Assembly (NCBI RefSeq): GCF_007833275.1
Contig: NZ_CP042241.1
Location: 248,001-312,000 of the forward strand
Origin: Salarchaeum sp. JOR-1
GTDB taxonomy: Archaea > Halobacteriota > Halobacteria > Halobacteriales > Halobacteriaceae
Length of the DNA stretch: 64,000 bases
Direction: 5' to 3'
Made by a program: the position numbers and the translations under genes. Of the stretch, positions 1-64,000 are shown in pieces. How positions within the stretch are numbered: position 1 is the stretch's first letter; each line of letters starts with the position of its first letter. The notes beneath the pieces are model-generated. The model was not told the origin of the DNA. It ran no database searches and worked only from the letters and a program-made list of their open reading frames with translations.

Positions 1-40
1 CGAAAGCCTAATGTACAAAAGAGTGCATTGACGTACAACA
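1..40 (+). promoter_or_regulatory. Upstream control region of the trp-aro operon
   Basis: Only 40 bases precede trpC in the window. They contain TGTACA at 12-17 and a related CGTACA at 32-37, about two helical turns apart. TGTACA is the core of the TRP box bound by TrpY in Methanothermobacter; whether haloarchaea use it is not known to me, so an operator role is only an inference. The full promoter probably extends to the left of the window. Confidence 0.25.
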
Positions 41-793
41 ATGGACGAGTCAGAGTTGGCGCCGGCGGTGCGCTCGATCCTCGACGCCGCGCGCGAGAGA
101 ACACACGACGGCGAGCGGCTCTCGGTCGAACCGCGGTCGCTCACCGACGCGTTCGCGGCCGCGGAGGCCGACGGCCGCGTCCCGCTCGTCGCGGAGGTGA
201 AACCCACGAGTCCGACCACCGACGGCACGCGCGACGTGAACCCCGTCGAGGCCGCACGAGCGATGGTGGAGGGCGGCGCGGCTGCGCTCTCCGTGCTCAC
301 CGAGCCAGCGCACTTCGGCGGGAGCACGGAGACGCTCGAACGCGTGCGAGACGCGGTGGACGTGCCCGTCCTCCGGAAGGACTTCATCGTGCGCGAGGAG
401 CAACTGGACGCCGTCGCGGCGGACGTGGTGTTGCTCATCGCGCGGTTCGTGGACGACCTCGACGGCCTGCTCGCGGCGGCGCGCGACCGCGGCTTCCAGG
501 TGCTCGTGGAGACCCACACCCGCCAGGAGGTCGCGCGAGCGCTCGCCGCCGGCGCGGACGTCGTCGGCGTGAACAACCGCGACCTCGCGAAACTCGACGT
601 GTCCCTCGAAACGTTCGAGTCGGTGGCGCCCGAAGTACCCGATAACGTGACGACGGTCGCGGAGAGCGGAATCAGCACGCGAGACGACGTGCGGCGGATG
701 CGGGCGGCGGGCGCGGACGCCCTGCTCGTCGGCTCGGCCGTGATGGACGACACGCCCGACGCCATCCGGGCGCACACGCGAGACCTAACATGA
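41..793 (+). CDS. trpC: Indole-3-glycerol phosphate synthase
   Basis: Cytoplasmic enzyme that closes the indole ring, making indole-3-glycerol phosphate from carboxyphenylamino-deoxyribulose phosphate in tryptophan synthesis. The 250-residue protein is a full-length TIM barrel. EVKPTSP at 52-58 and LRKDFIV at 111-117 supply the active-site lysines, VNNRDL at 177-182 is conserved, and ESGIS (208-212) with LLVGSAVM (228-235) forms the phosphate-binding end. It starts at the first ATG. Its stop overlaps the trpB start by 4 bases (ATGA), so it is the first visible gene of a tightly coupled operon. The identification is secure. Confidence 0.96.
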
Positions 794-2061
794 GTGAGAA
801 AACGTTCGGCGACTACGGCGGACAGTACGTCCCCGAGGCCCTGATGCCCGCGCTGACGGAGCTCGAGGACGCCTACCAGCGCTACGTGCTGGAGAACGAG
901 GACGGCTTCGTCGACGAGTTCGAGGAGCGCCTCCGCGACTTCGGCGGGCGCCCGACCCCGCTCCAGCGCGCGGACAACCTCTCCGAGCGGTACGGCTTCG
1001 ACGTCTACCTCAAGCGCGAAGACCTCCTGCACGGCGGCGCGCACAAGCTCAACAACGCGCTCGGCCAGGCCCTGCTGGCGAAGTACATGGGGAAAGAGCG
1101 CGTCATCGCGGAGACGGGCGCGGGCCAGCACGGCACCGCGACGGCGATGGCGTGCGCGTCCCTGGATTTGGACTGCGAGATCTACATGGGTCGCACGGAC
1201 ATCAACCGCCAGCGGCCGAACGTCTACCGGATGCGCATCCACGGCGCGGACGTGAACCCCGTCGACATCGGGTCTGGGACGCTGAAGGAAGCGACGAACG
1301 AGGCGATGCGGGACTGGTCGCGCACGGTCGAGGACACGCACTACGTCATCGGGAGCGTGGTCGGTCCACACCCGTTCCCGACGATGGTGCGGGACTTCCA
1401 GTCCGTCATCAGCGAGGAGGCCCGCGAGCAGTTCCGAGAGCAGGTCGGCCGCCTCCCCGAGGCCGTTATCGCGTGTGCGGGCGGGGGGTCGAACACGATG
1501 GGCGCGTTCCACGAGTTCGTGGACGCGCAACCGCGTTCCGCGGGCCGAGCGAGCGCTGAGCAGGGCGAGGCCGTCTCCCTGTACGCCGTCGAGGCGGGCG
1601 GGAGCGGGCTCGGCGTCGATAGCGAGCAGTCGTACGCGCCGAACTCCGCGAGCCTCGGCACGGGCACGGAGGGCGTGTTGCACGGCGCGCGCACCAAGCT
1701 TCTCCAGACGCCGGAGGGCCAAATCGTGGAGTCCCATTCGGTTTCCGCCGGCCTCGACTACGCGGGCGTCGGCCCCGAACTCGCGCACCTCGTGGACGAG
1801 GGCCGCGTCACGCCCGTGAACGTGGACGACGACGCGGCGCTGAACGCCTTCCACCGGCTCGCCACGGAGGAGGGCATCATCCCCGCGCTCGAATCCAGTC
1901 ACGCGCTCGCGTACCTGGAGGAGTACGCGGAGCAACGCTCCGCGTCGGGCCCGGTGATGGTGAACGTCTCCGGTCGCGGGGACAAAGACCTCGACACGGT
2001 CATCGAGGAGTCCACGGAGCGCGACATCGCGAACGCGCCCGACATGGAGGTGTACCAGTGA
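790..2061 (+). CDS. trpB: Tryptophan synthase beta chain
   Basis: PLP enzyme that joins indole and serine to give tryptophan, working with TrpA. The 423-residue protein has the PLP lysine in HKLNNA (K86), the catalytic glutamate in ETGAGQHG (about 108), and the phosphate-binding GGGSN loop (231-235). It is the TrpB1 type that pairs with TrpA. An Arg/Ala/Gln-rich segment at about 246-262 ([13 protein letters not shown]) lies between the conserved FHEF helix and the LYAVEAGG strand and looks like an insertion. The start overlaps trpC by 4 bases, and the stop overlaps the GTG of trpA. Confidence 0.97.
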
Positions 2062-2930
2062 GCGACCTCGAAGCGGCGTTCGACGGCGACCCCGCGCTCG
2101 TCTCCTACATCGCCGCCGGCGACCCGAGCGCGGAGCAGACGAAGGAGTACGTCCACGCGCTCGTCGAGGGCGGGAGCGACGTCATCGAACTCGGCCTCCC
2201 GTTCTCGGAACCCATCGCGGAGGGCCCGACGATTCAGAAGGCCGTGAAGCGCGCGCTCGACGCCGGCATGACGCCCGAGCGCTACCTCGACCTCGTCCGC
2301 GAACTGCGCGAGGAGGGCGTCGAGGTGCCGCTCGTCTGCATGACGTACTACAATCTCCTGCTCCAGCACGGGCAGGCGTCGCGGAGCGACGCCGAACGCG
2401 CGAGCGGGGAGGGAAGCGATGCGCGAGCGTCGCCGGAGGCGTTCGTCGCTGACGCCGCCGAAGCGGGTATCGACGGCTTCGTCATCCCGGACTTGCCGGT
2501 GGACGAGGCGGACGACCTGAAGGCGGCGTGCGACGAGCACGGCCTCGACCTGGTGTTCATCGTCGCGCCGACGACGACGGACGACCGCCTCGAACGCATG
2601 CTGTCGAAGGCGTCCGGGTTCGTGTACGTGCAGGGCCGGATGGGGACGACGGGCGCGCGCGACGACGTGAGCGAGGACGCGCACGGCAGCCTCGGCCGCT
2701 TGCAGGAGGCGTCCATCCCGAAGGCGGTCGGGTTCGGTATCAGCACGGGCGAGCACGCCCGCGAAATCGTCGCGGGCGGCGCGGACGGCATCATCGTCGG
2801 GAGCGCGTTCGTCGACCTGATAGCCGAGCACGCCGCGGACGGAACGGCGGCGGAGCGGTTGCGGGAGAAGGCGCGGGAGTTGAAGAACGGAGCGGTCGCG
2901 AAAGAGACGCCGGAATCACAATCGACATAG
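2058..2930 (+). CDS. trpA: Tryptophan synthase alpha chain
   Basis: Cleaves indole-3-glycerol phosphate to indole, which is channelled to TrpB. The 290-residue TIM barrel begins at a GTG overlapping the trpB stop (GTGA). The catalytic Glu is in IELGLPFS (E44). The position of enterobacterial Asp60 is Glu (E55 in IAEGPTIQ), a conservative change I recall from other haloarchaeal TrpA proteins. Residues about 106-127, between the MTYYN strand and the [13 protein letters not shown] helix, form a low-complexity insertion (SDAERASGE type) whose DNA includes a perfect 8-3-8 palindrome at 2375-2393. The phosphate-binding GFGIS and GIIVGSAF loops are intact, so the protein should be active. Confidence 0.96.
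2375..2393. repeat. 19-base perfect palindrome inside trpA
   Basis: GGCGTCGC, loop GGA, GCGACGCC. It sits in the low-complexity insertion of TrpA and has the same geometry as 10218-10236 and 37613-37631. Confidence 0.75.
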
Positions 2931-2954
2931 CCACCCCTTTGCTACACAGTATCA

Positions 2955-3740
2955 ATGAATTCTACCGGGAAATCCGCACGACTCGACCGAATCGGGACAG
3001 ACGGGAAGCTAGTGACGATTCCGATGGATCACGGCATCACGCTCGGCGCCGTCGAGGGCCTGAAGGACATCGAATCGACTATCGACGCCGTGACGCGCGG
3101 CGGCGCTGACGCCGTGCTCACGCAGAAGGGTATCGCGCCGCGCGTCCACCCGAACAAGAACGGGAAGGGCTACATCGTCCACCTCAACGCTTCCACGACC
3201 ATCGGCCCGGACGCGAACGACAAGCGCCGCACAGGGACGGTTGAGGAGGCCGTTCGGGCGGGCGCGGACGCCGTCTCCTTCCACATCAACGTCGGGAGCG
3301 ACCACGAACCCGACCAGCTCGCCGACCTCGCGCGCGTGACGGACGAGGCCGACCGGCTCGGCATCCCCGTGCTAGCGATGGCGTACGCGCGCGGGCCCGG
3401 CGTGGACGAACACGACGCGCGCAACCTCGGGCACGCCGTCCGACTCGCCGAGGAGGCGGGCGCGGACGTGGTGAAGACCGCGTACTCGGGCGACAGCGAG
3501 AGCTTCGAGCACGTCGTCGAGTCCACCGCGAAGCCGGTGATCATCGCCGGCGGCAGTCCGCAGGGCGACCTCGCGACCCTCGAAGCCGTGCGCGGCGCGA
3601 TGGACGCCGGCGCGAAGGGCGTCTCGATGGGGCGAACGGTGTTCCAGCACGACGACCCGAAGGCCATCTCGGAGGCCGTCGCCGCGGTCGTGCACGACGA
3701 CGCAGCGCCCGCGGACGCGCTCGACGCGGCCGGCCTGTAG
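2955..3740 (+). CDS. 2-amino-3,7-dideoxy-D-threo-hept-6-ulosonate (ADTH) synthase
   Basis: Catalyses the first step of the archaeal route to 3-dehydroquinate that bypasses DAHP: a transaldolase-like condensation using aspartate semialdehyde and a 6-deoxy-ketohexose phosphate. The 261-residue class I aldolase of the FbaB/DeoC type has the IPMDHG loop (22-27) and the Schiff-base lysine in VVKTAYSGD (K174); GGSP and GVSMGRTVFQ form the phosphate site. It lies 24 bases after trpA and in front of dehydroquinate synthase II, so the common aromatic precursor and tryptophan genes are probably cotranscribed. It is distinguished from fructose-bisphosphate aldolase by this context. Confidence 0.92.
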   Translation: MNSTGKSARLDRIGTDGKLVTIPMDHGITLGAVEGLKDIESTIDAVTRGGADAVLTQKGIAPRVHPNKNGKGYIVHLNASTTIGPDANDKRRTGTVEEAVRAGADAVSFHINVGSDHEPDQLADLARVTDEADRLGIPVLAMAYARGPGVDEHDARNLGHAVRLAEEAGADVVKTAYSGDSESFEHVVESTAKPVIIAGGSPQGDLATLEAVRGAMDAGAKGVSMGRTVFQHDDPKAISEAVAAVVHDDAAPADALDAAGL

Positions 3741-3790
3741 GACTGCCGGTATCCGCCACGTTCAAGCACGCCGGCCGAGAGGAGTCGAGT

Positions 3791-4957
3791 ATGACCGAAC
3801 GCGCCGTCTGGCTGAAGGCGGACGACTCCGTTGGGGACTGGGAGACGCGGAAACGACGCATCACCGCCGGCCTGGAAGCCGGCGTGGACTGGGTGCTCGT
3901 GGACGAATCGGACGTGGAGCGCGTCCGCGAACTCGGGAGCGTGAACGTCGCCGCGTTCGAGCGCGACGACGTGGACGTGATCGGAGAGGCCGAATCCGAG
4001 ACCGAGGCGGACTGTTACGTCGTCGGAAAAGACGGCGAGGGCGACGGAACCGTCGACCTGCCCAGCGATTTCTCGGGGAGCGCCGACCTCTCCGCGCTCC
4101 GCCGGAAGGACGACGTGGGCGGTGCGTACGTCCGCATCCTCGGAGAGGAGTACGAGTCGTTCGCTGAGGCCGCGGCCGAGGACGCCGCGTACACCCTCGT
4201 CGTCGGCGAGGACTGGACTATTATTCCCCTCGAAAACCTCATCGCGCGCATCGGCGAGGAGACGACGCTCGTCGCGGGCGTCACCACCGCCGAGGAGGCC
4301 GAGACGGCGTTCGAGACCCTGGACATCGGCGCGGACGCCGTCCTCCTCGACTCGGACGACCCGGACGAGATTCGGCGTACGGTTCGGGTTCGGGACGCCG
4401 CGCGCCGCGAGACCCTCGACCTCGAATGGGTGACCGTCACCGCGGTCGAGGAGGCCGGGAGCGCCGACCGCGTCTGCGTCGATACGGGCACGCTGATGGG
4501 CGACGACGAGGGGATGCTCGTCGGCTCGATGTCCAGGGGGCTGTTCTTCGTGCACGCCGAGACCGCTGACTCGCCGTACGTCGCGAGCAGGCCGTTCCGC
4601 GTGAACGCCGGCGCGGTGCACGCGTACGTCCGCACGGCCGACGGCGGCACGAAGTACCTCGCGGAACTCGGGAGCGGGGACGACGTGCAGATAGTGGACA
4701 CGGACGGCCACACTCGCGAGGGCGTCGTCGGGCGCGCGAAAATCGAACGCCGTCCGATGTTCCGCGTCGAAGCCGAGACCGCGGCGGGCGACCGGATCGA
4801 GACGCTCCTCCAGAACGCGGAGACGATCAAGGTCGCCACCCGCGAGGGCCGGACGGCCGTCACCGACCTCGAAGCGGGCGACGAGGTGAAGGTCTATCTC
4901 GAGGAGGGCGGCCGTCACTTCGGCGAAGCCATCGAGGAGCGAATCATCGAACAGTAG
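3791..4957 (+). CDS. 3-dehydroquinate synthase II (AroB')
   Basis: Converts ADTH to 3-dehydroquinate by NAD-dependent oxidative deamination and cyclisation, feeding the shikimate pathway. The 388-residue protein is unrelated to bacterial AroB and matches the archaeal family in length and layout. It has an N-terminal half starting AVWLKADDSV, a central WTIIPLENLIA segment, and a C-terminal half with SMSRGLFFVHAET and PFRVNAGAVHAYV. It lies 50 bases after the ADTH synthase gene and is the last gene of the aromatic cluster; it meets the universal stress protein gene tail to tail with no gap. Confidence 0.94.
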   Translation: MTERAVWLKADDSVGDWETRKRRITAGLEAGVDWVLVDESDVERVRELGSVNVAAFERDDVDVIGEAESETEADCYVVGKDGEGDGTVDLPSDFSGSADLSALRRKDDVGGAYVRILGEEYESFAEAAAEDAAYTLVVGEDWTIIPLENLIARIGEETTLVAGVTTAEEAETAFETLDIGADAVLLDSDDPDEIRRTVRVRDAARRETLDLEWVTVTAVEEAGSADRVCVDTGTLMGDDEGMLVGSMSRGLFFVHAETADSPYVASRPFRVNAGAVHAYVRTADGGTKYLAELGSGDDVQIVDTDGHTREGVVGRAKIERRPMFRVEAETAAGDRIETLLQNAETIKVATREGRTAVTDLEAGDEVKVYLEEGGRHFGEAIEERIIEQ

Positions 4958-5428
4958 TCAGCGGTACTCTTCTGCGGGCTGTGCGCCCGCGTCGCGTTCG
5001 GTGTGGCGGACGATGAACACGTCGTAGTAGTCGTCGGCGGCGACGCTGCTTCCGACGCTGCTCACGGACGAGACGAGGTCACCTGCGTTCTCGCTGCCGA
5101 CGAAGACGATGCTCGCGTCCTCCTCGCGCGCCATGCTCCGGACGTGGCGGGCGACCGCGCCCGAGGACGCGCGACGCCCGAGAAGTTCGTGGCGGAAGTC
5201 GGCCTCGGGCGCTATCTCTGTGACCGTCTCGTGGACAGCGGCGACGACGCGATCCGAGTCGAACTCCTCCTCGTCGTCGAGCCAGCCGCGCTCGCGGGCG
5301 TACTGGGCGTCGTGTTCGATGACGGTGACGGCGACGAGGCGTTCGTCGAGCACTGACTGAAAGAGTTTCGCACGCCGGAGCGCCGCTCGAGACAACGCAG
5401 ATCCGTCGAACGGGACGACAATCGGCAT
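4958..5428 (-). CDS. Universal stress protein (UspA family)
   Basis: A 156-residue single Usp domain, cytoplasmic, of unknown partner. The N-terminus IVVPFDGSALSRAALRRA is the typical first strand and helix. The C-terminal strand DDYYDVFIVRH is present, but the usual ATP-binding GxxGx9GS signature is loose (GSENAGDLVSSVSSVGSS), so nucleotide binding is uncertain. It is convergent with the aromatic operon and abuts its stop codon. No regulatory site stands out in the 30 bases that separate it from the next minus-strand gene. Confidence 0.85.
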   Translation of the reverse strand: MPIVVPFDGSALSRAALRRAKLFQSVLDERLVAVTVIEHDAQYARERGWLDDEEEFDSDRVVAAVHETVTEIAPEADFRHELLGRRASSGAVARHVRSMAREEDASIVFVGSENAGDLVSSVSSVGSSVAADDYYDVFIVRHTERDAGAQPAEEYR

Positions 5429-5458
5429 ACCGAGAACACGGTCGCGACGGCCATAGGC

Positions 5459-5917
5459 CTACTCCCCGTTCTCGAACTCGTACGTACACCACGGACAGAA
5501 GTCGAGGTCGTCGTCGATTTCGCGCCCGCAGTTCGGACAGGTCGCGGCGGCCTCCGCGCCCGCCGCGGCGTCCGTTTCGGTCTCCGTGCGTCCCGGAGTG
5601 GGGACGGCGTCAGCGAGCGCCGTCTCGCGGTCTGCGGTCTGCGCGGCCGTGAGGAAGTAGGCGTCGGCGGCGCTGAGCACGCGAATCACGAGCAGCGCGA
5701 GAGTGAGCTCCACCGGGATAGTTGCCGTCTCGAACACCGCGAGTCCCTGCTCCTCGAACGCGGTGAGGAGTTCGGGGGGCGTGAGGAGGTACGCGAGGGC
5801 GACGGCGAGCGCGACCCAGGCGAGGGCGCGGAGCCACGCGCGGCGGTAGAGCTGGCCGAGGCCGGGGTAGACGAACGAGAGAGCGGCGGCGAGGAGACCG
5901 CGTCGGTTCAGAGCCAC
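5459..5917 (-). CDS. Zinc-ribbon membrane protein
   Basis: A 152-residue protein with a GTG start. Residues 8-22 and about 29-48 are hydrophobic, with a third segment at about 68-90. The YPGLGQLYRR motif near residue 17 is typical of small TM2/DUF5683-like membrane proteins. The C-terminus (about 129-147) is a double-CxxC zinc ribbon (CPNCGREI, then FCPWC) facing the cytoplasm by inference. Function is unknown. It lies 30 bases upstream of the universal stress gene on the same strand and may be cotranscribed with it and with the CPBP protease gene behind it. Confidence 0.8.
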   Translation of the reverse strand: MALNRRGLLAAALSFVYPGLGQLYRRAWLRALAWVALAVALAYLLTPPELLTAFEEQGLAVFETATIPVELTLALLVIRVLSAADAYFLTAAQTADRETALADAVPTPGRTETETDAAAGAEAAATCPNCGREIDDDLDFCPWCTYEFENGE

Positions 5918-5947
5918 GAGTACGCGAGTAGTGCGCGCGCCGCCTCC

Positions 5948-6628
5948 TTAATCCCCTCGGGTCGCGTGGCCGACGAGTTCGACGGCGTTCACGACCGCGT
6001 GTGCGACAACGACAGCGGCGAGGCTGTTCGTGGCGACGAAGACGGCGGCGAGCGCGACGCCGAGCGACCCGGCGACGACGACGCCGGCGACGCCCTGTGC
6101 GCCGTGCGCGAGGCCGAACAGGACGCTGGAGAACGCGACGGCGACGACGACGGGCGTGTCGAAGCCGGCGAGCGCGCCGACCAAGGCGGCGCGGAAGAGC
6201 AGTTCCTCAGCGAGCGCGACCAGCGGTAGCACGCCGCCGAGCAACGCCACCCAGCCCCCCGCGGAGTCCGGTGTGAGGAGGTCTGTGAGCGCGTCCGAGT
6301 AGGGAACGCCGAGGGCGTCCGCAGCCCGCGCGGCCGCGACGTTCCCGACCGCGAGCAGGAGTCCCGCGAGCACGCCGACGAACACCGCCTCGGAGAGCGG
6401 ACGCGTGCCGACGCCGAGCAGCGTGAGCGGAACCCCGAACAGCCACGCCGCCCCGGCGACGACGACGAGGAGCGTGCCGTGCGTGAGCGCGACGTTCGCG
6501 TACAGCGCGCCCGCGGACAACGCCGCCGTGTCCGTGGCGTCCGGCGGCGGCGCGCGCGACAGAGCGACCACCGCGAACGCGAGGAAGACGCCCACGCCGA
6601 GGAACGCCGCAGTCGCGGAACTACTCAT
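5948..6628 (-). CDS. CPBP-family intramembrane metalloprotease
   Basis: A 226-residue polytopic membrane protein of the CAAX protease/bacteriocin-processing (CPBP, Abi) family. All three metal motifs are visible: EELLFR (EExxxR), FGLAH (FxxxH) and HAVVN (HxxxN), in the expected order and inside predicted TM helices. The substrate is unknown; archaeal members are thought to process prenylated or membrane-bound peptides. It lies 46 bases downstream of lonB on the same strand, so two membrane proteases are adjacent. Confidence 0.87.
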   Translation of the reverse strand: MSSSATAAFLGVGVFLAFAVVALSRAPPPDATDTAALSAGALYANVALTHGTLLVVVAGAAWLFGVPLTLLGVGTRPLSEAVFVGVLAGLLLAVGNVAAARAADALGVPYSDALTDLLTPDSAGGWVALLGGVLPLVALAEELLFRAALVGALAGFDTPVVVAVAFSSVLFGLAHGAQGVAGVVVAGSLGVALAAVFVATNSLAAVVVAHAVVNAVELVGHATRGD

Positions 6629-6674
6629 TCGGGAGTCCTACACGACACGGCATGAAAAACGGGACGGAAGCGAG

Positions 6675-8717
6675 TTACTGCGGGCTCGGGCTGCTGTTCG
6701 GCCCGACCTGCTTGTCGAGTGCTTTCCCCGTGATGGACTTCAGGCGCGTGACGAGCGAATCCTTCTCGGGTTCGCCGACGAGCGCCACGTCCAAGACCTC
6801 GCTGAGGTGGCTGACGGGGATGATTTCGATCTGATCCTTGTACTCGTCCTCGATCATCACGTCCTGTTCGTTCGCCTTCGGGATGATGACCTTGTCACAC
6901 CCGGCCTTCGCCGCGGCCTCTATCTTGTGCGTGACGCCGCCGACGGGCAGCACGTCCCCGCGGACGCTGAGGCTGCCGGTCATCGCGAGGCTCTGGTCGA
7001 TGGGGATGTCCTCCAGCGCGCTGATGACGGCGGTCGCAACCGTAATCGAGGCGGAGTCACCCTCGACGCCCTCGTAGGACTGCACGAACTGGATGTGGAT
7101 GTCCTTGTCCGCGATGGACTCGCCCGTGTACTTCTTGATGATGGCGGAGACGTTCTCCACCGCTTCCTGGGCGATTTCCTGCAGTTTACCGGTGGCGAAG
7201 ATCTCGCCGCCCTCGCCCTGCCGGGGCGTGACTTCCGCCATGACCGGCATCATGATACCGGAGTCGCCGCCCATGACGGCGAGACCGTTGACGCGGCCGA
7301 CCGCCTGCTTCTCCGTGGCGCGGAGTTCGTAGTCCTTCCGGCGCTCGATGTAGTCGTCCGCGACCTGCTGTTCGATGCTGCGCGAGCGCTTCTTCGCCTC
7401 CAGGACGTCCTCGCGCTGGGTCTTCTCGTGGCCCTTCGACTTCGCGATGTCGCCCGCGACGCGGACGAGACCGCCGAGGTTCCGGAGTTCGAGCGTCAGG
7501 CTGTCCTTCCGGCCGGCGCGGCGCTTCGCTTCGAGGATGATCTCGCTCACCGCGTTCGGTTCGAAGTGCGGGAGGCGGCCGTCGTTCTCGACCTCCTGGG
7601 CGACGAACCGCGCGTACTTCCGCCGCATCTCCGGGGTGTCGTCGATGGTGTCCTCCATGTACACCTCGTACCCGTACCCCTTGATGCGGGAGCGGAGCGC
7701 GGGGTGCATGTTCTCCATCGCGTCCATGTTCCCCGCGGCGACCATGATGAAGTCACAGGGGACGGGTTCGGTCTGCACCATCGCGCCCGAGCTGCGCTCG
7801 GACTGCCCGGTGATGGAGAACTCGCCCTCCTGGATCGCCGTCATCAGCTTCTGCTGGCTGCGAACGTCCAGCGTGTTGATCTCGTCGAGGAACAACACGC
7901 CCTTGTTCGCCTCGTGGATGGCGCCGGACTCCACGCGTTCGTGCGCGGGCGTCCCCATTCCGCCGGACTGGAAGGGGTCGTGACGCACGTCGCCGAGGAG
8001 CGCGCCGGCGTGCGCGCCGGTCGCGTCCTTGAACGGCGCGGTCTGGCGGTCGGCGTTGTTGATGAGGAGTTTCGGAACCATCGCGTCACCGCCCTGGTTC
8101 GTGTACCGGAACGCGAAGTAGAGGATACCCGCCGCGAGGATCCCCATCAGCGGCTGGAACGCGATGAGGAACGCGTACCCGATGACGACCGCGATGATGA
8201 CCCACATCAACAGCGACCGCATCTGGTTGCGCTTGCGGGACTCCTCGCGGTGGGCGTCCACGATCTGTTCGCCCTTCCCCGCGGGGACGGTTCGGATCTT
8301 CGGTTCGTTCGAGTCGTCGGGGTTGTGGTAGACGAGGATGTCCTGGAGGTTCTCCTTCGGGAGGAGCTGGCTCATCGCCTTCGCCAGCATGGACTTCCCC
8401 GTTCCCGGCGACCCGATCATCATCACGTGACGGTGCTGTTTCGCCGCCCGCAGCACGATGTCGCGGGCGTCCTCCTGACCGATGACTTGGTCGACCAGGC
8501 GATCCGGGACCTTGATGTCCGAGGTGTCGTCGACCTTGAGGCCGCCGAGGAGGTCGTCCTCCGCCGCGTCCTCGTCGATTTCGACGTCACCCTCGACGTC
8601 GACCTCGCTACCGAGGTCTTCGAGGTCCCCGATGGGGTCGGCAGGCTCGTCGGGTTCGTTCCCGTGACTGCCGTACTCGTTCTCGGGGGGTGAGTCTGTC
8701 GGGGGCTCGTTGCTCAT
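6675..8717 (-). CDS. lonB: Membrane-anchored ATP-dependent protease LonB
   Basis: Essential archaeal membrane protease that degrades regulatory and damaged proteins; in Haloferax it controls carotenoid and membrane lipid enzymes. The 680 residues show an acidic N-terminal tail (1-60), the Walker A GSPGTGKS (102-109), a two-helix membrane insertion inside the AAA+ domain (about 169-204), Walker B FLDEIN, and a C-terminal S16 protease domain with the catalytic Ser in EGDSASIT and the Lys in [13 protein letters not shown]-like sequence (minus-strand AGTATATC near 8757-8764) lies about 40 bases upstream of the ATG. Confidence 0.97.
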
Positions 8718-8892
8718 AGAAGTCTACTCAGTACACGAAGGGAGGGTCGGGCGACTGATATACTTTCTCCCTCCGGCGAACGCGCGAGCGCCGTAATCAG
8801 CAGCGTAGAGCCGCTAGAACGGCGTTCTCTGTTCAGAGGGTGTCGCGGACTCGTCACGCTTATGCGGGCGCGCCCGCTCTGTCCGCTAACGA
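8718..8892. promoter_or_regulatory. Divergent promoter region lonB / nadM
   Basis: No gene is seen in these 175 bases. A minus-strand TATA-like box at about 8757-8764 fits lonB, and CTTATGC at 8857-8863 lies about 30 bases before the nadM ATG, consistent with a short or absent leader. No clear operator palindrome is seen. Confidence 0.45.
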
Positions 8893-9405
8893 ATGACGCG
8901 CGGGTTCTACATCGGCCGGTTCCAGCCGTACCACGAGGGCCACCATCGCGTCGTCGAAGCCATCTCCGACGAAGTCGACGAACTCGTCGTCGGCGTCGGA
9001 AGCGGCGACAAATCCCACAGCACGCGCAACCCGTTCACGGCGGGCGAACGCGTGATGATGATAACGAAAGCGCTCGTCGACGTGGACGTCGTCACCTACG
9101 TCGTCCCCATCGAGGACATCAACCGGAACGCCGTCTGGGTGAGCCACGTCCAGTCGATGACCCCGAAGTTCGACGTGGCGTACTCCAACAACCCCCTCGT
9201 CATCCGCCTGTTCGGCGAGGCCGGCGTCGACGTCCGCCAGTCCCCGATGTTCGAACGCGACGTGCTGGAGGGAACCGAAATCCGCAACCGCATGATTCAC
9301 GACGAGGACTGGCGCGAACTCGTCCCCGACCCCGTCGCCGGCGTCATCGACGAAATCGACGGCATCGAACGCATCCGCCAGGTCAGCGACACCGACGCCG
9401 GATAG
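8893..9405 (+). CDS. nadM: Nicotinamide-nucleotide adenylyltransferase
   Basis: Joins ATP and nicotinamide mononucleotide to make NAD in the cytoplasm. The 170-residue protein has the archaeal nucleotidyltransferase signature GRFQPYHEGH (8-17) and a C-terminal EGTEIRNRM segment corresponding to the ISSTxIR motif. The length equals the usual NadM. It is divergent from lonB, a neighbour pair common in haloarchaea as far as I recall. It starts at the ATG at 8893. Confidence 0.95.
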   Translation: MTRGFYIGRFQPYHEGHHRVVEAISDEVDELVVGVGSGDKSHSTRNPFTAGERVMMITKALVDVDVVTYVVPIEDINRNAVWVSHVQSMTPKFDVAYSNNPLVIRLFGEAGVDVRQSPMFERDVLEGTEIRNRMIHDEDWRELVPDPVAGVIDEIDGIERIRQVSDTDAG

Positions 9406-9410
9406 GAGAT

Positions 9411-9445
9411 AGACGGCCCTGTTGAAACCCTCACCAGCTGATAGT
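9411..9445. mobile_element. Possible terminus of a lost insertion sequence
   Basis: The reverse complement of this stretch contains GGGTTTCAACAGGGCC, which resembles from memory the terminal sequence of haloarchaeal IS5-type elements. A similar CCCTGTTGGAAA occurs at 9952-9963. No transposase can be read between them. The surrounding 9406-9620 is poorer in G+C than the rest of the window and has no convincing gene. The call is weak and depends on a comparison I cannot run. Confidence 0.22.
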
Positions 9446-9620
9446 TTTCACCGTCAATCACTACCCACAGGGAAACGCTACAACGCCCACCACATCGTTT
9501 TTAGCTGAATCGAGGCACTAAGCCCCCTTCCTCGTTGAGATGCCCAACTGCTAACAAGTTTTGGGGGTTGGCGAGTACGGATTGTTCACTGACGGTCGGC
9601 GTATCGACTACGCGACGTGT

Positions 9621-9935
9621 TCACCACACGCCGTGCCAGCGACCGTAGCCAAGGACGGCGAGAACGGCGGCGACACCGACGCCGAGGTACGTCCCGAGAA
9701 CCCAGAACGCCGCAAGGACGACTCCCCAGAGGCCAGCAACGACAACAGCATGTTCGAGGGTGTCGAGACGGCCAGCCGCGTACGCTGTGCCGAAGGCCAC
9801 CGTCAGGAACAGGCCGAATATCGGCTGAATTGCGTACAGGAACGCCCACGCGAGGATGGAGAGCGCGACAACCCCCGCGAGTCCGTCGTAGCGGTTCGGA
9901 ACATCGGCGGGCGCACGTGAGCCCGACGTAGCCAT
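9621..9935 (-). CDS. Small membrane protein, unknown
   Basis: A 104-residue protein starting at an ATG at 9935 with three or four hydrophobic segments (about 20-36, 38-52, 62-80, 83-95) and a short charged N-terminus. A TATA-like AT-rich stretch on the minus strand at about 9960-9968 (CAATTTTCC) would place the transcript start at or near the ATG. No family is recognised. It is isolated between two low-GC, gene-free stretches, which suggests an accessory gene or relic. Confidence 0.55.
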   Translation of the reverse strand: MATSGSRAPADVPNRYDGLAGVVALSILAWAFLYAIQPIFGLFLTVAFGTAYAAGRLDTLEHAVVVAGLWGVVLAAFWVLGTYLGVGVAAVLAVLGYGRWHGVW

Positions 9936-10255
9936 ACGAAATCGAACAACTCCCTGTTGGAAAATTGTTTGGGATCAGACCCTCATCGGTCTCGGTATAC
10001 AGTTTCGTCGAACCGGCCGTGCGGACGACAAGTGCGTGGGTACTTCGGCGTGGGTACTTCGCGTCCCCACCAAACGGCTGTTTCAGTGGCAACGATACCG
10101 AAAATAGGGATTCGACAGCGCCGAGCGTGTTCGACGTGACGAAGAGCGGCAGACCGAAGGCCTGACTGGCGCACGCCACCGAATACCTGCATGGACGCAT
10201 TCGGTGTCATGAAGAACGCAAACGCTTCGCGTTTGCTGGCTCATCACGCGAAGAC
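9936..10255. other. Gene-free, lower-GC stretch with relic-like reading frames
   Basis: These 320 bases hold no gene I can defend. A minus-strand frame covering about 9955-10200 (starting MRPCRYSVACA and containing FGGDAKYPRRSTHALVV) reads like a fragment of a real protein but has no sensible end, so it may be the remnant of a deleted gene. A 14-base direct tandem repeat (GCGTGGGTACTTCG) is at 10034-10061, and a perfect 8-3-8 palindrome at 10218-10236 lies just before the next gene. Confidence 0.4.
10218..10236. repeat. 19-base perfect palindrome, 8-base stem and 3-base loop
   Basis: GCAAACGC, loop TTC, then GCGTTTGC. It sits 20 bases before the start codon of the TRIC-family gene and would form a hairpin in its mRNA leader if transcribed. 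It has the same 8-3-8 geometry as the palindromes at 2375-2393 and 37613-37631. Confidence 0.7.
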
Positions 10256-10864
10256 ATGAACGTCTTCGACGTGATGAACGCGGTCGGGTTGGTCGCGTTC
10301 GCCATCGTGGGGTCGCTGAAGGCGAGCGACGCTGATCTCGACATTCTCGGCATCGCCGTACTTGGGTTTCTGACTGCTCTCGGCGGCGGTATCACCCGGG
10401 ACGTGCTGGTGGGGCGGACGCCCGCGGCGTTCTCCGGGAGCGGGGACGTGATGTGGGCGTTCGTCGGCGTGTTGTTAGCGCTCGCACTGGCGGTCGTCGT
10501 GGACGAACGCGGCCTGCTCGACAGTCCCGCACTGCTGGTGCCGGACGCAGTGGGGTTGGCGGCGTTCGCGGCGATGGGCGCGCTCGTCGGCGCTTCGGCG
10601 GGCGTTTCCTCGTTCGGCGTGGTGGTGCTCGCGACGTTGACGGGCGTCGGCGGCGGCACCATCAGCGACGTGCTGCTCGACCGCGTGCCGTTCGTCCTCA
10701 CGGAGGACTTCTACGCGTCCTGCGCGCTCATCGGTGGCGTCGTGTTCGTCCTCGCCGTGGACGCAGGCGTCGGGCGGCGGACGGCCGCGCTCGCCTGTGC
10801 GGGCGTCGTGTTCGGTCTGCGCGTCGTCGCGGTTCACCGCGAGTGGCGGCTCCCACAGCTTTGA
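10256..10864 (+). CDS. TRIC / UPF0126 family cation channel protein
   Basis: A 202-residue membrane protein made of two UPF0126 repeats, each of three TM helices, the architecture of the prokaryotic trimeric intracellular cation (TRIC) channels that conduct K+ and Na+. Conserved glycine-rich turns are seen in both halves: GGGITRDVLVGRTP at about 43-56 and the matching GGGTISDVLLDRVP at about 132-145, with KASDADLD near residue 22. The start is the ATG preceded by a hairpin. It is convergent with the amino acid permease gene, separated by no bases. The physiological ion is not shown by the sequence. Confidence 0.88.
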   Translation: MNVFDVMNAVGLVAFAIVGSLKASDADLDILGIAVLGFLTALGGGITRDVLVGRTPAAFSGSGDVMWAFVGVLLALALAVVVDERGLLDSPALLVPDAVGLAAFAAMGALVGASAGVSSFGVVVLATLTGVGGGTISDVLLDRVPFVLTEDFYASCALIGGVVFVLAVDAGVGRRTAALACAGVVFGLRVVAVHREWRLPQL

Positions 10865-12238
10865 CTACTCGGAGCCCTCACCGATTCCGTCCTCGACGCG
10901 TTCCACGGCGCGTTCGAGCGTCACGGGAACCGCGTCTTCGAGTTCGCCGCGTTCGAAGTAGAGGAGCTCGACCCCGATGACGACGACGGCGACGATGAGC
11001 ACCATCCAGAACGTGTTCGGTTCGCGGTTGTAGAGGTTCCAGAACATCACGGGCGCGAACGCGGCCGCGCCGACCGCGCCGACCGCGGGCGGAACGGGAT
11101 GGACGTCGTCGTGGTCGCGCTCCCGGAACGCGAGGACGCTCATCGCGCCGAAGACGATGATGAACGCGAGCGACGCGAACGACGTGATTGCGCCGAGACT
11201 CCCCCACGCGCTGAACGCCGCGGTGATAGCGCCGAGCACGAGGAACGTCTTGTCCGGGACGCCGTCGACGTCGGTGTCCCCGATCTGGTCGGGGAGGAGG
11301 TCGGACTCCAGCATCCCCTTGGCGAAGTGGCCGCTCGAGAACAGGGTGGCGTTGATGGCGCTCCCGGTGGAGAACAGCGCGGAGATGGAGATGATGATCA
11401 TGCCGAGCGACCCGAGGCCGAAGTAGCCGAGCATCGCGGACGCCGCGTCGCCGAGCGCGACGTGCGGATGGCTCTGGATGGCCTGCGGCGCCAGGTTCGT
11501 CGTCACCACGGCGACCATGACGTAGATGGCGACCGCGGCCGGAATCGAGATGTAGACCGCGCGACGGATGGTGTCGACCGGGTCGCCGATGCGCTCCTGG
11601 TCGTAGAAGAGGAGCTGCCAGCCCTGGAACGCGACGAACGAGATGGCGGCCGCGACCAGCGGGGTGACGCCCGTGAGGTGGCTGAACCCGAGCGACACGC
11701 TCTGCGGGGAGACGGGTCCGAGGTAGGCGAGTCCCCAGACGCCGAACGCGACGAGGATGCCGACTTTCGCGGCGACCAGGACGTTCTCGGCCGAGCCGGT
11801 GATGCGTGCGCCCGCGACGTTGAGCACGACGAACAGCGCGACGGCGAGCACGGAGATGACCGGGCGGAGCGGGAACCCGGCGTAACTGTCGGGGACGGCG
11901 TTGAACGCGATGGTGAACTCGGCGAACGCGAACGCGTACATCGCCATGGAGCCGATGTAGCCGAACAGCAGCGACCACCCGATCATTCCCGCGAGCGTGG
12001 CGTTCCCGACGAACTCCTGGACGAACGAGACGGAGCCGCCGCGCTGGTCGCCGAGGGCGTTGAGCGTGTTGTACGAGTAGCCGGCGCAGACGGCGACGAC
12101 GCCGGCGGCGATGAACCCGAACCAGGTGGCGAACATCGCTATCTTCGCGACGACGCCGAGAACGGCGTAGATGCCGCCGCCGATCATGCCGCCGAGCGCC
12201 ATCGAGACGCTCTCCTTCAGGCCGAACTCGTCGCTCAT
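10865..12238 (-). CDS. APC-family amino acid permease
   Basis: A 457-residue, roughly 12-TM secondary transporter of the amino acid-polyamine-organocation superfamily, in the cytoplasmic membrane. The first helix contains the family's unwound glycine motif (GGMIGGGIYAVLG, near residue 17). Substrate cannot be inferred. ATG at 12238 follows a possible GTG at 12241; both overlap the stop of the upstream small membrane gene (GTGATG), so translation is coupled. The C-terminus is an acidic cytoplasmic tail. Confidence 0.9.
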   Translation of the reverse strand: MSDEFGLKESVSMALGGMIGGGIYAVLGVVAKIAMFATWFGFIAAGVVAVCAGYSYNTLNALGDQRGGSVSFVQEFVGNATLAGMIGWSLLFGYIGSMAMYAFAFAEFTIAFNAVPDSYAGFPLRPVISVLAVALFVVLNVAGARITGSAENVLVAAKVGILVAFGVWGLAYLGPVSPQSVSLGFSHLTGVTPLVAAAISFVAFQGWQLLFYDQERIGDPVDTIRRAVYISIPAAVAIYVMVAVVTTNLAPQAIQSHPHVALGDAASAMLGYFGLGSLGMIIISISALFSTGSAINATLFSSGHFAKGMLESDLLPDQIGDTDVDGVPDKTFLVLGAITAAFSAWGSLGAITSFASLAFIIVFGAMSVLAFRERDHDDVHPVPPAVGAVGAAAFAPVMFWNLYNREPNTFWMVLIVAVVVIGVELLYFERGELEDAVPVTLERAVERVEDGIGEGSE

Positions 12239-12633
12239 CACGAACCCCCATAAATCGTCGTCTCTGTTTCACCGTCGGGGCCGAATCGCGACCCCCAGAC
12301 GGCGACGACGGCGACGAGCGCGATGACGAGGACGGCGACGACGGCCGTGCTCCAGAAGAACAGCGTGCCGTGCGGCTGGACGAGCATCGCGCCCGTGAGC
12401 ACGATGCCGGCGACGACGACGAGGAGCCAGAGCGATGAGAGTTTCGCCTCCGGGTCGCGGGTGAGCTGGACGAGGTAGAACGCCCCGAGACCAGCGACGA
12501 CGAGGCCGAACAGGGCGTTTTCGGTGGCGTTCTCGGGAGTCGTGAGGACGAACGGCGACGCGGCGAGCCAGGCCCCGAGAACCGTGATGGCCGCCGCGAT
12601 GTACGTGACGAGGCGCGCGTACCGAAGGGTCAC
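12238..12633 (-). CDS. Four-TM membrane protein coupled to the permease
   Basis: A 131-residue protein with four predicted TM helices (about 10-30, 37-55, 67-84, 95-118) and a GTG start at 12633 that overlaps the stop of the tiny ORF upstream. Its own stop overlaps the start of the APC permease, so the genes are surely one transcription unit. No family is recognised; an accessory role to the transporter is inference from position only. Confidence 0.8.
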
Positions 12634-12704
12634 GTCTCACCACCCGCGGACGCGACGAGCGGACAGGCGTGGTTCGACGCGGCAGGCGACGACGCGCGAA
12701 GCAT
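12630..12704 (-). CDS. Possible 24-residue leader or microprotein ORF
   Basis: An ATG at 12704 opens a 24-codon frame (beginning [16 protein letters not shown]) whose TGA overlaps the GTG start of the next gene as GTGA. A minus-strand TATA-like CTTTAG at 12729-12734 lies about 27 bases before this ATG, the spacing of leaderless haloarchaeal transcripts, so the ATG would be at the 5' end of the mRNA. That makes translation plausible and would couple the microprotein to the permease operon. It may be only a coupling device; no homologue is known to me. Confidence 0.45.
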
Positions 12705-12762
12705 GCGAGAACAATCGGAGAAAACGGACTAAAGGATTTGGGCCGAACGCGAGGGCGCGGGC

Positions 12763-14328
12763 TCAGTTCGCCGCGATGATGTCGTCGATGCGGACGACAA
12801 TCGTCGCGGCCTCGGTGGCGGCGTCGAGCGCGTCGCGCTTCACCGCGGCGGGGTCGAGCACGCCGTGGTCGACGGGGTCGGCGAGCGCGCCGGTCTCGCC
12901 GTCGGTGACGATGCCCGCGCGTCCGGTTTCGTTCGCGGCCCGGAGGTCGACGAGGGCGTCGATGGGATCCATGCCGGTGTTCTCGGCGAGCGTGCGCGGG
13001 AGGACGTCGAGCGCGTCGGCGAACGCTTCGGCGGCGAGCTGGGCGCGGCCGTCGATCGACGGTGCGCCCTCGCGGATGGCGTCGGCGAGCACGATTTCGG
13101 TGCAGCCGGCGCCCGGGACGACGCCGTCGCCGGCGAGCGCGACCGCGACCACGTCGAGCGCGTCGCCGAGCGCGCGTTCGAGTTCCGCGGCGACGTGCTC
13201 GGTGCTGCCGCGCACGAGGAGCGTGACGGCGCGGGCGTTGCGGCCGGCCTCGACGAACGTCAGGTCGTCGTCGCCGTACGTCTCGACGCGGACGGACGCG
13301 GCGTACCCGAGGTCGTCGGGGTCGATGTCGCGCACGTCGCCGAGCGCGAACGCGCCGGTGGCGGACGCGATGGCCGCCGCGTCGGAGGACGACACGTTCG
13401 CGAACACCGCGACGCCCCCGTCGGCGAGGGCGGCGGCGGCGCGGGAGTCCACCGTCTTCGTGCAGAACACCACGTCGACGCCGGCGTCGGCGAGGAGGCG
13501 CGCGTACTCGCGGAGTTCGGCGGCCTCGGCGTCGAGCGCGGCGTTCAGCTGGTCGGCGCTCGTGACGGCGTACTCGACGTTCGCGCTGGTCTCGCGGGTG
13601 TCGAGCTTCGCGTCGAGCACGGCGACGGTCGCGTCGGACACGTCCCGGGGCATGTCATCGCGGACGGGCGAGTTCTCCGTGACGACGCCCTCGACGAGCT
13701 CGGTCGCGTCCGCGGACGGGCCGGCGAGCGTGTGGACGCGCACGTCGTCGCGGCGCACGCGCTCGTCGTCTTCGACGTGGCGGATGGCGGCGACGACGAG
13801 GTCGGCGAGCCGGTCGGCGGAGCCGTCGCCCGTGCCCTTCCCGGTCATGCTGGTCGCGGCGACGCGCGCGAGCAAGGCGTCGTCGAGTTCGGCGTCCAAG
13901 GCGAGGTCGTCGAGCGCGTCGAGCGCGAGGTCGCGGGCGGCCGCGTACCCCTCGACGACGGTCGTCGGGTGGACGTCGCTGTCGAGGAGGTCTTCGGCGC
14001 GCGCGAGGAGGTTCCCGGCGAGCACGGCGGCCGTGGTGGTGCCGTCGCCGACCTCGTCCTCCTGGGTTCGCGCCACGTCCACGAGCATCTTCGCGGCGGG
14101 GTGTTCGATGTCCATCTCCTCCAGAATCGTGACGCCGTCGTTCGTGACGACGACGTTCCCCGTGGCGTCCACGAGCAGCTTGTCCATGCCTTTCGGGCCG
14201 AGCGTGGTGCGGACGGCGTCCGCGACGGCTTTCCCGGCCGTGATGTTCGAGGAGTGCGCGTCGCGACCGCGGGTTCGCTGGGCGTCGTTTCCGAGGATGA
14301 AGACGGGACTCATCGTGTTCGCTGCCAT
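12763..14328 (-). CDS. Thermosome (group II chaperonin) subunit
   Basis: ATP-dependent folding chamber subunit, cytoplasmic. The 521-residue protein has GPKGMDKLL near 45, the NDGVTIL loop, and [15 protein letters not shown] near 92-106, all diagnostic of the equatorial domain; the apical domain is variable. The second equatorial half reads PGAGCTEI where PGGGATE is usual. It ends in RIDDIIAAN without the Gly-Met-rich tail of Cct1/Cct2, so it resembles the third, divergent haloarchaeal subunit (Cct3). A TATA box at 14351-14360 supports the ATG at 14328. Confidence 0.94.
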
Positions 14329-14350
14329 GCTGTCCGGGAGGATTGCGAGT

Positions 14351-14360
14351 CTACATATAC
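14351..14360 (-). promoter_or_regulatory. TATA box of the thermosome gene
   Basis: The minus strand reads GTATATGTAG, centred about 27 bases before the ATG at 14328. This spacing predicts a leaderless or nearly leaderless transcript and fixes the start codon. Confidence 0.6.
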
Positions 14361-14435
14361 GTTGCGCGACACGTGATAGCAGTCGGCCGCAGAGCGACCG
14401 GTAGGACGAAATACACGGCTCTACCTCGTAGGAGC

Positions 14436-15251
14436 ATGCTGGAACTCGAACACGGGTTCCGAATCGTGGACGTCCACGCGCGCCTCCACGCCGGCCCGGA
14501 ACCCCCGCTCCGCGGCCGCGACGTGGACGCCGAGGGGCTGGAGCGCGAACTCCACCAGGCCGGCGTGGTGCGCGCCGCCGTCTTTCCCGGCGAGCAGGCG
14601 AACGAGCGCGGCTACCTCCGCGCGAACAACGCCGTCGCCCGGCAGACCGTCGAGCGGCCGTTCGTCGCGCTCGCCCGCATCGACGGCCCCCGCGACCCCG
14701 GAACAGACGCGGCCTCGCGCCTCCGGAACCTGCGCGTATCCCGCGAGAGCTACCACACCGACCCCGACGACGTGGAGCAGTACGCGTACGACGACCGCTT
14801 CCACGGCTTCCGCCTCCACCCGCCCCGCGACGGCCTCCCCGACGCGGAGACGCTGGACGCGCTCGGCGACGCCGACCTCCCGGTTCTCGTGCACGCCGGC
14901 CGCGACTTCCCGCCCGAGACGGTCGCGGACACCCTCCTCGACCGCGGGTTCCCCGTGATTCTCGGGCATTTCGGCGGCCATCCGCTCGACCGCGACGCGA
15001 TGGCGGACGCGCTCGCCCTCCTCGACCGCTACGACGGCCTCTACCTCGACACGAGCGCCGTCCGGTACCGCGACATCCTCGAACGCGGCATCACCGAACA
15101 CCCCGACCGGGTAGTGTTCGGGAGCGGGACGCCGAGCGTCCACCCCGACGTGGCCGTGATGGAGATACTGACGCTGGACGTGCCCGAGGACTTGATGGGG
15201 CGTGTGTTCTCGAAGAACCCGGGACGCGTCATCGACGCCCTCCGCGAGTGA
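14436..15251 (+). CDS. Amidohydrolase / TatD-like TIM-barrel hydrolase
   Basis: A 271-residue metal-dependent hydrolase fold; substrate unknown. An ATG at 14436 has GTAGGAG just upstream and is preferred over the in-frame codon at 14343, which would start inside the upstream promoter zone. The first metal motif reads VDVHARLH rather than the classical HxH. Later barrel motifs are present: LVHAGRDFPP near 150, ILGHFGGHPLD near 172 and DTSAVRYRD near 205, with VFGSGTPS near 228. The last bases of the gene are the first unit of a 56-base tandem repeat, so its 3' end has been duplicated downstream. Confidence 0.82.
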   Translation: MLELEHGFRIVDVHARLHAGPEPPLRGRDVDAEGLERELHQAGVVRAAVFPGEQANERGYLRANNAVARQTVERPFVALARIDGPRDPGTDAASRLRNLRVSRESYHTDPDDVEQYAYDDRFHGFRLHPPRDGLPDAETLDALGDADLPVLVHAGRDFPPETVADTLLDRGFPVILGHFGGHPLDRDAMADALALLDRYDGLYLDTSAVRYRDILERGITEHPDRVVFGSGTPSVHPDVAVMEILTLDVPEDLMGRVFSKNPGRVIDALRE

Positions 15252-15365
15252 CGCTCACTCCGGGAGAACAGAACCCGGGACGCGTCATCGACGCCCTCCG
15301 CGAGTGACGCTCACTCCGGGAGAACAGAACCCGGGACGCGTCATTGACGCCCTCCGCGAGTGACG
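15215..15365 (+). repeat. 56-base tandem duplication of a gene 3' end
   Basis: Copy 1 is 15215-15270, copy 2 is 15271-15326, and a partial third copy of 39 bases is 15327-15365. Copies 1 and 2 are identical; copy 3 differs at one base (ATC to ATT). The unit starts GAACCCGGGACGCG, carries the last 12 codons and stop of the amidohydrolase and the following intergenic bases. It therefore arose by recent tandem duplication across the stop codon. Confidence 0.95.
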
Positions 15366-15387
15366 GGCAGGGTGTGCGTCGGGGGGA

Positions 15388-16302
15388 TTAGTCGTAGCGG
15401 GCGAGGGTGCGGTTCATGCGCTGGGAGATGCCGTTTGGGTTGCGGCGCGGCGGGTCGTCGGCGCGGCGCGCGCCGAGGCCGTCGCGTGCGCCGCGGACGG
15501 TGTTCTGGAGGACGGCGCGGCCGTCCGCGGCCCATTCGGAGGGGCGTTCGTCGCCGGTGAGCACGTCCCTGGCGACCCGGAGCGCGTCGGTGAGGGCGTG
15601 GCGGCCGATGCGGTAGGGGACGGTCGGGTGGACGCCGTAGTTCTTGGCGAGACGGTAGGCGAGCGACCGGTACTTCACGCCCCAGAGCGGCACGTCCGCG
15701 TCCGCGGCGACCCGGTGGGTCACGTCGTCGGCCTCGGTGCGGACGACCGCCATGCCGGGCTGCCAGGCGACGGTTCTGTCCATCTCGGCGAGTCGGTGGG
15801 CGGCGTCGCGGGCGGCGCCGGTTTCGAGGTACTCGTCGAAGCCGTCGAGCGCCTCGATTGCGTCCCGCGTGAGCGCGACGTTCCCGCCGGCGAAGTAAGT
15901 GACCTCGCGGCCGCGGATACGACGGCGTTCGACGGATTCCGTGGTGTGGCCGCCGGCCACGTCGCGGTGGACGGGACCGGTGACGGCGTCCGAGCCCGCG
16001 AGTCCGTCGCGGACGGCGGCAGTCCAGCCTTCGCGGACGCAGCTCGCCTGTCCGACGAGCGCGAGCGCGTCACCAGTCGCTGCGGCGAGACCGGCGTTCC
16101 GGGCGGCGTTGACGTTGCGCTCGGAGAGTTCGAGGAGTACGTCGACCGCCGGGTGGTCGCGCACCAGACCGCTCGTCCCGTCCGCGGACGGGCCGTTCAC
16201 GACGACGACCTCGGCGTCCGGCGCGTGTGCGCCGAGCGAGTCGAGGGTCGCCGCGAGACGATCCCGGGCGTTGAGCGTGGGCACTACCACCGACAGGTCC
16301 AT
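15388..16302 (-). CDS. Family 2 glycosyltransferase
   Basis: A 304-residue GT-A fold enzyme without membrane helices. The N-terminal LSVVVPTLNARDRL (3-16) and NVNAARNAGL near 83-92 are typical of GT2. The DxD position is replaced by VGQASC near 104, with FAGGNVALTR near 140 as the acceptor-side motif. It could add sugars to N-glycans or archaeal lipids; nothing here decides. A methyltransferase gene lies 61 bases upstream on the same strand, with a TATA-like TTTTTGG between them. Confidence 0.85.
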   Translation of the reverse strand: MDLSVVVPTLNARDRLAATLDSLGAHAPDAEVVVVNGPSADGTSGLVRDHPAVDVLLELSERNVNAARNAGLAAATGDALALVGQASCVREGWTAAVRDGLAGSDAVTGPVHRDVAGGHTTESVERRRIRGREVTYFAGGNVALTRDAIEALDGFDEYLETGAARDAAHRLAEMDRTVAWQPGMAVVRTEADDVTHRVAADADVPLWGVKYRSLAYRLAKNYGVHPTVPYRIGRHALTDALRVARDVLTGDERPSEWAADGRAVLQNTVRGARDGLGARRADDPPRRNPNGISQRMNRTLARYD

Positions 16303-16363
16303 ACGGAGGGGTTCGGACGTACGACCAAAAACATCCCGGCACGCCGTCGAGAAGTCCGGAACC

Positions 16364-17068
16364 TTACACTCTCGCGTCCCAGTAGGAGACGGACGCGAGC
16401 GCGTCGCCGACGCGCGTCCGACCGAGTGAGGTGTCCGCGGATCGCAGTGTGTTCGCGAACCAGTCGGGGAGTTTCCGGTAGAGGCCGTAGGGGAGGACGA
16501 AGTCGTGTTCCGCGTCCGCGAGGCGGAGGTTCGCGCCCGTGACGAGGTCGCGGACCTCGTCGTCGGAGTAGAGCCGCGACCCCATCGGGAGGAGCCAGTT
16601 GTAGAGCGAGCGCGTCGAGGTGTCGTTGAAGGTGTCGAAGAACACCTGGGTCTTGGAGACGCGCGCCATCTCGCTGAGGAACTTCGCGGGCGTGTCCGCG
16701 AGGTGGAAAAAGCGCATCGCGAACACGGTGTCGAAGTGGTCGTCGGGGAACGGGAGGCGGGCGGCGTCGCCGCGCATGAACTCGAGGTGGTCGTCCACGC
16801 CGGCGGCGCGCGCCTTCTCGCGGCCCTCCTGAAGCATCGCGCTGGAGATGTCGAGGCCGACGATGTCGGCGCCGCGGTCGGCGAGCATCACGGTGAATCG
16901 GCCGGTGCCGCAGGCGATTTCGAGGACGCGTTTGTCTTCGACGGGCCCGATGGCTTCGAGGACGGCTCGTTTCTCGCGCCGGTCGATAAGCTGTCCGCCG
17001 CGGGAGAATCGCTTCTCGTCGTACTCCTCCGCGACGTCGGAGGCCTGATACCACTCCTGTCCCTTCAC
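16364..17068 (-). CDS. SAM-dependent class I methyltransferase
   Basis: A 234-residue protein starting at a GTG at 17068. Motif I is LEIACGTGRF (49-58), followed by IVGLDIS and a motif IV-like LPFPDDHFDTV. The acceptor is unknown; the closest general group is UbiE/Methyltransf_11. The frame stays open upstream to 17242, but that extension is Ser/Arg/Pro-rich with no methyltransferase character. A TTTTAG box about 27 bases before the GTG supports the shorter, leaderless form. Confidence 0.86.
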   Translation of the reverse strand: MKGQEWYQASDVAEEYDEKRFSRGGQLIDRREKRAVLEAIGPVEDKRVLEIACGTGRFTVMLADRGADIVGLDISSAMLQEGREKARAAGVDDHLEFMRGDAARLPFPDDHFDTVFAMRFFHLADTPAKFLSEMARVSKTQVFFDTFNDTSTRSLYNWLLPMGSRLYSDDEVRDLVTGANLRLADAEHDFVLPYGLYRKLPDWFANTLRSADTSLGRTRVGDALASVSYWDARV

Positions 17069-17200
17069 GCTACCTTCACGTCCACGCCCAGCCCCTAAAA
17101 CCGTACTGGAACGCCGGAGGGGAGGCGGTGACGACGCGGTCGAGACGGACGCGGACGACGGCCCCGTTCTGCCTTCGCCCCGCGAACCAACCAGACCCAT

Positions 17201-17256
17201 TACATAATATTGTATTAATCCATTAGACACCAGTATAGCCAACCTTTACGTATAGC
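17201..17256. promoter_or_regulatory. AT-rich divergent control region
   Basis: A block at about 17195-17275 is strikingly AT-rich compared with its surroundings. It holds an interrupted inverted repeat TACA-N6-TGTA (17201-17214) and a direct repeat TATAGC at 17234-17239 and 17251-17256. The second TATAGC is about 24 bases before the ATG of the winged-helix gene and is probably its TATA box. The inverted repeat may be an operator, perhaps autoregulatory. Confidence 0.45.
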
Positions 17257-17274
17257 TGTGTGGCAGTAATTGTC

Positions 17275-17538
17275 ATGAGTACGACCGCGGAGCAACACGT
17301 AGCTACGGACGACGAGGAATTCAGGGAGCGCCTGCGCGAACTCCCCCCGAGCGCGAAACTCGTCGCGAAGGTTCTCGAGATGGACTCCCCGCTCTCCCAG
17401 GGCGACCTCGCCGAGGAGACCCTCCTCCCCGACCGCACCGTCCGCTACGCGCTCAACCGCCTCGACGACGCCGGCCTCGTCAGCGCCCGGTACAGCTTCG
17501 AGGACGCGCGCAAGCAAGTGTACTACCTCGACGCGTAG
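17275..17538 (+). CDS. Small winged-helix transcription regulator (MarR/ArsR-like)
   Basis: An 87-residue DNA-binding protein consisting of one winged helix-turn-helix domain. PPSAKLVAKVLEM begins helix 1, SQGDLAEETLLPDRTVRYAL (residues about 45-64) is the HTH, and the wing ends ARKQVYYLDA. This is a widespread haloarchaeal single-domain type. The ATG at 17275 is chosen because of the TATA box about 24 bases upstream; an in-frame codon at 17260 would start within the promoter. The target is unknown; the MBL hydrolase follows after 31 bases. Confidence 0.85.
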   Translation: MSTTAEQHVATDDEEFRERLRELPPSAKLVAKVLEMDSPLSQGDLAEETLLPDRTVRYALNRLDDAGLVSARYSFEDARKQVYYLDA

Positions 17539-17569
17539 CTTTTCCTCCCCGCACGCCCACGTCCCGGGT

Positions 17570-18328
17570 GTGTTCGAACGCATCTCCGTCCCCGTGGCGA
17601 CGCGCGCCCCGACGGGCGCGACGAACGCCTACCTCGCCGACGGCGTCCTCCTCGACCCCGCCGCCCGCAGCGACGCGCTCGACCGCCGCGTCGCCGACCA
17701 CGACATCGACCACATCGCCGTCACGCACGCTCACGAAGACCACGTCGGCGCGCTCGCGCACTACGCCGCCGAGACCGGGGCGACCGTGTGGGGGCGCGCC
17801 GGCTGCGAGGAACGGTTCGCGGCCGCGACCGGCGTCGCGCCCGACCGGACCTTCCGCGAGGGCGACGCCGTCGGGCCGCTCACCGTGCTTGAGACGCCGG
17901 GGCACGCGCCCGACCACGTCGCGTTCGCCGCCGGCGACGAACTCGCCATCGGCGACCTCGCGATGGCCGAGTCCAGCGTCTTCGTCGGCACCCGAGACGG
18001 CGACATGCGAGCGTACTACGCCAGCCTCCGCCGCCTCCTCGCGGGGGACGCCGGCGCGCTCCACCCGGGCCACGGCCGCGCCATCGCGAACCCGGACGAG
18101 CGGATTGCCGGGCTGCTCGCGCGCCGCGTCCGCCGCGAGCGGAACGTCGAGCGCGCCGTCCGCGAGGGCGCGCGAGCGGTCGACGACATCGTGGACGCCG
18201 CGTACGCCCGGAGCGTCGCGGACGTGCGCGACCTCGCGACCGAGACGGTTCGCGCGCACCTCGAAAAACTCGATGTCGAGGGCCGCGTCCGCTGGTATCC
18301 CGACGAGGACCGCGCGACACCCCCGTAG
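17570..18328 (+). CDS. Metallo-beta-lactamase fold hydrolase
   Basis: A 252-residue cytoplasmic protein with a GTG start. The zinc-binding THAHEDHVG (52-60) gives HxHxDH; the downstream ligands are the His in TPGHAPDH (about 107), the Asp in IGDLAM and the His in LHPGHGRAI. The C-terminal third (about 180-250) is an all-helical winged-helix-like domain seen in the LACTB2/hydroxyacylglutathione hydrolase-like branch. The substrate is not evident; a thioester or RNA ester are the usual options. Confidence 0.87.
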   Translation: MFERISVPVATRAPTGATNAYLADGVLLDPAARSDALDRRVADHDIDHIAVTHAHEDHVGALAHYAAETGATVWGRAGCEERFAAATGVAPDRTFREGDAVGPLTVLETPGHAPDHVAFAAGDELAIGDLAMAESSVFVGTRDGDMRAYYASLRRLLAGDAGALHPGHGRAIANPDERIAGLLARRVRRERNVERAVREGARAVDDIVDAAYARSVADVRDLATETVRAHLEKLDVEGRVRWYPDEDRATPP

Positions 18329-18364
18329 CACGGGGCTTTTCATCGCCGAGCGCGACCATCCGGT

Positions 18365-19009
18365 ATGGAGTCGCTCGAAGCCGAACTCGAACGCGCCCGC
18401 GAACTCGACGAGTCCGCGCTGGCGGACGCCATCGAGACCATCGGCTTCGAGTGCACGCGGTGCGGCAACTGTTGTAAATCCGAGGACGAGGATCCCCATA
18501 CGGCGACGGTGTTCCCGGACGAGGTGCGCGACCTCACGGACGAGACGGGCGGCGAGTGGCGGGACGTGGCGCGCCCGATGCCGTACGGACTGGACGAGAG
18601 CGGCGAGGGCGAGACGTTCGAGTGGGCGCTCCAGACCGACGCGTGCGGCGACTGCGTCTTCTACACCGAATCGGACGGTCGGGGGGCGTGTACGGTCCAC
18701 GACGACCGGCCGCTCATCTGCGAGACGTACCCGTTCAGCGTCGCGCTCGGCGGGACGAGCCAGCCGATGGGCGAGGCCGTCGACGAAGCCGGAATGGTGC
18801 GCGCCCACGAGTGCGAGGGGCTCGGCCGCGACATCAGCCGCGAGGACGCCGAGTCGTTGGCGGGCGCGCTGAGAGCGCGCGCGATACGGGAGCTGGAGGA
18901 GGCTATCGCCGTCCGCGAGAACTACGAGCCCGCGCGGCCGTCCTCGGGCGCGGTCGTCCACGACTCGGAGGGCGCGAAACGCCCCGACGGAACGCCCTAC
19001 GAGGGGTAG
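18365..19009 (+). CDS. YkgJ-family cysteine cluster protein
   Basis: A 214-residue protein with the YkgJ (CxxCxxCC) cluster: C30, C33, C36 and C37, followed by two more pairs near 97-100 and 114-128 (ACGDC, GACTVHDDRPLIC). The family binds zinc or an iron-sulphur centre, and its biochemical role is unknown. It lies 36 bases after the MBL hydrolase in the same direction. Confidence 0.86.
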   Translation: MESLEAELERARELDESALADAIETIGFECTRCGNCCKSEDEDPHTATVFPDEVRDLTDETGGEWRDVARPMPYGLDESGEGETFEWALQTDACGDCVFYTESDGRGACTVHDDRPLICETYPFSVALGGTSQPMGEAVDEAGMVRAHECEGLGRDISREDAESLAGALRARAIRELEEAIAVRENYEPARPSSGAVVHDSEGAKRPDGTPYEG

Positions 19010-19063
19010 CGCCCCCATACTACTAAGACCACCCCCTCCCTGCGTTTGGATGAGTGTCTGACT

Positions 19064-19474
19064 ATGGAAATCTCTGAGAAACTGCTGTGTCTGTTCAATG
19101 GCGAAGTCACCGTGAACGACGACGAGTACGTCGTTACCGTCCCGAAGAGCGAGGTCGAAGCCGGTTCCATCGACCCCGGCGAAGTGTACCGGGTCGCGCT
19201 CATCGCGCGGGACGACGAGACGGAGAACCGAACGGACGACGAACACGACCGGCGGGCGGCGGGCGAACCCCAGCCGCCCGTCGAGGAGGGCGAAATCCGG
19301 TACGTCGAGGTCGAGGACATCGGCAAGCAGGGCGACGGCATCGCGCGCGTCGAGCGCGGCTACGTCATCATCGTCCCCGGCGCGGACATCGGGGAGCGCG
19401 TGAAGGTCGAAATCACGGAAGTGAAGTCGAACTTCGCGGTCGGCGAAATCATCGACGAAGAAGTGACGCAGTAG
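19064..19474 (+). CDS. TRAM-domain RNA-binding protein
   Basis: A 136-residue protein whose C-terminal half (about 78-134) is a complete TRAM beta-barrel (VEDIGKQGDGIARVERGYVI and VKVEITEVKSNFAVGEI), the RNA-binding fold used by small archaeal cold-shock-like proteins. The N-terminal half begins with EISEKLLCLFNGEV, followed by a charged linker. The ATG at 19064 is preferred over an in-frame TTG six codons upstream. It is convergent with and adjacent to the radical SAM gene. Confidence 0.88.
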   Translation: MEISEKLLCLFNGEVTVNDDEYVVTVPKSEVEAGSIDPGEVYRVALIARDDETENRTDDEHDRRAAGEPQPPVEEGEIRYVEVEDIGKQGDGIARVERGYVIIVPGADIGERVKVEITEVKSNFAVGEIIDEEVTQ

Positions 19475-21142
19475 CTATACCGAGAGGAAGCGCGAGAGGT
19501 CGACGTCGGCCTCCGGGAGCGTGTCGTGGGGGCGAGCGACGACGATATCGCCCGCGGTTCCGCTGCCGATTCCCGGAATCGCGGTGAGTTCGTCCATCGA
19601 CGCGGCGTTCACGTCGAGCGGGTACGGAACGCCCGTAACGGACCGATACCCGTGGTCGGTGATGACCACGTCCGTCGTCCGGCCGAGCTCGCGCTCGCCG
19701 GGGACGGCGACGAGGAGGCTGTACGTGCCGAGCGACCGGCCGAACGTCTTCCCGTCCTGATGGTACTCGAAGTGCACGTCCTCCAGTATCGCGCCCGGCG
19801 GGACGACGCGTTCGAGCATCGGCTGGTCGATCCCCTCCCGAACCTCCTGTTTGTACTTCTTGAAGCGTTGCTTGTTGGCGTGCGCGACGTCCGCGCCGGT
19901 CTCGTCCATCTCGGTGCCCTCGAACGCCATCACCTGCCGGATGTTGATGCGGCGGAGCATCAGGCCCTCGTCGTACACGTCGCGGAGGAACTGCTTGTTG
20001 TGCTCGTAGGTCTCCGGGCGCTCGCCCGCGAGGCCGTGCAGGAGGTTGATGCCGGGGAGGAGTTTCGGGAGGCGGGGCGCGTCGTCGTCGCGGTCGGGCC
20101 GCCAGCCACCCGCCTCGTTCACGACGCGCACGGCCTCCAGGCACTCGTCGGCGGTGACGAGGAGGTTGTTCTGCTCCTGCACGACGGGGTCGGCGGATTC
20201 CAGGCCGAACGCCGCCGTGTCCCCGGGCGTGTTGTGTTCGGCGATGACCTCGATGGCCTCCCGCGACTTCTCGGGGTAGTCCGTGATGGTCACGGGGTTC
20301 ATGTTGTCGAGGTGGAGCGTGCGGAGGTCGGGCGCGACCTCCCGAATCCCGCCGTAGAGGTCGCGTAATGCACCGGGGTTCGGGGCTTCGCCGTCCCCGC
20401 CGAACGCGAGGATGTCGGCCTGCCGGCCGAGCCGGAAGTCACGGACGCCCGCGTCACTGAGCGCGTCCACCTCCTCGACGACGGAGCGCGCACTCCGGAA
20501 CGAGGGGTCGCCGTACATCGGTTCCGTGCAAAAGGAACACCGGTACGCGCAGCCGCGTGAGGTCTCCATCTCCGCGATGAGGTAGTCGGGATAGTTCGGG
20601 TGCTGTTCCACCACGAACGCGCCCTGTTCCGCCCAGCGGTCTATCTCCTCGTTGTCCCGGTAGCGGTTGTTGAATCCCTCCAGTCCGCTCGCCACGAGGT
20701 CGTGCGCGGCCGCCTCGATGTCGGCCATCGCGAGGAAGTCGAAGTCGAGATCCTTGCGCTCCATCTCCGAGGCGCCCGCGTTCTCCTCGCCGACGCCGAA
20801 CCGGATGGGGCCGCCCATCAGGCTGGTGCCGTTCGCCGTCCACGCCAGCTCCCTGACCTCGTCCGGTTCGGCGGGCGTGCCGCCGACGTAGCTCCCGGGA
20901 ACGGTCATCCCGCCGATGTAAATCATCAAATCAGCCTGTTCCACGTCGAGCCAGCGCGAGCGCTCCTCGCGCAGCGCGTCGATGGTGTAGTACGTGACGT
21001 TCTCCGCGGGGACGCCCGCGTCCACGAGCGCGCCCGCCGTGTACCGCGGATACGTCGAGATGTAGGGGGGGACGCCGAAGTGCGCGGGCTCGTCGACGTA
21101 GCCGTCCACGAGCACGACGTCGAGGTCTCCGGCAGCAGTCAT
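19475..21142 (-). CDS. Radical SAM protein with C-terminal helix-hairpin-helix domain
   Basis: A 555-residue protein with an N-terminal B12-binding-like Rossmann region (about 8-160). The radical SAM core has Cys198, Cys202 and Cys205 in GCAYRCSFC, binding a 4Fe-4S cluster, and extends to about 440. After a TRAM-like beta segment (TYSLLVAVPGERELGRTTDV) it ends with a helix-hairpin-helix (VNAASMDELTAIPGIG, about 514-529), which usually binds DNA or RNA. The combination suggests nucleic acid modification, but the substrate is unknown. The family is conserved in haloarchaea and methanogens as far as I recall. Confidence 0.87.
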   Translation of the reverse strand: MTAAGDLDVVLVDGYVDEPAHFGVPPYISTYPRYTAGALVDAGVPAENVTYYTIDALREERSRWLDVEQADLMIYIGGMTVPGSYVGGTPAEPDEVRELAWTANGTSLMGGPIRFGVGEENAGASEMERKDLDFDFLAMADIEAAAHDLVASGLEGFNNRYRDNEEIDRWAEQGAFVVEQHPNYPDYLIAEMETSRGCAYRCSFCTEPMYGDPSFRSARSVVEEVDALSDAGVRDFRLGRQADILAFGGDGEAPNPGALRDLYGGIREVAPDLRTLHLDNMNPVTITDYPEKSREAIEVIAEHNTPGDTAAFGLESADPVVQEQNNLLVTADECLEAVRVVNEAGGWRPDRDDDAPRLPKLLPGINLLHGLAGERPETYEHNKQFLRDVYDEGLMLRRINIRQVMAFEGTEMDETGADVAHANKQRFKKYKQEVREGIDQPMLERVVPPGAILEDVHFEYHQDGKTFGRSLGTYSLLVAVPGERELGRTTDVVITDHGYRSVTGVPYPLDVNAASMDELTAIPGIGSGTAGDIVVARPHDTLPEADVDLSRFLSV

Positions 21143-21269
21143 AGGGGAACGAAGAGCGCGAGCGAATAAAGGCTACACGAAGATGTGACCGGCCGCGGGA
21201 CTCGCCGGGCGGAGAAAACCGTGCGGGCCGCCCACGGGACTTATGCCGCCGCCGGTGGTAGTTCTCAGT

Positions 21270-21428
21270 ATGCCCGCGACGCTCGAAGTGCGGTGTACGA
21301 GCGACGACTGCGAGATGGATATGTTCGAACTGCACTACACGTACGACATGCCGGACGACGTCGGCGTCGCCGACTTCCAGTGTCCGTACTGTGGCGGCAC
21401 GGAGTGCCTGGAGGAGTTGTCGCCGTGA
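21270..21428 (+). CDS. Small zinc-binding protein (DUF7559-like)
   Basis: A 52-residue microprotein starting at an ATG at 21270 and carrying RCTSDDC near 8-14 and QCPYCGG near 37-43, a four-cysteine zinc site. The segment between is acidic (FELHYTYDMPDD). Its stop overlaps the GTG of the Hsp20 gene (GTGA), so the two are translationally coupled. The DUF number is from memory. Confidence 0.82.
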   Translation: MPATLEVRCTSDDCEMDMFELHYTYDMPDDVGVADFQCPYCGGTECLEELSP

Positions 21429-21796
21429 GGTTCGAGTCGGTTGGGCGGTCGGTCGGGAACGCCGTGCTCTCCCGGCTCGGCCGCGCCGCGAGCAGAGTGA
21501 GCGAGGAGACGCCGCTCCCCGTCGACGTGCTGGAGGGCGAGGACGAGTACCTCGTCGTGTTCGACGTGCCGGGCGTCGAACCCGGGGACGTACAGGTCGG
21601 GTACGTCGACGGCGCGGTCGAGGTCCGACTCGACCGCTTTCGCGACCCGCATCCGGGCTTCGAGATGCGGTACCCGGGACGGGCGCTCGCGCTCGACGGC
21701 CGCGCCGACCTCCCCGACGACGCCGACGTGGACGCCGACGCGGCGCGCGCCGAACTCACTAACGGGACGCTGCGCGTCTTCCTCCCGAAAGTCTAG
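21425..21796 (+). CDS. Hsp20 / alpha-crystallin-like protein
   Basis: A 123-residue protein with a GTG start overlapping the stop of the zinc microprotein. It has an alpha-crystallin-type beta sandwich (about 30-122): PLPVDVLEGEDEYLV, FDVPGVEPGDVQV, and a C-terminal LTNGTLRVFLPK strand matching the GVL(T/R)VxLPK ending of small heat-shock proteins. It is divergent from classical Hsp20, lacking the canonical C-terminal IxI. Convergent with the DAO oxidoreductase, with a 4-base overlap. Confidence 0.83.
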   Translation: MRFESVGRSVGNAVLSRLGRAASRVSEETPLPVDVLEGEDEYLVVFDVPGVEPGDVQVGYVDGAVEVRLDRFRDPHPGFEMRYPGRALALDGRADLPDDADVDADAARAELTNGTLRVFLPKV

Positions 21797-22890
21797 TCCG
21801 GGTCGCTCCCCGAGCGAACCTCGAACGGTTCGTCTCCCGTGAACCGCGTCGGGTCGAACGGCGCGATTCCCTCGCGTTCTCCCAGTACCTGTTCCGCGAT
21901 GGCTTCGCCAGTGGCTGGTGCGCGCATGAATCCGTGGCCCTGCCAGCCGGCGGCGACGAACAGTCCGTCGCGGAGTTCGCCGAGCAGCGGGTTCCTGTCA
22001 GGAGTGGCGACGCAGAGGCCGGCCCACGCGCGCTCGACCGAGAGGTCGGCGTCGGGGAGGCGGTATCGGAGCCGGTCGAGCGTCTCCCGAACGAACTCGT
22101 CGTCGGCCGTTCGGTCGTACGTGTCGGGGTCGAACTCGCGGCGCTGCGTGCCGTCCCCGGCGAGCACGCCGCGGGCGTGGGGCCGGGCGTAGTAGTCGCG
22201 GTTCGCGTCCCAGAACAGCGGGACGTCGGGGCCGGACGCGACGAGCGCCTGCACCCGATATGGCTTGAGCGGCACGCGAATCCCCGCATCCACGAGCACC
22301 TGTTTCGTGTGCGCGCCCGCCGCGACGAGCACCGAATCGTAGGGGGTTCCGTTCACGCGCGCCGGGTCGAGCGCCACCGCGGCCGGCGTTCCCTCCCGAA
22401 TCTCCGCGCCCGCCTCGCGGGCGTTCGCGGCGAGCAGGTCGGCGTACGCTCGGGGCGTGGTGTAGCCCGCGTTCCGCGCGACGGCCGCGGCCGTGATATC
22501 GTCGGTGCGGAGCGCTGGGTACTCCGCGGCGAGGTCGGCGGGCGTCAGGCGTTCCACGTCGAGGCCCTGGGCGCGCATCTCGTCCGCGTCCCGCGCGATG
22601 GCGTCCGCCGCCGCGCCGGGTTCGGTGGCGAACCAGACGTAGGGCGCGCGCTCGAAGACGAAGTCGCCCTCGCCCGAGAACGCCTTGAATCGCTCGATGG
22701 CGCGCTCCGCGATGCGGGCGTCCACGTCCTCCGCGTACGCGTCGTACAGCAGGCCGGCGGCGCGGCCCGTGCTCTCCGCCGCCACCTCGTCGCGCTCGTA
22801 CAGCGTCACGTCCGCGCCGCGGCGCGCGAGGTCGTACGCGGCGGTGACGCCGACCGCCCCGCCGCCGACGACCGCGACCGACTCAGTCAT
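21793..22890 (-). CDS. FAD-dependent oxidoreductase, DAO family
   Basis: A 365-residue flavoprotein. The N-terminal dinucleotide motif VAVVGGGAVGVTAAYDLARR (5-24) binds FAD, STGRAAGLL near 40 is the usual substrate-side loop, and the C-terminal GWQGHGFMRAPATG segment closes the FAD site. The family oxidises glycine, sarcosine, D-amino acids or related amines; the exact substrate is not evident. A minus-strand TATA-like TACTTAGC lies about 25 bases upstream of the ATG, so the transcript is probably leaderless. Confidence 0.88.
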   Translation of the reverse strand: MTESVAVVGGGAVGVTAAYDLARRGADVTLYERDEVAAESTGRAAGLLYDAYAEDVDARIAERAIERFKAFSGEGDFVFERAPYVWFATEPGAAADAIARDADEMRAQGLDVERLTPADLAAEYPALRTDDITAAAVARNAGYTTPRAYADLLAANAREAGAEIREGTPAAVALDPARVNGTPYDSVLVAAGAHTKQVLVDAGIRVPLKPYRVQALVASGPDVPLFWDANRDYYARPHARGVLAGDGTQRREFDPDTYDRTADDEFVRETLDRLRYRLPDADLSVERAWAGLCVATPDRNPLLGELRDGLFVAAGWQGHGFMRAPATGEAIAEQVLGEREGIAPFDPTRFTGDEPFEVRSGSDPD

Positions 22891-23001
22891 ATCCGAGAGA
22901 GCGCGTTCGCAGTACTTAGCGTCCGTGCCTTCCGCCCTCGGTTACTTTCACTTTCACCGCGCACGGGTCGACTTGATAACCGAACGCGAGAACACACGTG
23001 T

Positions 23002-23133
23002 ATGGCCGCGAAGCAATCCGAACGAGTCGACGTGTCCGACCTCCCCCTGAACCAGATGGAAGCGTTCGTCGCCGGCGCAGAGGACGTGTACGTCGAACGC
23101 ACCCCGGCGAAGACCTACGTCGTCACCGAGTAG
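23002..23133 (+). CDS. 43-residue haloarchaeal microprotein
   Basis: A 43-residue ORF (MAAKQSERVDVSDLPL at its start, KTYVVTE at its end) with an ATG preceded by a TATA-like CTTGATAAC about 25 bases upstream, the leaderless spacing. The upstream frame is open but has no coding character. Its end overlaps the Nudix gene by 11 bases, tail to tail. Function is unknown. The acidic, well-formed sequence with its own promoter supports a real gene. Confidence 0.65.
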   Translation: MAAKQSERVDVSDLPLNQMEAFVAGAEDVYVERTPAKTYVVTE

Positions 23134-23749
23134 TCTCCGTCTCCGTATCGACGACCCGGTCGGGCTCCCGGGGTGGCTCCCAGTCGAGCGCGAGGTCGAG
23201 GAACTGCACGAGGATGCGGCCGGTCGCGCCCCAGACGGTGTAGCCGTCGACGTGGAAGAAGTGAACGACGGCTTCGCCGTACCGGGGGTGGGTGCGGTGT
23301 TCGACCTCGTAGTTCTCGGGGTCGGTGAGTCCCGATATCGGGAGGAAGACGACTTCCGCGACCTCGCGCTCGTCGGGCGTGTACTTGCGGTCGGGGACGC
23401 GCGCGACGAACGGCGTCACGGCGTACGAGGACGTGGTGCGGATGTCGTCGAGTTGCCCGACGAACTCGACCTCCTCCGAGCGCAGGCCGACCTCCTCGTT
23501 CGACTCGCGGAGCGCGGTCGCGCGGAGGTCGCGGTCGCTCGGTTCGCGGCCGCCGCCGGGGAAACTCATCTGGCCGGGGTGTTCGCCGAGGTGGTCGGCG
23601 CGCTTCGTGAACACGAGCGCGGGGCCGTCGGGGCGTTCGACGACGGGCGCGAGCACCGCGGCGTCCCGGTCTTCGTCCTCGATGGTGACCGGCTCGTGCG
23701 CGGCGACCCGACCCAGGTCCATGGAGGAGGGTACTTCCTCGTCCGCCAT
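23123..23749 (-). CDS. Nudix hydrolase, CoA pyrophosphatase type
   Basis: A 208-residue Nudix protein. The segment MSFPGGGREPSD (61-72) followed by TALRESNEEVGL (79-89 region) matches the CoA pyrophosphatase (NUDT7/YeaB) form of the Nudix box, with R81, E82, E85 and E86 as metal ligands; the substrate may be CoA or an acyl-CoA. The ATG at 23749 overlaps the stop of the upstream gene (TAATG). An in-frame upstream extension to 23809 lies inside that gene and is rejected. Confidence 0.87.
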   Translation of the reverse strand: MADEEVPSSMDLGRVAAHEPVTIEDEDRDAAVLAPVVERPDGPALVFTKRADHLGEHPGQMSFPGGGREPSDRDLRATALRESNEEVGLRSEEVEFVGQLDDIRTTSSYAVTPFVARVPDRKYTPDEREVAEVVFLPISGLTDPENYEVEHRTHPRYGEAVVHFFHVDGYTVWGATGRILVQFLDLALDWEPPREPDRVVDTETETTR

Positions 23750-24207
23750 TAACCCTCCCGTCGGTCGGCCAGTCGCTCCCGGAGGCCCGCCGCGTCGATG
23801 TCCGCCCACGTCTCCGCGTCGTACGTCACGTCGAGCAGGAAGTCCCGGCGCTCGTCGTCGGGGTCGTCGGCGAGGTCGGCGGCGAACCGGGCGCGGAGGG
23901 CGTCCGCGAGCTCGTCCCGGGGCACGTCCCGGCGCTCCACGTCGAGAATGTGGGGGAGGTCGGGGCCGCCGTCGGGGACGGTGGGGAAGGCGGCGGGCCC
24001 GGGGACGATGAGGTCTGTGTCCTCGCGGGGGACGGCGACGAGCGCGTACCGGTCGATTGCGCGCTCGATGGCGGCGTCGACGGCGTCCGCGTCAACGTCC
24101 TCGCCGCGCTTGAACGCGAGTTCGTGGAGGGCGTCCGCGAGCTCGTCGCGGGTGAGCGCGCCGAACAGGTCGACGACGCCCGCGAGCTCGTCGAGCGTGC
24201 GATCCAT
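23749..24207 (-). CDS. Conserved haloarchaeal protein (DUF7109-like)
   Basis: A 152-residue acidic cytoplasmic protein, mostly helical, starting MDRTLDELAGVVDLFGALTR. It has two similar helix-rich halves: RDELADALHELAF near 20-32 and PRDELADALRARF near 97-109. No catalytic motif is seen. Translation is coupled to the Nudix gene (TAATG). The ATG at 24207 is the first good start after the upstream glycosyltransferase stop at 24231. The family number is from memory. Confidence 0.72.
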   Translation of the reverse strand: MDRTLDELAGVVDLFGALTRDELADALHELAFKRGEDVDADAVDAAIERAIDRYALVAVPREDTDLIVPGPAAFPTVPDGGPDLPHILDVERRDVPRDELADALRARFAADLADDPDDERRDFLLDVTYDAETWADIDAAGLRERLADRREG

Positions 24208-24230
24208 ACCCGTGTGAGTCGGTTCCTCGG

Positions 24231-25325
24231 TTATGAGTCTACCGCGTCTAGATCGGCCGCCGCGGCTTCGCGCACCGCGTCCGGGGAGAGCGCCGTGTCC
24301 CGCCAGGCGGGGAGGCGGTCGTCGTCCGTTGGTGGTCGGACGGCGTCCGCGTACTCCGCGACCTGCGCGCGTTCGTCCGCGGGGTCGTAGTCGAGGTCGT
24401 TGAACGCGGCGTCCGCGGCGTACCCCCGAACGTATCGGTGCGCCGTCTCGCGGTAGCGCTCGGGGAGCGTGTCGTAGTCCACGTTCACGCCGTGATCCTC
24501 GCAGGCGCGGAGGAGCGCGCCGACGACGCCCGCGCTCATGTCCGAGAGGCCGGACGGCCCGGAGACCGCGCGGTGGTCGTGCTCGTACCGCCCCAGATCG
24601 ACCTGCGCGGTACCGTCGAACCCGGCAGCGTCGTAGGCCTCGCCGAGCGTTCCGACTTCCAAGCCCCACGTTCGGGGGACGCGGATGGTGTGCGCGACTC
24701 CGCTCGTCATCGCGCACTCGCCGGCGAGCGCGTACCGGAACGCGCCGAGGTAGTCCAGAACCGGTTCGTCAGAGCGGGCGTCGAGCGCCTCGACGAGCGG
24801 TTCGTAGCAGAGGCGAAAGAGCCGGCCGTAGAGCCGCTGGTTCTCGACGCGGGCGTAGTACCCCTTCACGAAGTCGAACCCCGAGTCGAGAGGGTGGAGG
24901 AGTTTCGGCACGTCCCTGGCGGAATACGTCTTCGTGTCGGCGTCGTGGACGGCGACGTAGGGGGAGTCGGCGGCCGTGCCGAGCGCGAGCCAGATGTCGC
25001 GGCCCTTCCCGGCGTCGCCGTTCAGGCCGTGTTCGTCGAGCAGGTCGGCGACCCGGGGACCGTTACACCAGAGCACGTCCAGCGGAACGTCGAAGGAGTC
25101 GAGCCAGTCCGCGAACGCGCCCGCCTTCTCTGCCGAGGCGCGGAGCGGAACGACGACGCGGTCGACGTCGAGGGTTTCGAGCGTCGAGAGCACGCTCTCG
25201 GGCGCGAGGCCGCCGTACTCGCGTTCCGTCATCGGGACGACGACGGTCGCGCGCTCGGTCGGCGCGTCGGGGTGGGCGTCCCCGTAGTCGTGGAGCGTCG
25301 CCACGCGCTCCTGCGTGTAGTCCAT
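24231..25325 (-). CDS. GT81-like glycosyltransferase (glucosyl-3-phosphoglycerate synthase type)
   Basis: A 364-residue soluble GT-A glycosyltransferase. It begins with a TVVVPMTEREYGG strand, has the nucleotide-sugar DxD-like motif VAVHDADTKTY near 122-132, a FVKGYYAR strand near 152 and GLEVGTLGEAYD near 214, all in the arrangement of the GpgS/MpgS family that makes glucosyl- or mannosyl-glycerate precursors. A role in compatible solute or methylglucosylglycerate-like synthesis is inference. An MFS gene lies 26 bases upstream on the same strand. Confidence 0.75.
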   Translation of the reverse strand: MDYTQERVATLHDYGDAHPDAPTERATVVVPMTEREYGGLAPESVLSTLETLDVDRVVVPLRASAEKAGAFADWLDSFDVPLDVLWCNGPRVADLLDEHGLNGDAGKGRDIWLALGTAADSPYVAVHDADTKTYSARDVPKLLHPLDSGFDFVKGYYARVENQRLYGRLFRLCYEPLVEALDARSDEPVLDYLGAFRYALAGECAMTSGVAHTIRVPRTWGLEVGTLGEAYDAAGFDGTAQVDLGRYEHDHRAVSGPSGLSDMSAGVVGALLRACEDHGVNVDYDTLPERYRETAHRYVRGYAADAAFNDLDYDPADERAQVAEYADAVRPPTDDDRLPAWRDTALSPDAVREAAAADLDAVDS

Positions 25326-25351
25326 ATCCCGATGTCTCTCCGCGGCGGCAT

Positions 25352-26551
25352 TTAGGTTGGCGTCTCGGCCGCGCCCTCCGGGAGCAGGTCGGCGCGGTAC
25401 GCGGCGACGAGGACGACCACGAGCGCGCCGAGCGCGACCGCGAGCAGTCGGAACACGAGGTCGTATCCCATCCCGGTGCTGAGCACGCCGACGACGGTGC
25501 CGCCGGCCGCCTGCATCGTCATCATCCCCGCGCTGTACGCGGCGTACGCGGAGGAGCGGTCGGCGTCCGGGAGGCTGTCGAGGAGGAAGGTGTCGATGGT
25601 GGGAAAGAGGCAGTGGACGACCCCGCCGGTCGCGAGCGTCGCGACGGTGACCGCGATGAGGCCGGAGGCGTACGTGAGCGCGAACAGGCAGACGACGAAC
25701 CCGGCGAGCACGGCGAGGAGGAGCGGCACGTAGGCGACGCGGTCGGCGAGACGGCCGGCGAACCAGAACGCGGGAACGCCCGCGGCGAACATCCCGGTGA
25801 GGAGGAGGTTCGCGGTTCCCGAGGTGAGCCCCTTCGCTTCGACGGCGTAGAGCGTGTAGAAGTTCCAGAAGCCGTTCCAGACGAGCGTGGTGACGCCGAG
25901 GATGGCGATACCGGTGAACACGAGCCGCCACTGTCGGCGAACCGCGCGGACGAGGTTGCGGTCCGCCGCACCCGCCGCGGGGAGGTCCGCGCGCCGCGTC
26001 GCGACGAAGAGGGCGAGCGTGGTGATCCCCGAGACGGCGGCGAGTAGCCAGAAGACGGTTCGCCAGTCCGTCACGCCGAGAAGCGCGCTGACGGTGACGG
26101 GCGCGCCGACGGCGGCGAGCTGCATCGCGGTGCCGTGCACGCCGATGACGCGACCGACGCGCTCGGGGAACAACTCGGAGATGAGGGGGTTGGCGGCGAT
26201 GAAGTACGCCCCGGACGAGATGCCGATGAGGAACCCGCCGACGAACACCATCTCGATGGTCGCGGCGAGCGCGGTGAATGTGGACGCGCCGGTGAGAAAG
26301 ACGCCGGTGGCGAGGACGACCCGGTGGCGCGCAACCCGCGTGAGGAGGTAGCCAGTCGGGATGCGGGGGAGCGCGCTCCCGAGCCAGACGAGAGAAGCGG
26401 TGACGCCGACGGTCGCCCGGTTCACGCCGAACTCCGCGATGAACGGGCCGTAGAGCGGCGCGAACGCCACCCTTCCGAAGTTCACGAAGAACACGAGCGC
26501 GCACAGCGACCCGAACACGTGGACGCGACGCGCGCTATTCGACTCGGACAC
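25352..26551 (-). CDS. Major facilitator superfamily transporter
   Basis: A 399-residue 12-TM permease with a GTG start. The loop between TM2 and TM3 (GSALPRIPTGYLLTRVAR) is a variant of MFS motif A, and the matching loop in the second half is FAGRLADRVAYV. Substrate is unknown. It lies directly upstream of the GT81-like gene on the same strand (26-base gap), so a sugar or glycerate-related substrate is possible but not shown. Confidence 0.87.
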   Translation of the reverse strand: MSESNSARRVHVFGSLCALVFFVNFGRVAFAPLYGPFIAEFGVNRATVGVTASLVWLGSALPRIPTGYLLTRVARHRVVLATGVFLTGASTFTALAATIEMVFVGGFLIGISSGAYFIAANPLISELFPERVGRVIGVHGTAMQLAAVGAPVTVSALLGVTDWRTVFWLLAAVSGITTLALFVATRRADLPAAGAADRNLVRAVRRQWRLVFTGIAILGVTTLVWNGFWNFYTLYAVEAKGLTSGTANLLLTGMFAAGVPAFWFAGRLADRVAYVPLLLAVLAGFVVCLFALTYASGLIAVTVATLATGGVVHCLFPTIDTFLLDSLPDADRSSAYAAYSAGMMTMQAAGGTVVGVLSTGMGYDLVFRLLAVALGALVVVLVAAYRADLLPEGAAETPT

Positions 26552-26602
26552 GGTTCGAAAGAGAACCGAACGCGGTTCAAGCCTTCCGGAGTTCGCGCGT
26601 GG

Positions 26603-26610
26603 GTTTATTA
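26603..26610 (+). promoter_or_regulatory. TATA box of the HVO_0758-type zinc finger gene
   Basis: GTTTATTA is centred about 28 bases before the ATG at 26635, predicting a leaderless transcript for the microprotein gene and separating it from the divergent MFS gene. Confidence 0.5.
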
Positions 26611-26634
26611 CGGCGGGCGCGAGAATCCCGACTC

Positions 26635-26802
26635 ATGAAATCAGTCAGGAAGGGCCTCCGGGCGGGCGAACTGGAGAAGGACACCTACGACCGACTGGTG
26701 TGCGCGGAGTGCGGGGAGAACCTCAAGACGGAGAACGACCCGGACGAGGTCGGGAGCGTCCGCGTCTGCCCCGACTGCGGGAAGCGCTGGCAGCAGATCT
26801 AG
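26635..26802 (+). CDS. HVO_0758-family zinc finger microprotein
   Basis: A 55-residue protein with two CxxC knuckles, CAECGENL at 23-30 and CPDCGKRW near 45-52, forming a single zinc ribbon. The N-terminus (MKSVRKGLRAGELEKDTYDR) is the family hallmark as I recall it from Haloferax. The group belongs to the haloarchaeal zinc-finger microproteins studied for regulatory roles; the function of this member is not known. It overlaps the SDR gene tail to tail by 4 bases. Confidence 0.88.
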   Translation: MKSVRKGLRAGELEKDTYDRLVCAECGENLKTENDPDEVGSVRVCPDCGKRWQQI

Positions 26803-27674
26803 TACGCGTCGAGGGCGGCGCGGTAGCCCTCGCGGTACGTCGGGTAGGCGAACTCGTAGCCGAGCCGATGCAGGCGTGCGTTCGAGCAGCGCTTGCTCGT
26901 CAGAATCCGGCGCTCCGCGGCCTCGGAGAGGTCGCTCTCCTGCAGGCGGTCTTCTTTCGTGCGTTTCGGCGGCCGGGGGACACCGGCCTCGTCGGCGAGC
27001 CAGTCCGCGAACGCGTGCTTCGAGACGGGTTCGTCGTCCACCGCCAGCAGCACCTCGGGCGCGTCCTCGGTGAGCGCGAACCGAACGACGCCGGCCGCGT
27101 CGTCCCGGTGAATCATGTTCAGGTAGCCCTCCGTGACGGGGCCGTCCAGGTAGCGCTCCAGGCGGTAGCGGTCGGGGCCGTAGAGGCCGGCGAACCGGAC
27201 GACCGACCCGCCGATGCCGTGGTCGGCGGTGCGCTCGCGCGCGACGCGCTCGGCCTCGGCGAGCACCTCGGTCTTTTCGGTGGTGGGGTCGAGCGGCGTC
27301 TCCTCGTCCACCCAGTCGCCGCCGTGGTCGCCGTACACGCCCGTGCTCGACGTGTACACGAATTCGCCTGGTGGGTTCTCGCGCCCGCCGAAGTGGTCGA
27401 TAGCGGTGCGGAGGCCGTCGACGTACACCTCGCGCGCGGCGTCCGCGCCGCGGCCGCCCGAGGACGCGATGAACACGACGGCGTCCGCGTCCGGCACGAC
27501 TTCGAGGCTTTCGGGGTCGGTCACGTCCGCGCGCACGCCGTCGAACCCCGCGTCCGCGATAGCCGCCAGACCGTCGTCCGAGCGGCGGACCCCGACTGGT
27601 TCGTGGCCGGCGGCGGCGAGCTGTCGGCCGAGTTCGAGCCCGACGTACCCACACCCCAGAATCGCGACCCGCAT
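26799..27674 (-). CDS. NAD-dependent epimerase/dehydratase (extended SDR)
   Basis: A 291-residue protein with the dinucleotide motif ILGCGYVGLELG (5-16), the VFIASSGG strand, FVYTSSTGVYGDHGG with the active-site Ser/Tyr region, and VVRFAGLYGP near 160. The Rossmann fold is close to atypical SDR5-like nucleoside-diphosphate-sugar epimerases of the YeeZ type; substrate unknown. ATG at 27674 overlaps the stop of the DUF5791-like gene (TGATG), so the two are coupled. Confidence 0.86.
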   Translation of the reverse strand: MRVAILGCGYVGLELGRQLAAAGHEPVGVRRSDDGLAAIADAGFDGVRADVTDPESLEVVPDADAVVFIASSGGRGADAAREVYVDGLRTAIDHFGGRENPPGEFVYTSSTGVYGDHGGDWVDEETPLDPTTEKTEVLAEAERVARERTADHGIGGSVVRFAGLYGPDRYRLERYLDGPVTEGYLNMIHRDDAAGVVRFALTEDAPEVLLAVDDEPVSKHAFADWLADEAGVPRPPKRTKEDRLQESDLSEAAERRILTSKRCSNARLHRLGYEFAYPTYREGYRAALDAY

Positions 27675-28105
27675 CACCAGGGGTTCTCGACCGCGAGGTA
27701 GTGATGGATCTCTGCGTACTCGCGGAGCGTCATCGGCTGACGGCCCTCGATCTTCTGCTGGACTTCTTTCGGGTCGAGCGCCGCGTCGATACCGTCCGCG
27801 AGCGCGTCCACGTCAACGACCGCCGAACTCATCTGGAGCATCACGTGATCCTGGAGTTCGAGTCGAACGGTCTCGGCGTCCGGCCAGTCGTCCGTGAGCG
27901 CGAGCAAGTCCGCCGCCTCCGAGACGGTGACTGGATCGCCGTCGCCAGATTCGATGTCCGCGACCCGTTCGGGGGAGAGCCCGGTGGCGTCGGCGACGGC
28001 GTCCACGCCCTCGGCATCGATGACGGCGAGCAGGGCGGCCTCGTACTCCGCGAACACCTCGTCCGCCGAGACGGACTCGGGTTCTGAGATGGTATCGGTC
28101 AACAT
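27674..28105 (-). CDS. Conserved haloarchaeal protein (DUF5791-like)
   Basis: A 143-residue acidic protein. Residues about 40-75 (ATGLSPERVADIESGD, then TVSEAADLLAL) resemble a degenerate helix-turn-helix, and residues 80-120 form an amphipathic helix. The C-terminal TLREYAEIHHYLA is well conserved as I recall. It may be a DNA-binding or scaffold protein. It precedes and is coupled to the SDR gene; a TATA-like ATAAACTC at about 28134-28142 lies upstream on the minus strand. Confidence 0.75.
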   Translation of the reverse strand: MLTDTISEPESVSADEVFAEYEAALLAVIDAEGVDAVADATGLSPERVADIESGDGDPVTVSEAADLLALTDDWPDAETVRLELQDHVMLQMSSAVVDVDALADGIDAALDPKEVQQKIEGRQPMTLREYAEIHHYLAVENPW

Positions 28106-28143
28106 AGCTGGGAATAGGCGGTCGGCGCGTATGTGAGTTTATG

Positions 28144-30918
28144 TTACCAGCCGGGCGAGCGCTCGTCCGCGTTCCCGTCGGTGTCGCCGACGCCACGCGG
28201 GCCCGGCGGGACGGCCGCGACGACCACTGTATCGAACGCGAACTCGACCCGGGCGTTCCGGCCGAGCGGTTCCGGACGGCTGTCGCCGTCCACGTCGAGG
28301 GAGACAACGCCGCCCTCCCGGACGTACTCGTACGCGCCGGCGTCGAACCCGGGCGGGAGCGCGCCGCCCGAAATCGCGACGCGCTCGTAGCCGCCGCGAA
28401 CGGAGACGGCCCACACGTTCACCGTGGCGTACCAGAATCCGGGCAGAGGGGCGACCGGAAGGCCAGCGGGGAGCGCGGCGAGGCGGCCGCCGAGCGCCCG
28501 CTTGACGCGTCTCGTGGACGCGCGGCCGAGCGCGGCGGTGAGTTCGGCCCGCGTGGCCTGTCGGGCCGCGCGCACCACGTCCTCGTCCACGCCACCGGTG
28601 TCGCTCCGAGCGACCGCGCGGGACTCCGCGCGGAGCGCCGCGGCGAGCGCCACCCGTTTTGCCCCACGCGTCCCCGAGTCCGCGACGACCGCCGCGGCGA
28701 GCGACCCGTTCGTCGCCGCTCGCGCCCGCGCCGCATCGGTTCTCCAGCGCGTCGCCGCGCTCGAAACGACGCGCTCCGCCGCGCCGGAATCGAGGCCCGT
28801 CCGGGCGTCGAGAACGGCCGCGAAGCGCTCGCGGGCGCGTGCGGTCTCGGCGCGCACGGCGGCCGCGAGGTCGGGCGTTCGTGTGCCCGCAGCGGCGAGG
28901 AGGTCGGCGGCCACCGCCAGTCGAACGGCGCGCTCGCCGCCGTCGAAGGCCGCGTCGGTAACGGTGTCGGCGGCGTCTCCGTAGGGGAGCGTGAAGACGT
29001 TCAGGTTCCGCGCGGCGAGCGTCTCGGCGTCTGTCAGCGAGAGGTACCGCGGCGACACGGACACCTCAGAGACGACCGTTTCGGGCGTCTCGCGCGCCGT
29101 GACGCCCGTCGGAACCCAGCCGCCGAGTCGGGTGACCGTGTCCCGAAGCGCGCCGCGGACGCTGGCCGCGTCGCCGGCGCGCTCTCGAACCACAGCGAGC
29201 GCGTCATCGAGGTAGTGGGCGCGAACAGCGGTGAGCGCACGTTCCGCAATCGAGTCGTAGCGAGCGGGCGCCGCCACCAGGTGATCCCGATTGGCGGCGA
29301 GCGTCCGTGCGAGCGCCGAAACCGGCGACGACGCGAGGACGCCCGCGCCGCTCACGCGAACCGCCGTCGAGGTGTTCGCCACCCGGTTTCGAATCCGACC
29401 GAGCGATCGCGCCGCGCGCTCCCGGAGCGATGGCGGCTGAGATACCCGCACGGTCGCGGAGCGTGTGCCGGCGTCGCCGGTGACGGCACGCGCGGCGAGC
29501 GAGTCCGCACCGTCCGGGAGGAGCGCGCTGCGAACCGCGGCGGTCGCCCGCTCGCCCAGGGCGTCCACGGGGCGGTTCGGAACGCCGTCGAGCGCCGCGG
29601 GGCGGGCGGTGAGCGCGACCGAGACGCGGTACGTTGAACGTTCGATGCCGGTGACGGTACGAACCGCGGAGCCGTTCGTCCACGACGCGCGGGTCGTCCG
29701 GGTCACGGTCACGCGCCGACCGAACGCATCAAGGACGCGGAACGCGTTGTGAACGTCGAACACGCCGACAGCTCCGGCCGTAGCGGCCGTGACGGCTGTC
29801 TCGGTCGTAGTGTCCGTCGCCACCCGCGTCCAGTTCTGGGGTGGGGTAGCGGTGTCGAGTCGGTGGTCGGTTCGCGTCACGCGGACGAGGCGGCGGGCGT
29901 CGAGACGGGAAGCGTTCTCGAGCACCGCATCCAGCGCGTTCAGGGCGTCGAGGAGCGCTGTGTCAGCGGCCGCAGCGGGCGTGAGCGACGACTGGGCGGG
30001 CGGGTGCGATGGTGGCTGCGTGGGCGTGACGTTCATCGCTCCGAAGATGCGGGTCGCACGCGCCCGAGCGCTCGCGCGAGTGACTGCGAGCATGTCGCGT
30101 ACGCCGGTGAGCGCGTACGCCCGCCCCACGGCCTCGTTCGACGCGGTCGACGCGCGGCCGAAGGTTGCGCGTTGGACGGCGAGCAGGCCGTCGTTCGCGG
30201 CGACCTCGACGTGGCGGTTCGCGAGGACGTTCGCGATGGGTGCGCCGGCGTACTGCGCGAGGCCGCGAGCCGCGGTGTAGGGTGCGAGCCGCAGTGTCGC
30301 CTCGCGGGCGAGGCCGTACCCCTGGAGGACGCCGCGGTCGACCCGTGCGGCGAACGAGGCCATTCGGTCGTGGAGCGCGAGCACGGGCGTGTCGACGACC
30401 ACCGAAACGGCGCGCTCGCGGACGCCGACGGACTCGCCGTGCTCGGTGACGGCGAGCGTCGCGTTCCGAACAGTTACCCGCACTCGGTTCGGACGGAGTT
30501 CGTCGAGTGTGACCGCGCGAATCGCGCGGCGGGCGTCTCGCGGACTGTCGATCACGTCGAGAGACACACGAGCAGTCGCGTCCCCGTGTCGAGTGTCGAG
30601 GTCTGTGAACGCCGCGCAGGCGGCGGCGTACACCCGGAGTGCGAGCGCGTCCCGGAAGGCGGAGTCATCGCGGAGGACGCGTCCATACGGAGTGTTCGCG
30701 GGAGTGACGACCGGGTTGGCGGCGGCGGCGGCGCTCGCTTCGATGGTCGCGCGTTCGAGGGCGATGCGTGCACCGGCGAGCGCGCGGTCGGCGGCCCGGT
30801 CGGCGGCGTTCGTCTCCGCGGGTGTGTCGCGTGTGGCGAGGGTCGCGCCGACCGCCGTGGCGGTGACGAGGAGGACGACGCCGACGAGCGCGAACGGCAC
30901 GCGGCCGCGGTCGTCCAT
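28144..30918 (-). CDS. Large pilus/secretion-associated protein (DUF7286-like)
   Basis: A 924-residue protein, the last and largest of the secretion operon. One N-terminal hydrophobic segment (about 8-26, VPFALVGVVLLVTATAVGA) anchors it, and the rest is an extracytoplasmic, Ala/Arg/Thr-rich domain with many short predicted strands and little low complexity. No catalytic motif is seen. The ATG at 30918 overlaps the stop of the preceding gene (TGATG). The C-terminus is Pro/Gly-rich (PPGPRGVGD). The protein may be a tip adhesin, minor pilin or secreted structural subunit; all are inference from context. Confidence 0.78.
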   Translation of the reverse strand: MDDRGRVPFALVGVVLLVTATAVGATLATRDTPAETNAADRAADRALAGARIALERATIEASAAAAANPVVTPANTPYGRVLRDDSAFRDALALRVYAAACAAFTDLDTRHGDATARVSLDVIDSPRDARRAIRAVTLDELRPNRVRVTVRNATLAVTEHGESVGVRERAVSVVVDTPVLALHDRMASFAARVDRGVLQGYGLAREATLRLAPYTAARGLAQYAGAPIANVLANRHVEVAANDGLLAVQRATFGRASTASNEAVGRAYALTGVRDMLAVTRASARARATRIFGAMNVTPTQPPSHPPAQSSLTPAAAADTALLDALNALDAVLENASRLDARRLVRVTRTDHRLDTATPPQNWTRVATDTTTETAVTAATAGAVGVFDVHNAFRVLDAFGRRVTVTRTTRASWTNGSAVRTVTGIERSTYRVSVALTARPAALDGVPNRPVDALGERATAAVRSALLPDGADSLAARAVTGDAGTRSATVRVSQPPSLRERAARSLGRIRNRVANTSTAVRVSGAGVLASSPVSALARTLAANRDHLVAAPARYDSIAERALTAVRAHYLDDALAVVRERAGDAASVRGALRDTVTRLGGWVPTGVTARETPETVVSEVSVSPRYLSLTDAETLAARNLNVFTLPYGDAADTVTDAAFDGGERAVRLAVAADLLAAAGTRTPDLAAAVRAETARARERFAAVLDARTGLDSGAAERVVSSAATRWRTDAARARAATNGSLAAAVVADSGTRGAKRVALAAALRAESRAVARSDTGGVDEDVVRAARQATRAELTAALGRASTRRVKRALGGRLAALPAGLPVAPLPGFWYATVNVWAVSVRGGYERVAISGGALPPGFDAGAYEYVREGGVVSLDVDGDSRPEPLGRNARVEFAFDTVVVAAVPPGPRGVGDTDGNADERSPGW

Positions 30919-31343
30919 CACGGCCACCACCGTCGGAGCACTATCGAAGTGGTTCCGACGCGGAGCACCGCGGCGGTCGTGTCCACGGTTCGAGGCGGGG
31001 GCGTACCGATACGGAGAACGGTTCCGTCGGCGCGAGCGGCGACGCTCGCGCGACCCGGAAGCGCGTCGAGGCGGTCGTCCACGAGGGCGGCGACGGCCTG
31101 CGAGTAGGCCGAGTCGGGGCGGGGGGCTGCGGCGGCCAGGTGGGTGGCGACGGTGGCGCGAACCGGCCCGGTCGTGGTGTTCACAGTGGCAGTGGTGACC
31201 GCGAGCGCATCGAGGGCGGGGCCGGCGTCCGGCGGCGACGGCTGAGGGGCGGGTGTCAGAACGAACAGCGCGGTGACGGCCGCCGCGATGAGAGAGACGG
31301 CGATCACGGTGTCCACAGCGGTACTGACGCCGCGCGCGGTCAC
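30918..31343 (-). CDS. Single-TM pilin-like protein (DUF7284-like)
   Basis: A 141-residue protein with a GTG start. Charged residues TARGVSTAVD are followed by a hydrophobic helix (about 11-29), a pilin-like N-terminus; the remainder is a beta-rich domain of about 110 residues ending TSIVLRRWWP. A classical archaeal prepilin peptidase site is not clear, so processing is uncertain. Start overlaps the previous stop (GTGA), stop overlaps the next ATG. Confidence 0.75.
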   Translation of the reverse strand: MTARGVSTAVDTVIAVSLIAAAVTALFVLTPAPQPSPPDAGPALDALAVTTATVNTTTGPVRATVATHLAAAAPRPDSAYSQAVAALVDDRLDALPGRASVAARADGTVLRIGTPPPRTVDTTAAVLRVGTTSIVLRRWWP

Positions 31344-31717
31344 CACACGACCACCCGAAGGCGGCCGAACAGCACGTCCCCGGAAGCGACGCGAACGGCG
31401 ACGGGACGGCTCGCGGCGTCCGCCTCTGCAGGTGGCTGCGGGCCGACACTCCACGTTCGGCCGCCCGCGGAGAGCGTGACGTTCACGGGCCGAGAGATGT
31501 CGGGGCGGGCGTCGTCGAGTCGATCCAGTTGGGCGACGCCCTGGACGAGGAGAACGTCGGTCGCGGCGTCAAGGGCGGACGGGGCGAGGTCGCGGTCGGC
31601 GGTCGGGAGGCTGTGGTCGTACGCGGTCGCGTAGCCGGCGAGCGCCGTGCAGAGAACGGCGACGCAGACGAGCGCGACGAGCGGTTCCGCCTGCGCCCTA
31701 CCCGACGAGAACGACAT
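31340..31717 (-). CDS. Single-TM pilin-like protein (DUF7285-like)
   Basis: A 125-residue protein. The N-terminus SFSSGRAQAEPLVALVCVAV has the RxQxEP-then-hydrophobic pattern of archaeal pilins, with a helix at about 11-31 and a small extracytoplasmic domain ending RLRVVVW. The ATG at 31717 lies 20 bases inside the upstream gene, and the stop overlaps the next GTG. It is likely a minor pilin of the same machine. Confidence 0.76.
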   Translation of the reverse strand: MSFSSGRAQAEPLVALVCVAVLCTALAGYATAYDHSLPTADRDLAPSALDAATDVLLVQGVAQLDRLDDARPDISRPVNVTLSAGGRTWSVGPQPPAEADAASRPVAVRVASGDVLFGRLRVVVW

Positions 31718-32156
31718 CGATCCCCCGCCACGCGAGGTGGCGAACGCGGAGCGTCTCGGCGGCCCGCCACACCGGAGCGCGGGCGCGAGCGGCGGCCACG
31801 GCGCGGACGAGCTCGACACCGGTGTCGAAGACGAGCGCGGGGTCGCGGCCGGCGAGCACGGCGGCGAGCGGGCCGTCCGGTGGAACTGGAACGACGCGTG
31901 CGACGAGCGCGGCGGACGCCGTCCCACCGGAACCGCGCAGGCCGACGCTACGAGGGGTGACGCGGACGGCGTCGGCGTCAAGGTGGCGGTGAGCGCTCGC
32001 GTCGTAGTCACTCACGGCGACCCGGTCGATGGTCGCGGCGGCGGCGGTGGCGTCGGGCGGCGGTGCGGCGGGGACGGCGAGCGCGGCGGCGACCAGCGTG
32101 GCTCCGGTGAGCGTGAGGCCGATCCAGGTCGCGAGCGCGTCTGCAGCGTCGAACAC
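31698..32156 (-). CDS. Single-TM secretion-associated protein (DUF7283-like)
   Basis: A 152-residue protein with an N-terminal membrane helix (about 10-29, WIGLTLTGATLVAAALAVP) and an extracytoplasmic domain (about 40-150) with the VRVTPRSVGLRGSGG and ALVFDTGVELVRAV elements. It follows the TadC-like gene by 25 bases and overlaps the next gene by 20 bases. It has no known function; placement right after the membrane platform suggests a minor pilin or assembly protein. Confidence 0.77.
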   Translation of the reverse strand: MFDAADALATWIGLTLTGATLVAAALAVPAAPPPDATAAAATIDRVAVSDYDASAHRHLDADAVRVTPRSVGLRGSGGTASAALVARVVPVPPDGPLAAVLAGRDPALVFDTGVELVRAVAAARARAPVWRAAETLRVRHLAWRGIDVVLVG

Positions 32157-32181
32157 GCCAATGGCTGTGCCGATATCTTAT

Positions 32182-33858
32182 TTAAACGCTCGTGACGAGT
32201 GCGGCGGCCGTGGCGACGACCGGATAGACGAGGCCGGCGACGGCGAGCGCGGAGCCGGCGGCGTTGGCGGCGCGAGCGCGGTCGGCGCCGTGCCGGACGA
32301 CGGATCCGAACGCGGGGAGGAGAACAGCGAGCGCGACGACGTACCCGCCGACGACGAGTGCGAGCGCGTCCGGAGCGTACGGGAGCGCGCCGTCCCCGAG
32401 CGGGCGGAGGGTGCGGGCGAGCGCAGCGGTAACGCCGGCGACGCAGGGCGCGACCCAGCGCCCGGTCGTGTCGAGCGCGTTCGTGACGGACGCGAGGTCG
32501 GCGGTGGTGTCGCGTTCGACGCGGACGAGGCGGTCGAGGTGGTCGGCGAGCGCGACGAGCACGCGCCCGCCGGGCGGGCCGGCCGCGGCGGCGTCCGCGA
32601 GGACGGCGGCGGTCGAGCGTGCGCGAGGGCTCGGGTGGTCGCGGAGCGCGCCGTGCGGCCCGAGGAACGCCGTTCGGGTGTCGGCTGTGAGCGTGCGCTG
32701 GAGGCGGCTCGCGTCCGCGAAGACGGTGGAGACGGTTCCGTCGAGTTCGGCGGCCGCGGCGGCGAGCGCGCCTTCGGGAGGGTGGCCGCGGCGGACGTGC
32801 TGCCCGACGACGACGAGCGCGTCTGGAAGGCCGCGTTCGAGCGCCGCGATATCCTCGCGAACGCCGAGCACGGGACGCGTCCACCGCACGAGGCCCGTGC
32901 CGAGTCCGACGACAGGGGCGAAGGGGAGCGCCCACGGCGCGAAGACGGCGAAGGCGACGAGCGCACCGGTGGCCGCCGCGATGGCCCAGAGAAGGCCGGG
33001 GCGGGCGCGGCCGGCGAGCGCGGGGTGGTCGCGAGGTATCGGCGTGGCGGGGAAGGCGGCGGGGCGGCGCGCGAGCACGACGGCGATGGCGGCCGTGAGC
33101 GCGATCGGGAGTGCGAGGTCGTAGACGGCGGCCAGACCGACGAGCGGAACCGAGATCCCCGAGACTGGAGCGACGGGGAGCAATCCGACGAGGGCGAGCG
33201 GGAGGACGACCCCCGCGGCGTAGACGCCCGTGACGAGCGTCGAGAGCGTGCTCGCGTAGTCGGTGACGCGGGCGGCGACGGCGTCGAGGGAGACCGAGAG
33301 CGCGCGGTCGAGGAGGCGGGCGCGTTCGCTGTCGGGGGCGTTCGTGGCGGCTTCGACGAGCGCGATGGCGCGCGCGAGTTCGGGGTCGTGGTCGCGCCAC
33401 GCGCGCCGAAAGCGCGTCCACGCGGTGGTTGGTGCGCCGATCGCGTACCGGACGTGGCCGGCGAGACGGTCGGCGAGCGAACCGGGAGCGTCGGCGGCGA
33501 ACGCGGCAGTGTGTTCCGGCGTCGGTTCGAGCGCGCCCGCGAGGACGGCGCGGCAGACGAGGTCGGGGCCGTCGCCGAGCGCGCGCGACCGCTGGGAGTC
33601 CGCCGCGAGCGTGGGGAGCGCGAGGAGGGCAGCGGCAGCGAGCGACCCGAGCGCGAGCACGGCGAGACCGAGAGTGGGGGACGCGACGACGGAAAGCGCG
33701 AGCGCCGACCCGACGGAGAGCGCGGCGAACGCAAGCGCCGCGGTCCGGACGGTGTCGGCGTCCTCGGGTCGATCGAGGAGCGCCAGCGCGCGGTCGAGTT
33801 CGGGGTCGCCGCCCGCGGAGATCGGTACGAGGGCGGCGACGCGATCGAGGAGTGTCAT
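32182..33858 (-). CDS. TadC/GspF-like secretion system membrane platform protein
   Basis: A 558-residue integral membrane protein with two GspF-like halves: soluble helical domains at about 95-195 (LDRALSVSLDAVAARVTDYA) and about 320-440 (LERGLPDALVVVGQHVRRGHPPEGAL), each followed by pairs of TM helices. In type IV pilus systems it sits under the pilus and couples to the ATPase. Its ATG overlaps the stop of the ATPase gene by 4 bases (ATGA), which makes the pair a functional unit. Confidence 0.87.
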   Translation of the reverse strand: MTLLDRVAALVPISAGGDPELDRALALLDRPEDADTVRTAALAFAALSVGSALALSVVASPTLGLAVLALGSLAAAALLALPTLAADSQRSRALGDGPDLVCRAVLAGALEPTPEHTAAFAADAPGSLADRLAGHVRYAIGAPTTAWTRFRRAWRDHDPELARAIALVEAATNAPDSERARLLDRALSVSLDAVAARVTDYASTLSTLVTGVYAAGVVLPLALVGLLPVAPVSGISVPLVGLAAVYDLALPIALTAAIAVVLARRPAAFPATPIPRDHPALAGRARPGLLWAIAAATGALVAFAVFAPWALPFAPVVGLGTGLVRWTRPVLGVREDIAALERGLPDALVVVGQHVRRGHPPEGALAAAAAELDGTVSTVFADASRLQRTLTADTRTAFLGPHGALRDHPSPRARSTAAVLADAAAAGPPGGRVLVALADHLDRLVRVERDTTADLASVTNALDTTGRWVAPCVAGVTAALARTLRPLGDGALPYAPDALALVVGGYVVALAVLLPAFGSVVRHGADRARAANAAGSALAVAGLVYPVVATAAALVTSV

Positions 33859-35642
33859 CGGAAGCGCTCCGTGCGGTCGGCGACGGCGGCGCGCACGTCC
33901 GCGTACGTCTCGTCGTGGGCGGCGAGCGACGCGACGAGCGACGATTCGCCGCGGCCGACCCGGCCCGACGACTGGAGGCCGTCGGGCGTGCGCTCGAAGA
34001 GCGCGTGAAATCCGTCGTCGAACTCCTCGACCGCGACCACTTGCTTGCCGTCGGCGGTGTCCGCGAGGGTGACGACGAGGTCAGTTGCAGCGAACGAGTT
34101 CGCGGGCACGCCGAGGTCGGACACGACGCGCTCGCGAACCGAGGCGCCGCCGTCGCCGTGGATGGTTCCGAGGACTGCGCTCGCACCCGCGCCGGTCCGC
34201 ATCGCTTCGTACAGCACGCCGGCCTCCGCGCCTCGGACCTCGCCGACGGCGAGCGCGCCCTCGCCCAGTCGGAGCGCGGTTCGGAGAGCGGCAGCGGTCG
34301 ACACGGCAGCGCCGTCGCCGTCTGCGGTCGCGCGGAGCGCCTGCACGTCCCGGCCGGCCGACTGGAGACCGGGAATCGGGAGTTCGGGGGCGTCCTCGAT
34401 GACGACCGTTCGAGTGTCCGGGGGGAGTTCCCAGAGGAGCGCGCCGAGGAACGTCGTTTTCCCGGCGGCGCGAGCGCCGGCCACGAGCACGGCCGCGCCG
34501 CGCTCCACCGCGACGGAGAGGAGCGCCGCGGCGTCCGGCGTCAGCGTCCCCGTTTCGACCAATCGCGGGAGCGTGAATCGCTGATCGCTGTGCGCGCGAA
34601 AGGCGAACCCGACGCCGTCCGCGACCGGTTCAGACACCGCGGCGACCCGCACGCGGTCGGCCGCTCCCACGTCACGGAGAACGGCGTCCAGCGTGGGGTT
34701 CGCGGGCGAGAACGGCCGGCCGCTCGCGGCGCGGACACGGGACGCGAGCGCGTCCACCCCGCGGGACGTGAGGCGGACGTTCGTCGGAAGCAAGCGGCCG
34801 TCGAGGACGACGCGTAATCGGGTGTCGGCAGCGGGTGCGGACGCGTAGACGTCGGTGATGCGGGTGTCCGCGAACAGGTCGTCGAGCACGCCGTATCCCC
34901 GCGCGTGTTTCTTCAGGACGGCGGCGACGTGCTGGGGTGACTCGGCGGCGCGTCCGGCAGCGCGATCGGCGGCACGGGTCGCGGCACGATCACCCGTCAC
35001 GACGCCATCCGCGAGGAGGTCATGGGCCCGGTCGAGCACCCGATAGGCAGCCTCGTCGAACGCGGTTTCGGGCGGTTCGACGTGGTAGGTTCGGCCGTTC
35101 GGCGTGTCGTAGCGGCGGGCGGTTGCGCCGCCGGAGAGGTCGACGGCGTCGACGAGCGCCGCGGCGGCGGGCGGGTCGGGGTCGACGCGAGCGTGGGCGA
35201 TGCGGAGGCCGACGAACACGCGGACGGCGTCGTAGCTCTCCACGCCGTCAGCGGCCACGTCGAGGCCGGTTTCGGCGGCGATATCGGCTACGGAACCGGC
35301 GCGACCGGTGGCTTCGCGGGCGGCGGCGAGCGGGTCGGTGCCGGCGAGCGCGGCGAGGCGGGCGTCCCGGTCGCGGACGCGGGGGGCGAACCGGCCGGCG
35401 GCGACGAGGAGCGCGGTCGTGGCGTCGTCGTATCGGTGGTCGCGTCCGACACTGCGGACGACGACGGCGGCAGCGTCGCGGTCGCCGAGCGCGTCGACGG
35501 CGGTCTCGCGGCATTCCGGAGCGGTGGCGAGGTCGCCGTCGCAGTCGGTGGCGTCGAGGACGAGCGTGTCGCGTTCGAAGGCGGGTCGGCAGCGACACCC
35601 GGCGTCGGTGTCGTCGCCGAGGAGCGCGCGGAGTCGTCGCAT
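33855..35642 (-). CDS. Type II/IV secretion system ATPase (TadA/PilB-like)
   Basis: A 595-residue motor ATPase. The Walker A GARAAGKT (about 388-395) is followed by an Asp box VVIEDAPELPIP and Walker B region LAVGEVRGAEAGVL, then a His box LGTIHGDG. The N-terminal 60 residues carry four cysteines (C16, C18, C34, C44), possibly a zinc site, a feature I do not know from bacterial TadA. The start at 35642 (MRRLRALLGDD) is chosen over an upstream frame extension that has no coding character. It forms the operon core with the TadC-like gene. Confidence 0.9.
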   Translation of the reverse strand: MRRLRALLGDDTDAGCRCRPAFERDTLVLDATDCDGDLATAPECRETAVDALGDRDAAAVVVRSVGRDHRYDDATTALLVAAGRFAPRVRDRDARLAALAGTDPLAAAREATGRAGSVADIAAETGLDVAADGVESYDAVRVFVGLRIAHARVDPDPPAAAALVDAVDLSGGATARRYDTPNGRTYHVEPPETAFDEAAYRVLDRAHDLLADGVVTGDRAATRAADRAAGRAAESPQHVAAVLKKHARGYGVLDDLFADTRITDVYASAPAADTRLRVVLDGRLLPTNVRLTSRGVDALASRVRAASGRPFSPANPTLDAVLRDVGAADRVRVAAVSEPVADGVGFAFRAHSDQRFTLPRLVETGTLTPDAAALLSVAVERGAAVLVAGARAAGKTTFLGALLWELPPDTRTVVIEDAPELPIPGLQSAGRDVQALRATADGDGAAVSTAAALRTALRLGEGALAVGEVRGAEAGVLYEAMRTGAGASAVLGTIHGDGGASVRERVVSDLGVPANSFAATDLVVTLADTADGKQVVAVEEFDDGFHALFERTPDGLQSSGRVGRGESSLVASLAAHDETYADVRAAVADRTERFR

Positions 35643-36070
35643 ACCCCCGAGTCGTCCCGGTTCCCTACTTGAAGGTTCGTCGCGCGGAGGCGGGGGCCGG
35701 CCGGACACGCGACCAGCGCGAGCACGAGCGTCGTCCGCCTGCTCGCGGTCAGCCGGCGCTCAGACGCGACCGGTACCGGGAGCCGACACACCCGGCGGTC
35801 GAAGGCGGCAGCGTGAACGCGGACTCCGCGGTCGACCGAGAGGCTGATTCCGGCTGGGAGCACGAGTGAGAGTGTGCGGGTCGCAGCCGTCCCGGGTGGT
35901 GCAGCGTTCGAGGTGGCGACGAGACCGTTCGCTGCGTCGCAGACGCGGTCGGCGGCGGTCGTCGCGGCGGCGAGCGCGCGGTCGGCGCGGGCGTCCTCGA
36001 CGGCGGGAAGTGCAGCCGCGACCAGCGCGGCGCCGACGGCTATCGCGACGAGCGCGCGAACCGCGGTCAC
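35288..36070 (-). CDS. Pilin-like protein with apparent 3' frameshift (DUF7311-like)
   Basis: The frame opens with a GTG at 36070 that overlaps the preceding stop (GTGA). Residues 1-20 are a membrane helix (ALVAIAVGAALVAAALP), followed by a small extracytoplasmic domain to about residue 130. After that the frame has no stop: it runs 355 bases into the ATPase gene as a Pro/Ser/Thr-rich tail to 35288. In the next frame a TAG lies at 35665-35667, just before the ATPase ATG, so a one-base slip near the G5 run at 35692-35696 would restore a protein of about 135 residues. The gene is therefore probably frameshifted or the read contains an error. Confidence 0.6.
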   Translation of the reverse strand: MTAVRALVAIAVGAALVAAALPAVEDARADRALAAATTAADRVCDAANGLVATSNAAPPGTAATRTLSLVLPAGISLSVDRGVRVHAAAFDRRVCRLPVPVASERRLTASRRTTLVLALVACPAGPRLRATNLQVGNRDDSGVCDDSARSSATTPTPGVAADPPSNATRSSSTPPTATATSPPLRNAARPPSTRSATATLPPSSSAVSDATTDTTTPRPRSSSPPAGSPPASATGTPASPRSPAPTRSPPPAKPPVAPVP

Positions 36071-36444
36071 AGGAACGCTCGAACGCGCTCGCGGAGCGAC
36101 TGCGGTTCAGGGGACTCGTCTACCCGCGGTTCGACATCGGGCACGGGATGCGGGAAGTCGGCCGCGCGCGTGGGTCGTGCGTCGTCTCGCGAAGCCGCCG
36201 ATGGCCGTACCGAGAACGCCTCGTTCGCGGGCTCCGAGGTTCGGTCGAGTTCGCCGACGTGTCCGCGGACGGCCTGAAGGTCGGCGTCGAGGTCGGCGAG
36301 CGCGCTCTCCAGGCGGTCGAGACGGGTTTCGAGGGCGTCGATTCGTTCGGGGGTTGTGGTGTCGAGGTCGGGGAGTTCGTCGGCGTCGGTGAGCGCGCGT
36401 TCGACCGCGCGGACGCGGTCGGCGAGCGAGGTTGTATCCGGCAT
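36067..36444 (-). CDS. Coiled-coil protein leading the secretion operon (DUF7310-like)
   Basis: A 125-residue acidic cytoplasmic protein. Residues about 7-68 are a heptad-patterned coiled coil (RVRAVERALTDADEL, then ALETRLDRLESALADLDAD). The C-terminal part is a Pro/Asp-rich linker ending SLRERVRAFL. It is the first gene of the operon and overlaps the next gene by 4 bases. A cytosolic adaptor for the ATPase is a reasonable guess. It is divergent from cetZ, with 75 bases between the starts. Confidence 0.76.
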   Translation of the reverse strand: MPDTTSLADRVRAVERALTDADELPDLDTTTPERIDALETRLDRLESALADLDADLQAVRGHVGELDRTSEPANEAFSVRPSAASRDDARPTRAADFPHPVPDVEPRVDESPEPQSLRERVRAFL

Positions 36445-36519
36445 ACACCCGACTGGCCGCGGCTTCCCGTTTCAACCCTCGGCGCAAGCTTGAAGGCGTC
36501 TAACAGAGAGCATTCGTGC

Positions 36520-37593
36520 ATGAAGGCCGCCCTCGTCGGCGTCGGCCAAGCCGGCGGTAAACTCACCCAAGCCCTCGTCCGAAACGACCGCGAGAACGGC
36601 TATGGAGCCGTGCAGGGAGCGCTCGCCGTCAACACCGCGCGCCAGGATCTCGCCCCGCTCGACATCCCAACCCTCCTCATCGGTCAGGACGTCGTCAGCG
36701 GCGACGGCGTCGGCGGCGAGAACGAACTCGGCGCGGAACTCATGCAGGAGGACACGCCCGAAGTCGTGAACGCCCTCGACGGCACTATCACCAGCCGCAC
36801 CGAAGCCGTGTTCGTCGTCGCCGGCCTCGGCGGCGGCACCGGCAGCGGCGGCGCGCCCGTCCTCGTCCGCGAACTCAAGCGCGTCTACGACATCCCCGTC
36901 TACTGCCTCGGCGTCCTCCCCGGACGCAACGAAGGCGCGCTCTATCAGGCGAACGCCGGCCGCAGCCTCAAGACCGTTGTCCGGGAAGCCGACAGCACTC
37001 TCCTCGTCGACAACGACGCCTGGTACGCGAGCGGCCAGTCCGTCACCGACGCCTACGCCGCCATCAACGACACCGTCGCCCACCGAATCGGCCTCCTGCT
37101 CGCGTCCGGTGAAGCCACTGACGGCGTCGCCGAATCCGTCGTCGACTCCAGCGAGATCATCAACACCCTCCGCAACGGCAGCATGGCCGCCATCGGCTAC
37201 GCCAGCGCCGACGCCAGCGCCGACCCGGAGGAGAACATCAACGTGGTCACCAGCACGATCCGGAAATCCCTCCTCACCGGCATGAGCGTCCCCGAAACCA
37301 CCGAATCCGACGCCGCGCTCGTCGTCGTCGCCGGCCACCCCGACCGCATCCCCCGCAAAGGCGTCGAACGCGCCCGCCGCTGGATCGAGGACGAAACCGG
37401 TAGCACCCAGGTTCGCGGCGGCGACTACCCCCTCGACAGCGACCAGATCGCCGCCCTCGTCCTGCTCTCCGGTATCTCCCGCTCCAGCCGCGTCGAATCC
37501 TTCCTCGACCGCGCCCGCGAAGCCGCCAAAACCGATCCCGAACCCGACCCCGCCGACGCCTTCCAGAACGACGACCTCGACGGGCTGTTCTAA
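36520..37593 (+). CDS. cetZ: CetZ tubulin-like cytoskeletal protein
   Basis: A 357-residue GTP-binding protein of the archaeal CetZ family, which controls cell shape and motility in haloarchaea. The N-terminal ALVGVGQAGGKL (4-15) and the tubulin signature GGGTGSG (104-110) are intact. The catalytic T7-type region and a C-terminal acidic tail (PADAFQNDDLDGLF) are also seen. It lacks the longer tail of FtsZ1/FtsZ2. The ATG at 36520 is preferred; an upstream in-frame region covers the divergent promoter. Followed by a possible terminator. Confidence 0.94.
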   Translation: MKAALVGVGQAGGKLTQALVRNDRENGYGAVQGALAVNTARQDLAPLDIPTLLIGQDVVSGDGVGGENELGAELMQEDTPEVVNALDGTITSRTEAVFVVAGLGGGTGSGGAPVLVRELKRVYDIPVYCLGVLPGRNEGALYQANAGRSLKTVVREADSTLLVDNDAWYASGQSVTDAYAAINDTVAHRIGLLLASGEATDGVAESVVDSSEIINTLRNGSMAAIGYASADASADPEENINVVTSTIRKSLLTGMSVPETTESDAALVVVAGHPDRIPRKGVERARRWIEDETGSTQVRGGDYPLDSDQIAALVLLSGISRSSRVESFLDRAREAAKTDPEPDPADAFQNDDLDGLF

Positions 37594-37598
37594 CGAAC

Positions 37599-37684
37599 CG
37601 TTTTCTCCGTCGGGTTCGCCTCCGGCGAACCACTCCTCGAAAACTCTCCACCAAAAAGGCCGAGCGCGCCCGCGGCGCGCTCGG
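37599..37684. terminator. Candidate bidirectional terminator region
   Basis: Between cetZ and the convergent phosphatase gene are a T4 run just after the cetZ stop (37600-37603), a perfect 8-3-8 hairpin at 37613-37631 (GGTTCGCC, TCC, GGCGAACC), and a perfect 10-base stem at 37660-37669 paired with 37675-37684 (CCGAGCGCGC and GCGCGCTCGG, loop CCGCG). Haloarchaeal termination mainly needs T-runs, so the hairpins may act on RNA stability instead. Confidence 0.5.
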
Positions 37685-37734
37685 TACGACAGCGGAGCGA
37701 CTTCCGCGCCGCAACCGCGACCGCACCGCGACCG

Positions 37735-39075
37735 CTACAGCAACGTTTTGCCGTCGAAGTCGGTGGTGTCGTAGTCGATGTCGAGGAGGTCGAGTATCGT
37801 GGGTGTGAGGTCGTAGAGGCTGGCGGCGTCGGTTCGGAGGCCGGGTTCGTCCGTCACGAGGAGTGCGTCGTCGAACGTGTGCATGCCGGTTCGGTGGCCG
37901 GTCTCGAACACGTCGTGGTCGTTCCGGAAGCCCGCTTTGAGGTCGAAGCCGTCGTTCGGGATGGCGACGAGGTCGGGCGCCATGTCGTCGTGCGGGCCGT
38001 CGAACGCGGCTTCCTTCTCCACGACGCGGTCGACGACGGGCGCGCCGTCCGGGCCGGTGAACTGGCGGAGGGCGTCCGCGAGTTCGTCGCGGACTGCCCG
38101 GTACTCGCTCTCGGGGACGCGCCCGCGGGGTTCGCGGCCCTCGAGGTTCAGGTAGAACCGGCCGGAGCTGAACGCGTACGCGCGCGCGTCGTCGCTGATG
38201 TCCGCGAGCGTCTCCGGGTCGGGGCCGTCGAAGTCGAGCCAGCCCTCTCGTTCGAGCCACGCGTTCGCGTACACTTCGTGCTCGAGGCCGGTGAACCCGT
38301 GGTCGGACGCGACGACGAACGCCACGTCGTCCGGGAGGCTATCGTAGAGGGCGCCGACGTACCGGTCGAGTTTCTCGTAGAACTCCAGGAAGTCGGTCTT
38401 GTATTCGCCGTCAGCGAGGTAGTCTCGGTAGAGGAAGTGGTTCACGTGGTCGGGCGCGGTGAACACGCCACAGAAGAGGGCCCAGTCGTTCGCGTCGACG
38501 AAGTGATCGAACGCCTCGTAGCGCGCGTCCAGCGTCTCGTGCGCGTTCGCGAGGAAGTCGGACTTGTCGTCGCGGTGGCCGAGTTTCGCGTTCGTCTGCA
38601 GGCGATACTCGATGCCGTCGAGGTACTCGGCGACTGCGGGCGGGTGTGCGGCCTGTTCGACGCTCGGCGAGAGGAATCCCGAAACCATCCGCTGCACGTC
38701 CTGCTGGGGCGGCGCGGTGACCGGGACGTTCAGGACGGTGGCGTTCCGGTCGGCGTCCGTGACGTGATCCCAGACCCGGGCGGTCTGCACGTCACCCCCC
38801 ATCGGAACGTACGTCTCGTACGCGCCGGTCTCGCGGTCTTGAAGGCCGTACACGCCCGTCCGCCCGGGGTTCTTCCCGGCGGTGAGCGCGGGCCAGCACG
38901 CCAGTTCGTCCGGCGGCGCGATGGAGTCGATGGTGTCGGTGCTGCCGTCGTTCGCGATGGCGGTGAGGTTCGAGAAGACGTCCGGGTGCTGGGCGACGAG
39001 GCTCGCCGGCACCCCGTCGAGGCCCAGGAACGCTACCCGTGGCGCGCCGCCGCCGAGGCGGTCGAGCAATCCCAT
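37735..39075 (-). CDS. Alkaline phosphatase-like phosphodiesterase
   Basis: A 446-residue soluble enzyme of the type I phosphodiesterase/nucleotide pyrophosphatase superfamily. FLGLDGVP (about 16-23) provides a metal Asp, LTAGKNPGRTGVYG (about 70-83) includes the nucleophile Thr region, FVVASDHGFTG (about 260) gives the second metal pair, and RTGMHTFDDALLVT near 410 carries a final metal His. No signal peptide is seen, so it is cytoplasmic. The substrate is unknown; haloarchaeal relatives are often next to sulfotransferase or glycan genes, not here. Confidence 0.87.
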   Translation of the reverse strand: MGLLDRLGGGAPRVAFLGLDGVPASLVAQHPDVFSNLTAIANDGSTDTIDSIAPPDELACWPALTAGKNPGRTGVYGLQDRETGAYETYVPMGGDVQTARVWDHVTDADRNATVLNVPVTAPPQQDVQRMVSGFLSPSVEQAAHPPAVAEYLDGIEYRLQTNAKLGHRDDKSDFLANAHETLDARYEAFDHFVDANDWALFCGVFTAPDHVNHFLYRDYLADGEYKTDFLEFYEKLDRYVGALYDSLPDDVAFVVASDHGFTGLEHEVYANAWLEREGWLDFDGPDPETLADISDDARAYAFSSGRFYLNLEGREPRGRVPESEYRAVRDELADALRQFTGPDGAPVVDRVVEKEAAFDGPHDDMAPDLVAIPNDGFDLKAGFRNDHDVFETGHRTGMHTFDDALLVTDEPGLRTDAASLYDLTPTILDLLDIDYDTTDFDGKTLL

Positions 39076-39120
39076 ACGCGGCCTTCGCGCGGCAGCGCCA
39101 AGAACCTTCCCAGGGCGGCT

Positions 39121-39219
39121 CTATTCGTCGGAGTCGTTCGCGTCCGTTTCGTCCGCGTCCTCGTAGTTGGTCGGGACGACGGTGACGTGCTGGATACCCA
39201 CGGGCTGTTTCGCTGCCAT
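39121..39219 (-). CDS. Possible 32-residue microprotein
   Basis: A 32-codon frame beginning MAAKQPVGIQHVTVVP and ending in an acidic DADETDANDSDE tail. The composition is typical of haloarchaeal proteins, and the frame fills most of a 240-base gap between two minus-strand genes. It is too short for ordinary gene calls. No Shine-Dalgarno is seen, in line with other leaderless genes here. Without homologues this remains tentative. Confidence 0.5.
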   Translation of the reverse strand: MAAKQPVGIQHVTVVPTNYEDADETDANDSDE

Positions 39220-39316
39220 GGGTGAGTGAAGGGGCGACACGCACCTAAAATTACCCATGGGCATAACGCATTCAGCGGGGGCGTCCGGATGCGCGAGAAG
39301 AATACGGGTTGCGCGG

Positions 39317-39850
39317 TTACGCGAAGTTCTCCTCGTAGAGCTCCTGCGCGTGCTCGATTGCGTCCTTCGCCGCCTGCTTGTCCTGCCACCCGAGCACTTC
39401 GACTTCCTTGCCCGCTTCGAGGTTCTTGTACGTCTCGAAGAACTCCTCGATCTCCTCTTTCTTCTGGTCGGTGACGTCCTCGATGTCCTCGATGTGATCG
39501 TACCGGGGGTCTTCGACGGGCACCGCGATGACCTTGTCGTCCTTCTCGCCGTCGTCGTCCATCTCCATCAGGCCGACGGGGCGCGCTTCGATGACGCAGC
39601 CGGGGAACGTCTGGTCTTTCACGAGCACGAGCACGTCGAACGGGTCCTCGTCGTCGTAGTACGACTGCGGGATGAAGCCGTAGTCGCTCGGGTAGTGGAC
39701 GTTCGAGTGGAGGACGCGGTCGAGCATCACGCCGGGGATGTTCTTGTCGTACTCGTACTTGTTCCGCTCGCCCTTCAGGCACTCCACGACGGCGTAGATG
39801 ACGTCGGGCGCGTCGGGGCCGGTTTCGAGGTCTTCCCAGAGATTCGTCAT
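39317..39850 (-). CDS. ppa: Inorganic pyrophosphatase, family I
   Basis: A soluble hexameric enzyme that hydrolyses pyrophosphate and drives biosynthesis. The 177 residues contain KYEYDK, the HYPSDYGFIPQSYYDD segment and the signature DDEDPFDVLV with the metal Asp residues (about 66-75), all intact. The length is standard. The ATG at 39850 is well placed. It is divergent from the PadR regulator, with about 110 bases between the starts. Confidence 0.96.
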   Translation of the reverse strand: MTNLWEDLETGPDAPDVIYAVVECLKGERNKYEYDKNIPGVMLDRVLHSNVHYPSDYGFIPQSYYDDEDPFDVLVLVKDQTFPGCVIEARPVGLMEMDDDGEKDDKVIAVPVEDPRYDHIEDIEDVTDQKKEEIEEFFETYKNLEAGKEVEVLGWQDKQAAKDAIEHAQELYEENFA

Positions 39851-39930
39851 GTGGATTCGACTGTGTTGAGCGGGTTAAAGGGCCTTTCGCATCGCTCCCG
39901 GGCGTCAAAACTCTCGGCGGCGTGAGAAGC

Positions 39931-39939
39931 GTTTAAATA
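39931..39939 (+). promoter_or_regulatory. TATA box of the PadR-family gene
   Basis: GTTTAAATA is a strong archaeal TATA box centred about 27 bases before the ATG at 39962, which predicts a leaderless mRNA and selects that ATG over an in-frame ATG four codons upstream. Confidence 0.7.
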
Positions 39940-39961
39940 GAGGGATGACATGTATTCCAGT

Positions 39962-40309
39962 ATGTCAGAGGCACAACGCGCGGTGCGTCAGGACGCCCGC
40001 GATCTGACTGCGTTCCAGAAGAACATCCTTGTCGTACTCGCTGAGGAGGCCCGCTACGGTCTCGCCATCAAGCGTGAGCTCGAAGACTACTACGGGGAAG
40101 AAGTCAACCACGGTCGACTCTACCCGAACCTCGACGACCTCGTCAACAAGGGCTTCGTGGAGAAGTCCGAACTCGACAAGCGCACGAACGAGTACGCGCT
40201 CACCGACGACGGCTTCGCGGCCGTCCTCGACGACATCGAGTGGACGCTCAGCAAGTTCGTCACCGACGACGACCGCGCAGAGACCGTCATCAACCTCGTC
40301 GAGAACTAA
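39962..40309 (+). CDS. PadR-family transcription regulator
   Basis: A 115-residue winged-helix regulator. The HTH region is RYGLAIKRELEDYYG (about 30-44), followed by the PadR hallmark VNHGRLYPNLDDLVNKGFV (47-65) and the wing NEYALTDDG. A short C-terminal helix should mediate dimerisation. This small form is common and very conserved in haloarchaea. Targets are not evident; autoregulation at the TATA box is possible. Its stop overlaps the rnhA operon gene tail to tail. Confidence 0.92.
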   Translation: MSEAQRAVRQDARDLTAFQKNILVVLAEEARYGLAIKRELEDYYGEEVNHGRLYPNLDDLVNKGFVEKSELDKRTNEYALTDDGFAAVLDDIEWTLSKFVTDDDRAETVINLVEN

Positions 40310-40857
40310 GCCGGATACCGTTCTCCCGCTATTTCGAACACCGCGCGTAGCGACCGCTCCAGCGCCGCTTCCTGCTCGTCGGTCGGCCAGACGTTCCGCG
40401 GGTAGTACTCGGCGCGGAACTCCCGGAGTTCCGCGCGGGTCGCGGTCTCCATCCGCCGCGAGTAGTGGTTACCCATGAAGTCCGCGAACGCGCGCGCGTT
40501 CGCCGCTTCAGACTCCCCGTACGTCTCGCGCACCGATTCGACGATGGCGCGGTTGTGTTCCTCGACCGTCTCCCACTCCTCGGCCTCGCCGCCCCGGGAG
40601 AGCGAGCGCTCGGCGGCCCGGTCGGTGTCCTCGATGCGTTCGACCCGAACCGTTCCGTCCTCCAGCCACTCTTCGGGATAGCAGACGAGTGTATCGCTGT
40701 CGTCCTCCTCGCGCACGCGAACCTCGAAGTCGTGCTCGGCGAGCAGGTCGTCGCGGCGCTCTCGATACGCCGCCGCCTCCTCGTCGTCGCCGACGCGGCG
40801 CGCGAGCCGGGTCAGGCGCTCGGCCTCGTCCACGACATCCTCCGGCACCTCAGTCAT
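40306..40857 (-). CDS. rnhA operon protein (DUF7108-like)
   Basis: A 183-residue acidic protein. It begins with a helix DEAERLTRLARRVGDDEEAAAY, contains DTLVCYPEEWLEDG near 54, and ends with a conserved NHYSRRMETAT and PTDEQEAALERSLR. No catalytic residues are recognised. Its ATG overlaps the rnhA stop by 8 bases, so it is translated from the same message. A role with RNase HI is inference from persistent neighbourhood. Confidence 0.8.
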   Translation of the reverse strand: MTEVPEDVVDEAERLTRLARRVGDDEEAAAYRERRDDLLAEHDFEVRVREEDDSDTLVCYPEEWLEDGTVRVERIEDTDRAAERSLSRGGEAEEWETVEEHNRAIVESVRETYGESEAANARAFADFMGNHYSRRMETATRAELREFRAEYYPRNVWPTDEQEAALERSLRAVFEIAGERYPA

Positions 40858-41443
40858 TGTCGAGCGCCTCGTTCGCGAGGTCGTCCGCGCGGTCGTTCAC
40901 CTCGCGCGGCACGTGCGTGAGCGACCAGTCGTCGAACCGGTCGAGGAGTTCGCGCACCCGGACGCGTTTCTCCTTCAGCGTGGGGTCGTTCGTGTTCCAC
41001 GCGCCCGTCACCTGCTTCACGATGAGCTGGGAGTCGCCCCGCACTTCGACCTCGTCGAAGCCGTAGCGGTCGGCGGCTTCGAGGCCCGCGACGAGGGCGT
41101 CGTACTCGGCCTGGTTGTTCGTCGCGCGGCCGATGCGGTCGCCGCCCTCCGCGACGATGCCGTCGCCGGAGACGAGCACCCAGCCGACCGCGGCGGGACC
41201 GGGGTTGCCGCGGCTCGCGCCGTCGAAGTAGACGTGCACCCGGCCCGCGTGGTCTTCCACGACGGCCGTGATGTCCGTGGGGGTCGCGCCCTGCACGACG
41301 ACCGTGTCGTCGTACGCGACCGCGGTGGCGTCCCCGAGGCTCGCGCGCCAGCGCTCGTGCTCGGTGTTTCCGTCCCCGACGGACGCACCCGCCGCCTGGA
41401 GGCGCTGGCGTGCGTCGTCGGGGTCGCAGTCGATGACCGGCAT
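40850..41443 (-). CDS. rnhA: Ribonuclease HI
   Basis: Cleaves the RNA strand of RNA-DNA hybrids. The 197-residue protein has an N-terminal extension (1-65) of the archaeal type followed by a complete RNase H domain: D74 in YFDGASRGN, E113 in NNQAEYDALV, D137 in RGDSQL, and D188 with H177 in HVPREVNDRADD. The ATG at 41443 is preferred; the frame upstream is Arg-rich and non-coding. A TATA-like GTTTACG on the minus strand at about 41468-41474 fits a leaderless start. Confidence 0.94.
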   Translation of the reverse strand: MPVIDCDPDDARQRLQAAGASVGDGNTEHERWRASLGDATAVAYDDTVVVQGATPTDITAVVEDHAGRVHVYFDGASRGNPGPAAVGWVLVSGDGIVAEGGDRIGRATNNQAEYDALVAGLEAADRYGFDEVEVRGDSQLIVKQVTGAWNTNDPTLKEKRVRVRELLDRFDDWSLTHVPREVNDRADDLANEALDND

Positions 41444-41658
41444 TCGCCCGATACGTGGGGGTTGGGGCGTAAACGCGTTGCGTGTTCTCTCCACGGGGAG
41501 ACTCCCGGAGCTTCGAGGGCGTCGCCGACGTGGGGCCCGCCACCGAAGCCACCGTCCGCAACGGGAACCAAGACCAGAGTGAGGCGGGAGATTCACGCCT
41601 CTACGGGTGTGTTAGGCGGATCGAAGGGGTTTTTGCCGCGTGATAGAAACCACGGGGC

Positions 41659-42378
41659 ATGAGTAACGCGTGGCGGGACTGGGACCACGTCCTGAAGGTC
41701 GATCCGGACAAGTCGCTCGTCGAGGGGGAGACGTTCGAGGACGTGTGTCGGACGGGAACCGACGCCATCGAGGTCGGTGGAACGCTGGACGTGACGTCGG
41801 AGAAGATGGAGCGCGTCATCGACGCCTGCCGCAAGCACGACGTGCCGATCTATCAGGAGCCGTCGAACCCGGCGGTCGTCGTGAACGACGACGCGCTCGA
41901 CGGCTACCTCGTCCCCATCGTGTTGAACGCGGGCGGCGTCTCCTGGATTACGGGCGCGCACAAGGAGTGGGTGCGTATCGGCGACGTGAACTGGGAGAAG
42001 ACCACGACCGAGGCATACATCGTGCTGAACGAGGAGTCGAGCGTCGCTGAGTTGACGGACGCGCAGTGCGCGCAGACGCCAGACGACGTGGCGGCGTACG
42101 CCACTGTCGCGGAGCGCATGCTCGGCCAGGACATCGTGTACGTCGAGTACTCCGGCACCTACGGCGACCCCGACATCGTGGAGGCCGCGCACGACGCGCT
42201 CGACGAGTCGACCCTGTTCTACGGCGGCGGTATCGGCGACTACGACAGCGCGTACGAGATGGGCGAACGCTCCGACGTGATCGTCGTCGGCGACCTCCTG
42301 CACGACGAGGGCTGTGACGCCGTCCGCCAGACCGTCGAAGGCGTGAAGGACGCGCACGGGAAGACCATCGACGCCTGA
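41659..42378 (+). CDS. Geranylgeranylglyceryl phosphate synthase
   Basis: Catalyses the first committed step of archaeal ether lipid synthesis: geranylgeranyl transfer to sn-glycerol-1-phosphate. The 239-residue TIM barrel has [10 protein letters not shown] (161-170) and GGGIGD (189-194), the phosphate-binding signatures of the group I GGGPS/PcrB family, and [11 protein letters not shown] near 213. The length agrees. A T-rich GGTTTTTG about 25-30 bases upstream serves as promoter. It is monocistronic, with 146 bases to the next gene. Confidence 0.95.
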
Positions 42379-42524
42379 ACACGGACGCGTTTACTCGGGG
42401 TTGCGACGCGCGACCGCGCGAGGGAAATCGTCCGCGTCGGAGACGCGCACGGGACGGCCATCCGCGCGTAGCGGTTCCGACGGGGGCCACTCGTTTCTTG
42501 TATCGCCGGGCCGTGTGTCCGGAC

Positions 42525-43064
42525 ATGACGCTCGTGGACGACGACGTGCTCGTCGAGGCCGGGAGCCGGGGGCAAAACCTCCTCGTCACGGAACTAGTTC
42601 GGCTGGTCGAACGCGGGCACGCCACCGACGAACCGGGCGTGTCGCGGGAGCGCCTCGACGCGTACATCGACGAAATCGGGGACGCGCGGGACGCGGACAC
42701 GATCCGGGCGGAACTGGAGGAACAGCTGACCGACACCGAGTCCTGGGTCGACGTAAACGCGGTCTACGAGGTGGAGAACGGCCGCGTGAGTCGATACCCC
42801 GCGTCCTGGCACGAGGCCGTCGAGCCGGCGGACGACCTCGTGGACGTCGTTCGCGTGCTGAACGAGCGGGTGAGCGACCCGCCGGAGAGCGGGGCGAGCG
42901 AGGGGATCGCGGAGGAGTTCCTGCTCGACGCGCTCGAAGTGCTCGGGGACTGGGAGCGCGAGCGGGCGAAGAACCGCATCGAGGAGCTGCGGTCGGCGGG
43001 CGTGCTCGCCGAGTACACCGATCAGCACCCGAAGGCGGGCGTTCGGGTCGCGGACGAGTCCTGA
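42525..43064 (+). CDS. Haloarchaeal conserved protein, unknown
   Basis: A 179-residue acidic cytoplasmic protein. The N-terminal two-thirds look helical (NLLVTELVRLVERG, DTIRAELEEQL) and the C-terminal part ends with RAKNRIEELRSAGVLAEYTD. No known motif. It lies 41 bases before pantoate kinase in the same direction, so it may be cotranscribed with the CoA genes; this is context only. The ATG at 42525 is the first with good spacing from the upstream AT-rich promoter zone. Confidence 0.68.
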   Translation: MTLVDDDVLVEAGSRGQNLLVTELVRLVERGHATDEPGVSRERLDAYIDEIGDARDADTIRAELEEQLTDTESWVDVNAVYEVENGRVSRYPASWHEAVEPADDLVDVVRVLNERVSDPPESGASEGIAEEFLLDALEVLGDWERERAKNRIEELRSAGVLAEYTDQHPKAGVRVADES

Positions 43065-43105
43065 ACCTGCAAGGCTTATCCTCGCCGACCGCCGAGTTCG
43101 TCGTG

Positions 43106-43933
43106 ATGACAGACGGAGCGCGCGCGTTCGTCCCCGGGCACGTCACGGGGTTGTTCAGCATCCATCGCGACGACGACCCGGCGCGGGCGGGGTCGCGGGG
43201 CGCGGGACTGACGCTGACGGACGGCGTCACCGTGTCGGTGCGGTCGGCCGACGAGTCCGCGGTGTTTCTGAACGGCGAACGCGCGGACGTGGCGGCGGTG
43301 GCGGGCGTGCTGGACGCGCTCGGCGTGACGGCGCGCGTCGAGGCGGAGACGCCGCTTCCGGTGGGCGCGGGGTTCGGCGTGTCGGGCGCGACGGCGCTGG
43401 GCGCGGCGTACGCGGCGAACGCGACCTTCGGCTGCGGGCGCTCGGAGAACGGTCTCGTCCGGCTCGCGCACGCGGCCGAGGTGGACGCCGGCACCGGACT
43501 GGGGGACGTGGTGGCGCAGGCGCGGGGCGGCGCGCCGATTCGGGAGGAACCAGGCGCGCCCCCGCACGGTCGATTGGACGGCGTGCCGGAGACGGCGCGC
43601 GTCGAGTACGCGTCGTTCGGCGGCCTCTCCACCGCGGACGTGCTCTCCGGGGACACGGAAACGCTGTCGGCCGCGGGCGAACGCGCGCTCGACCGCCTGC
43701 GGGACGAGCCGACGCTCGACCGGTTCGTCGCTGCGTCCCGGACGTTCGCCGCGGAGGCCGGCCTGCTGACTGACGACATCGACGAGGTCGTCGGGGACGT
43801 CCTGGACGCGGGCGGGCGGGCGTCGATGGCGATGCTCGGCCGGACGGTGTTCGCGCTCGGTCACGGCCTCACGGACGCGGGGTACGACGCCGAGGCCTGC
43901 CGGATTCATCCCGCGGGCGCGACGCTCCAGTAA
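43106..43933 (+). CDS. Pantoate kinase (archaeal CoA pathway, GHMP family)
   Basis: Phosphorylates pantoate in the archaeal CoA route. The 275-residue GHMP kinase has FVPGHVTGLFSIH near 8-20, the glycine-rich ATP loop PLPVGAGFGVSGATALG (about 84-100) and a C-terminal GRTVFALG strand. The partner enzyme gene follows after 37 bases, confirming the role. A GTG directly precedes the ATG; the ATG at 43106 is taken. Confidence 0.93.
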   Translation: MTDGARAFVPGHVTGLFSIHRDDDPARAGSRGAGLTLTDGVTVSVRSADESAVFLNGERADVAAVAGVLDALGVTARVEAETPLPVGAGFGVSGATALGAAYAANATFGCGRSENGLVRLAHAAEVDAGTGLGDVVAQARGGAPIREEPGAPPHGRLDGVPETARVEYASFGGLSTADVLSGDTETLSAAGERALDRLRDEPTLDRFVAASRTFAAEAGLLTDDIDEVVGDVLDAGGRASMAMLGRTVFALGHGLTDAGYDAEACRIHPAGATLQ

Positions 43934-43970
43934 ACGGCTCTTTTTTGCCGGGGCGGGCGTGAGAATGGGT

Positions 43971-44723
43971 ATGAGCGACGTGGATGTGCCGGAAGACCAC
44001 CCGCGCTACGAGTCACTCCTCACCCGCCACCGCATCGAGGAGGGCGTCGAGAAGGGGATCACGAGCAAGCAGGGACTCATCGCGGAGGGGCGCGGCGAGG
44101 CGTTCGACTACCTCCTCGGCGAGGAGACGACGGAGAGCGCGGAGGCGGCCGAGCGCGCCGCGGCCGCCCACCTCCTGCTCGCCGACCATCCCGTGCTCTC
44201 CGTGAACGGGAACGTCGCCGCGCTCGTCCCCGGTGAGATGGTAGAGCTGGCGGAGGCGGTTGGCGCGGATCTCGAAGTCAACCTCTTCAACCGCACCGAG
44301 GAGCGGATGCGCGCCATCGCCGACCACTTGCGCGAGCACGGCGCGAGCGAGGTGAAGGGGCTCGCGGCGGACGCTCGCATCCCGGGGCTGTCACACGAGC
44401 GCGCGAAGGTGGACGCGGACGGTATCTACGACGCGGACGTGGTGCTCGTTCCGCTGGAGGACGGCGACCGCGCGGCGGCGCTCGCGGCGATGGGGAAGAC
44501 GGAGATAGTCGTCGACCTGAACCCGATGAGTCGGTCGGCGCGGAGCGCGGCCGTCCCCATCATCGACAACATCATGCGCGCGGTTCCGAACGTCACACGG
44601 CACGCGCGCGACCTCGCGGACGCGAGCGACGAGGAGCGCCGCGACATCGTCGAGTCGTTCGACCGGACGGCGGCGCTGGCCGACGCGGAGCACCGAATCC
44701 GGGAGGGCGTGGGCGACCGATAG
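43971..44723 (+). CDS. 4-phosphopantoate--beta-alanine ligase
   Basis: Joins 4-phosphopantoate and beta-alanine to give 4-phosphopantothenate, the second step of the archaeal CoA branch. The 250-residue protein starts MSDVDVPEDHPRYES; HRIEEGVEKGITSKQGL near 19-35, VNGNVAALV near 78 and VVDLNPMSRSAR near 182 are family signatures. Two alternative in-frame starts exist 6 and 12 bases upstream. A TCTTTTTT promoter element at 43939-43946 favours the ATG at 43971. Confidence 0.93.
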   Translation: MSDVDVPEDHPRYESLLTRHRIEEGVEKGITSKQGLIAEGRGEAFDYLLGEETTESAEAAERAAAAHLLLADHPVLSVNGNVAALVPGEMVELAEAVGADLEVNLFNRTEERMRAIADHLREHGASEVKGLAADARIPGLSHERAKVDADGIYDADVVLVPLEDGDRAAALAAMGKTEIVVDLNPMSRSARSAAVPIIDNIMRAVPNVTRHARDLADASDEERRDIVESFDRTAALADAEHRIREGVGDR

Positions 44724-44734
44724 AACTACGTTGT

Positions 44735-44750
44735 TTTAGGCTAGCCTAAA
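44735..44750 (+). promoter_or_regulatory. Perfect 16-base palindrome resembling a DtxR/Idr iron box
   Basis: TTTAGGCTAGCCTAAA is a perfect palindrome ending 4 bases before the ATG at 44755. It matches the core of the DtxR/IdeR consensus (TTAGG-TTAGCCTAA type) used by metal-dependent repressors, which haloarchaea also have (SirR/Idr). It overlaps the position of the TATA element of the downstream gene, so a bound repressor would block transcription. Confidence 0.65.
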
Positions 44751-44754
44751 TCGT

Positions 44755-45594
44755 ATGCGTGGTGTGACGCTCGACGGTCTCCGTCGGCGACTGGACGACC
44801 TCGCGACCGGCGGCCCCTACCGCGTCGCCTGCCTCGACACGGGCGAACGACCGCATCCGGTCACCGGCCAGCAGTACCCCGACCGGGAGACGGCGAGCGA
44901 AGCCGCGGAACTCGCGGCCCAGTACCGGAACCGACTCGCCGCGTACGACCCGCGCGCCCCGATATACGACCTCGCCGTCGAACACGCCCGCGGAACCGAC
45001 GGCGCACCGCCCCGAGAGGCGTGTAGCCGGCTCGCGGGCGCGCTGTTCGACGCGCTCGGGGACTGCGGCGAGACGGACGTGGAGCGGACGATTCTCGATA
45101 CCTACCTCGCGGCCGCGAGCGAGACGACGGATCCCGACGCGCTCGGCGTCGCGCTCCTCGACACCATCGCCGGCGTGCTCGACGACGCGCTCCCGCCCGC
45201 CCGCCAGCAGGCCGTCGTCGCGAGCGCCACCGACCGCCGCTCGGAGAACGGGAACACGGTCGCGGACGCGCTCGACGCGCTGCGCGCGGGGTCGCTGCTG
45301 TCGGCGTACGCGTACCGCAGGCGGACCGGCCGCCTCGACCTCCGCCTCGACGGCTACGCGTTCGACGCGGACGGCGAGCGCCTGCCGACGCTCCCGCTGA
45401 CGGTCGCGCTCGCGCGGGCGGATCGAACGGTCGCCGTCACCGACGCCCACCGCACGCCGGCGGGCGACTGGCGGCTGTCCGTCTCGCTGTCCGCCGACGC
45501 CCCGCGCGGTCTCGCGCGGACGGCCGTGACCCCCTACTCGAGGAGGTCGCGGGCGACGTCGGCGACCGCGGGCGCGGACTCGCCGAGCAGGTAG
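44755..45594 (+). CDS. Conserved haloarchaeal protein under a putative iron box (DUF7551-like)
   Basis: A 279-residue soluble protein. Its N-terminal 75 residues (YRVACLDTGERPHPV, YPDRETASEAAELA) resemble a small haloarchaeal domain that also occurs as a separate protein; the rest is helical, with ALFDALGDCGETDVERT near 97. No catalytic motif. It follows the palindromic operator directly, so it is probably regulated by iron or manganese. Its last 61 bases overlap the 3' end of thiR on the other strand, which gives it an Arg/Ser/Thr-rich tail not typical of the rest. Confidence 0.72.
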   Translation: MRGVTLDGLRRRLDDLATGGPYRVACLDTGERPHPVTGQQYPDRETASEAAELAAQYRNRLAAYDPRAPIYDLAVEHARGTDGAPPREACSRLAGALFDALGDCGETDVERTILDTYLAAASETTDPDALGVALLDTIAGVLDDALPPARQQAVVASATDRRSENGNTVADALDALRAGSLLSAYAYRRRTGRLDLRLDGYAFDADGERLPTLPLTVALARADRTVAVTDAHRTPAGDWRLSVSLSADAPRGLARTAVTPYSRRSRATSATAGADSPSR

Positions 45595-46439
45595 AGCACG
45601 GGCTCGATTCCGAACCCGCCGGACTGGTAGAGCACGGTCGCGTCCGGCCGGTCCGCGAACGCGTCCGCGACCGCGACGGACACGTCGTCGTAGTCGGCGT
45701 CGAACTCCGCGGTGACGCGTCCCGTTTTCTCGAGCGCGGCGACGAGCGCGGGGTCGTACCGGACGTTGAGCGCGGCGCTCGCGTCGCTCCCGTTCGCGCG
45801 CGCGGCGAGCAGAACGGACGCGACGTGCTCGGAGACGCCGAACGCCGGCTCACCGGGAACCTCGACGCGCCCCATCACGTCGAAGACGCGGCCGGGGACG
45901 CCCGCAACGTCCTCCACGGACTGCGCGTTCGACAGGCACTCCACGAGGTTCGACCCGACGTTCGGCACGAGTGTCGCGAACCCGCTCGCGTGTTCGAGCG
46001 TCCGCACGCCCCGCCGCACGCTCGACCGCACGCGCTCGCGAGCGAGGAGGTCGCTGTCCGGGTCGTGCACGCGGAAGTCGCCCTCGTACTCCGCGAGTTC
46101 GGGGACGGCGTCCTCGTGCAGGCGGGCGAGCACGTCCCCGCGCGCCTCCAGCTTCCGAATCAGGACTTCGGCCTCGACGAGCGCCTGCACCGTGCTCATG
46201 TCGCCGGACGCGAGTCCCTCGCCGACGCGCTCCACGAGGTCGCGCACCCGGTCGTCCTCAGCGACGCCCTCGTTGCGCGCCACCTCGCCCGTCGCGTACT
46301 TCGACACCGCGGACTGACTCACGCCGAGCACGTCCGCGACCGCCTGCTGGGTCAGCCCGCGCTCCCGGAGGTCCGCCGCGAGCATCGACCGGAACGTCGG
46401 GAGGAACTCCTCCACGACGAGCTCCTCGACGAACTTCAC
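45534..46439 (-). CDS. ThiR-type regulator: HTH plus ThiN domain
   Basis: A 301-residue regulator. Residues about 25-50 are an XRE-type HTH ([19 protein letters not shown]), a linker region follows, and residues about 130-300 form a ThiN domain ([23 protein letters not shown], ending DVARDLLE). In archaea this fusion represses thiamine genes in response to thiamine phosphates; the ThiN domain lacks synthase activity. No thiamine gene lies in the window. The stop of dcd overlaps its start (ATG at 46439, 4 bases). Confidence 0.9.
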
Positions 46440-47023
46440 TGCTCGCCCCCGAACTCGCGGTCGCCGCGGATGCGGGACGCCTGCGGGCCGCCCTGATCCT
46501 GGTACTTCGACCCGCGCTCGCTCCCGTACGGGCGGTCGGCGCTGCTCGTGAGCTCCGTGAACACGAGTTGACTGATGCGCATCCCCGGACTGAGCGCGAC
46601 CGGGGCGGTTCCGAGGTTGGAGAGTTCGAGTGTTATTTTCCCACGGAATCCTGGGTCAATAAACCCCGCTGTAGCGTGGACAACGACGGCGAGCCGTCCG
46701 AGCGACGACCGGCCCTCGACCTGCGCCACGAGGTCGGACGGGACTTCGACGCGCTCGTGGGTAGTTCCGAGGACGAAGTCGCCGGGGTGGAGGATGAACT
46801 CGCCGCCCTCGTCGACGACGGTCTCCGTGACGTAGTCGTCCACCTCGGTCTCGTCGTTCGGATGGATGCAGGGGATGTTCGCGCGCTGGAACTCCAGGAA
46901 CTCGCGGCCGAGCCGGACGTCGATACTCGCGGGCTGAATCTGCAACTCCGGGTCGTCGAGCGGTTCGACGACGAGGTCGCCGGCCTCCAGTCGGTCGAGG
47001 AGGTCGGCGTCGGACAGTATCAT
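46436..47023 (-). CDS. dcd: dCTP deaminase
   Basis: Deaminates dCTP to dUTP for dTMP synthesis. The 195-residue protein matches the family: [11 protein letters not shown] near 29-39, [10 protein letters not shown] near 107-116, and [18 protein letters not shown] near 122 with the catalytic Glu. The C-terminal tail [11 protein letters not shown] is the flexible lid. It is the first gene of a two-gene unit with thiR and is divergent from pth2. Confidence 0.95.
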
Positions 47024-47111
47024 ACCGGTTTCTGGACGCCCGAGGCCTAATAGGTTTTAGATGACGTCGGTGAGTCGTAGCGGCTTTGACGCGTCCACGA
47101 GACCACGAGGT

Positions 47112-47450
47112 ATGAAGCAAGCCATCGTCGTGCGCGCCGACCTCGGGATGGGGACGGGGAAGGTCGCCGCGCAGGCGTCGCACGCGTCGCTGCGGGCGTT
47201 CGAGTACGCTGACGACCGGGCGCAGCGAGCGTGGAAGCAGGGCGGACAGAAGAAGATCGTGCTCAAGGCCGGCTCGGAGCGCGAGCTCTACGAGCTGAGC
47301 GAGGAGGCGAAGGCCGCCGGCCTGCCCTCGGCCGTCATCGAGGACGCCGGACACACGCAGGTGGAACCGGGGACGCCGACCGCGCTCGCCATCGGGCCCG
47401 CGGCGGAGGCCGACATCGACGCGATAACGGGCGACCTCTCCCTGTTCTGA
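47112..47450 (+). CDS. pth2: Peptidyl-tRNA hydrolase, type 2
   Basis: Recycles peptidyl-tRNAs released from ribosomes. The 112-residue protein matches archaeal Pth2: [20 protein letters not shown] (2-21 region) with the catalytic Lys/Asp motif, [10 protein letters not shown] near 42-51, and [19 protein letters not shown] near 78. The ATG at 47112 is preceded by GAGG. Its stop overlaps the truD start (TGATG), coupling the two tRNA genes. Confidence 0.95.
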
Positions 47451-48817
47451 TGATCGACGCACACCCGCTCGAACGCGCGGTCGGCGTCGAGCGCTACGCG
47501 AGCAGTACGCCGGGAACGGGCGGCCGCCTCCGCGAATCGCCCGGTGACTTTCGAGTGCGCGAGATCGAGGACTTCGCCGCCGAGCCCGCGGGCGAGAGCG
47601 CGGGCGACTACCCGCACGTGGTGGTGCGCGCGACGCTCACCGACTGGGACACGAACGGGTTCGCGCGCGCGCTCTCGAACCGCCTCGGCATCAGCCGCGA
47701 GCGCGTGAACTGGGCGGGCACGAAGGACAAGAACGCCGTCACCACCCAGCTGTTCACCGTGCGCGCCATCGACCCCGGGGACGTGCCCGATATTCGGAAC
47801 GCCGAAGTCGAGGTGGTGGGACGCGCGGGTCGGAACATCCAGTTCGGCGATTTAGTGGGCAACGAGTTCGAAATCGTCGTCCGAGACCCCGACCGTCCCG
47901 AGAACGCGAACGGTATTACGGACGAACTCGCCGCGTTCGGCGGGCAGTCGACGGACGCGGTGGCGGCAAGCGCGGAGACTGCGGACGCAGGGCGATCCGT
48001 CGCGGCCCCCAACTTCTTCGGCCAGCAGCGCTTCGGGAGCTATCGGCCGGTCACGCACGAGGTCGGGCTGGCGGTGGTGCGCGGGGACTGGGAGGGCGCG
48101 GTGCTGGCGTACGTCGGGAACCCGAGCGAGCACGAACCCCCGGAGACGCGTGCGGCGCGCGAGTTCGTCGAGGAGACGCGGGACTGGAGTGCGGCCATCG
48201 AGGAGTTCCCGGGACACCTGCGGTACGAGCGCACCGTGCTGAATCGGCTGGCGGAGAACGGCGGCGAAAGCGAGGCCGACTTCCGGGCGGCCCTGGAGAC
48301 GTTCCCGTCGAACCTCCAGCGGCTGTTCGTGCACGCGGCGCAGTCGTACGCGTTCAACCGCATCCTCTCGGAACGGATGGCTCGCGGCCTGCCGTTTTCG
48401 GAGCCGGTCGAGGGCGACGTGGTGTGTTTCGCGGACGCGGACGCGCCCGGCGACCTCACGATTCCCGACCCCGACCGCCTCCAGCGCGCGACCAGCGAGC
48501 GCGTGAGCGTGCTGTCCCGGCACGCGGAGCGCGGGCGGGCGTTCGTCACCGCGCCGCTCGTCGGGACGGAGACCGACCTCGCCGACGGCGAGCAGGGCGA
48601 CATCGAGCGCGACGTGCTCGCCGACCTCGACATCGCGCCGAGCGACTTCGACCTCCCCGGCGAGTTCCACTCGGAGGGAACGCGGCGCGCGATACTCGTC
48701 CGGACCGACATCGACGTGGCCCGCGACCCGCTGACGTTCACGTTCGCGCTGCCGAAAGGCTCGTACGCGACCGTCGTCCTCCGCGAGTACCTCAAGACGA
48801 GCCCGCTCGACCTGTAG
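47450..48817 (+). CDS. truD: tRNA pseudouridine(13) synthase
   Basis: Makes pseudouridine at position 13 of tRNA. The 455-residue TruD has the catalytic [13 protein letters not shown] motif (Asp near residue 89) and [10 protein letters not shown] near 187, the two diagnostic motifs. An Ala/Ser/Asp-rich segment ([14 protein letters not shown]) just before NFFGQQ looks like an inserted linker. The C-terminal [16 protein letters not shown] ends the fold. It starts inside the pth2 stop. Confidence 0.94.
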
Positions 48818-48871
48818 GCAGTCGCCGCACCGACACCCACGCTTTTCCCGGTTCGGGTCGTCCGTTCGGGC

Positions 48872-49480
48872 ATGTCCGAGTACCCAGTCAGTGACGACCT
48901 GCCGGACGCGCCGTTCCACACGACGGGCGTCGACCACATCACGATGATCGGCTCGAACGAGGAGGACACCATCGAGTTCTACCGCGACCTCCTCGGGATG
49001 CCGCTCGTCTTACGGCAGCCGAACCTCGACGACCCGAACCAGACCCACCTGTTCTTCGACGCGGGCGACGGCCGCATCCTCACGTTCTTCGTGAACGAAG
49101 ACCGGGACTCGAACCCCCAGCCGCACCGCCACCGCGTCGGCTCCGTCCACCACCTCTCCGTCTCCATCGACCCCCACGAGTTCGAGACGGTGATGGAGAG
49201 TCTCGACGACGCCGGCCACGGCTTCAACGTCTTCGACCGCGGCGTCTTCCACTCGCTCTACACCCGCGACCACAACGGGCTGGTCATCGAACTCGCGACG
49301 GACAAGTACGAGATTCCCGACGACCGCCGGGGAGAAGTGCTCGCGAAGACCCAGGAGATTCGGGAGGCGGACGGCGCGGACTACGCGGAAGCCGAACACT
49401 TAGAGGAAGCGCTCGACGAGCTCGGACTGGACGCGGAGCCGGTCGAACTACCGGACGCGCCGACGGGCGCGGGCGTCTGA
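48872..49480 (+). CDS. VOC-superfamily (glyoxalase/dioxygenase) protein
   Basis: A 202-residue protein with paired beta-alpha-beta-beta-beta modules (about 18-75 and 88-145). Metal ligand positions are seen in GVDHITM (H about 21), SVHHLSV near 91 and LVIELATD near 137. Some haloarchaeal members are annotated as catechol or ring-cleavage dioxygenases, others as glyoxalases; nothing here decides. The C-terminal 45 residues form an acidic helical tail. It is probably a single-gene unit. Confidence 0.85.
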   Translation: MSEYPVSDDLPDAPFHTTGVDHITMIGSNEEDTIEFYRDLLGMPLVLRQPNLDDPNQTHLFFDAGDGRILTFFVNEDRDSNPQPHRHRVGSVHHLSVSIDPHEFETVMESLDDAGHGFNVFDRGVFHSLYTRDHNGLVIELATDKYEIPDDRRGEVLAKTQEIREADGADYAEAEHLEEALDELGLDAEPVELPDAPTGAGV

Positions 49481-49522
49481 AGACCGTTCTGGTTTTACGG
49501 CCATCCGCCCTACGGTGAGGAA

Positions 49523-50275
49523 ATGGAGTGTCGGCAGTGTGGCGCGCCGCTGGACAAGCCCGGCGACTACTGCCTGCTGTGCGACACCGCGAACTGCGAC
49601 GCCGTCGTGGTCGACATCGAGGCGTCGCGGGCGACGCTGACGTTTCTGGACGCGGAGCGCGTGGAGGACGACCCGCGCAGTCCCGTGCTCGGGGAAACGG
49701 TGGTGACGACGACGCCGGAGCCGGACGCGGAGCGCGCGGTGGCGCAGGTGCGGAACTTCGCGGGCCGCATCGCCGACGAAATCAGGCGGAAGCGTCCGGA
49801 GACGGTGTTCGTGACGGGCGAGCGCGAGGTGGTGCGGGCGCTGCGGGGCGACCTCCACCACGAACTCTACCGGGTGAGCGGGGCCGACCCAGTGGAGAGC
49901 GTTCTGGAGCGCTGGGGCGGTCGCGACCTCGAAATCGTGGAGAAATCCGCGGCGGAGAAAATCGGGGGGTCGCACACGACGCTCGTGGGGGAGCGCGAGG
50001 GCTGGCACGCCATCGAGACCATCGCCGGCCACCCCCACGTGAAGAAGATCGTGCCCGGCCCCATCGACGCCGGCGGCGCGAGCACGCGCGGCGGCGTGCG
50101 AGCGAAGGTGACGCGCGCGGACACGAACGGGAACGTCCGGCTGCTCATCCGCGAGGGGTCGTCGGTACAGGAGAACCGCGTGGTGACGACGGCGATGGAT
50201 CGCGAGACCGGCGAGCGCGTCCGGGACGACCTGAACGACGCGCTCGAAGACGAGGGCCTGAAGCGGGACGCGTAA
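49523..50275 (+). CDS. DUF2103 zinc-ribbon protein
   Basis: A 250-residue protein found in archaea next to ribosomal and RNA polymerase genes. The N-terminus is a zinc knuckle (CRQCGAPL near 3-10 and CLLCDTANC near 17-25); the remainder includes [21 protein letters not shown] (about 171-191), the DUF2103 core, which may contact RNA. It precedes L37ae, rpo12 and pcc1 in the same direction, a setting that suggests a role in translation or rRNA. The exact function is unknown. Confidence 0.87.
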
Positions 50276-50332
50276 GCAGGACGGGGGCGACTCAAAGCCC
50301 TTATGTGGACGCTGTGGCTACGTGCTTGTACT

Positions 50333-50617
50333 ATGGCCGAGAAGAAGTCCACGACCGGGAGCGCCGGCCGATTCGGCGCTCGGTACGGTCGCGTCGCGCG
50401 CCGCCGCGTCTCCGAGATCGAGTCCGACACCAACAAGGATCACTCCTGCCCCGAGTGCGGCGCGGAGAAGGTCTCCCGCAAAGGCACCGGCATCTGGCAG
50501 TGCGGCAAGTGCGACTACAAGTTCGCGGGCGGCGCGTACCGTCCGGAGACGCCCGGCGGCGAGTCCGTGCAGCGCTCCATCCGCACCGCGCTCTCCGAGG
50601 AAGAACAGGAGGCATAA
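50333..50617 (+). CDS. rpl37ae: 50S ribosomal protein L37Ae
   Basis: A 94-residue large-subunit protein. The zinc knuckle is CPECGAEKV and [13 protein letters not shown] (Cys near 38, 41, 56 and 59), and the basic N-terminus contains [15 protein letters not shown]. All features of archaeal L37ae (eL43) are present. The stop is one base from the rpo12 ATG (TAATG). The start at 50333 follows a TATA-like CTTATG near 50309. Confidence 0.95.
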
Positions 50618-50751
50618 TGTCGTACAAGTGCTCGCGCTGCAAGCGGGACGTCGAACTCGACGAGTACGGCGGCATCCGCTGTCCGTACTGCGGGCACCGC
50701 GTGCTCCTGAAGGAGCGGGCGCGCGACGTGAAGGAAGTTGACGTCCAGTAG
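50617..50751 (+). CDS. rpo12: DNA-directed RNA polymerase subunit Rpo12 (P)
   Basis: A 44-residue zinc-ribbon subunit of the archaeal RNA polymerase (RPB12 homologue). [10 protein letters not shown] and [11 protein letters not shown] give the four-cysteine site. The length is standard. It overlaps the L37ae stop and the pcc1 start, forming a conserved archaeal gene order. Confidence 0.95.
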
Positions 50752-50986
50752 GCACGCGACGACGCTTCGTTTCTCCTACGCTTCTCCCGCCGTCGCAGAG
50801 CGAATCGCCGCGAGCGTCCGCCCCGAATCCGGCGCTATCGAGGGCGACCGAACGACGGCGTCGCTCTCCCGGGAGGGCGACACCGTGACGGTCGACGTCG
50901 TGGCGAGCGACCTGACCGCGCTCCGCGCCGGCCAGAACACGTGGGTGACGCTGCTGGAAGTCGCGGAGCGCGCCGGGGATACCTAA
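50738..50986 (+). CDS. pcc1: KEOPS complex subunit Pcc1
   Basis: An 82-residue subunit of KEOPS, which makes the t6A modification of tRNA; Pcc1 dimerises and binds Kae1. The sequence [21 protein letters not shown] and [20 protein letters not shown] fits the alpha/beta Pcc1 fold. No ATG is available; the TTG at 50738, inside the rpo12 gene, gives a plausible N-terminus. The position after rpo12 is conserved. Confidence 0.86.
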
Positions 50987-51039
50987 CCAGTTAGGGACTG
51001 CGCTCTTCAGTGTGACGCGGCTAGTATCGGATGCCGGCC

Positions 51040-51135
51040 CCGCGGACGCTTCCCCCTCCCCCTCTCCCCGGCGTCCGCGGACCTCCCCTTCGCCGGCGCG
51101 GGCCCGAATGCAGGGTCTTTTTCCCTTTCGGGCCC
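51040..51135 (+). repeat. Two strong stem-loops upstream of the prefoldin gene
   Basis: Stem 1 pairs CCGCGGACGC (51040-51049) with GCGTCCGCGG (51071-51080) around a 21-base loop that is almost purely pyrimidine. Stem 2 pairs GGGCCCGAA (51100-51108) with TTCGGGCCC (51127-51135), with an inner AGGG/CCCT pairing and a T5 run in the loop. The 162-base gap from pcc1 to the prefoldin start holds no other gene. ATGCAGGGT at 51108-51116 is repeated at the real start codon (51149). Confidence 0.7.
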
Positions 51136-51148
51136 CGACTTTTCGCGT

Positions 51149-51547
51149 ATGCAGGGTAACCTTCCGCCGGAGGCCCAGGAGAAACTCGAAGAGCTTCAAG
51201 ACCTCCAGGAGACCGCGCAGACAGTGTCGACGCAGAAACAGCAGGCCGAGACCCAGCTGAGCGAGGCCGAGGCCGCGCTCGACGAACTCGACGACATCGA
51301 CGAGGACACGACGATGTACCGCGAGGTCGGCGAACTCCTCGTGCAGACGGAGTACGACGAGGCCGAGGACGACCTCTCGGAGAAAGTCGACAACCTCGAA
51401 CTCCGCGTCGAGACGCTCCAGAAGCAGGAAGAACGCGTGCAGGAGCAGTTCGAAGACCTCCAGCAGGAACTGCAGGAGATGCTCGGCGGCGGTGGCGCTG
51501 GCGGCCCGGCGCCCGGCGGCATGGGCGGCGGTCCCGGCGGCGCGTAA
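51149..51547 (+). CDS. pfdB: Prefoldin subunit beta
   Basis: Hexameric co-chaperone that hands unfolded proteins to the thermosome. The 132-residue protein has two long coiled-coil helices (about 8-50 and 68-112) around a beta-hairpin ([17 protein letters not shown]), the prefoldin beta shape, then a Gly/Pro-rich tail ([15 protein letters not shown]). The ATG at 51149 is in the correct frame; a second ATG at 51108 is out of frame. It is followed without a gap by the DUF3194 gene. Confidence 0.94.
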
Positions 51548-51790
51548 ATGGAACCGACTGACGAGGAAGTCGTGGAGACCGCGGCCGAGGCAGCCGAAGG
51601 CTACGTGTTCTCGCAGCTGGCGACCTCGGACGTGGACGACCTCGACGTGACGGTGTCGTTCGAGGACGGCGTGCTCGACGTTGAAGTCTACATCACGGCG
51701 CCCGACGCGGATGTCGACCTCGAACAGGTGGCGGACGACGCCGCGCTCGTCGCAGGGCGGGCCGTCGACGACCTGTTCGCGGACGGTTAG
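51548..51790 (+). CDS. DUF3194 family protein
   Basis: An 80-residue acidic alpha/beta protein with VTVSFEDGVLDVEVYI near 34-49. The family occurs in archaea next to prefoldin beta and is of unknown function. The ATG abuts the pfdB stop (TAAATG). Tail-to-tail 4-base overlap with the DUF2070 gene. Confidence 0.87.
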   Translation: MEPTDEEVVETAAEAAEGYVFSQLATSDVDDLDVTVSFEDGVLDVEVYITAPDADVDLEQVADDAALVAGRAVDDLFADG

Positions 51791-53649
51791 GTCGCGAAGA
51801 AGACGAGCGCGCTGAGAACCATCGTGGCGAACGCGACGACGAGCGCGAGCGCGCCGCCCATCGAGACGGCGGCGTTCGCGTGACTGGCGAGCGTCTCGGT
51901 TCTGTCGTTCCCGAACACGGTGACTGTCGCGTGCTCGCTCGCCATCCCGGCCTCGACGGGTTCGAGGTCGTCGACGGCCTCGCTGGTGAGGTCGCAGAGG
52001 AGCGCTTCGAGGTCGTCCACGTCGAGCGCGCCCCCGACCTGGTTCACCGACTGGACGGTGTTCACGATATGCGTATCGGTCGTCATCACCTCCGCGTCAT
52101 CCAACTCGAGGGCTTCGAGCGCGTCCACGAGGCGGTCGCGGACGCCGGGATCCATGTTGTTCCCGTCGACGAGCACGTAGCCCGTGCGCTGACCGTCGGT
52201 TTCGAGGACGGCGACGCGGACGCCGAGCGGGCCGATTCCCTCCGCTGGCGTCCAGTTCGTCTCGTCCCACGCGACGCCCATCCGGAGGTCGTGCTGGTCG
52301 GCGTCCACGAGGCGTTCCGCGACCTCGCCCGCCCCCCGTATCAGGTCGAAGGAGCGCTGGCTCCCCGGGACGACGTGCCCGAGGTCGTCGCCGTCGAGGC
52401 CGTCGTTCGAGTTGTGCGCGTCCGCGAGCAGCACGTCGTCCACGCCGGCGACCCGGGCCTCCGTGCTGGCGGTGAGACCGACGGCGTACGCCACGTCGTC
52501 CGCGAACCCGGGCGCGAACGTCGACGTGAGGAGGAGGTCGTCGCCGAACACCTGCCCGAGCAGGGACGCCTCGCCGGACTGCACGCGCGCGCTCCGGGTG
52601 GCGGTGTCGGTGTAGGTGATGCGGTCGTGTGCGCGCTCGGCGGCGTCGAGGAGCGGACGCACCTCGCGTTCCGTGACGAGGTTGAAGTCGTGGCCGGCGG
52701 TCGCGTGCGGCGGGAACGCGAGGCCCTCGGCGGATTCCGCGATCCGCTGAGGGAGGTTACCGCCGCCGATTTCGCCCATCGGCCCGGGGTGAATCATCGG
52801 GAGAACGAACCGCGCCTTCTCGCCGTCCCCGGTGCGTGCGGAGAGAACGGTGACGGGGACGACGGCGTCCTCGCCGAGTTGCTCGAAGAAGTCCTCAAGT
52901 TCGCGGGTTCCTTCGGCGATGTGGCCGATGAACCCCCGGACGAAATCGAGGACGCTGACGCCGAGGCTCTGCTTCCACGGCCGGTCGATGACGGCGAGGA
53001 AACCGTACGCGACGAGTCCGTAGAGCGCGGTCATGCCGACGAGGACGACGAAGTCTCCGGGCGTGAAGATGTACTGGATCTTGGTGGGCGCGCGCTCGGG
53101 CCGGGAGAGGAACGCCCCGACGAGCGGGCCGCCGAGTTCGAGGTAGTTCATCGCGCCCGAGTAGACGAACAGGAGAACCGCAGCGGTCGCGGTCTGGCTG
53201 CCCGCAGGGACGGCGGCGAGGAGCGGGGAGTTCCGGGAGACCGCGAGCACGACGAGCAGCCGTATCGCGAACACGAGCGCGAGCGCGGCGGTGAGGGCGT
53301 CGAACACGAACTGCTGGCCGAGCGGCGTGAGCACGGTGACGACGCCGGCGACGGCGAGGATTGCGACGACGACGAGTTCGCAGACGAGCGCGAGCAGCGA
53401 CGAGCGGTTGTAGGTGAGTTGCCCGCCGAGCCGGCGGTCGACGGGCGTCGTCGCGAGCGCGGCGACGACGGTCGGAATGCCGACGAAGAAGACGCCCTGC
53501 CAGGCGTCCTCCAGCACGGACGGCGTCTCGAACGCGCCGATGCCCGTGACTGCGGCGACGAGCAGGGCGAACGCGACACTGACGTACCAGTTCGGCGCGC
53601 GGAAGATGTACCGCGAGAGGCTCGCGAGGTCGCCCTGCGTCTCCGTCAT
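51787..53649 (-). CDS. DUF2070 family membrane protein
   Basis: A 620-residue protein. The N-terminal third (about 15-220) has six or seven TM helices; the large C-terminal domain (about 230-590) holds conserved FVLPMIHPGPMGEIGGGNLPQ (270-290 region), PPHATAGHDFNLVT and LLADAHNSNDG, a His/Asp set that looks metal-dependent; a last TM helix ends the protein. The function is unknown. It is widespread in archaea. Confidence 0.88.
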   Translation of the reverse strand: MTETQGDLASLSRYIFRAPNWYVSVAFALLVAAVTGIGAFETPSVLEDAWQGVFFVGIPTVVAALATTPVDRRLGGQLTYNRSSLLALVCELVVVAILAVAGVVTVLTPLGQQFVFDALTAALALVFAIRLLVVLAVSRNSPLLAAVPAGSQTATAAVLLFVYSGAMNYLELGGPLVGAFLSRPERAPTKIQYIFTPGDFVVLVGMTALYGLVAYGFLAVIDRPWKQSLGVSVLDFVRGFIGHIAEGTRELEDFFEQLGEDAVVPVTVLSARTGDGEKARFVLPMIHPGPMGEIGGGNLPQRIAESAEGLAFPPHATAGHDFNLVTEREVRPLLDAAERAHDRITYTDTATRSARVQSGEASLLGQVFGDDLLLTSTFAPGFADDVAYAVGLTASTEARVAGVDDVLLADAHNSNDGLDGDDLGHVVPGSQRSFDLIRGAGEVAERLVDADQHDLRMGVAWDETNWTPAEGIGPLGVRVAVLETDGQRTGYVLVDGNNMDPGVRDRLVDALEALELDDAEVMTTDTHIVNTVQSVNQVGGALDVDDLEALLCDLTSEAVDDLEPVEAGMASEHATVTVFGNDRTETLASHANAAVSMGGALALVVAFATMVLSALVFFAT

Positions 53650-53652
53650 CCC

Positions 53653-54198
53653 TTAGCAGCGCTCGAGGAAGTTCTCGAACACTTCCTCGCCGCGCTCCGT
53701 GTGCGCGACCTCGGGGTGCCACTGGACGCCGTAGAGGTCGCGGTCGGTGTCGCTCATCGCCTCCACGTCGCACACGTCGCTCGTCGCGGTGAGCGTGAAT
53801 CCCTCGGGGAGTTCTTTCACCTCGTCGGCGTGGCTCGCCCACACCCGGGTTTCGGGCGCGAGCGACCCGACCAGCGGGTCGTCCTCGTCCACGATGTCCA
53901 CGGTCACGTCCGCGTACCCGCCGTAGTCGCCGGAGCCGACGCGGCCGCCGAGTTCGTCCGCGATGAGCTGCATCCCGAGACAGATTCCGAGCACGGGGAC
54001 GTCGAGGTCGAGGTAGTCCGCCGACCGGCCCGCGCGCTCGATGCTCGGCCCGCCCGAGAGCACGATACCGTCGGCATCCACGTCCGCCGGGTCGGTGGTG
54101 TTCTCCACCAGATCCACGTCCACCCCGAGGTCGCGCAGCGCGCGCTTCTCGAGGTGCGTGAACTGGCCGTGGTTGTCCACGACGACGATGTGCGTCAT
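53653..54198 (-). CDS. guaAa: GMP synthase (glutamine-hydrolysing) subunit A
   Basis: Glutaminase subunit that supplies ammonia to the separate archaeal ATP-pyrophosphatase subunit for GMP synthesis. The 181-residue class I amidotransferase has the nucleophile Cys73 in GICLGMQL and the His-Glu pair in VQWHPEVAHTE. The ATG at 54198 is the clear start; the frame upstream is Arg/Gly-rich and non-coding. The DUF2070 gene follows, separated by only 3 bases. Confidence 0.95.
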   Translation of the reverse strand: MTHIVVVDNHGQFTHLEKRALRDLGVDVDLVENTTDPADVDADGIVLSGGPSIERAGRSADYLDLDVPVLGICLGMQLIADELGGRVGSGDYGGYADVTVDIVDEDDPLVGSLAPETRVWASHADEVKELPEGFTLTATSDVCDVEAMSDTDRDLYGVQWHPEVAHTERGEEVFENFLERC

Positions 54199-54242
54199 TA
54201 CCCGTGATTGGACGCGACCGGATAAAAACCCATTCGACTCGG

Positions 54243-54851
54243 CTACTCGGCGTCGCGCTCCGCCGCGGTTTCGAACCCGAGTTCCGCGAGCTCGTCGCTC
54301 TTCCGCCCCTCGCGCTCCGCGAGCGCCGCCGCGTCCGGACTCGCGTCGTCGTCGATGGCCGCCCACGACCCGTGCACCTTCGCGTGACACCACCGACAGA
54401 GCGTCACCGTAATCTCGTGCGCGAGCTCCCCCGCACCGTCCGTACTGCTCGCCTGTTCCGCGGACTCGTTTCGCTCACCCGCGCTGTTCGCGGTTTCACC
54501 GCTCGCCTGTTCCGCGGACTCGCTTCGCTCGTCCGCGTACGACAAGTGGTGTTCTTCGAGCAACGGCCGGGCGTCGCTGTGGGCGTTCCGGCGTTCGTCG
54601 AGGCCGCAGCGCGCACACTCGTCGCTCGTGGCCGTGTCCCGGTAGTGCGGGCAGTCGCGCCACGCCCAGTCGTCGGCGGCGACGGGACACCGGTAGTCGT
54701 CGGCGCGGCGCTCGGCGGCGAACTCGGGGTCGTGCTGGGCGTGCTCGACGGCGTACCGGCACCTGCCGTCGCCGGTGACGTGGTCGCAGACCCCGGCGCG
54801 CTCGTAGGGATCCGCTACCCCGACGCTCGTGCCGGACGGGGTCTTCTCCAT
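54243..54851 (-). CDS. HNH-like zinc protein with a repeated insertion (DUF7097-like)
   Basis: A 202-residue protein. The N-terminal half has cysteine and histidine pairs (CDHV, RCRYAVEH, RCPVAADDWAWRDCPH, ECARCGLDE). The C-terminal half contains the HNH-type core: EEHHLSYAD, then ITVTLCRWCHAKVHGSW, a beta-beta-alpha metal finger. Between the two core elements is a 30-residue low-complexity insertion with the peptide ESAEQAS twice. DNA cleavage is possible but unproven, since many such fingers lack the active Asn. A GATCC-type BRE/TATA is not clear. Confidence 0.7.
   Translation of the reverse strand: MEKTPSGTSVGVADPYERAGVCDHVTGDGRCRYAVEHAQHDPEFAAERRADDYRCPVAADDWAWRDCPHYRDTATSDECARCGLDERRNAHSDARPLLEEHHLSYADERSESAEQASGETANSAGERNESAEQASSTDGAGELAHEITVTLCRWCHAKVHGSWAAIDDDASPDAAALAEREGRKSDELAELGFETAAERDAE
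54447..54530. repeat. 30-base direct repeat with palindromic arms inside a coding gene
   Basis: Copy 1 (54447-54476) and copy 2 (54501-54530) are identical except for one base (T or C at repeat position 23), 54 bases apart. They contain inverted pairs CGCGGAC and GTCCGCG near 54515-54537. They encode the two ESAEQAS peptides of the HNH-like protein. Confidence 0.85.
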
Positions 54852-54932
54852 GGGGGCGAGTCGAATGCCAGGGGTTTAGGCGCGTCGGGACGGGGGAGAA
54901 CGCTTAACGCCCTCGACCGATTCCGGGCGCGT

Positions 54933-55280
54933 GTGCGACTCCGACACAATCCCGACGACAGCGCGCGCACGCTCGCGACCGAGGTGGAGGTCGCGGACGG
55001 CCTGGTGAGCCGCGGGCTCGGCCTGATGTTCCGGCGGTCGATCCCGGACGACTACGCGCTCGCGTTCCGGCACGACGAGGCGAAACCGCGCGGCCTTCAC
55101 ATGGTGTTCGTGCCGTTCGATATCGACGTGGTGTGGACTGAGAACGAGGAGGTGACGGCGGTGGAGACGCTGTCGGCGTGGACGGGGCGCGAGACGGCAG
55201 TTGCGGACGACCTGTACGAGCTCCCGGCGGGCGCGGCGAGCGAGGTGTCGGTCGGCGACCGGTTGTGGTTAGAGGTATGA
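54933..55280 (+). CDS. DUF192 family protein
   Basis: A 115-residue soluble beta-barrel protein: VSRGLGLMFRRSIPDDYALAF near 26-46 and LHMVFVPFDIDVVW near 57-70 are the DUF192 hallmarks (the usual form has RGLMFR and IHTFFM, with Met). Function is unknown. A GTG at 54933 is the natural start: a TTAAC box 28-30 bases upstream predicts a leaderless transcript, and there is no in-frame ATG before conserved residues. Confidence 0.82.
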   Translation: MRLRHNPDDSARTLATEVEVADGLVSRGLGLMFRRSIPDDYALAFRHDEAKPRGLHMVFVPFDIDVVWTENEEVTAVETLSAWTGRETAVADDLYELPAGAASEVSVGDRLWLEV

Positions 55281-55340
55281 CGTTATTTCTGCCCGGTTTG
55301 TCAGGGGATTAAGTGCCTGAACGCGGTGCGTACTACTAAG

Positions 55341-56696
55341 ATGGGAGCCGGAACCACCGAATCCGAGTACGACCTTATCATCGTCGGCGGCGGTATCAGC
55401 GGCGCCGCCCTGCTCTACACCACCGCGAAGTTCACCGACGTGGAACGCGTCGCCCTCGTGGAGAAAGAAGCGGAGATAGCGGCCATCAACTCCCACCACA
55501 CGAACAACTCGCAGACGCTCCACTTCGGCGACATCGAGACGAACTACACGCTCGAAAAAGCCGAGTCCGTCAAGGAGGGCGCGGAACTCCTCGCGGGCTA
55601 CCTCGAGAACGCCGACCCCGACCGCGAGTTCCACTCGAAGCGCTCGAAGATGGTGCTCGGCGTCGGCGACGAGGAAGTCGAGAGCCTCCGCGCGCGCTAC
55701 GAGGACGAGGGCTTCGGCGACCTCTACCCGAAACTCCGCCAGATCGGGCGCGAGGAGATCGAAGAGCTCGAACCGAAGGTCGTGGAGGGCCGCGACCCCT
55801 CGAAGGAACTCCGCGCGCTCCAGACCCCCGACGGCTACGTCGTCGACTACGGCGCGACCGCGAAGTCATTCGTGGACGACGCCCGCGAGGAGGACGGCGT
55901 CGACGTGCTCACCGGCACGAAAGTCGAATACATCCAGCAGGGCCCCGACGGGTTCACCGTCGAAACCGCCAGCGGGAGCCTGAAGGGTGACGTGGCGGTC
56001 GTCGCAGCCGGATCGCACAGCCTCCAGATCGCGAAAGAGATGGGGTACGGGAAGAACATGAGCCTCCTCCCCGTCGCGGGAAGCTTCTTCCTCGCGGACA
56101 GCGGCCCCCTGAACGGGAAGGTGTACACGCTCCAGATGAAGAAACTCCCGTTCGCCGCCGTCCACGGCGACGCCGACGTGTACGACGACTCCATCACCCG
56201 GTTCGGCCCGACCGCGAAGCTCGTCCCCGCCCTCGAACGCGGCCGCCTGAAGACCGTCGGCGATTTCTTCGACGTGTTCGGCCTCAACATCGACAGCTTC
56301 CTCAGTTACGGGAACATCCTCGCCGACCGCATCCTCCTCCCCTACGTCCTGAAGAACCTCGTCTACGACGTGCCCGAGGTCGGCAAGCGCGCGTTCCTCC
56401 CCGAAGTCCAGAAAGTCGTCCCCACCGCCGAACTGGACGACATCGAACGCGCGAAGGGCTACGGCGGCGTCCGCCCCCAGATCGTCAACACCGAGAAGAA
56501 ATCCCTCGACATGGGCGAAGCCAAAATCGTCGGCAACGACATCATCTTCAACATCACGCCCAGCCCCGGCGCCTCCACCTGCCTCAAGAACGCTATGCGG
56601 GACACCCGCCAGGTCATGGACTTCCTCGACGACTACGGCTTCGACGAGAACGCCTTCCGCAGCGAGACCATCGACAACTTCCCGCGCGCCGACTAA
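55341..56696 (+). CDS. FAD-dependent malate:quinone oxidoreductase-like protein
   Basis: A 451-residue membrane-associated flavoprotein. YDLIIVGGGISGAALLY (10-26) binds FAD; NSHHTNNSQTLHFGDIETNY (about 50-69) is the Mqo-type active-site region, and LLPVAGSFFLADS near 245 and GGVRPQIVNTEKKSLDMG near 377 are shared with malate:quinone oxidoreductases. It would feed electrons from malate to menaquinone. The closest alternative is a 2-hydroxyglutarate oxidase. The ATG at 55341 is a better start than the upstream in-frame codon at 55326. Confidence 0.87.
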   Translation: MGAGTTESEYDLIIVGGGISGAALLYTTAKFTDVERVALVEKEAEIAAINSHHTNNSQTLHFGDIETNYTLEKAESVKEGAELLAGYLENADPDREFHSKRSKMVLGVGDEEVESLRARYEDEGFGDLYPKLRQIGREEIEELEPKVVEGRDPSKELRALQTPDGYVVDYGATAKSFVDDAREEDGVDVLTGTKVEYIQQGPDGFTVETASGSLKGDVAVVAAGSHSLQIAKEMGYGKNMSLLPVAGSFFLADSGPLNGKVYTLQMKKLPFAAVHGDADVYDDSITRFGPTAKLVPALERGRLKTVGDFFDVFGLNIDSFLSYGNILADRILLPYVLKNLVYDVPEVGKRAFLPEVQKVVPTAELDDIERAKGYGGVRPQIVNTEKKSLDMGEAKIVGNDIIFNITPSPGASTCLKNAMRDTRQVMDFLDDYGFDENAFRSETIDNFPRAD

Positions 56697-56846
56697 CAAC
56701 CCCGCCGTTTCGCGGTTCACGCACACTCGATCGAGAAGCAACGCGAAACACCAGCCGAGCGCGTCGAACCGCACTCACTCCGCTACGCTCCGATGTTGGC
56801 TCGCACTAGCCGTTCGCGTTTCGCCGCTACTTCGTTCCGACAGAAG
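56697..56846. other. Gene-free stretch between the Mqo-like gene and tRNA-Ser
   Basis: 150 bases with no defendable reading frame. It is somewhat poorer in G+C and holds several CG-rich inverted elements (CCGTTTCGCGG, TTCGCGTTTCGCCGC). It likely includes the 3' end of the Mqo transcript and the 3' flank of the tRNA; no clear T-run terminator. Confidence 0.3.
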
Positions 56847-56931
56847 CGCCGAGGGAGAGATTTGAACTCCCGAGTCCGTGAGGACAGTAGATTTCGAATC
56901 TACCGCCTTGGCCAGGCTAGGCTACCTCGGC
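56847..56931 (-). tRNA. tRNA-Ser (CGA anticodon)
   Basis: The minus strand folds as a complete class II tRNA of 85 bases. The acceptor stem GCCGAGG pairs with CCTCGGC, followed by a discriminator G as expected for serine. The anticodon stem GTAGA/TCTAC holds the loop TTCGAAA with anticodon CGA (codon UCG). A long variable arm and the GTTCAAATC T-loop are present. There is no intron, and CCA is not encoded. Confidence 0.95.
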
Positions 56932-57019
56932 TCACTCTCGTCTTGTAGGGTTTCGCGCTTGTAGGTTTCGGTTCGGTGGCACCGGCAGACCTTTGGGCGC
57001 GCCGTCGGGGACGTGTTGT

Positions 57020-57970
57020 ATGAACGTCACGCAGGCGAGCGAGGAGTCGTCGGCCGTCCTCGACGCCGTCTCGGACGCGGTTATCGTGGATCGTGAGGTG
57101 CTCGAAACGGTGCTCGTCGGGTTTCTCGCGCGCGGCCACGTGCTGCTCGAGGACGTACCGGGAACGGGGAAGACGCTGACGGCGCGGAGCGTCACGACCG
57201 CGCTCGGCCTCGAGTTCTCCCGCGTGCAGTTCACGCCCGACCTCCTGCCCGCGGACGTGATGGGGACGCACGTGTTCAACGAGAAGACCCGCGAGTTCGA
57301 GTTCCAGGAGGGGCCGATTTTCGGGAACGTCGTGCTCGCGGACGAGATCAATCGCGCGCCCCCGAAGACGCAGGCGGCGCTGCTGGAGGCGATGGAGGAG
57401 GGGCAGGTGACGGTCGGCGGGGAGACGCACGACTTGCCCGAACCGTTCTTCGTGATCGCCACCCAGAACCCCGTCGAGCAGGAGGGGACGTTCCCGCTGC
57501 CGGAGGCGCAGCTCGACCGGTTCGTGGTGAAGTCGAGCCTCGGGTACCCGGACGACGCGGGCGAGGTGGAACTCCTGCGGCGGCGCGCGGGCCGCACCGA
57601 TCAGAGCCCGAGCGTCGACACCGTGCTCGATATCGAGGGCGTTCGGTCGCTCCGCGCGGTGCCGGAGGACGTGCGAGTGAACGACGACGTGCTGGAGTAC
57701 GTGTCCGCCGTCGCGCGGTCGACCCGGGAAGACCCCCGCGTCGAGGTCGGCGTCAGCCCGCGCGGCACCCAGCGGTTGTTCGAGGTGGCGCGGGCGCGCG
57801 CTGCGGTCCGCGGGCGCGAGTTCGTGACGCCGGAGGACGTAAAGCGGATGGCGGACGCGGCGCTCGCGCACCGACTCGTGCTCACGCCGGACGCGTCAGT
57901 GCAGGACGTGTCGAAGCAGGACGTGGTCGAGAACGTCCTGGACGGCGTTCCGGTGCCGACGGTGGACTAG
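57020..57970 (+). CDS. MoxR-family AAA+ ATPase
   Basis: A 316-residue MoxR ATPase, a chaperone-like partner of DUF58/VWA proteins in the assembly of metal enzymes or surface structures. Walker A is DVPGTGKT (45-52), Walker B is VVLADEINR near 100, sensor 1 is FFVIATQNP near 138, and sensor 2 VSPRGTQRLFE near 250. The ATG at 57020 is preferred. It overlaps the DUF7519-like gene tail to tail by 4 bases, so it is transcribed separately from the rest of its likely partners. Confidence 0.93.
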   Translation: MNVTQASEESSAVLDAVSDAVIVDREVLETVLVGFLARGHVLLEDVPGTGKTLTARSVTTALGLEFSRVQFTPDLLPADVMGTHVFNEKTREFEFQEGPIFGNVVLADEINRAPPKTQAALLEAMEEGQVTVGGETHDLPEPFFVIATQNPVEQEGTFPLPEAQLDRFVVKSSLGYPDDAGEVELLRRRAGRTDQSPSVDTVLDIEGVRSLRAVPEDVRVNDDVLEYVSAVARSTREDPRVEVGVSPRGTQRLFEVARARAAVRGREFVTPEDVKRMADAALAHRLVLTPDASVQDVSKQDVVENVLDGVPVPTVD

Positions 57971-58473
57971 CGGAGCGCGCCGAACAGCGCGAGCGCGCCG
58001 GCGGCGAGCAGGACGACCGCGGCGACCGGGCGGCCGTCGGCGCCGACGAGGTAGACAGCGTAGCCGGCGGTGACGGCGAGCACGGCGACGCCGACGGTGA
58101 GCGCTGCGTGGACGAGTTCGGCGTTCCGAGTGCGGGCGTCCGCGCCGACGTGCTCGCCGAGGCCGATGCCGTGTTCCGCGAGATCCCACGCGGCGACGGT
58201 GAGAGCGGCGGCGGCGAGCGGCGCGAACACCGCGGTTCTGACCGCTATCGCGGCGAGCAAGGCCGCGAGGAAGACGACGGCCGCGCCGGCGGTGACGGGA
58301 AAGCGCGACCCGGAGAACGCGCCGTACGCGAACGCGAGGACGCCGACGGCAGCGACGGCAGCGACGCCCGTGGAGACGCTGGTGACGAGGAGCGTGGCGA
58401 CCGTGAGGGCGACCGTGGCGGCGGTCGCGGTGTTCCGGGGCGGCGTCGGTTCGAACTCCGTCACGCCCGCCAC
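57967..58473 (-). CDS. Multi-TM membrane protein (DUF7519-like)
   Basis: A 168-residue protein with five or six predicted TM helices and a polar loop (about 105-118). No motif. It overlaps DUF58 by 13 bases and ends the DUF4129-DUF7269-DUF58 operon. The name is from memory; a structural role in the same membrane complex is likely from context. Confidence 0.76.
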   Translation of the reverse strand: MAGVTEFEPTPPRNTATAATVALTVATLLVTSVSTGVAAVAAVGVLAFAYGAFSGSRFPVTAGAAVVFLAALLAAIAVRTAVFAPLAAAALTVAAWDLAEHGIGLGEHVGADARTRNAELVHAALTVGVAVLAVTAGYAVYLVGADGRPVAAVVLLAAGALALFGALR

Positions 58474-59723
58474 CTCCGTTCCGCGGTCGCGAGCGCGACG
58501 GCGAGCGGCGTGCCGGCCTCCCAGTCGAGCACGCGGATGCCGGCGCGTCGCACCGACCGGACGCGGAGGCGGCGCTCGACGCGTGCGAGCGTCTCACCGA
58601 CCTCGGTTCCGCCCGTCGGGTCGGGGGACACGACTGTCACGGCGTGGCCGTGCGCGTCGAGCCGGCGGGCGAACGCGGCGACGCCGTCGTCGACGAGCGG
58701 AGTGACGCAGACGACCTGCGCGTCGGACGGCAGACGGGTGAGGAGCCGGGTCAGCGTCGTTCGGCCGAAGAACGGGGCGTCCGGCGGGAGCGGGTCGAAC
58801 GCGTCGTCGAGCGCGAGCGCGCGGCGGAGTCGCTGTCGGTGGTCGCGGCCGAGTCCGGGCGGGAGCCACGCAGTCCGGGGGCCGTAGCTCGCGACGCCGA
58901 CGCGGTCGCCGGCGTCGAGCAGGGCGTCCGCGACCGCGCCCGCCGCACCGACACTCCGCTCGACCGCGGATTCGCCGTCGGGGTCGGTGACGTACGCCTG
59001 CTCGCGAGTGTCGACGACCAACACGGCGGTTCCCGCGCGTTCCTCGCGGAACTCGACGGTGGCAAGGTCGCCGGTGCGTGCGAGTCGCTGCCAGTCGAGC
59101 CGGGAGAGCGGGTCGCCGCGGCGGTACTCGCGGGTCGCGTGGAACTCGACGCCCGTCCCGCCCTCGTTCGTGGTGAGCCGGCCGACCTGCCGGGTCGCCT
59201 GCGCGCGCAGCGGAAATCCGTCGAGCGCGTCCAGTTCGGGCACGCACCGGACGGCGTCGTCGCCCGCGACGTCGGCCGTGGTTTCGACCTCGACCGAGCC
59301 GGCGGCGTCCCGCGCGACGACGGTGAGGTCGCCGAACGCGTGATCGCCCCGGCGGGCTTCGACGCGGTAGGAGAAGCTGGCTTCCTTCCCCGCGCGGAGC
59401 GCGGTCGCGAGCCGCGGCGACCCCTCGGTGACTTCGAGGGAGTCGGGAACGCCGTCGACGAGTCGGAGGTCGGGGAGGAACCCGCCGTCGTTGTGGACGG
59501 TGACCGTCACCGAGACCTCGTCGCCGCGCTCGGGGTCGGTGTCGGAGATCGCGCGCTCGACCGAGAGGCGAGGGCTCGGCGCGGTGTCGAAGCGCGCGTA
59601 TCCGGCGTACGCGCCGCCGACGACGCCGACGAGGAGTGCGCCGGGCGCGGTGAACAGGAGCGCGACCGCCGCGGAGAGAAACGTGACGGCGGCGATGCCG
59701 CGCCAGCGCTCCGTCTCGGTCAT
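58461..59723 (-). CDS. DUF58 domain protein
   Basis: A 420-residue protein with two N-terminal TM helices (about 8-24 and 26-42), a beta-rich extracytoplasmic domain (about 45-185) and a cytoplasmic or peripheral VWA-like DUF58 domain (about 190-400) with the hallmark GDPLSRLDWQRLAR near 199-212 and VLVVDTREQ near 235. These proteins work with MoxR ATPases. Coupled to the DUF7269-like gene by ATGA overlap. Confidence 0.89.
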   Translation of the reverse strand: MTETERWRGIAAVTFLSAAVALLFTAPGALLVGVVGGAYAGYARFDTAPSPRLSVERAISDTDPERGDEVSVTVTVHNDGGFLPDLRLVDGVPDSLEVTEGSPRLATALRAGKEASFSYRVEARRGDHAFGDLTVVARDAAGSVEVETTADVAGDDAVRCVPELDALDGFPLRAQATRQVGRLTTNEGGTGVEFHATREYRRGDPLSRLDWQRLARTGDLATVEFREERAGTAVLVVDTREQAYVTDPDGESAVERSVGAAGAVADALLDAGDRVGVASYGPRTAWLPPGLGRDHRQRLRRALALDDAFDPLPPDAPFFGRTTLTRLLTRLPSDAQVVCVTPLVDDGVAAFARRLDAHGHAVTVVSPDPTGGTEVGETLARVERRLRVRSVRRAGIRVLDWEAGTPLAVALATAERRWRA

Positions 59724-60274
59724 GCTTCCTCCACGAGCGCGGCGAGCTCCTCCGCGGCGCGGGTCACTCGGCGGTCGAACGCCGCCGTTCCGGCGAACAC
59801 GTCTCGTATCTGGAGGCGGAGCGGTCGGCCGGGTGCGGTTCGCGCGAAGAGCGCGGCGGCGTGCGGGTCGTCAGTCCACGTTCCCGCGTCGAGCGCGTCC
59901 GCCGCCTCCTCGGTCGTGTACTCGCCGTACGTGGTGAGCACGTCGACGGCGACGTCTCGGAGGGCGTCGCGGACGTGTCGAGCGTCCCGGTTCATTCGCC
60001 CGCGTGCGGCGGCGCGGGCGCGATCGGTGACAGCGGCCCCGGGCCGGTCGAACGTCACGCGCGACTCGACCTCGGAGAGAGACGCCGACTCGCGGGGAGT
60101 CTTTCGGCGGGCGTTCAGTCCGCGAACCGCGAGTAGGAGCGCGACGACGCCGAGCGCGACGACGCCGGTTCGGTTCGCGCCGAACGCGCCCGCGAACCCG
60201 GGCGCGACGACGAAGACGACGCCGAGCGCCACCGCGAGTACGCCGGCGGCGAGCGCGAACCGCCGCGTGTTCAC
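59720..60274 (-). CDS. Membrane protein (DUF7269-like)
   Basis: A 184-residue protein with two TM helices at the N-terminus (about 5-22 and 27-46) and a cytoplasmic helical domain (about 55-184) with TFDRPGAAVTDRARAAARG and LRLQIRDVFAGTAAFDRRV. No enzymatic motif. Start overlaps the DUF4129 gene by 4 bases; stop overlaps the DUF58 gene. Confidence 0.78.
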   Translation of the reverse strand: MNTRRFALAAGVLAVALGVVFVVAPGFAGAFGANRTGVVALGVVALLLAVRGLNARRKTPRESASLSEVESRVTFDRPGAAVTDRARAAARGRMNRDARHVRDALRDVAVDVLTTYGEYTTEEAADALDAGTWTDDPHAAALFARTAPGRPLRLQIRDVFAGTAAFDRRVTRAAEELAALVEEA

Positions 60275-61206
60275 TGCTCGTCACCCCCGTAGGCGGCCTC
60301 GATGTCGCGGAGCGCGTCGAGCGCGCGGCGTTCGCGCTCCCCGGTCACGGGTTCGTCGCCGTACCTGACCTCGCGGAACACGTCGGTGAGCGTGTCGACG
60401 TGCCGCGGGTTCATACCGGCGTCGCGGGCGGCTCGCGCGAACTCGGCGGGCGTTGTCGACTCCGGGGACGCGATGTCGAGGTGCGCCGTCATGTCACGCC
60501 ACGCCCGGTAGACGGCGTTCTCCACGTCTGCGTCGTCCTCGATGCGATCCGCGGCGACACCCGCGGCGGTCGCGACCGCGTCGAGCGACCGCTCGCGCTC
60601 GGCGGGCGGTTCCGGAGCCGGCTCCGCATCGTCGTCGCCGCTTCCGCGGAGGAAGAGGTAGACGAGGACAGCGAGCGCGGCGACGACGACGAGGAGGAGG
60701 GCGGGCGGCGTGGTGACGGCGTCTACGGCGTTGCCGCCCGCGCCGCCGCCTCCCGTGGGGAGGGTTCGGTTCACCACCCGGTCGACGGTCTGCCGGATGG
60801 GTTGTCGGGAGGTTCCGCACTTCGTGAGGAACGCGTGGATGAAGAGCAGGGGGACGAAGAGGACGAAGAAGAGCGCGCCCGCGACCAGCGTGTTCGTCCG
60901 CCAGCGAACGAGGAGGAACGAGAGGGCGGCGAGCACGGCGGCGAGCGCGAAGAACGTCGGCGTGAGCAGGAATGGCACGCAGACTGTGAACGCGTTCGCG
61001 AACGGCGAGACGCCAGGGCTGGACGTGTTACCGGTGCTGGCGGGAACGCCGTCCCCGCGTTCGGGGATGTTTCCCGGGCCGCCTCCGCCACCGAAGCCGC
61101 CACCGTTCCCGGCCGTCGTGGTCGGGTTCGCGAGCGTCGCGGCGGCGAGGCCGAGCGCGACGACGACGAGGAGGGCGACGACGAGCGCGATCCGGTTCCG
61201 CTTCAC
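60271..61206 (-). CDS. DUF4129 domain membrane protein
   Basis: A 311-residue protein with a GTG start. It has an N-terminal TM helix, a Gly/Asn-rich loop (about 35-65), three more TM helices (about 70-190), and a C-terminal cytoplasmic DUF4129 domain (about 215-311) with AVYRAWRDMTAHL and TPAEFARAARDAGM. Members often occur with transglutaminase and MoxR/DUF58 proteins. A minus-strand TATA-like ACTTTACG at 61229-61236 is about 27 bases upstream. Confidence 0.87.
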   Translation of the reverse strand: MKRNRIALVVALLVVVALGLAAATLANPTTTAGNGGGFGGGGGPGNIPERGDGVPASTGNTSSPGVSPFANAFTVCVPFLLTPTFFALAAVLAALSFLLVRWRTNTLVAGALFFVLFVPLLFIHAFLTKCGTSRQPIRQTVDRVVNRTLPTGGGGAGGNAVDAVTTPPALLLVVVAALAVLVYLFLRGSGDDDAEPAPEPPAERERSLDAVATAAGVAADRIEDDADVENAVYRAWRDMTAHLDIASPESTTPAEFARAARDAGMNPRHVDTLTDVFREVRYGDEPVTGERERRALDALRDIEAAYGGDEQ

Positions 61207-61273
61207 GTCATCGATTTATCGTATCGTTCGTAAAGTAGTATCGCACGACGGATATCGCCGACTATTCTGAAAA

Positions 61274-61280
61274 TTTAAAT
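61274..61280 (+). promoter_or_regulatory. TATA box of the second pilus ATPase gene
   Basis: TTTAAAT lies in an AT-rich stretch (61262-61300) about 27 bases before the GTG at 61305, predicting a leaderless message. The same stretch separates two divergent transcription units. Confidence 0.6.
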
Positions 61281-61304
61281 ACGTATTAGCTTGATTCTAA
61301 TTTC

Positions 61305-63437
61305 GTGACTGTCTCCCCCGAGGTGCCCGCGCCGGTGCCGCCCGACGCGGCCGACGCCTGGTACGCCCGCGACGTTCACAGCCAGTACGAACCGACGCCC
61401 GGCGTCGTCGTTACCATCACTCGCGACCACGGCGCGTTCCGCTACCGCGTCCGCGAACCAATCCTCACCGCCGCTGAACGTGACGCTCGCAGTCGCGTCA
61501 GCGACTACTTCGAGCGCGGACACCCGAACCAACCGCGGACGCGGGAGGGGGCTCGCGAGCGCTACGCCGCCGGGTTGGACGACAAACATCGACGCGCCGT
61601 CTCGCGCCTCGCCGACGCCACGCCAGCGGGCGAGCGTCGCCTGTGGTACTACGCGCTCCGGGACGTGCGGTGTCTCGGCGCGCTCACCCCGCTCGCCCTC
61701 GACGACCGCGTCGAGGTCGCGGACGCGGACGGCGAGACCCTCGTCGTCCACACGACCGAGTACGCGCCCGCTCACACCGACGTCTCCGCCGACGCCGACG
61801 CGCTCGACCGCTTCCTCTCCGAACGCCTCGACGCATACACCGTCCCGTTCCGCGAGTTCGACGTGCCGGTCGTCGTCTACCGCGAACACGTCCTCGGCAC
61901 GGACGCGTTCGACGTGCGGTACGCCGTCCGCGAACCCGACCTCCTCCCCGGCGACCGCGCACTCCTCGACGACTGCAAAACCCACGTCTGGGACGCCCGC
62001 GTCGGCGACCTCGTCGACGACCACGCCGCGTTCGTCACCGAACACGCCGACCGCTACCTCGCGCGCCGCCTCACCGCGCGGAACGCCGGCCGCTGGCTCG
62101 ACACCCTCGAACACCGCGCCCGCGACGCCCTCGCGGCCTACGACCTCGCGCTCCCGCCGGTCGACCGCCGGTTCGCGGACGACCGCCTCGACGACCTCCG
62201 GTACTACGTCCTCCGCGACTTCGTCGGGCACGGCGAACTCACCGTCCCCGTCCGCGACGACCACCTCGAGGACGTGGAAGCGAACCGCGTCGGCGAACGC
62301 GTCAAGGTCGTCCCCCGGCACTCGCTCTGGAAGGACGGCCGCATCCCGACGAACCTCGTGTTCGACGACGAACGGTCGTTCGTCGACCTCGTCACCCAGC
62401 TCGCCGCCGAGGACGGCGTGGAACTGAACGCGAGCAATCCCAGCGCGAAGGTCAACATTCGGCCGGACGGCGTCGGAGACGACGTGACCGTCCGGTGCGC
62501 CGTCGCGCTCCCCGCCATCAGCGCCGACGGCCCGCACGTCTCCATTCGGAAACAGGCCCCGGACGCGCTCACGCCGACCGACCTCGTGCGGACGGACTCG
62601 GTTTCGCCGGAGATGGTCGCACTGCTCTGGATGGCGTACGAACACCACGGCGTCGTCGTGTTCTCCGGCCCGACCGGCGTCGGGAAGACGACGCTCATGA
62701 ACGCCCACGCGCCATTCATCCCCCACCGCGACCGCCCCGTCAGCATCGACGAGGGCTCCCGGGAGGTGAGCCTGCCGCACGAGACCGGCGTCTCCCTGAC
62801 GACGCGCGACCACGAGAACCCGCACAAGCGCGTGACGATGGCCGACCTGATGACCGAATCGAATTACCTGAACCCCGACGTGGAGATCATCGCGGAGATC
62901 AACACGCCCGAGAGCTTCGAGACGTTCGCGGACGTGCTGAACACGGGCCACGGCGTCATCGGCACGACGCACGCGGCGGACGCCGACCGCCTCGTGAACC
63001 GCGTGGTCGAACAGGGACTCCCCGCGTACCTCCTGCGCGAAATCGACCTCGTCGTCTTCCCCCGGCACGTCGAGGGCGAACGCTACGTCGGCGAGATACT
63101 GGAGCTCGTGGACGAACCGGCGTACGACCGCCTCCCCGCGGACGAGCGGGGGCGCATCGAGAAGGACGACACCGTGATTCACTACCATCGGGTCGCGGGT
63201 CGCCGCGAGGGCGCGTTCTCGTTCGCGGACGCGAGCGAAATCGCCTTTTTCGACCGGCTCGCCGCGCACACCGACCGGCCGCGAGAGGCCGTCGTCAGCG
63301 AGTTCGAGCAGAAACGGCGGTACGTCGAGTACTTCGTGCGCGACGACCTGAGCGACCGCGACGACCTGTTCGCGTTCCTCGCCGACCTGCGGACGGACGA
63401 GGCGGCGACCGTCGAGCGCGCCGCGGGGGACGCGTGA
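61305..63437 (+). CDS. Type IV pilus assembly / type II secretion ATPase (PilB-like)
   Basis: A 710-residue motor ATPase with a GTG start. A large N-terminal domain (1-350) precedes a conserved core: Walker A GPTGVGKT (455-462), the Asp box SIDEGSREV, Walker B region VEIIAEINTPESF near 526 and the His box VIGTTHAADADRLVNR near 551. It differs from the ATPase at 33855-35642 in length and N-terminus, so two distinct systems are present. Its stop overlaps the start of the platform protein (GTGA). Confidence 0.92.
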   Translation: MTVSPEVPAPVPPDAADAWYARDVHSQYEPTPGVVVTITRDHGAFRYRVREPILTAAERDARSRVSDYFERGHPNQPRTREGARERYAAGLDDKHRRAVSRLADATPAGERRLWYYALRDVRCLGALTPLALDDRVEVADADGETLVVHTTEYAPAHTDVSADADALDRFLSERLDAYTVPFREFDVPVVVYREHVLGTDAFDVRYAVREPDLLPGDRALLDDCKTHVWDARVGDLVDDHAAFVTEHADRYLARRLTARNAGRWLDTLEHRARDALAAYDLALPPVDRRFADDRLDDLRYYVLRDFVGHGELTVPVRDDHLEDVEANRVGERVKVVPRHSLWKDGRIPTNLVFDDERSFVDLVTQLAAEDGVELNASNPSAKVNIRPDGVGDDVTVRCAVALPAISADGPHVSIRKQAPDALTPTDLVRTDSVSPEMVALLWMAYEHHGVVVFSGPTGVGKTTLMNAHAPFIPHRDRPVSIDEGSREVSLPHETGVSLTTRDHENPHKRVTMADLMTESNYLNPDVEIIAEINTPESFETFADVLNTGHGVIGTTHAADADRLVNRVVEQGLPAYLLREIDLVVFPRHVEGERYVGEILELVDEPAYDRLPADERGRIEKDDTVIHYHRVAGRREGAFSFADASEIAFFDRLAAHTDRPREAVVSEFEQKRRYVEYFVRDDLSDRDDLFAFLADLRTDEAATVERAAGDA

Positions 63438-64000
63438 GCGGCGTCCTCGACCGCGCGCTCTACGCCCTCTTCGGCGGGCACGCCGACCGCCGGCGGCACG
63501 CGACTGACCGCCGGCGGTACCGCGGCACCACCGCCAGCGAGGGGTTCGACGTGTACCTCGCGCGGCTCTACGGCGCGTCCTGGCTCGCGTTCGCCCTCGT
63601 CGCCGCGCTCGCCGGCAGCCTCGCGTGGCTGACGCCGCTCGTCGCGACCGTCGCGAACGCCACCGGACTCCTCACGCCGTTGGTGACGGCAGCGCTCGTC
63701 GGCTCGCTCGCAGGGTTCCTCGCGAAGCGCGGCGTCCTGCTGGCGGGCAGCCTCCACTTGCGCTGGATGTTGCACGCGCGACGCGCTGACATCGACCGCA
63801 CGCTCCCGAGCGCCGTGCGCTACCTGCGCGTGCTCGCGTCCGCCGGCTCCGGGGAGCGAGCGCTGTTCGACGCCGTCGCCGCCCGGGAGCGCGCGTACGG
63901 CGAGACCGCCGTCGCGTTCGGCACCGTCCGAAACAAGGCCGCGCTCTCCGGCAGTCTCGGGCAAGCGCTCCGCGTGGTGGCACGCGACACGCCGTCCCGG
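63434..64000 (+). CDS. Type II secretion system F family protein (PilC-like), partial
   Basis: The 5' part of a pilus platform protein: 189 codons before the window ends. It begins at a GTG overlapping the ATPase stop, has a basic N-terminal segment (HADRRRHATDRRRYRG), two TM helices (about 50-72 and 78-100), and a GspF domain starting RADIDRTLPSAVRYLRVLASAG. The rest lies to the right. The pair ATPase-PilC shows this is a type IV pilus locus; pilin genes would be expected beyond the window. Confidence 0.88.
   Translation, partial: MSGVLDRALYALFGGHADRRRHATDRRRYRGTTASEGFDVYLARLYGASWLAFALVAALAGSLAWLTPLVATVANATGLLTPLVTAALVGSLAGFLAKRGVLLAGSLHLRWMLHARRADIDRTLPSAVRYLRVLASAGSGERALFDAVAARERAYGETAVAFGTVRNKAALSGSLGQALRVVARDTPSR

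Follow-up and report, generated by a model that had tools for sequence, protein, structure and literature searches.

A haloarchaeal pilB2/C2-type pilus cluster and its candidate giant minor pilin of the DUF7286 family

The gene cluster on the minus strand at positions 28144–36444 of the window (the whole 64,000-nucleotide stretch of DNA analyzed here) is likely the known haloarchaeal pilB2/C2 type IV pilus cluster (pil-2, resembling subclade 4F), as identified by its anatomy and synteny. It matches the published pil-2 or pilB2-C2 regulon, including the cetZ, DUF5791, and epimerase neighbors; the novelty implied by the initial annotation of this DNA does not stand, and given that several publications have already described the cluster (PMC4292770; PMC4858521; PMC9856176), the present analysis is not the discovery of a new system. 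What it adds to the published descriptions is a promoter element for three probable transcription units, sequence motifs in the DUF7285 and DUF7286 families, and relatives of DUF7286 outside the haloarchaea.

All eight minus-strand open reading frames were found where the initial annotation had placed them, and each has a relative in a Pfam profile search (below cut-off for g4). The first gene, g1 (36067–36444), encodes a 125-residue coiled-coil protein of the DUF7310 family (E 6.3e-18), which was seen in 30 of 39 related loci and is probably the arCOG07564 coiled-coil component described for subclade 4F (PMC4858521). It is followed by g2 (35288–36070), a DUF7311 protein with an N-terminal transmembrane anchor (E 2.1e-12, residues 4–121). 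Alignment with orthologues indicates that the g2 frame has no in-frame stop where these end (about residue 121–140), and that it runs on into the ATPase gene, as far as 35288. Just ahead of the ATPase start there is a TAG in a different frame; stop loss, frameshift, or assembly error are all possible, and a g2 overrun of similar kind appears in Halomarina halobia.

The motor genes come next. The product of g3 (33855–35642) is a PilB/TadA/VirB11-type ATPase of 595 residues, with the Walker A motif GARAAGKT and an N-terminal C-x-C...C...C domain whose four cysteines are kept in intact orthologues. It matches PF00437 above cut-off (E 3.9e-18), as expected of a GspE/VirB11-superfamily assembly ATPase; its match to a TadA-family model (E 5.9e-37) falls under that model's own cut-off, and its relatives in the PDB by sequence are 2oap, CpaF, and FlaI. 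The 558-residue product of g4 (32182–33858) resembles TadC/PilC platform proteins; it matches PF00482 at 21.8 bits (E 1.9e-4), below the cut-off of 25.2, and its position and size fit a platform protein. In nearly all related loci with both genes, the platform gene directly follows that of the ATPase. The source genome encodes three further T2SSE ATPases. A second PilB-like ATPase gene (710 residues) occupies 61305–63437 on the plus strand of the window and is followed by a hydrophobic-rich open frame; a PilA-type pilin (C2:319493) lies beyond this gene, past the window end.

Three published descriptions bear on the identity of the cluster. In Hbt. salinarum R1, pil-2 (OE1347R–OE1332R) consists of seven cotranscribed ORFs starting at pilB2, three of them predicted prepilins (Losensky 2015; PMC4292770). 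Like the window, it brings pilB2 and pilC2 together with three predicted prepilins, there as a cotranscribed block, and it is reported as restricted to haloarchaea; unlike the window, its reported transcript begins at pilB2, without g1 and g2, and its pilC2 carries an in-frame stop. The likeness is one of anatomy and synteny. Subclade 4F is described as having an ATPase with a Cys-rich N-terminus, a coiled-coil component, and a neighbor resembling FtsZ, and is predicted to form a pilus (Makarova 2016; PMC4858521). The window has the four conserved ATPase cysteines, the DUF7310 coiled-coil partner, and a divergent cetZ gene (36520–37593, plus strand; CetZ_C E 3.8e-63; 27/39 loci), which would be cetZ2 by published synteny. 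As a difference, the subclade 4F model includes major pilins of the PilA family that stand alone (arCOG02981) and, in many cases, a protein resembling those of the S-layer; H. volcanii PilB2 has been placed in 4C rather than 4F (PMC6491452), and the likeness to 4F here comes from gene features. Finally, the pilB2/C2 regulon has been described beside cetZ2, arCOG04674, and arCOG03095 (Brown and Duggin 2023; PMC9856176). The same association was observed in the window, with no difference noticed: downstream of the pilus genes, also on the minus strand, lie an HTH-like DUF5791 gene (27674–28105; E 9.6e-44) and an NAD-dependent epimerase/dehydratase gene (26799–27677; E 4.1e-11), which are arCOG04674-like and arCOG03095-like by position and are each present in 36 of the 39 loci.

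The remaining four genes encode small anchored proteins and one very large one. These are g5 (31698–32156; DUF7283, 152 residues, E 2.9e-39), with an N-terminal helix and compact beta-rich head; g6 (31340–31717; DUF7285, 125 residues, E 3.2e-29), with the prepilin-like sequence SSGRA/QAEPLVALV; g7 (30918–31343; DUF7262, 141 residues), with the N-terminus TARG/VSTAVD and matches to DUF7262 (E 7.8e-20) and DUF7284 (E 0.0054); and g8 (28144–30918), with a single N-terminal transmembrane segment. The 924-residue product of g8, initially described as lacking any recognized domain, belongs to the DUF7286 family (E 1.4e-250); it begins with the pilin-like sequence DDRG/RVPFALVGVVLLV and has an acidic C-terminal D-x-D-G region.

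Class III prepilin motifs were scored with a FlaFind-like pattern, as distinct from FlaFind's own output. This pattern fits 35 of 36 DUF7285 orthologues, as compared with 2 of 52 control proteins with N-terminal transmembrane segments, and in all 36 orthologues the last K or R before the hydrophobic core is followed by A or G. The DUF7286 start is a variant: [RK][GA]x[VI]P[FL]A, a pattern devised once these sequences had been inspected, is present in 37 of 38 orthologues. Position +1 relative to the putative cleavage site is mostly occupied by R, and the FlaFind-like pattern fits 1 of 37. By eye, g7 has R-[GA]-[VI]-S-T in about half of loci, and its leader is lost in Haloferax and others. DUF7283 (g5) gave no FlaFind-like class III motif in 30 sequences, and no conserved class III motif was found in g2, where the residue following the last K or R is mostly V or T. 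Because the loose pattern nonetheless matches g2 in 14 of 30 cases, it is weak evidence by itself. The predicted class III prepilins of the locus are DUF7285 and, with its variant motif, DUF7286, joined by g7 in part of the species only. At the level of sequence, the motif in DUF7285 and the pilin-like start of DUF7286 suggest a giant minor pilin in DUF7286; this N-terminus fits the initial proposal of the large protein as a possible exported or tip component.

Structural modeling with AlphaFold2 gave a confident prediction for DUF7283 (mean pLDDT 89.4; about 97 in the beta-rich head and 60–62 in the helix), which had no match in the PDB. The DUF7286 model, of moderate quality (pLDDT 76.3, pTM 0.45), consists of helices and long beta strands. 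An enzymatic or otherwise known fold for this protein was rejected: neither the PDB nor a set of viral models contained a structure matching at E ≤ 0.001, and a sequence search of the PDB returned nothing better than E 0.5. SecB and phage maturation proteins gave weak matches (TM about 0.05 for the latter), which were discarded. Since its model matches nothing in these sets, the fold of DUF7286 identifies it neither as an enzyme nor as a pilin.

The distribution of the families argues for a single system. Among 145 Halobacteria genomes, in which DUF7283, DUF7285, and DUF7286 were tracked, DUF7286 is present in 110, DUF7285 in 106, and DUF7283 in 106; all three occur together in 105 (about 72%) and are then nearly always adjacent, with DUF7286 and DUF7285 within 7 kb of one another in 104 of 106 genomes. 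The probability of such an overlap is 1.7e-29, a figure that ignores the relatedness of the genomes. This co-occurrence rules out independent scattering of the small genes; the three families travel together, and therefore the idea of one co-inherited pilus-like machine, put forward initially, holds. Neither of the two results named in the initial annotation as contradicting it, scattered small genes or an unrelated enzymatic fold in the large protein, was obtained. The four genomes with DUF7286 alone contain only fragments or a broken copy, and these remnants without DUF7285 or DUF7283 suggest repeated loss of the system. Gene order was compared in the 39 haloarchaeal loci, which were fetched by DUF7286 and are also the set in which the two motor genes, DUF7310, and DUF7311 were tracked. 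The order cetZ, g1, g2, g3, g4, g5, g6, g8, DUF5791, epimerase recurs in most of them. No relatives of g7 were found by phmmer, and its orthologues were picked out by eye, as either DUF7284 or a shorter version of it; g7 is the short counterpart of DUF7284 (about 280 residues elsewhere), long forms of which occupy the equivalent place in other loci. In a few genomes g5–g8 are separate from g3–g4, and the cluster therefore has modules.

The view of the cluster as one tightly overlapping operon survives in part. Five gene pairs do overlap, by 1–20 nt (g1/g2, g3/g4, and g6/g7 by 4 nt, g5/g6 by 20 nt, g7/g8 by 1 nt); three transcription units are nevertheless probable, because a gap of 25 nt separates g4 from g5 and a promoter-like element precedes g3 as well. 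The g3 element (35643–35676, minus strand; TTCAAGTA...CCGGGACGA) lies at −34 from the ATG and matches with zero mismatches, at C2:283652 of the source genome, a pattern that had been loosened to fit it. The corresponding element of g5 (32157–32189, minus strand; TTTAAATA...ATCGGCACAGCCA) lies at −33 from the GTG and is conserved in related loci, where TTTAAATA...CGGGACCA occurs upstream of g5 at leaderless distance. A position weight matrix was built from g5 sites alone, with the window sites excluded, and scanned over 831 kb; its best 120 matches included 35 at g5 (by construction), 16 at g1, 15 at g3, one at g2, and one at the epimerase gene; the other 52 had no assignment, and several of these are evidently g3 starts that it overlooked. 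Within the window, scores are high at g3 (16.1) and g5 (16.4), weak at g1 (7.1), and negative at g2, g4, g6, g7, and g8, which casts doubt on transcription as a single operon. The g3 element was counted in 8 of 16 loci, an underestimate as the g3 start is misplaced in some of them. From these sequence comparisons, the cluster probably consists of three units with a common promoter element upstream of g1, g3, and g5. The element is not exclusive to the locus, occurring 4 to 17 times per genome (six genomes, ≤2 mismatches) as compared with 0 to 2 for a reversed control, and it may alternatively reflect a general leaderless-promoter architecture. A possible palindrome, CGGG-N5-CCCG, was noted in it by eye, and the DUF5791 protein is a speculative candidate for binding it. 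Additionally, several haloarchaea have a short MinD-type ATPase gene (L093, L155–L163) with a promoter similar to the g5 element. Across nine genomes, the highest score upstream of this gene falls at −32 to −34, with values between 4.6 and 22.4 (background: 95%, 1.6; 99%, 7.2); the element is strong in about five of the nine and weak in the rest. The window's own genome gave no match to the MinD-type ATPase at E 1e-20.

The absence of a prepilin peptidase and a major pilin, as initially reported, is true of the cluster and not of the genome, which encodes a single Peptidase_A24 (PF01478; C2:807668, E 3.8e-12) and three PilA-type pilins above cut-off (C2:319493, C2:381319, C2:1124253). Other pilus loci of haloarchaea have already been reported to have their peptidase and pilins encoded away from the locus (PMC4858521). 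We propose that the ATPase and platform (g3, g4) would power assembly at the membrane, which g6, g8, and, in many species, g7 would enter as pilin-like subunits to be cut by the single peptidase encoded elsewhere. In this scheme, g5–g8 would make up the tip or initiation end, where the outsized DUF7286 protein would serve as a minor pilin displayed on the cell exterior; PilA-type pilins from elsewhere in the genome would supply most of any filament that is built. The products of g1 and g2 may have an accessory or positioning role, and CetZ may act as a scaffold there. The function of such a pilus is probably adhesion; relative expression of pilB2 is 8.5-fold higher in adherent Hbt. salinarum cells (PMC4292770). 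Several points weigh against this proposal. We found no report in the literature of a filament from this locus, and the in-frame stop in pilC2 puts its function in doubt even in Hbt. salinarum R1 (PMC4292770). Further points are the R at +1 in most DUF7286 sequences and their poor fit to the FlaFind-like pattern, the lack of a conserved class III motif in g5 and g2, the loss of the g7 leader in Haloferax and others, and the moderate, unmatched model of DUF7286.

Beyond the order, relatives of DUF7286 were also identified in 11 genomes belonging to the phylum. In two f18 genomes (L139, L140), a DUF7285-like gene lies just upstream of the DUF7286 relative, with no ATPase or platform relative within 19 kb; in three further loci (L141–L143), DUF7285 was not found adjacent. 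Methanosarcina acetivorans matches both DUF7286 and DUF7285, though DUF7285 exceeds the cut-off in only one of two control genomes. Elsewhere in the phylum, the DUF7286 relatives adjoin a small protein with a Sec-like signal, as might be expected if the machine were a short pseudopilus, acting as a secretion piston that drives a substrate (possibly DUF7286 itself, or the product of a distant gene) across the S-layer without a long filament. The lack of a major pilin in the cluster is in keeping with this, as are its several small pilin-like proteins, which recall type II secretion, but DUF7286 is anchored in a pilin-like manner instead of being secreted free, pilins of the PilA type are present in trans, and published predictions favor pili (PMC4858521); we consider a piston unlikely. 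That the locus is decaying or conditional, with little present function in many species, is highly improbable: DUF7286 remnants occur in four genomes (G011, G066, G055, G124), g2 lacks a stop in the window, and Hbt. salinarum strains carry a pilB2 insertion and, in R1, the pilC2 stop (PMC4292770), but the window has intact g3–g8, DUF7283, DUF7285, and DUF7286 are retained together in about 72% of the genomes sampled, and promoter elements are conserved.

A further suggestion is tentative, and we hold it to be possible rather than likely: DUF7286 as giant minor pilin, with DUF7285 and neighbors, may be a tip or initiation module older than haloarchaea and separable from the motor, and haloarchaeal co-regulation of this module with the motor and the MinD-type ATPase, through one promoter element, may yield a cytoskeleton-positioned pilus. 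The locus is widespread in haloarchaea, and the prepilin motif, the pilin-like DUF7286 start, and the shared promoter element provide specific and cheap experimental leads in Haloferax.
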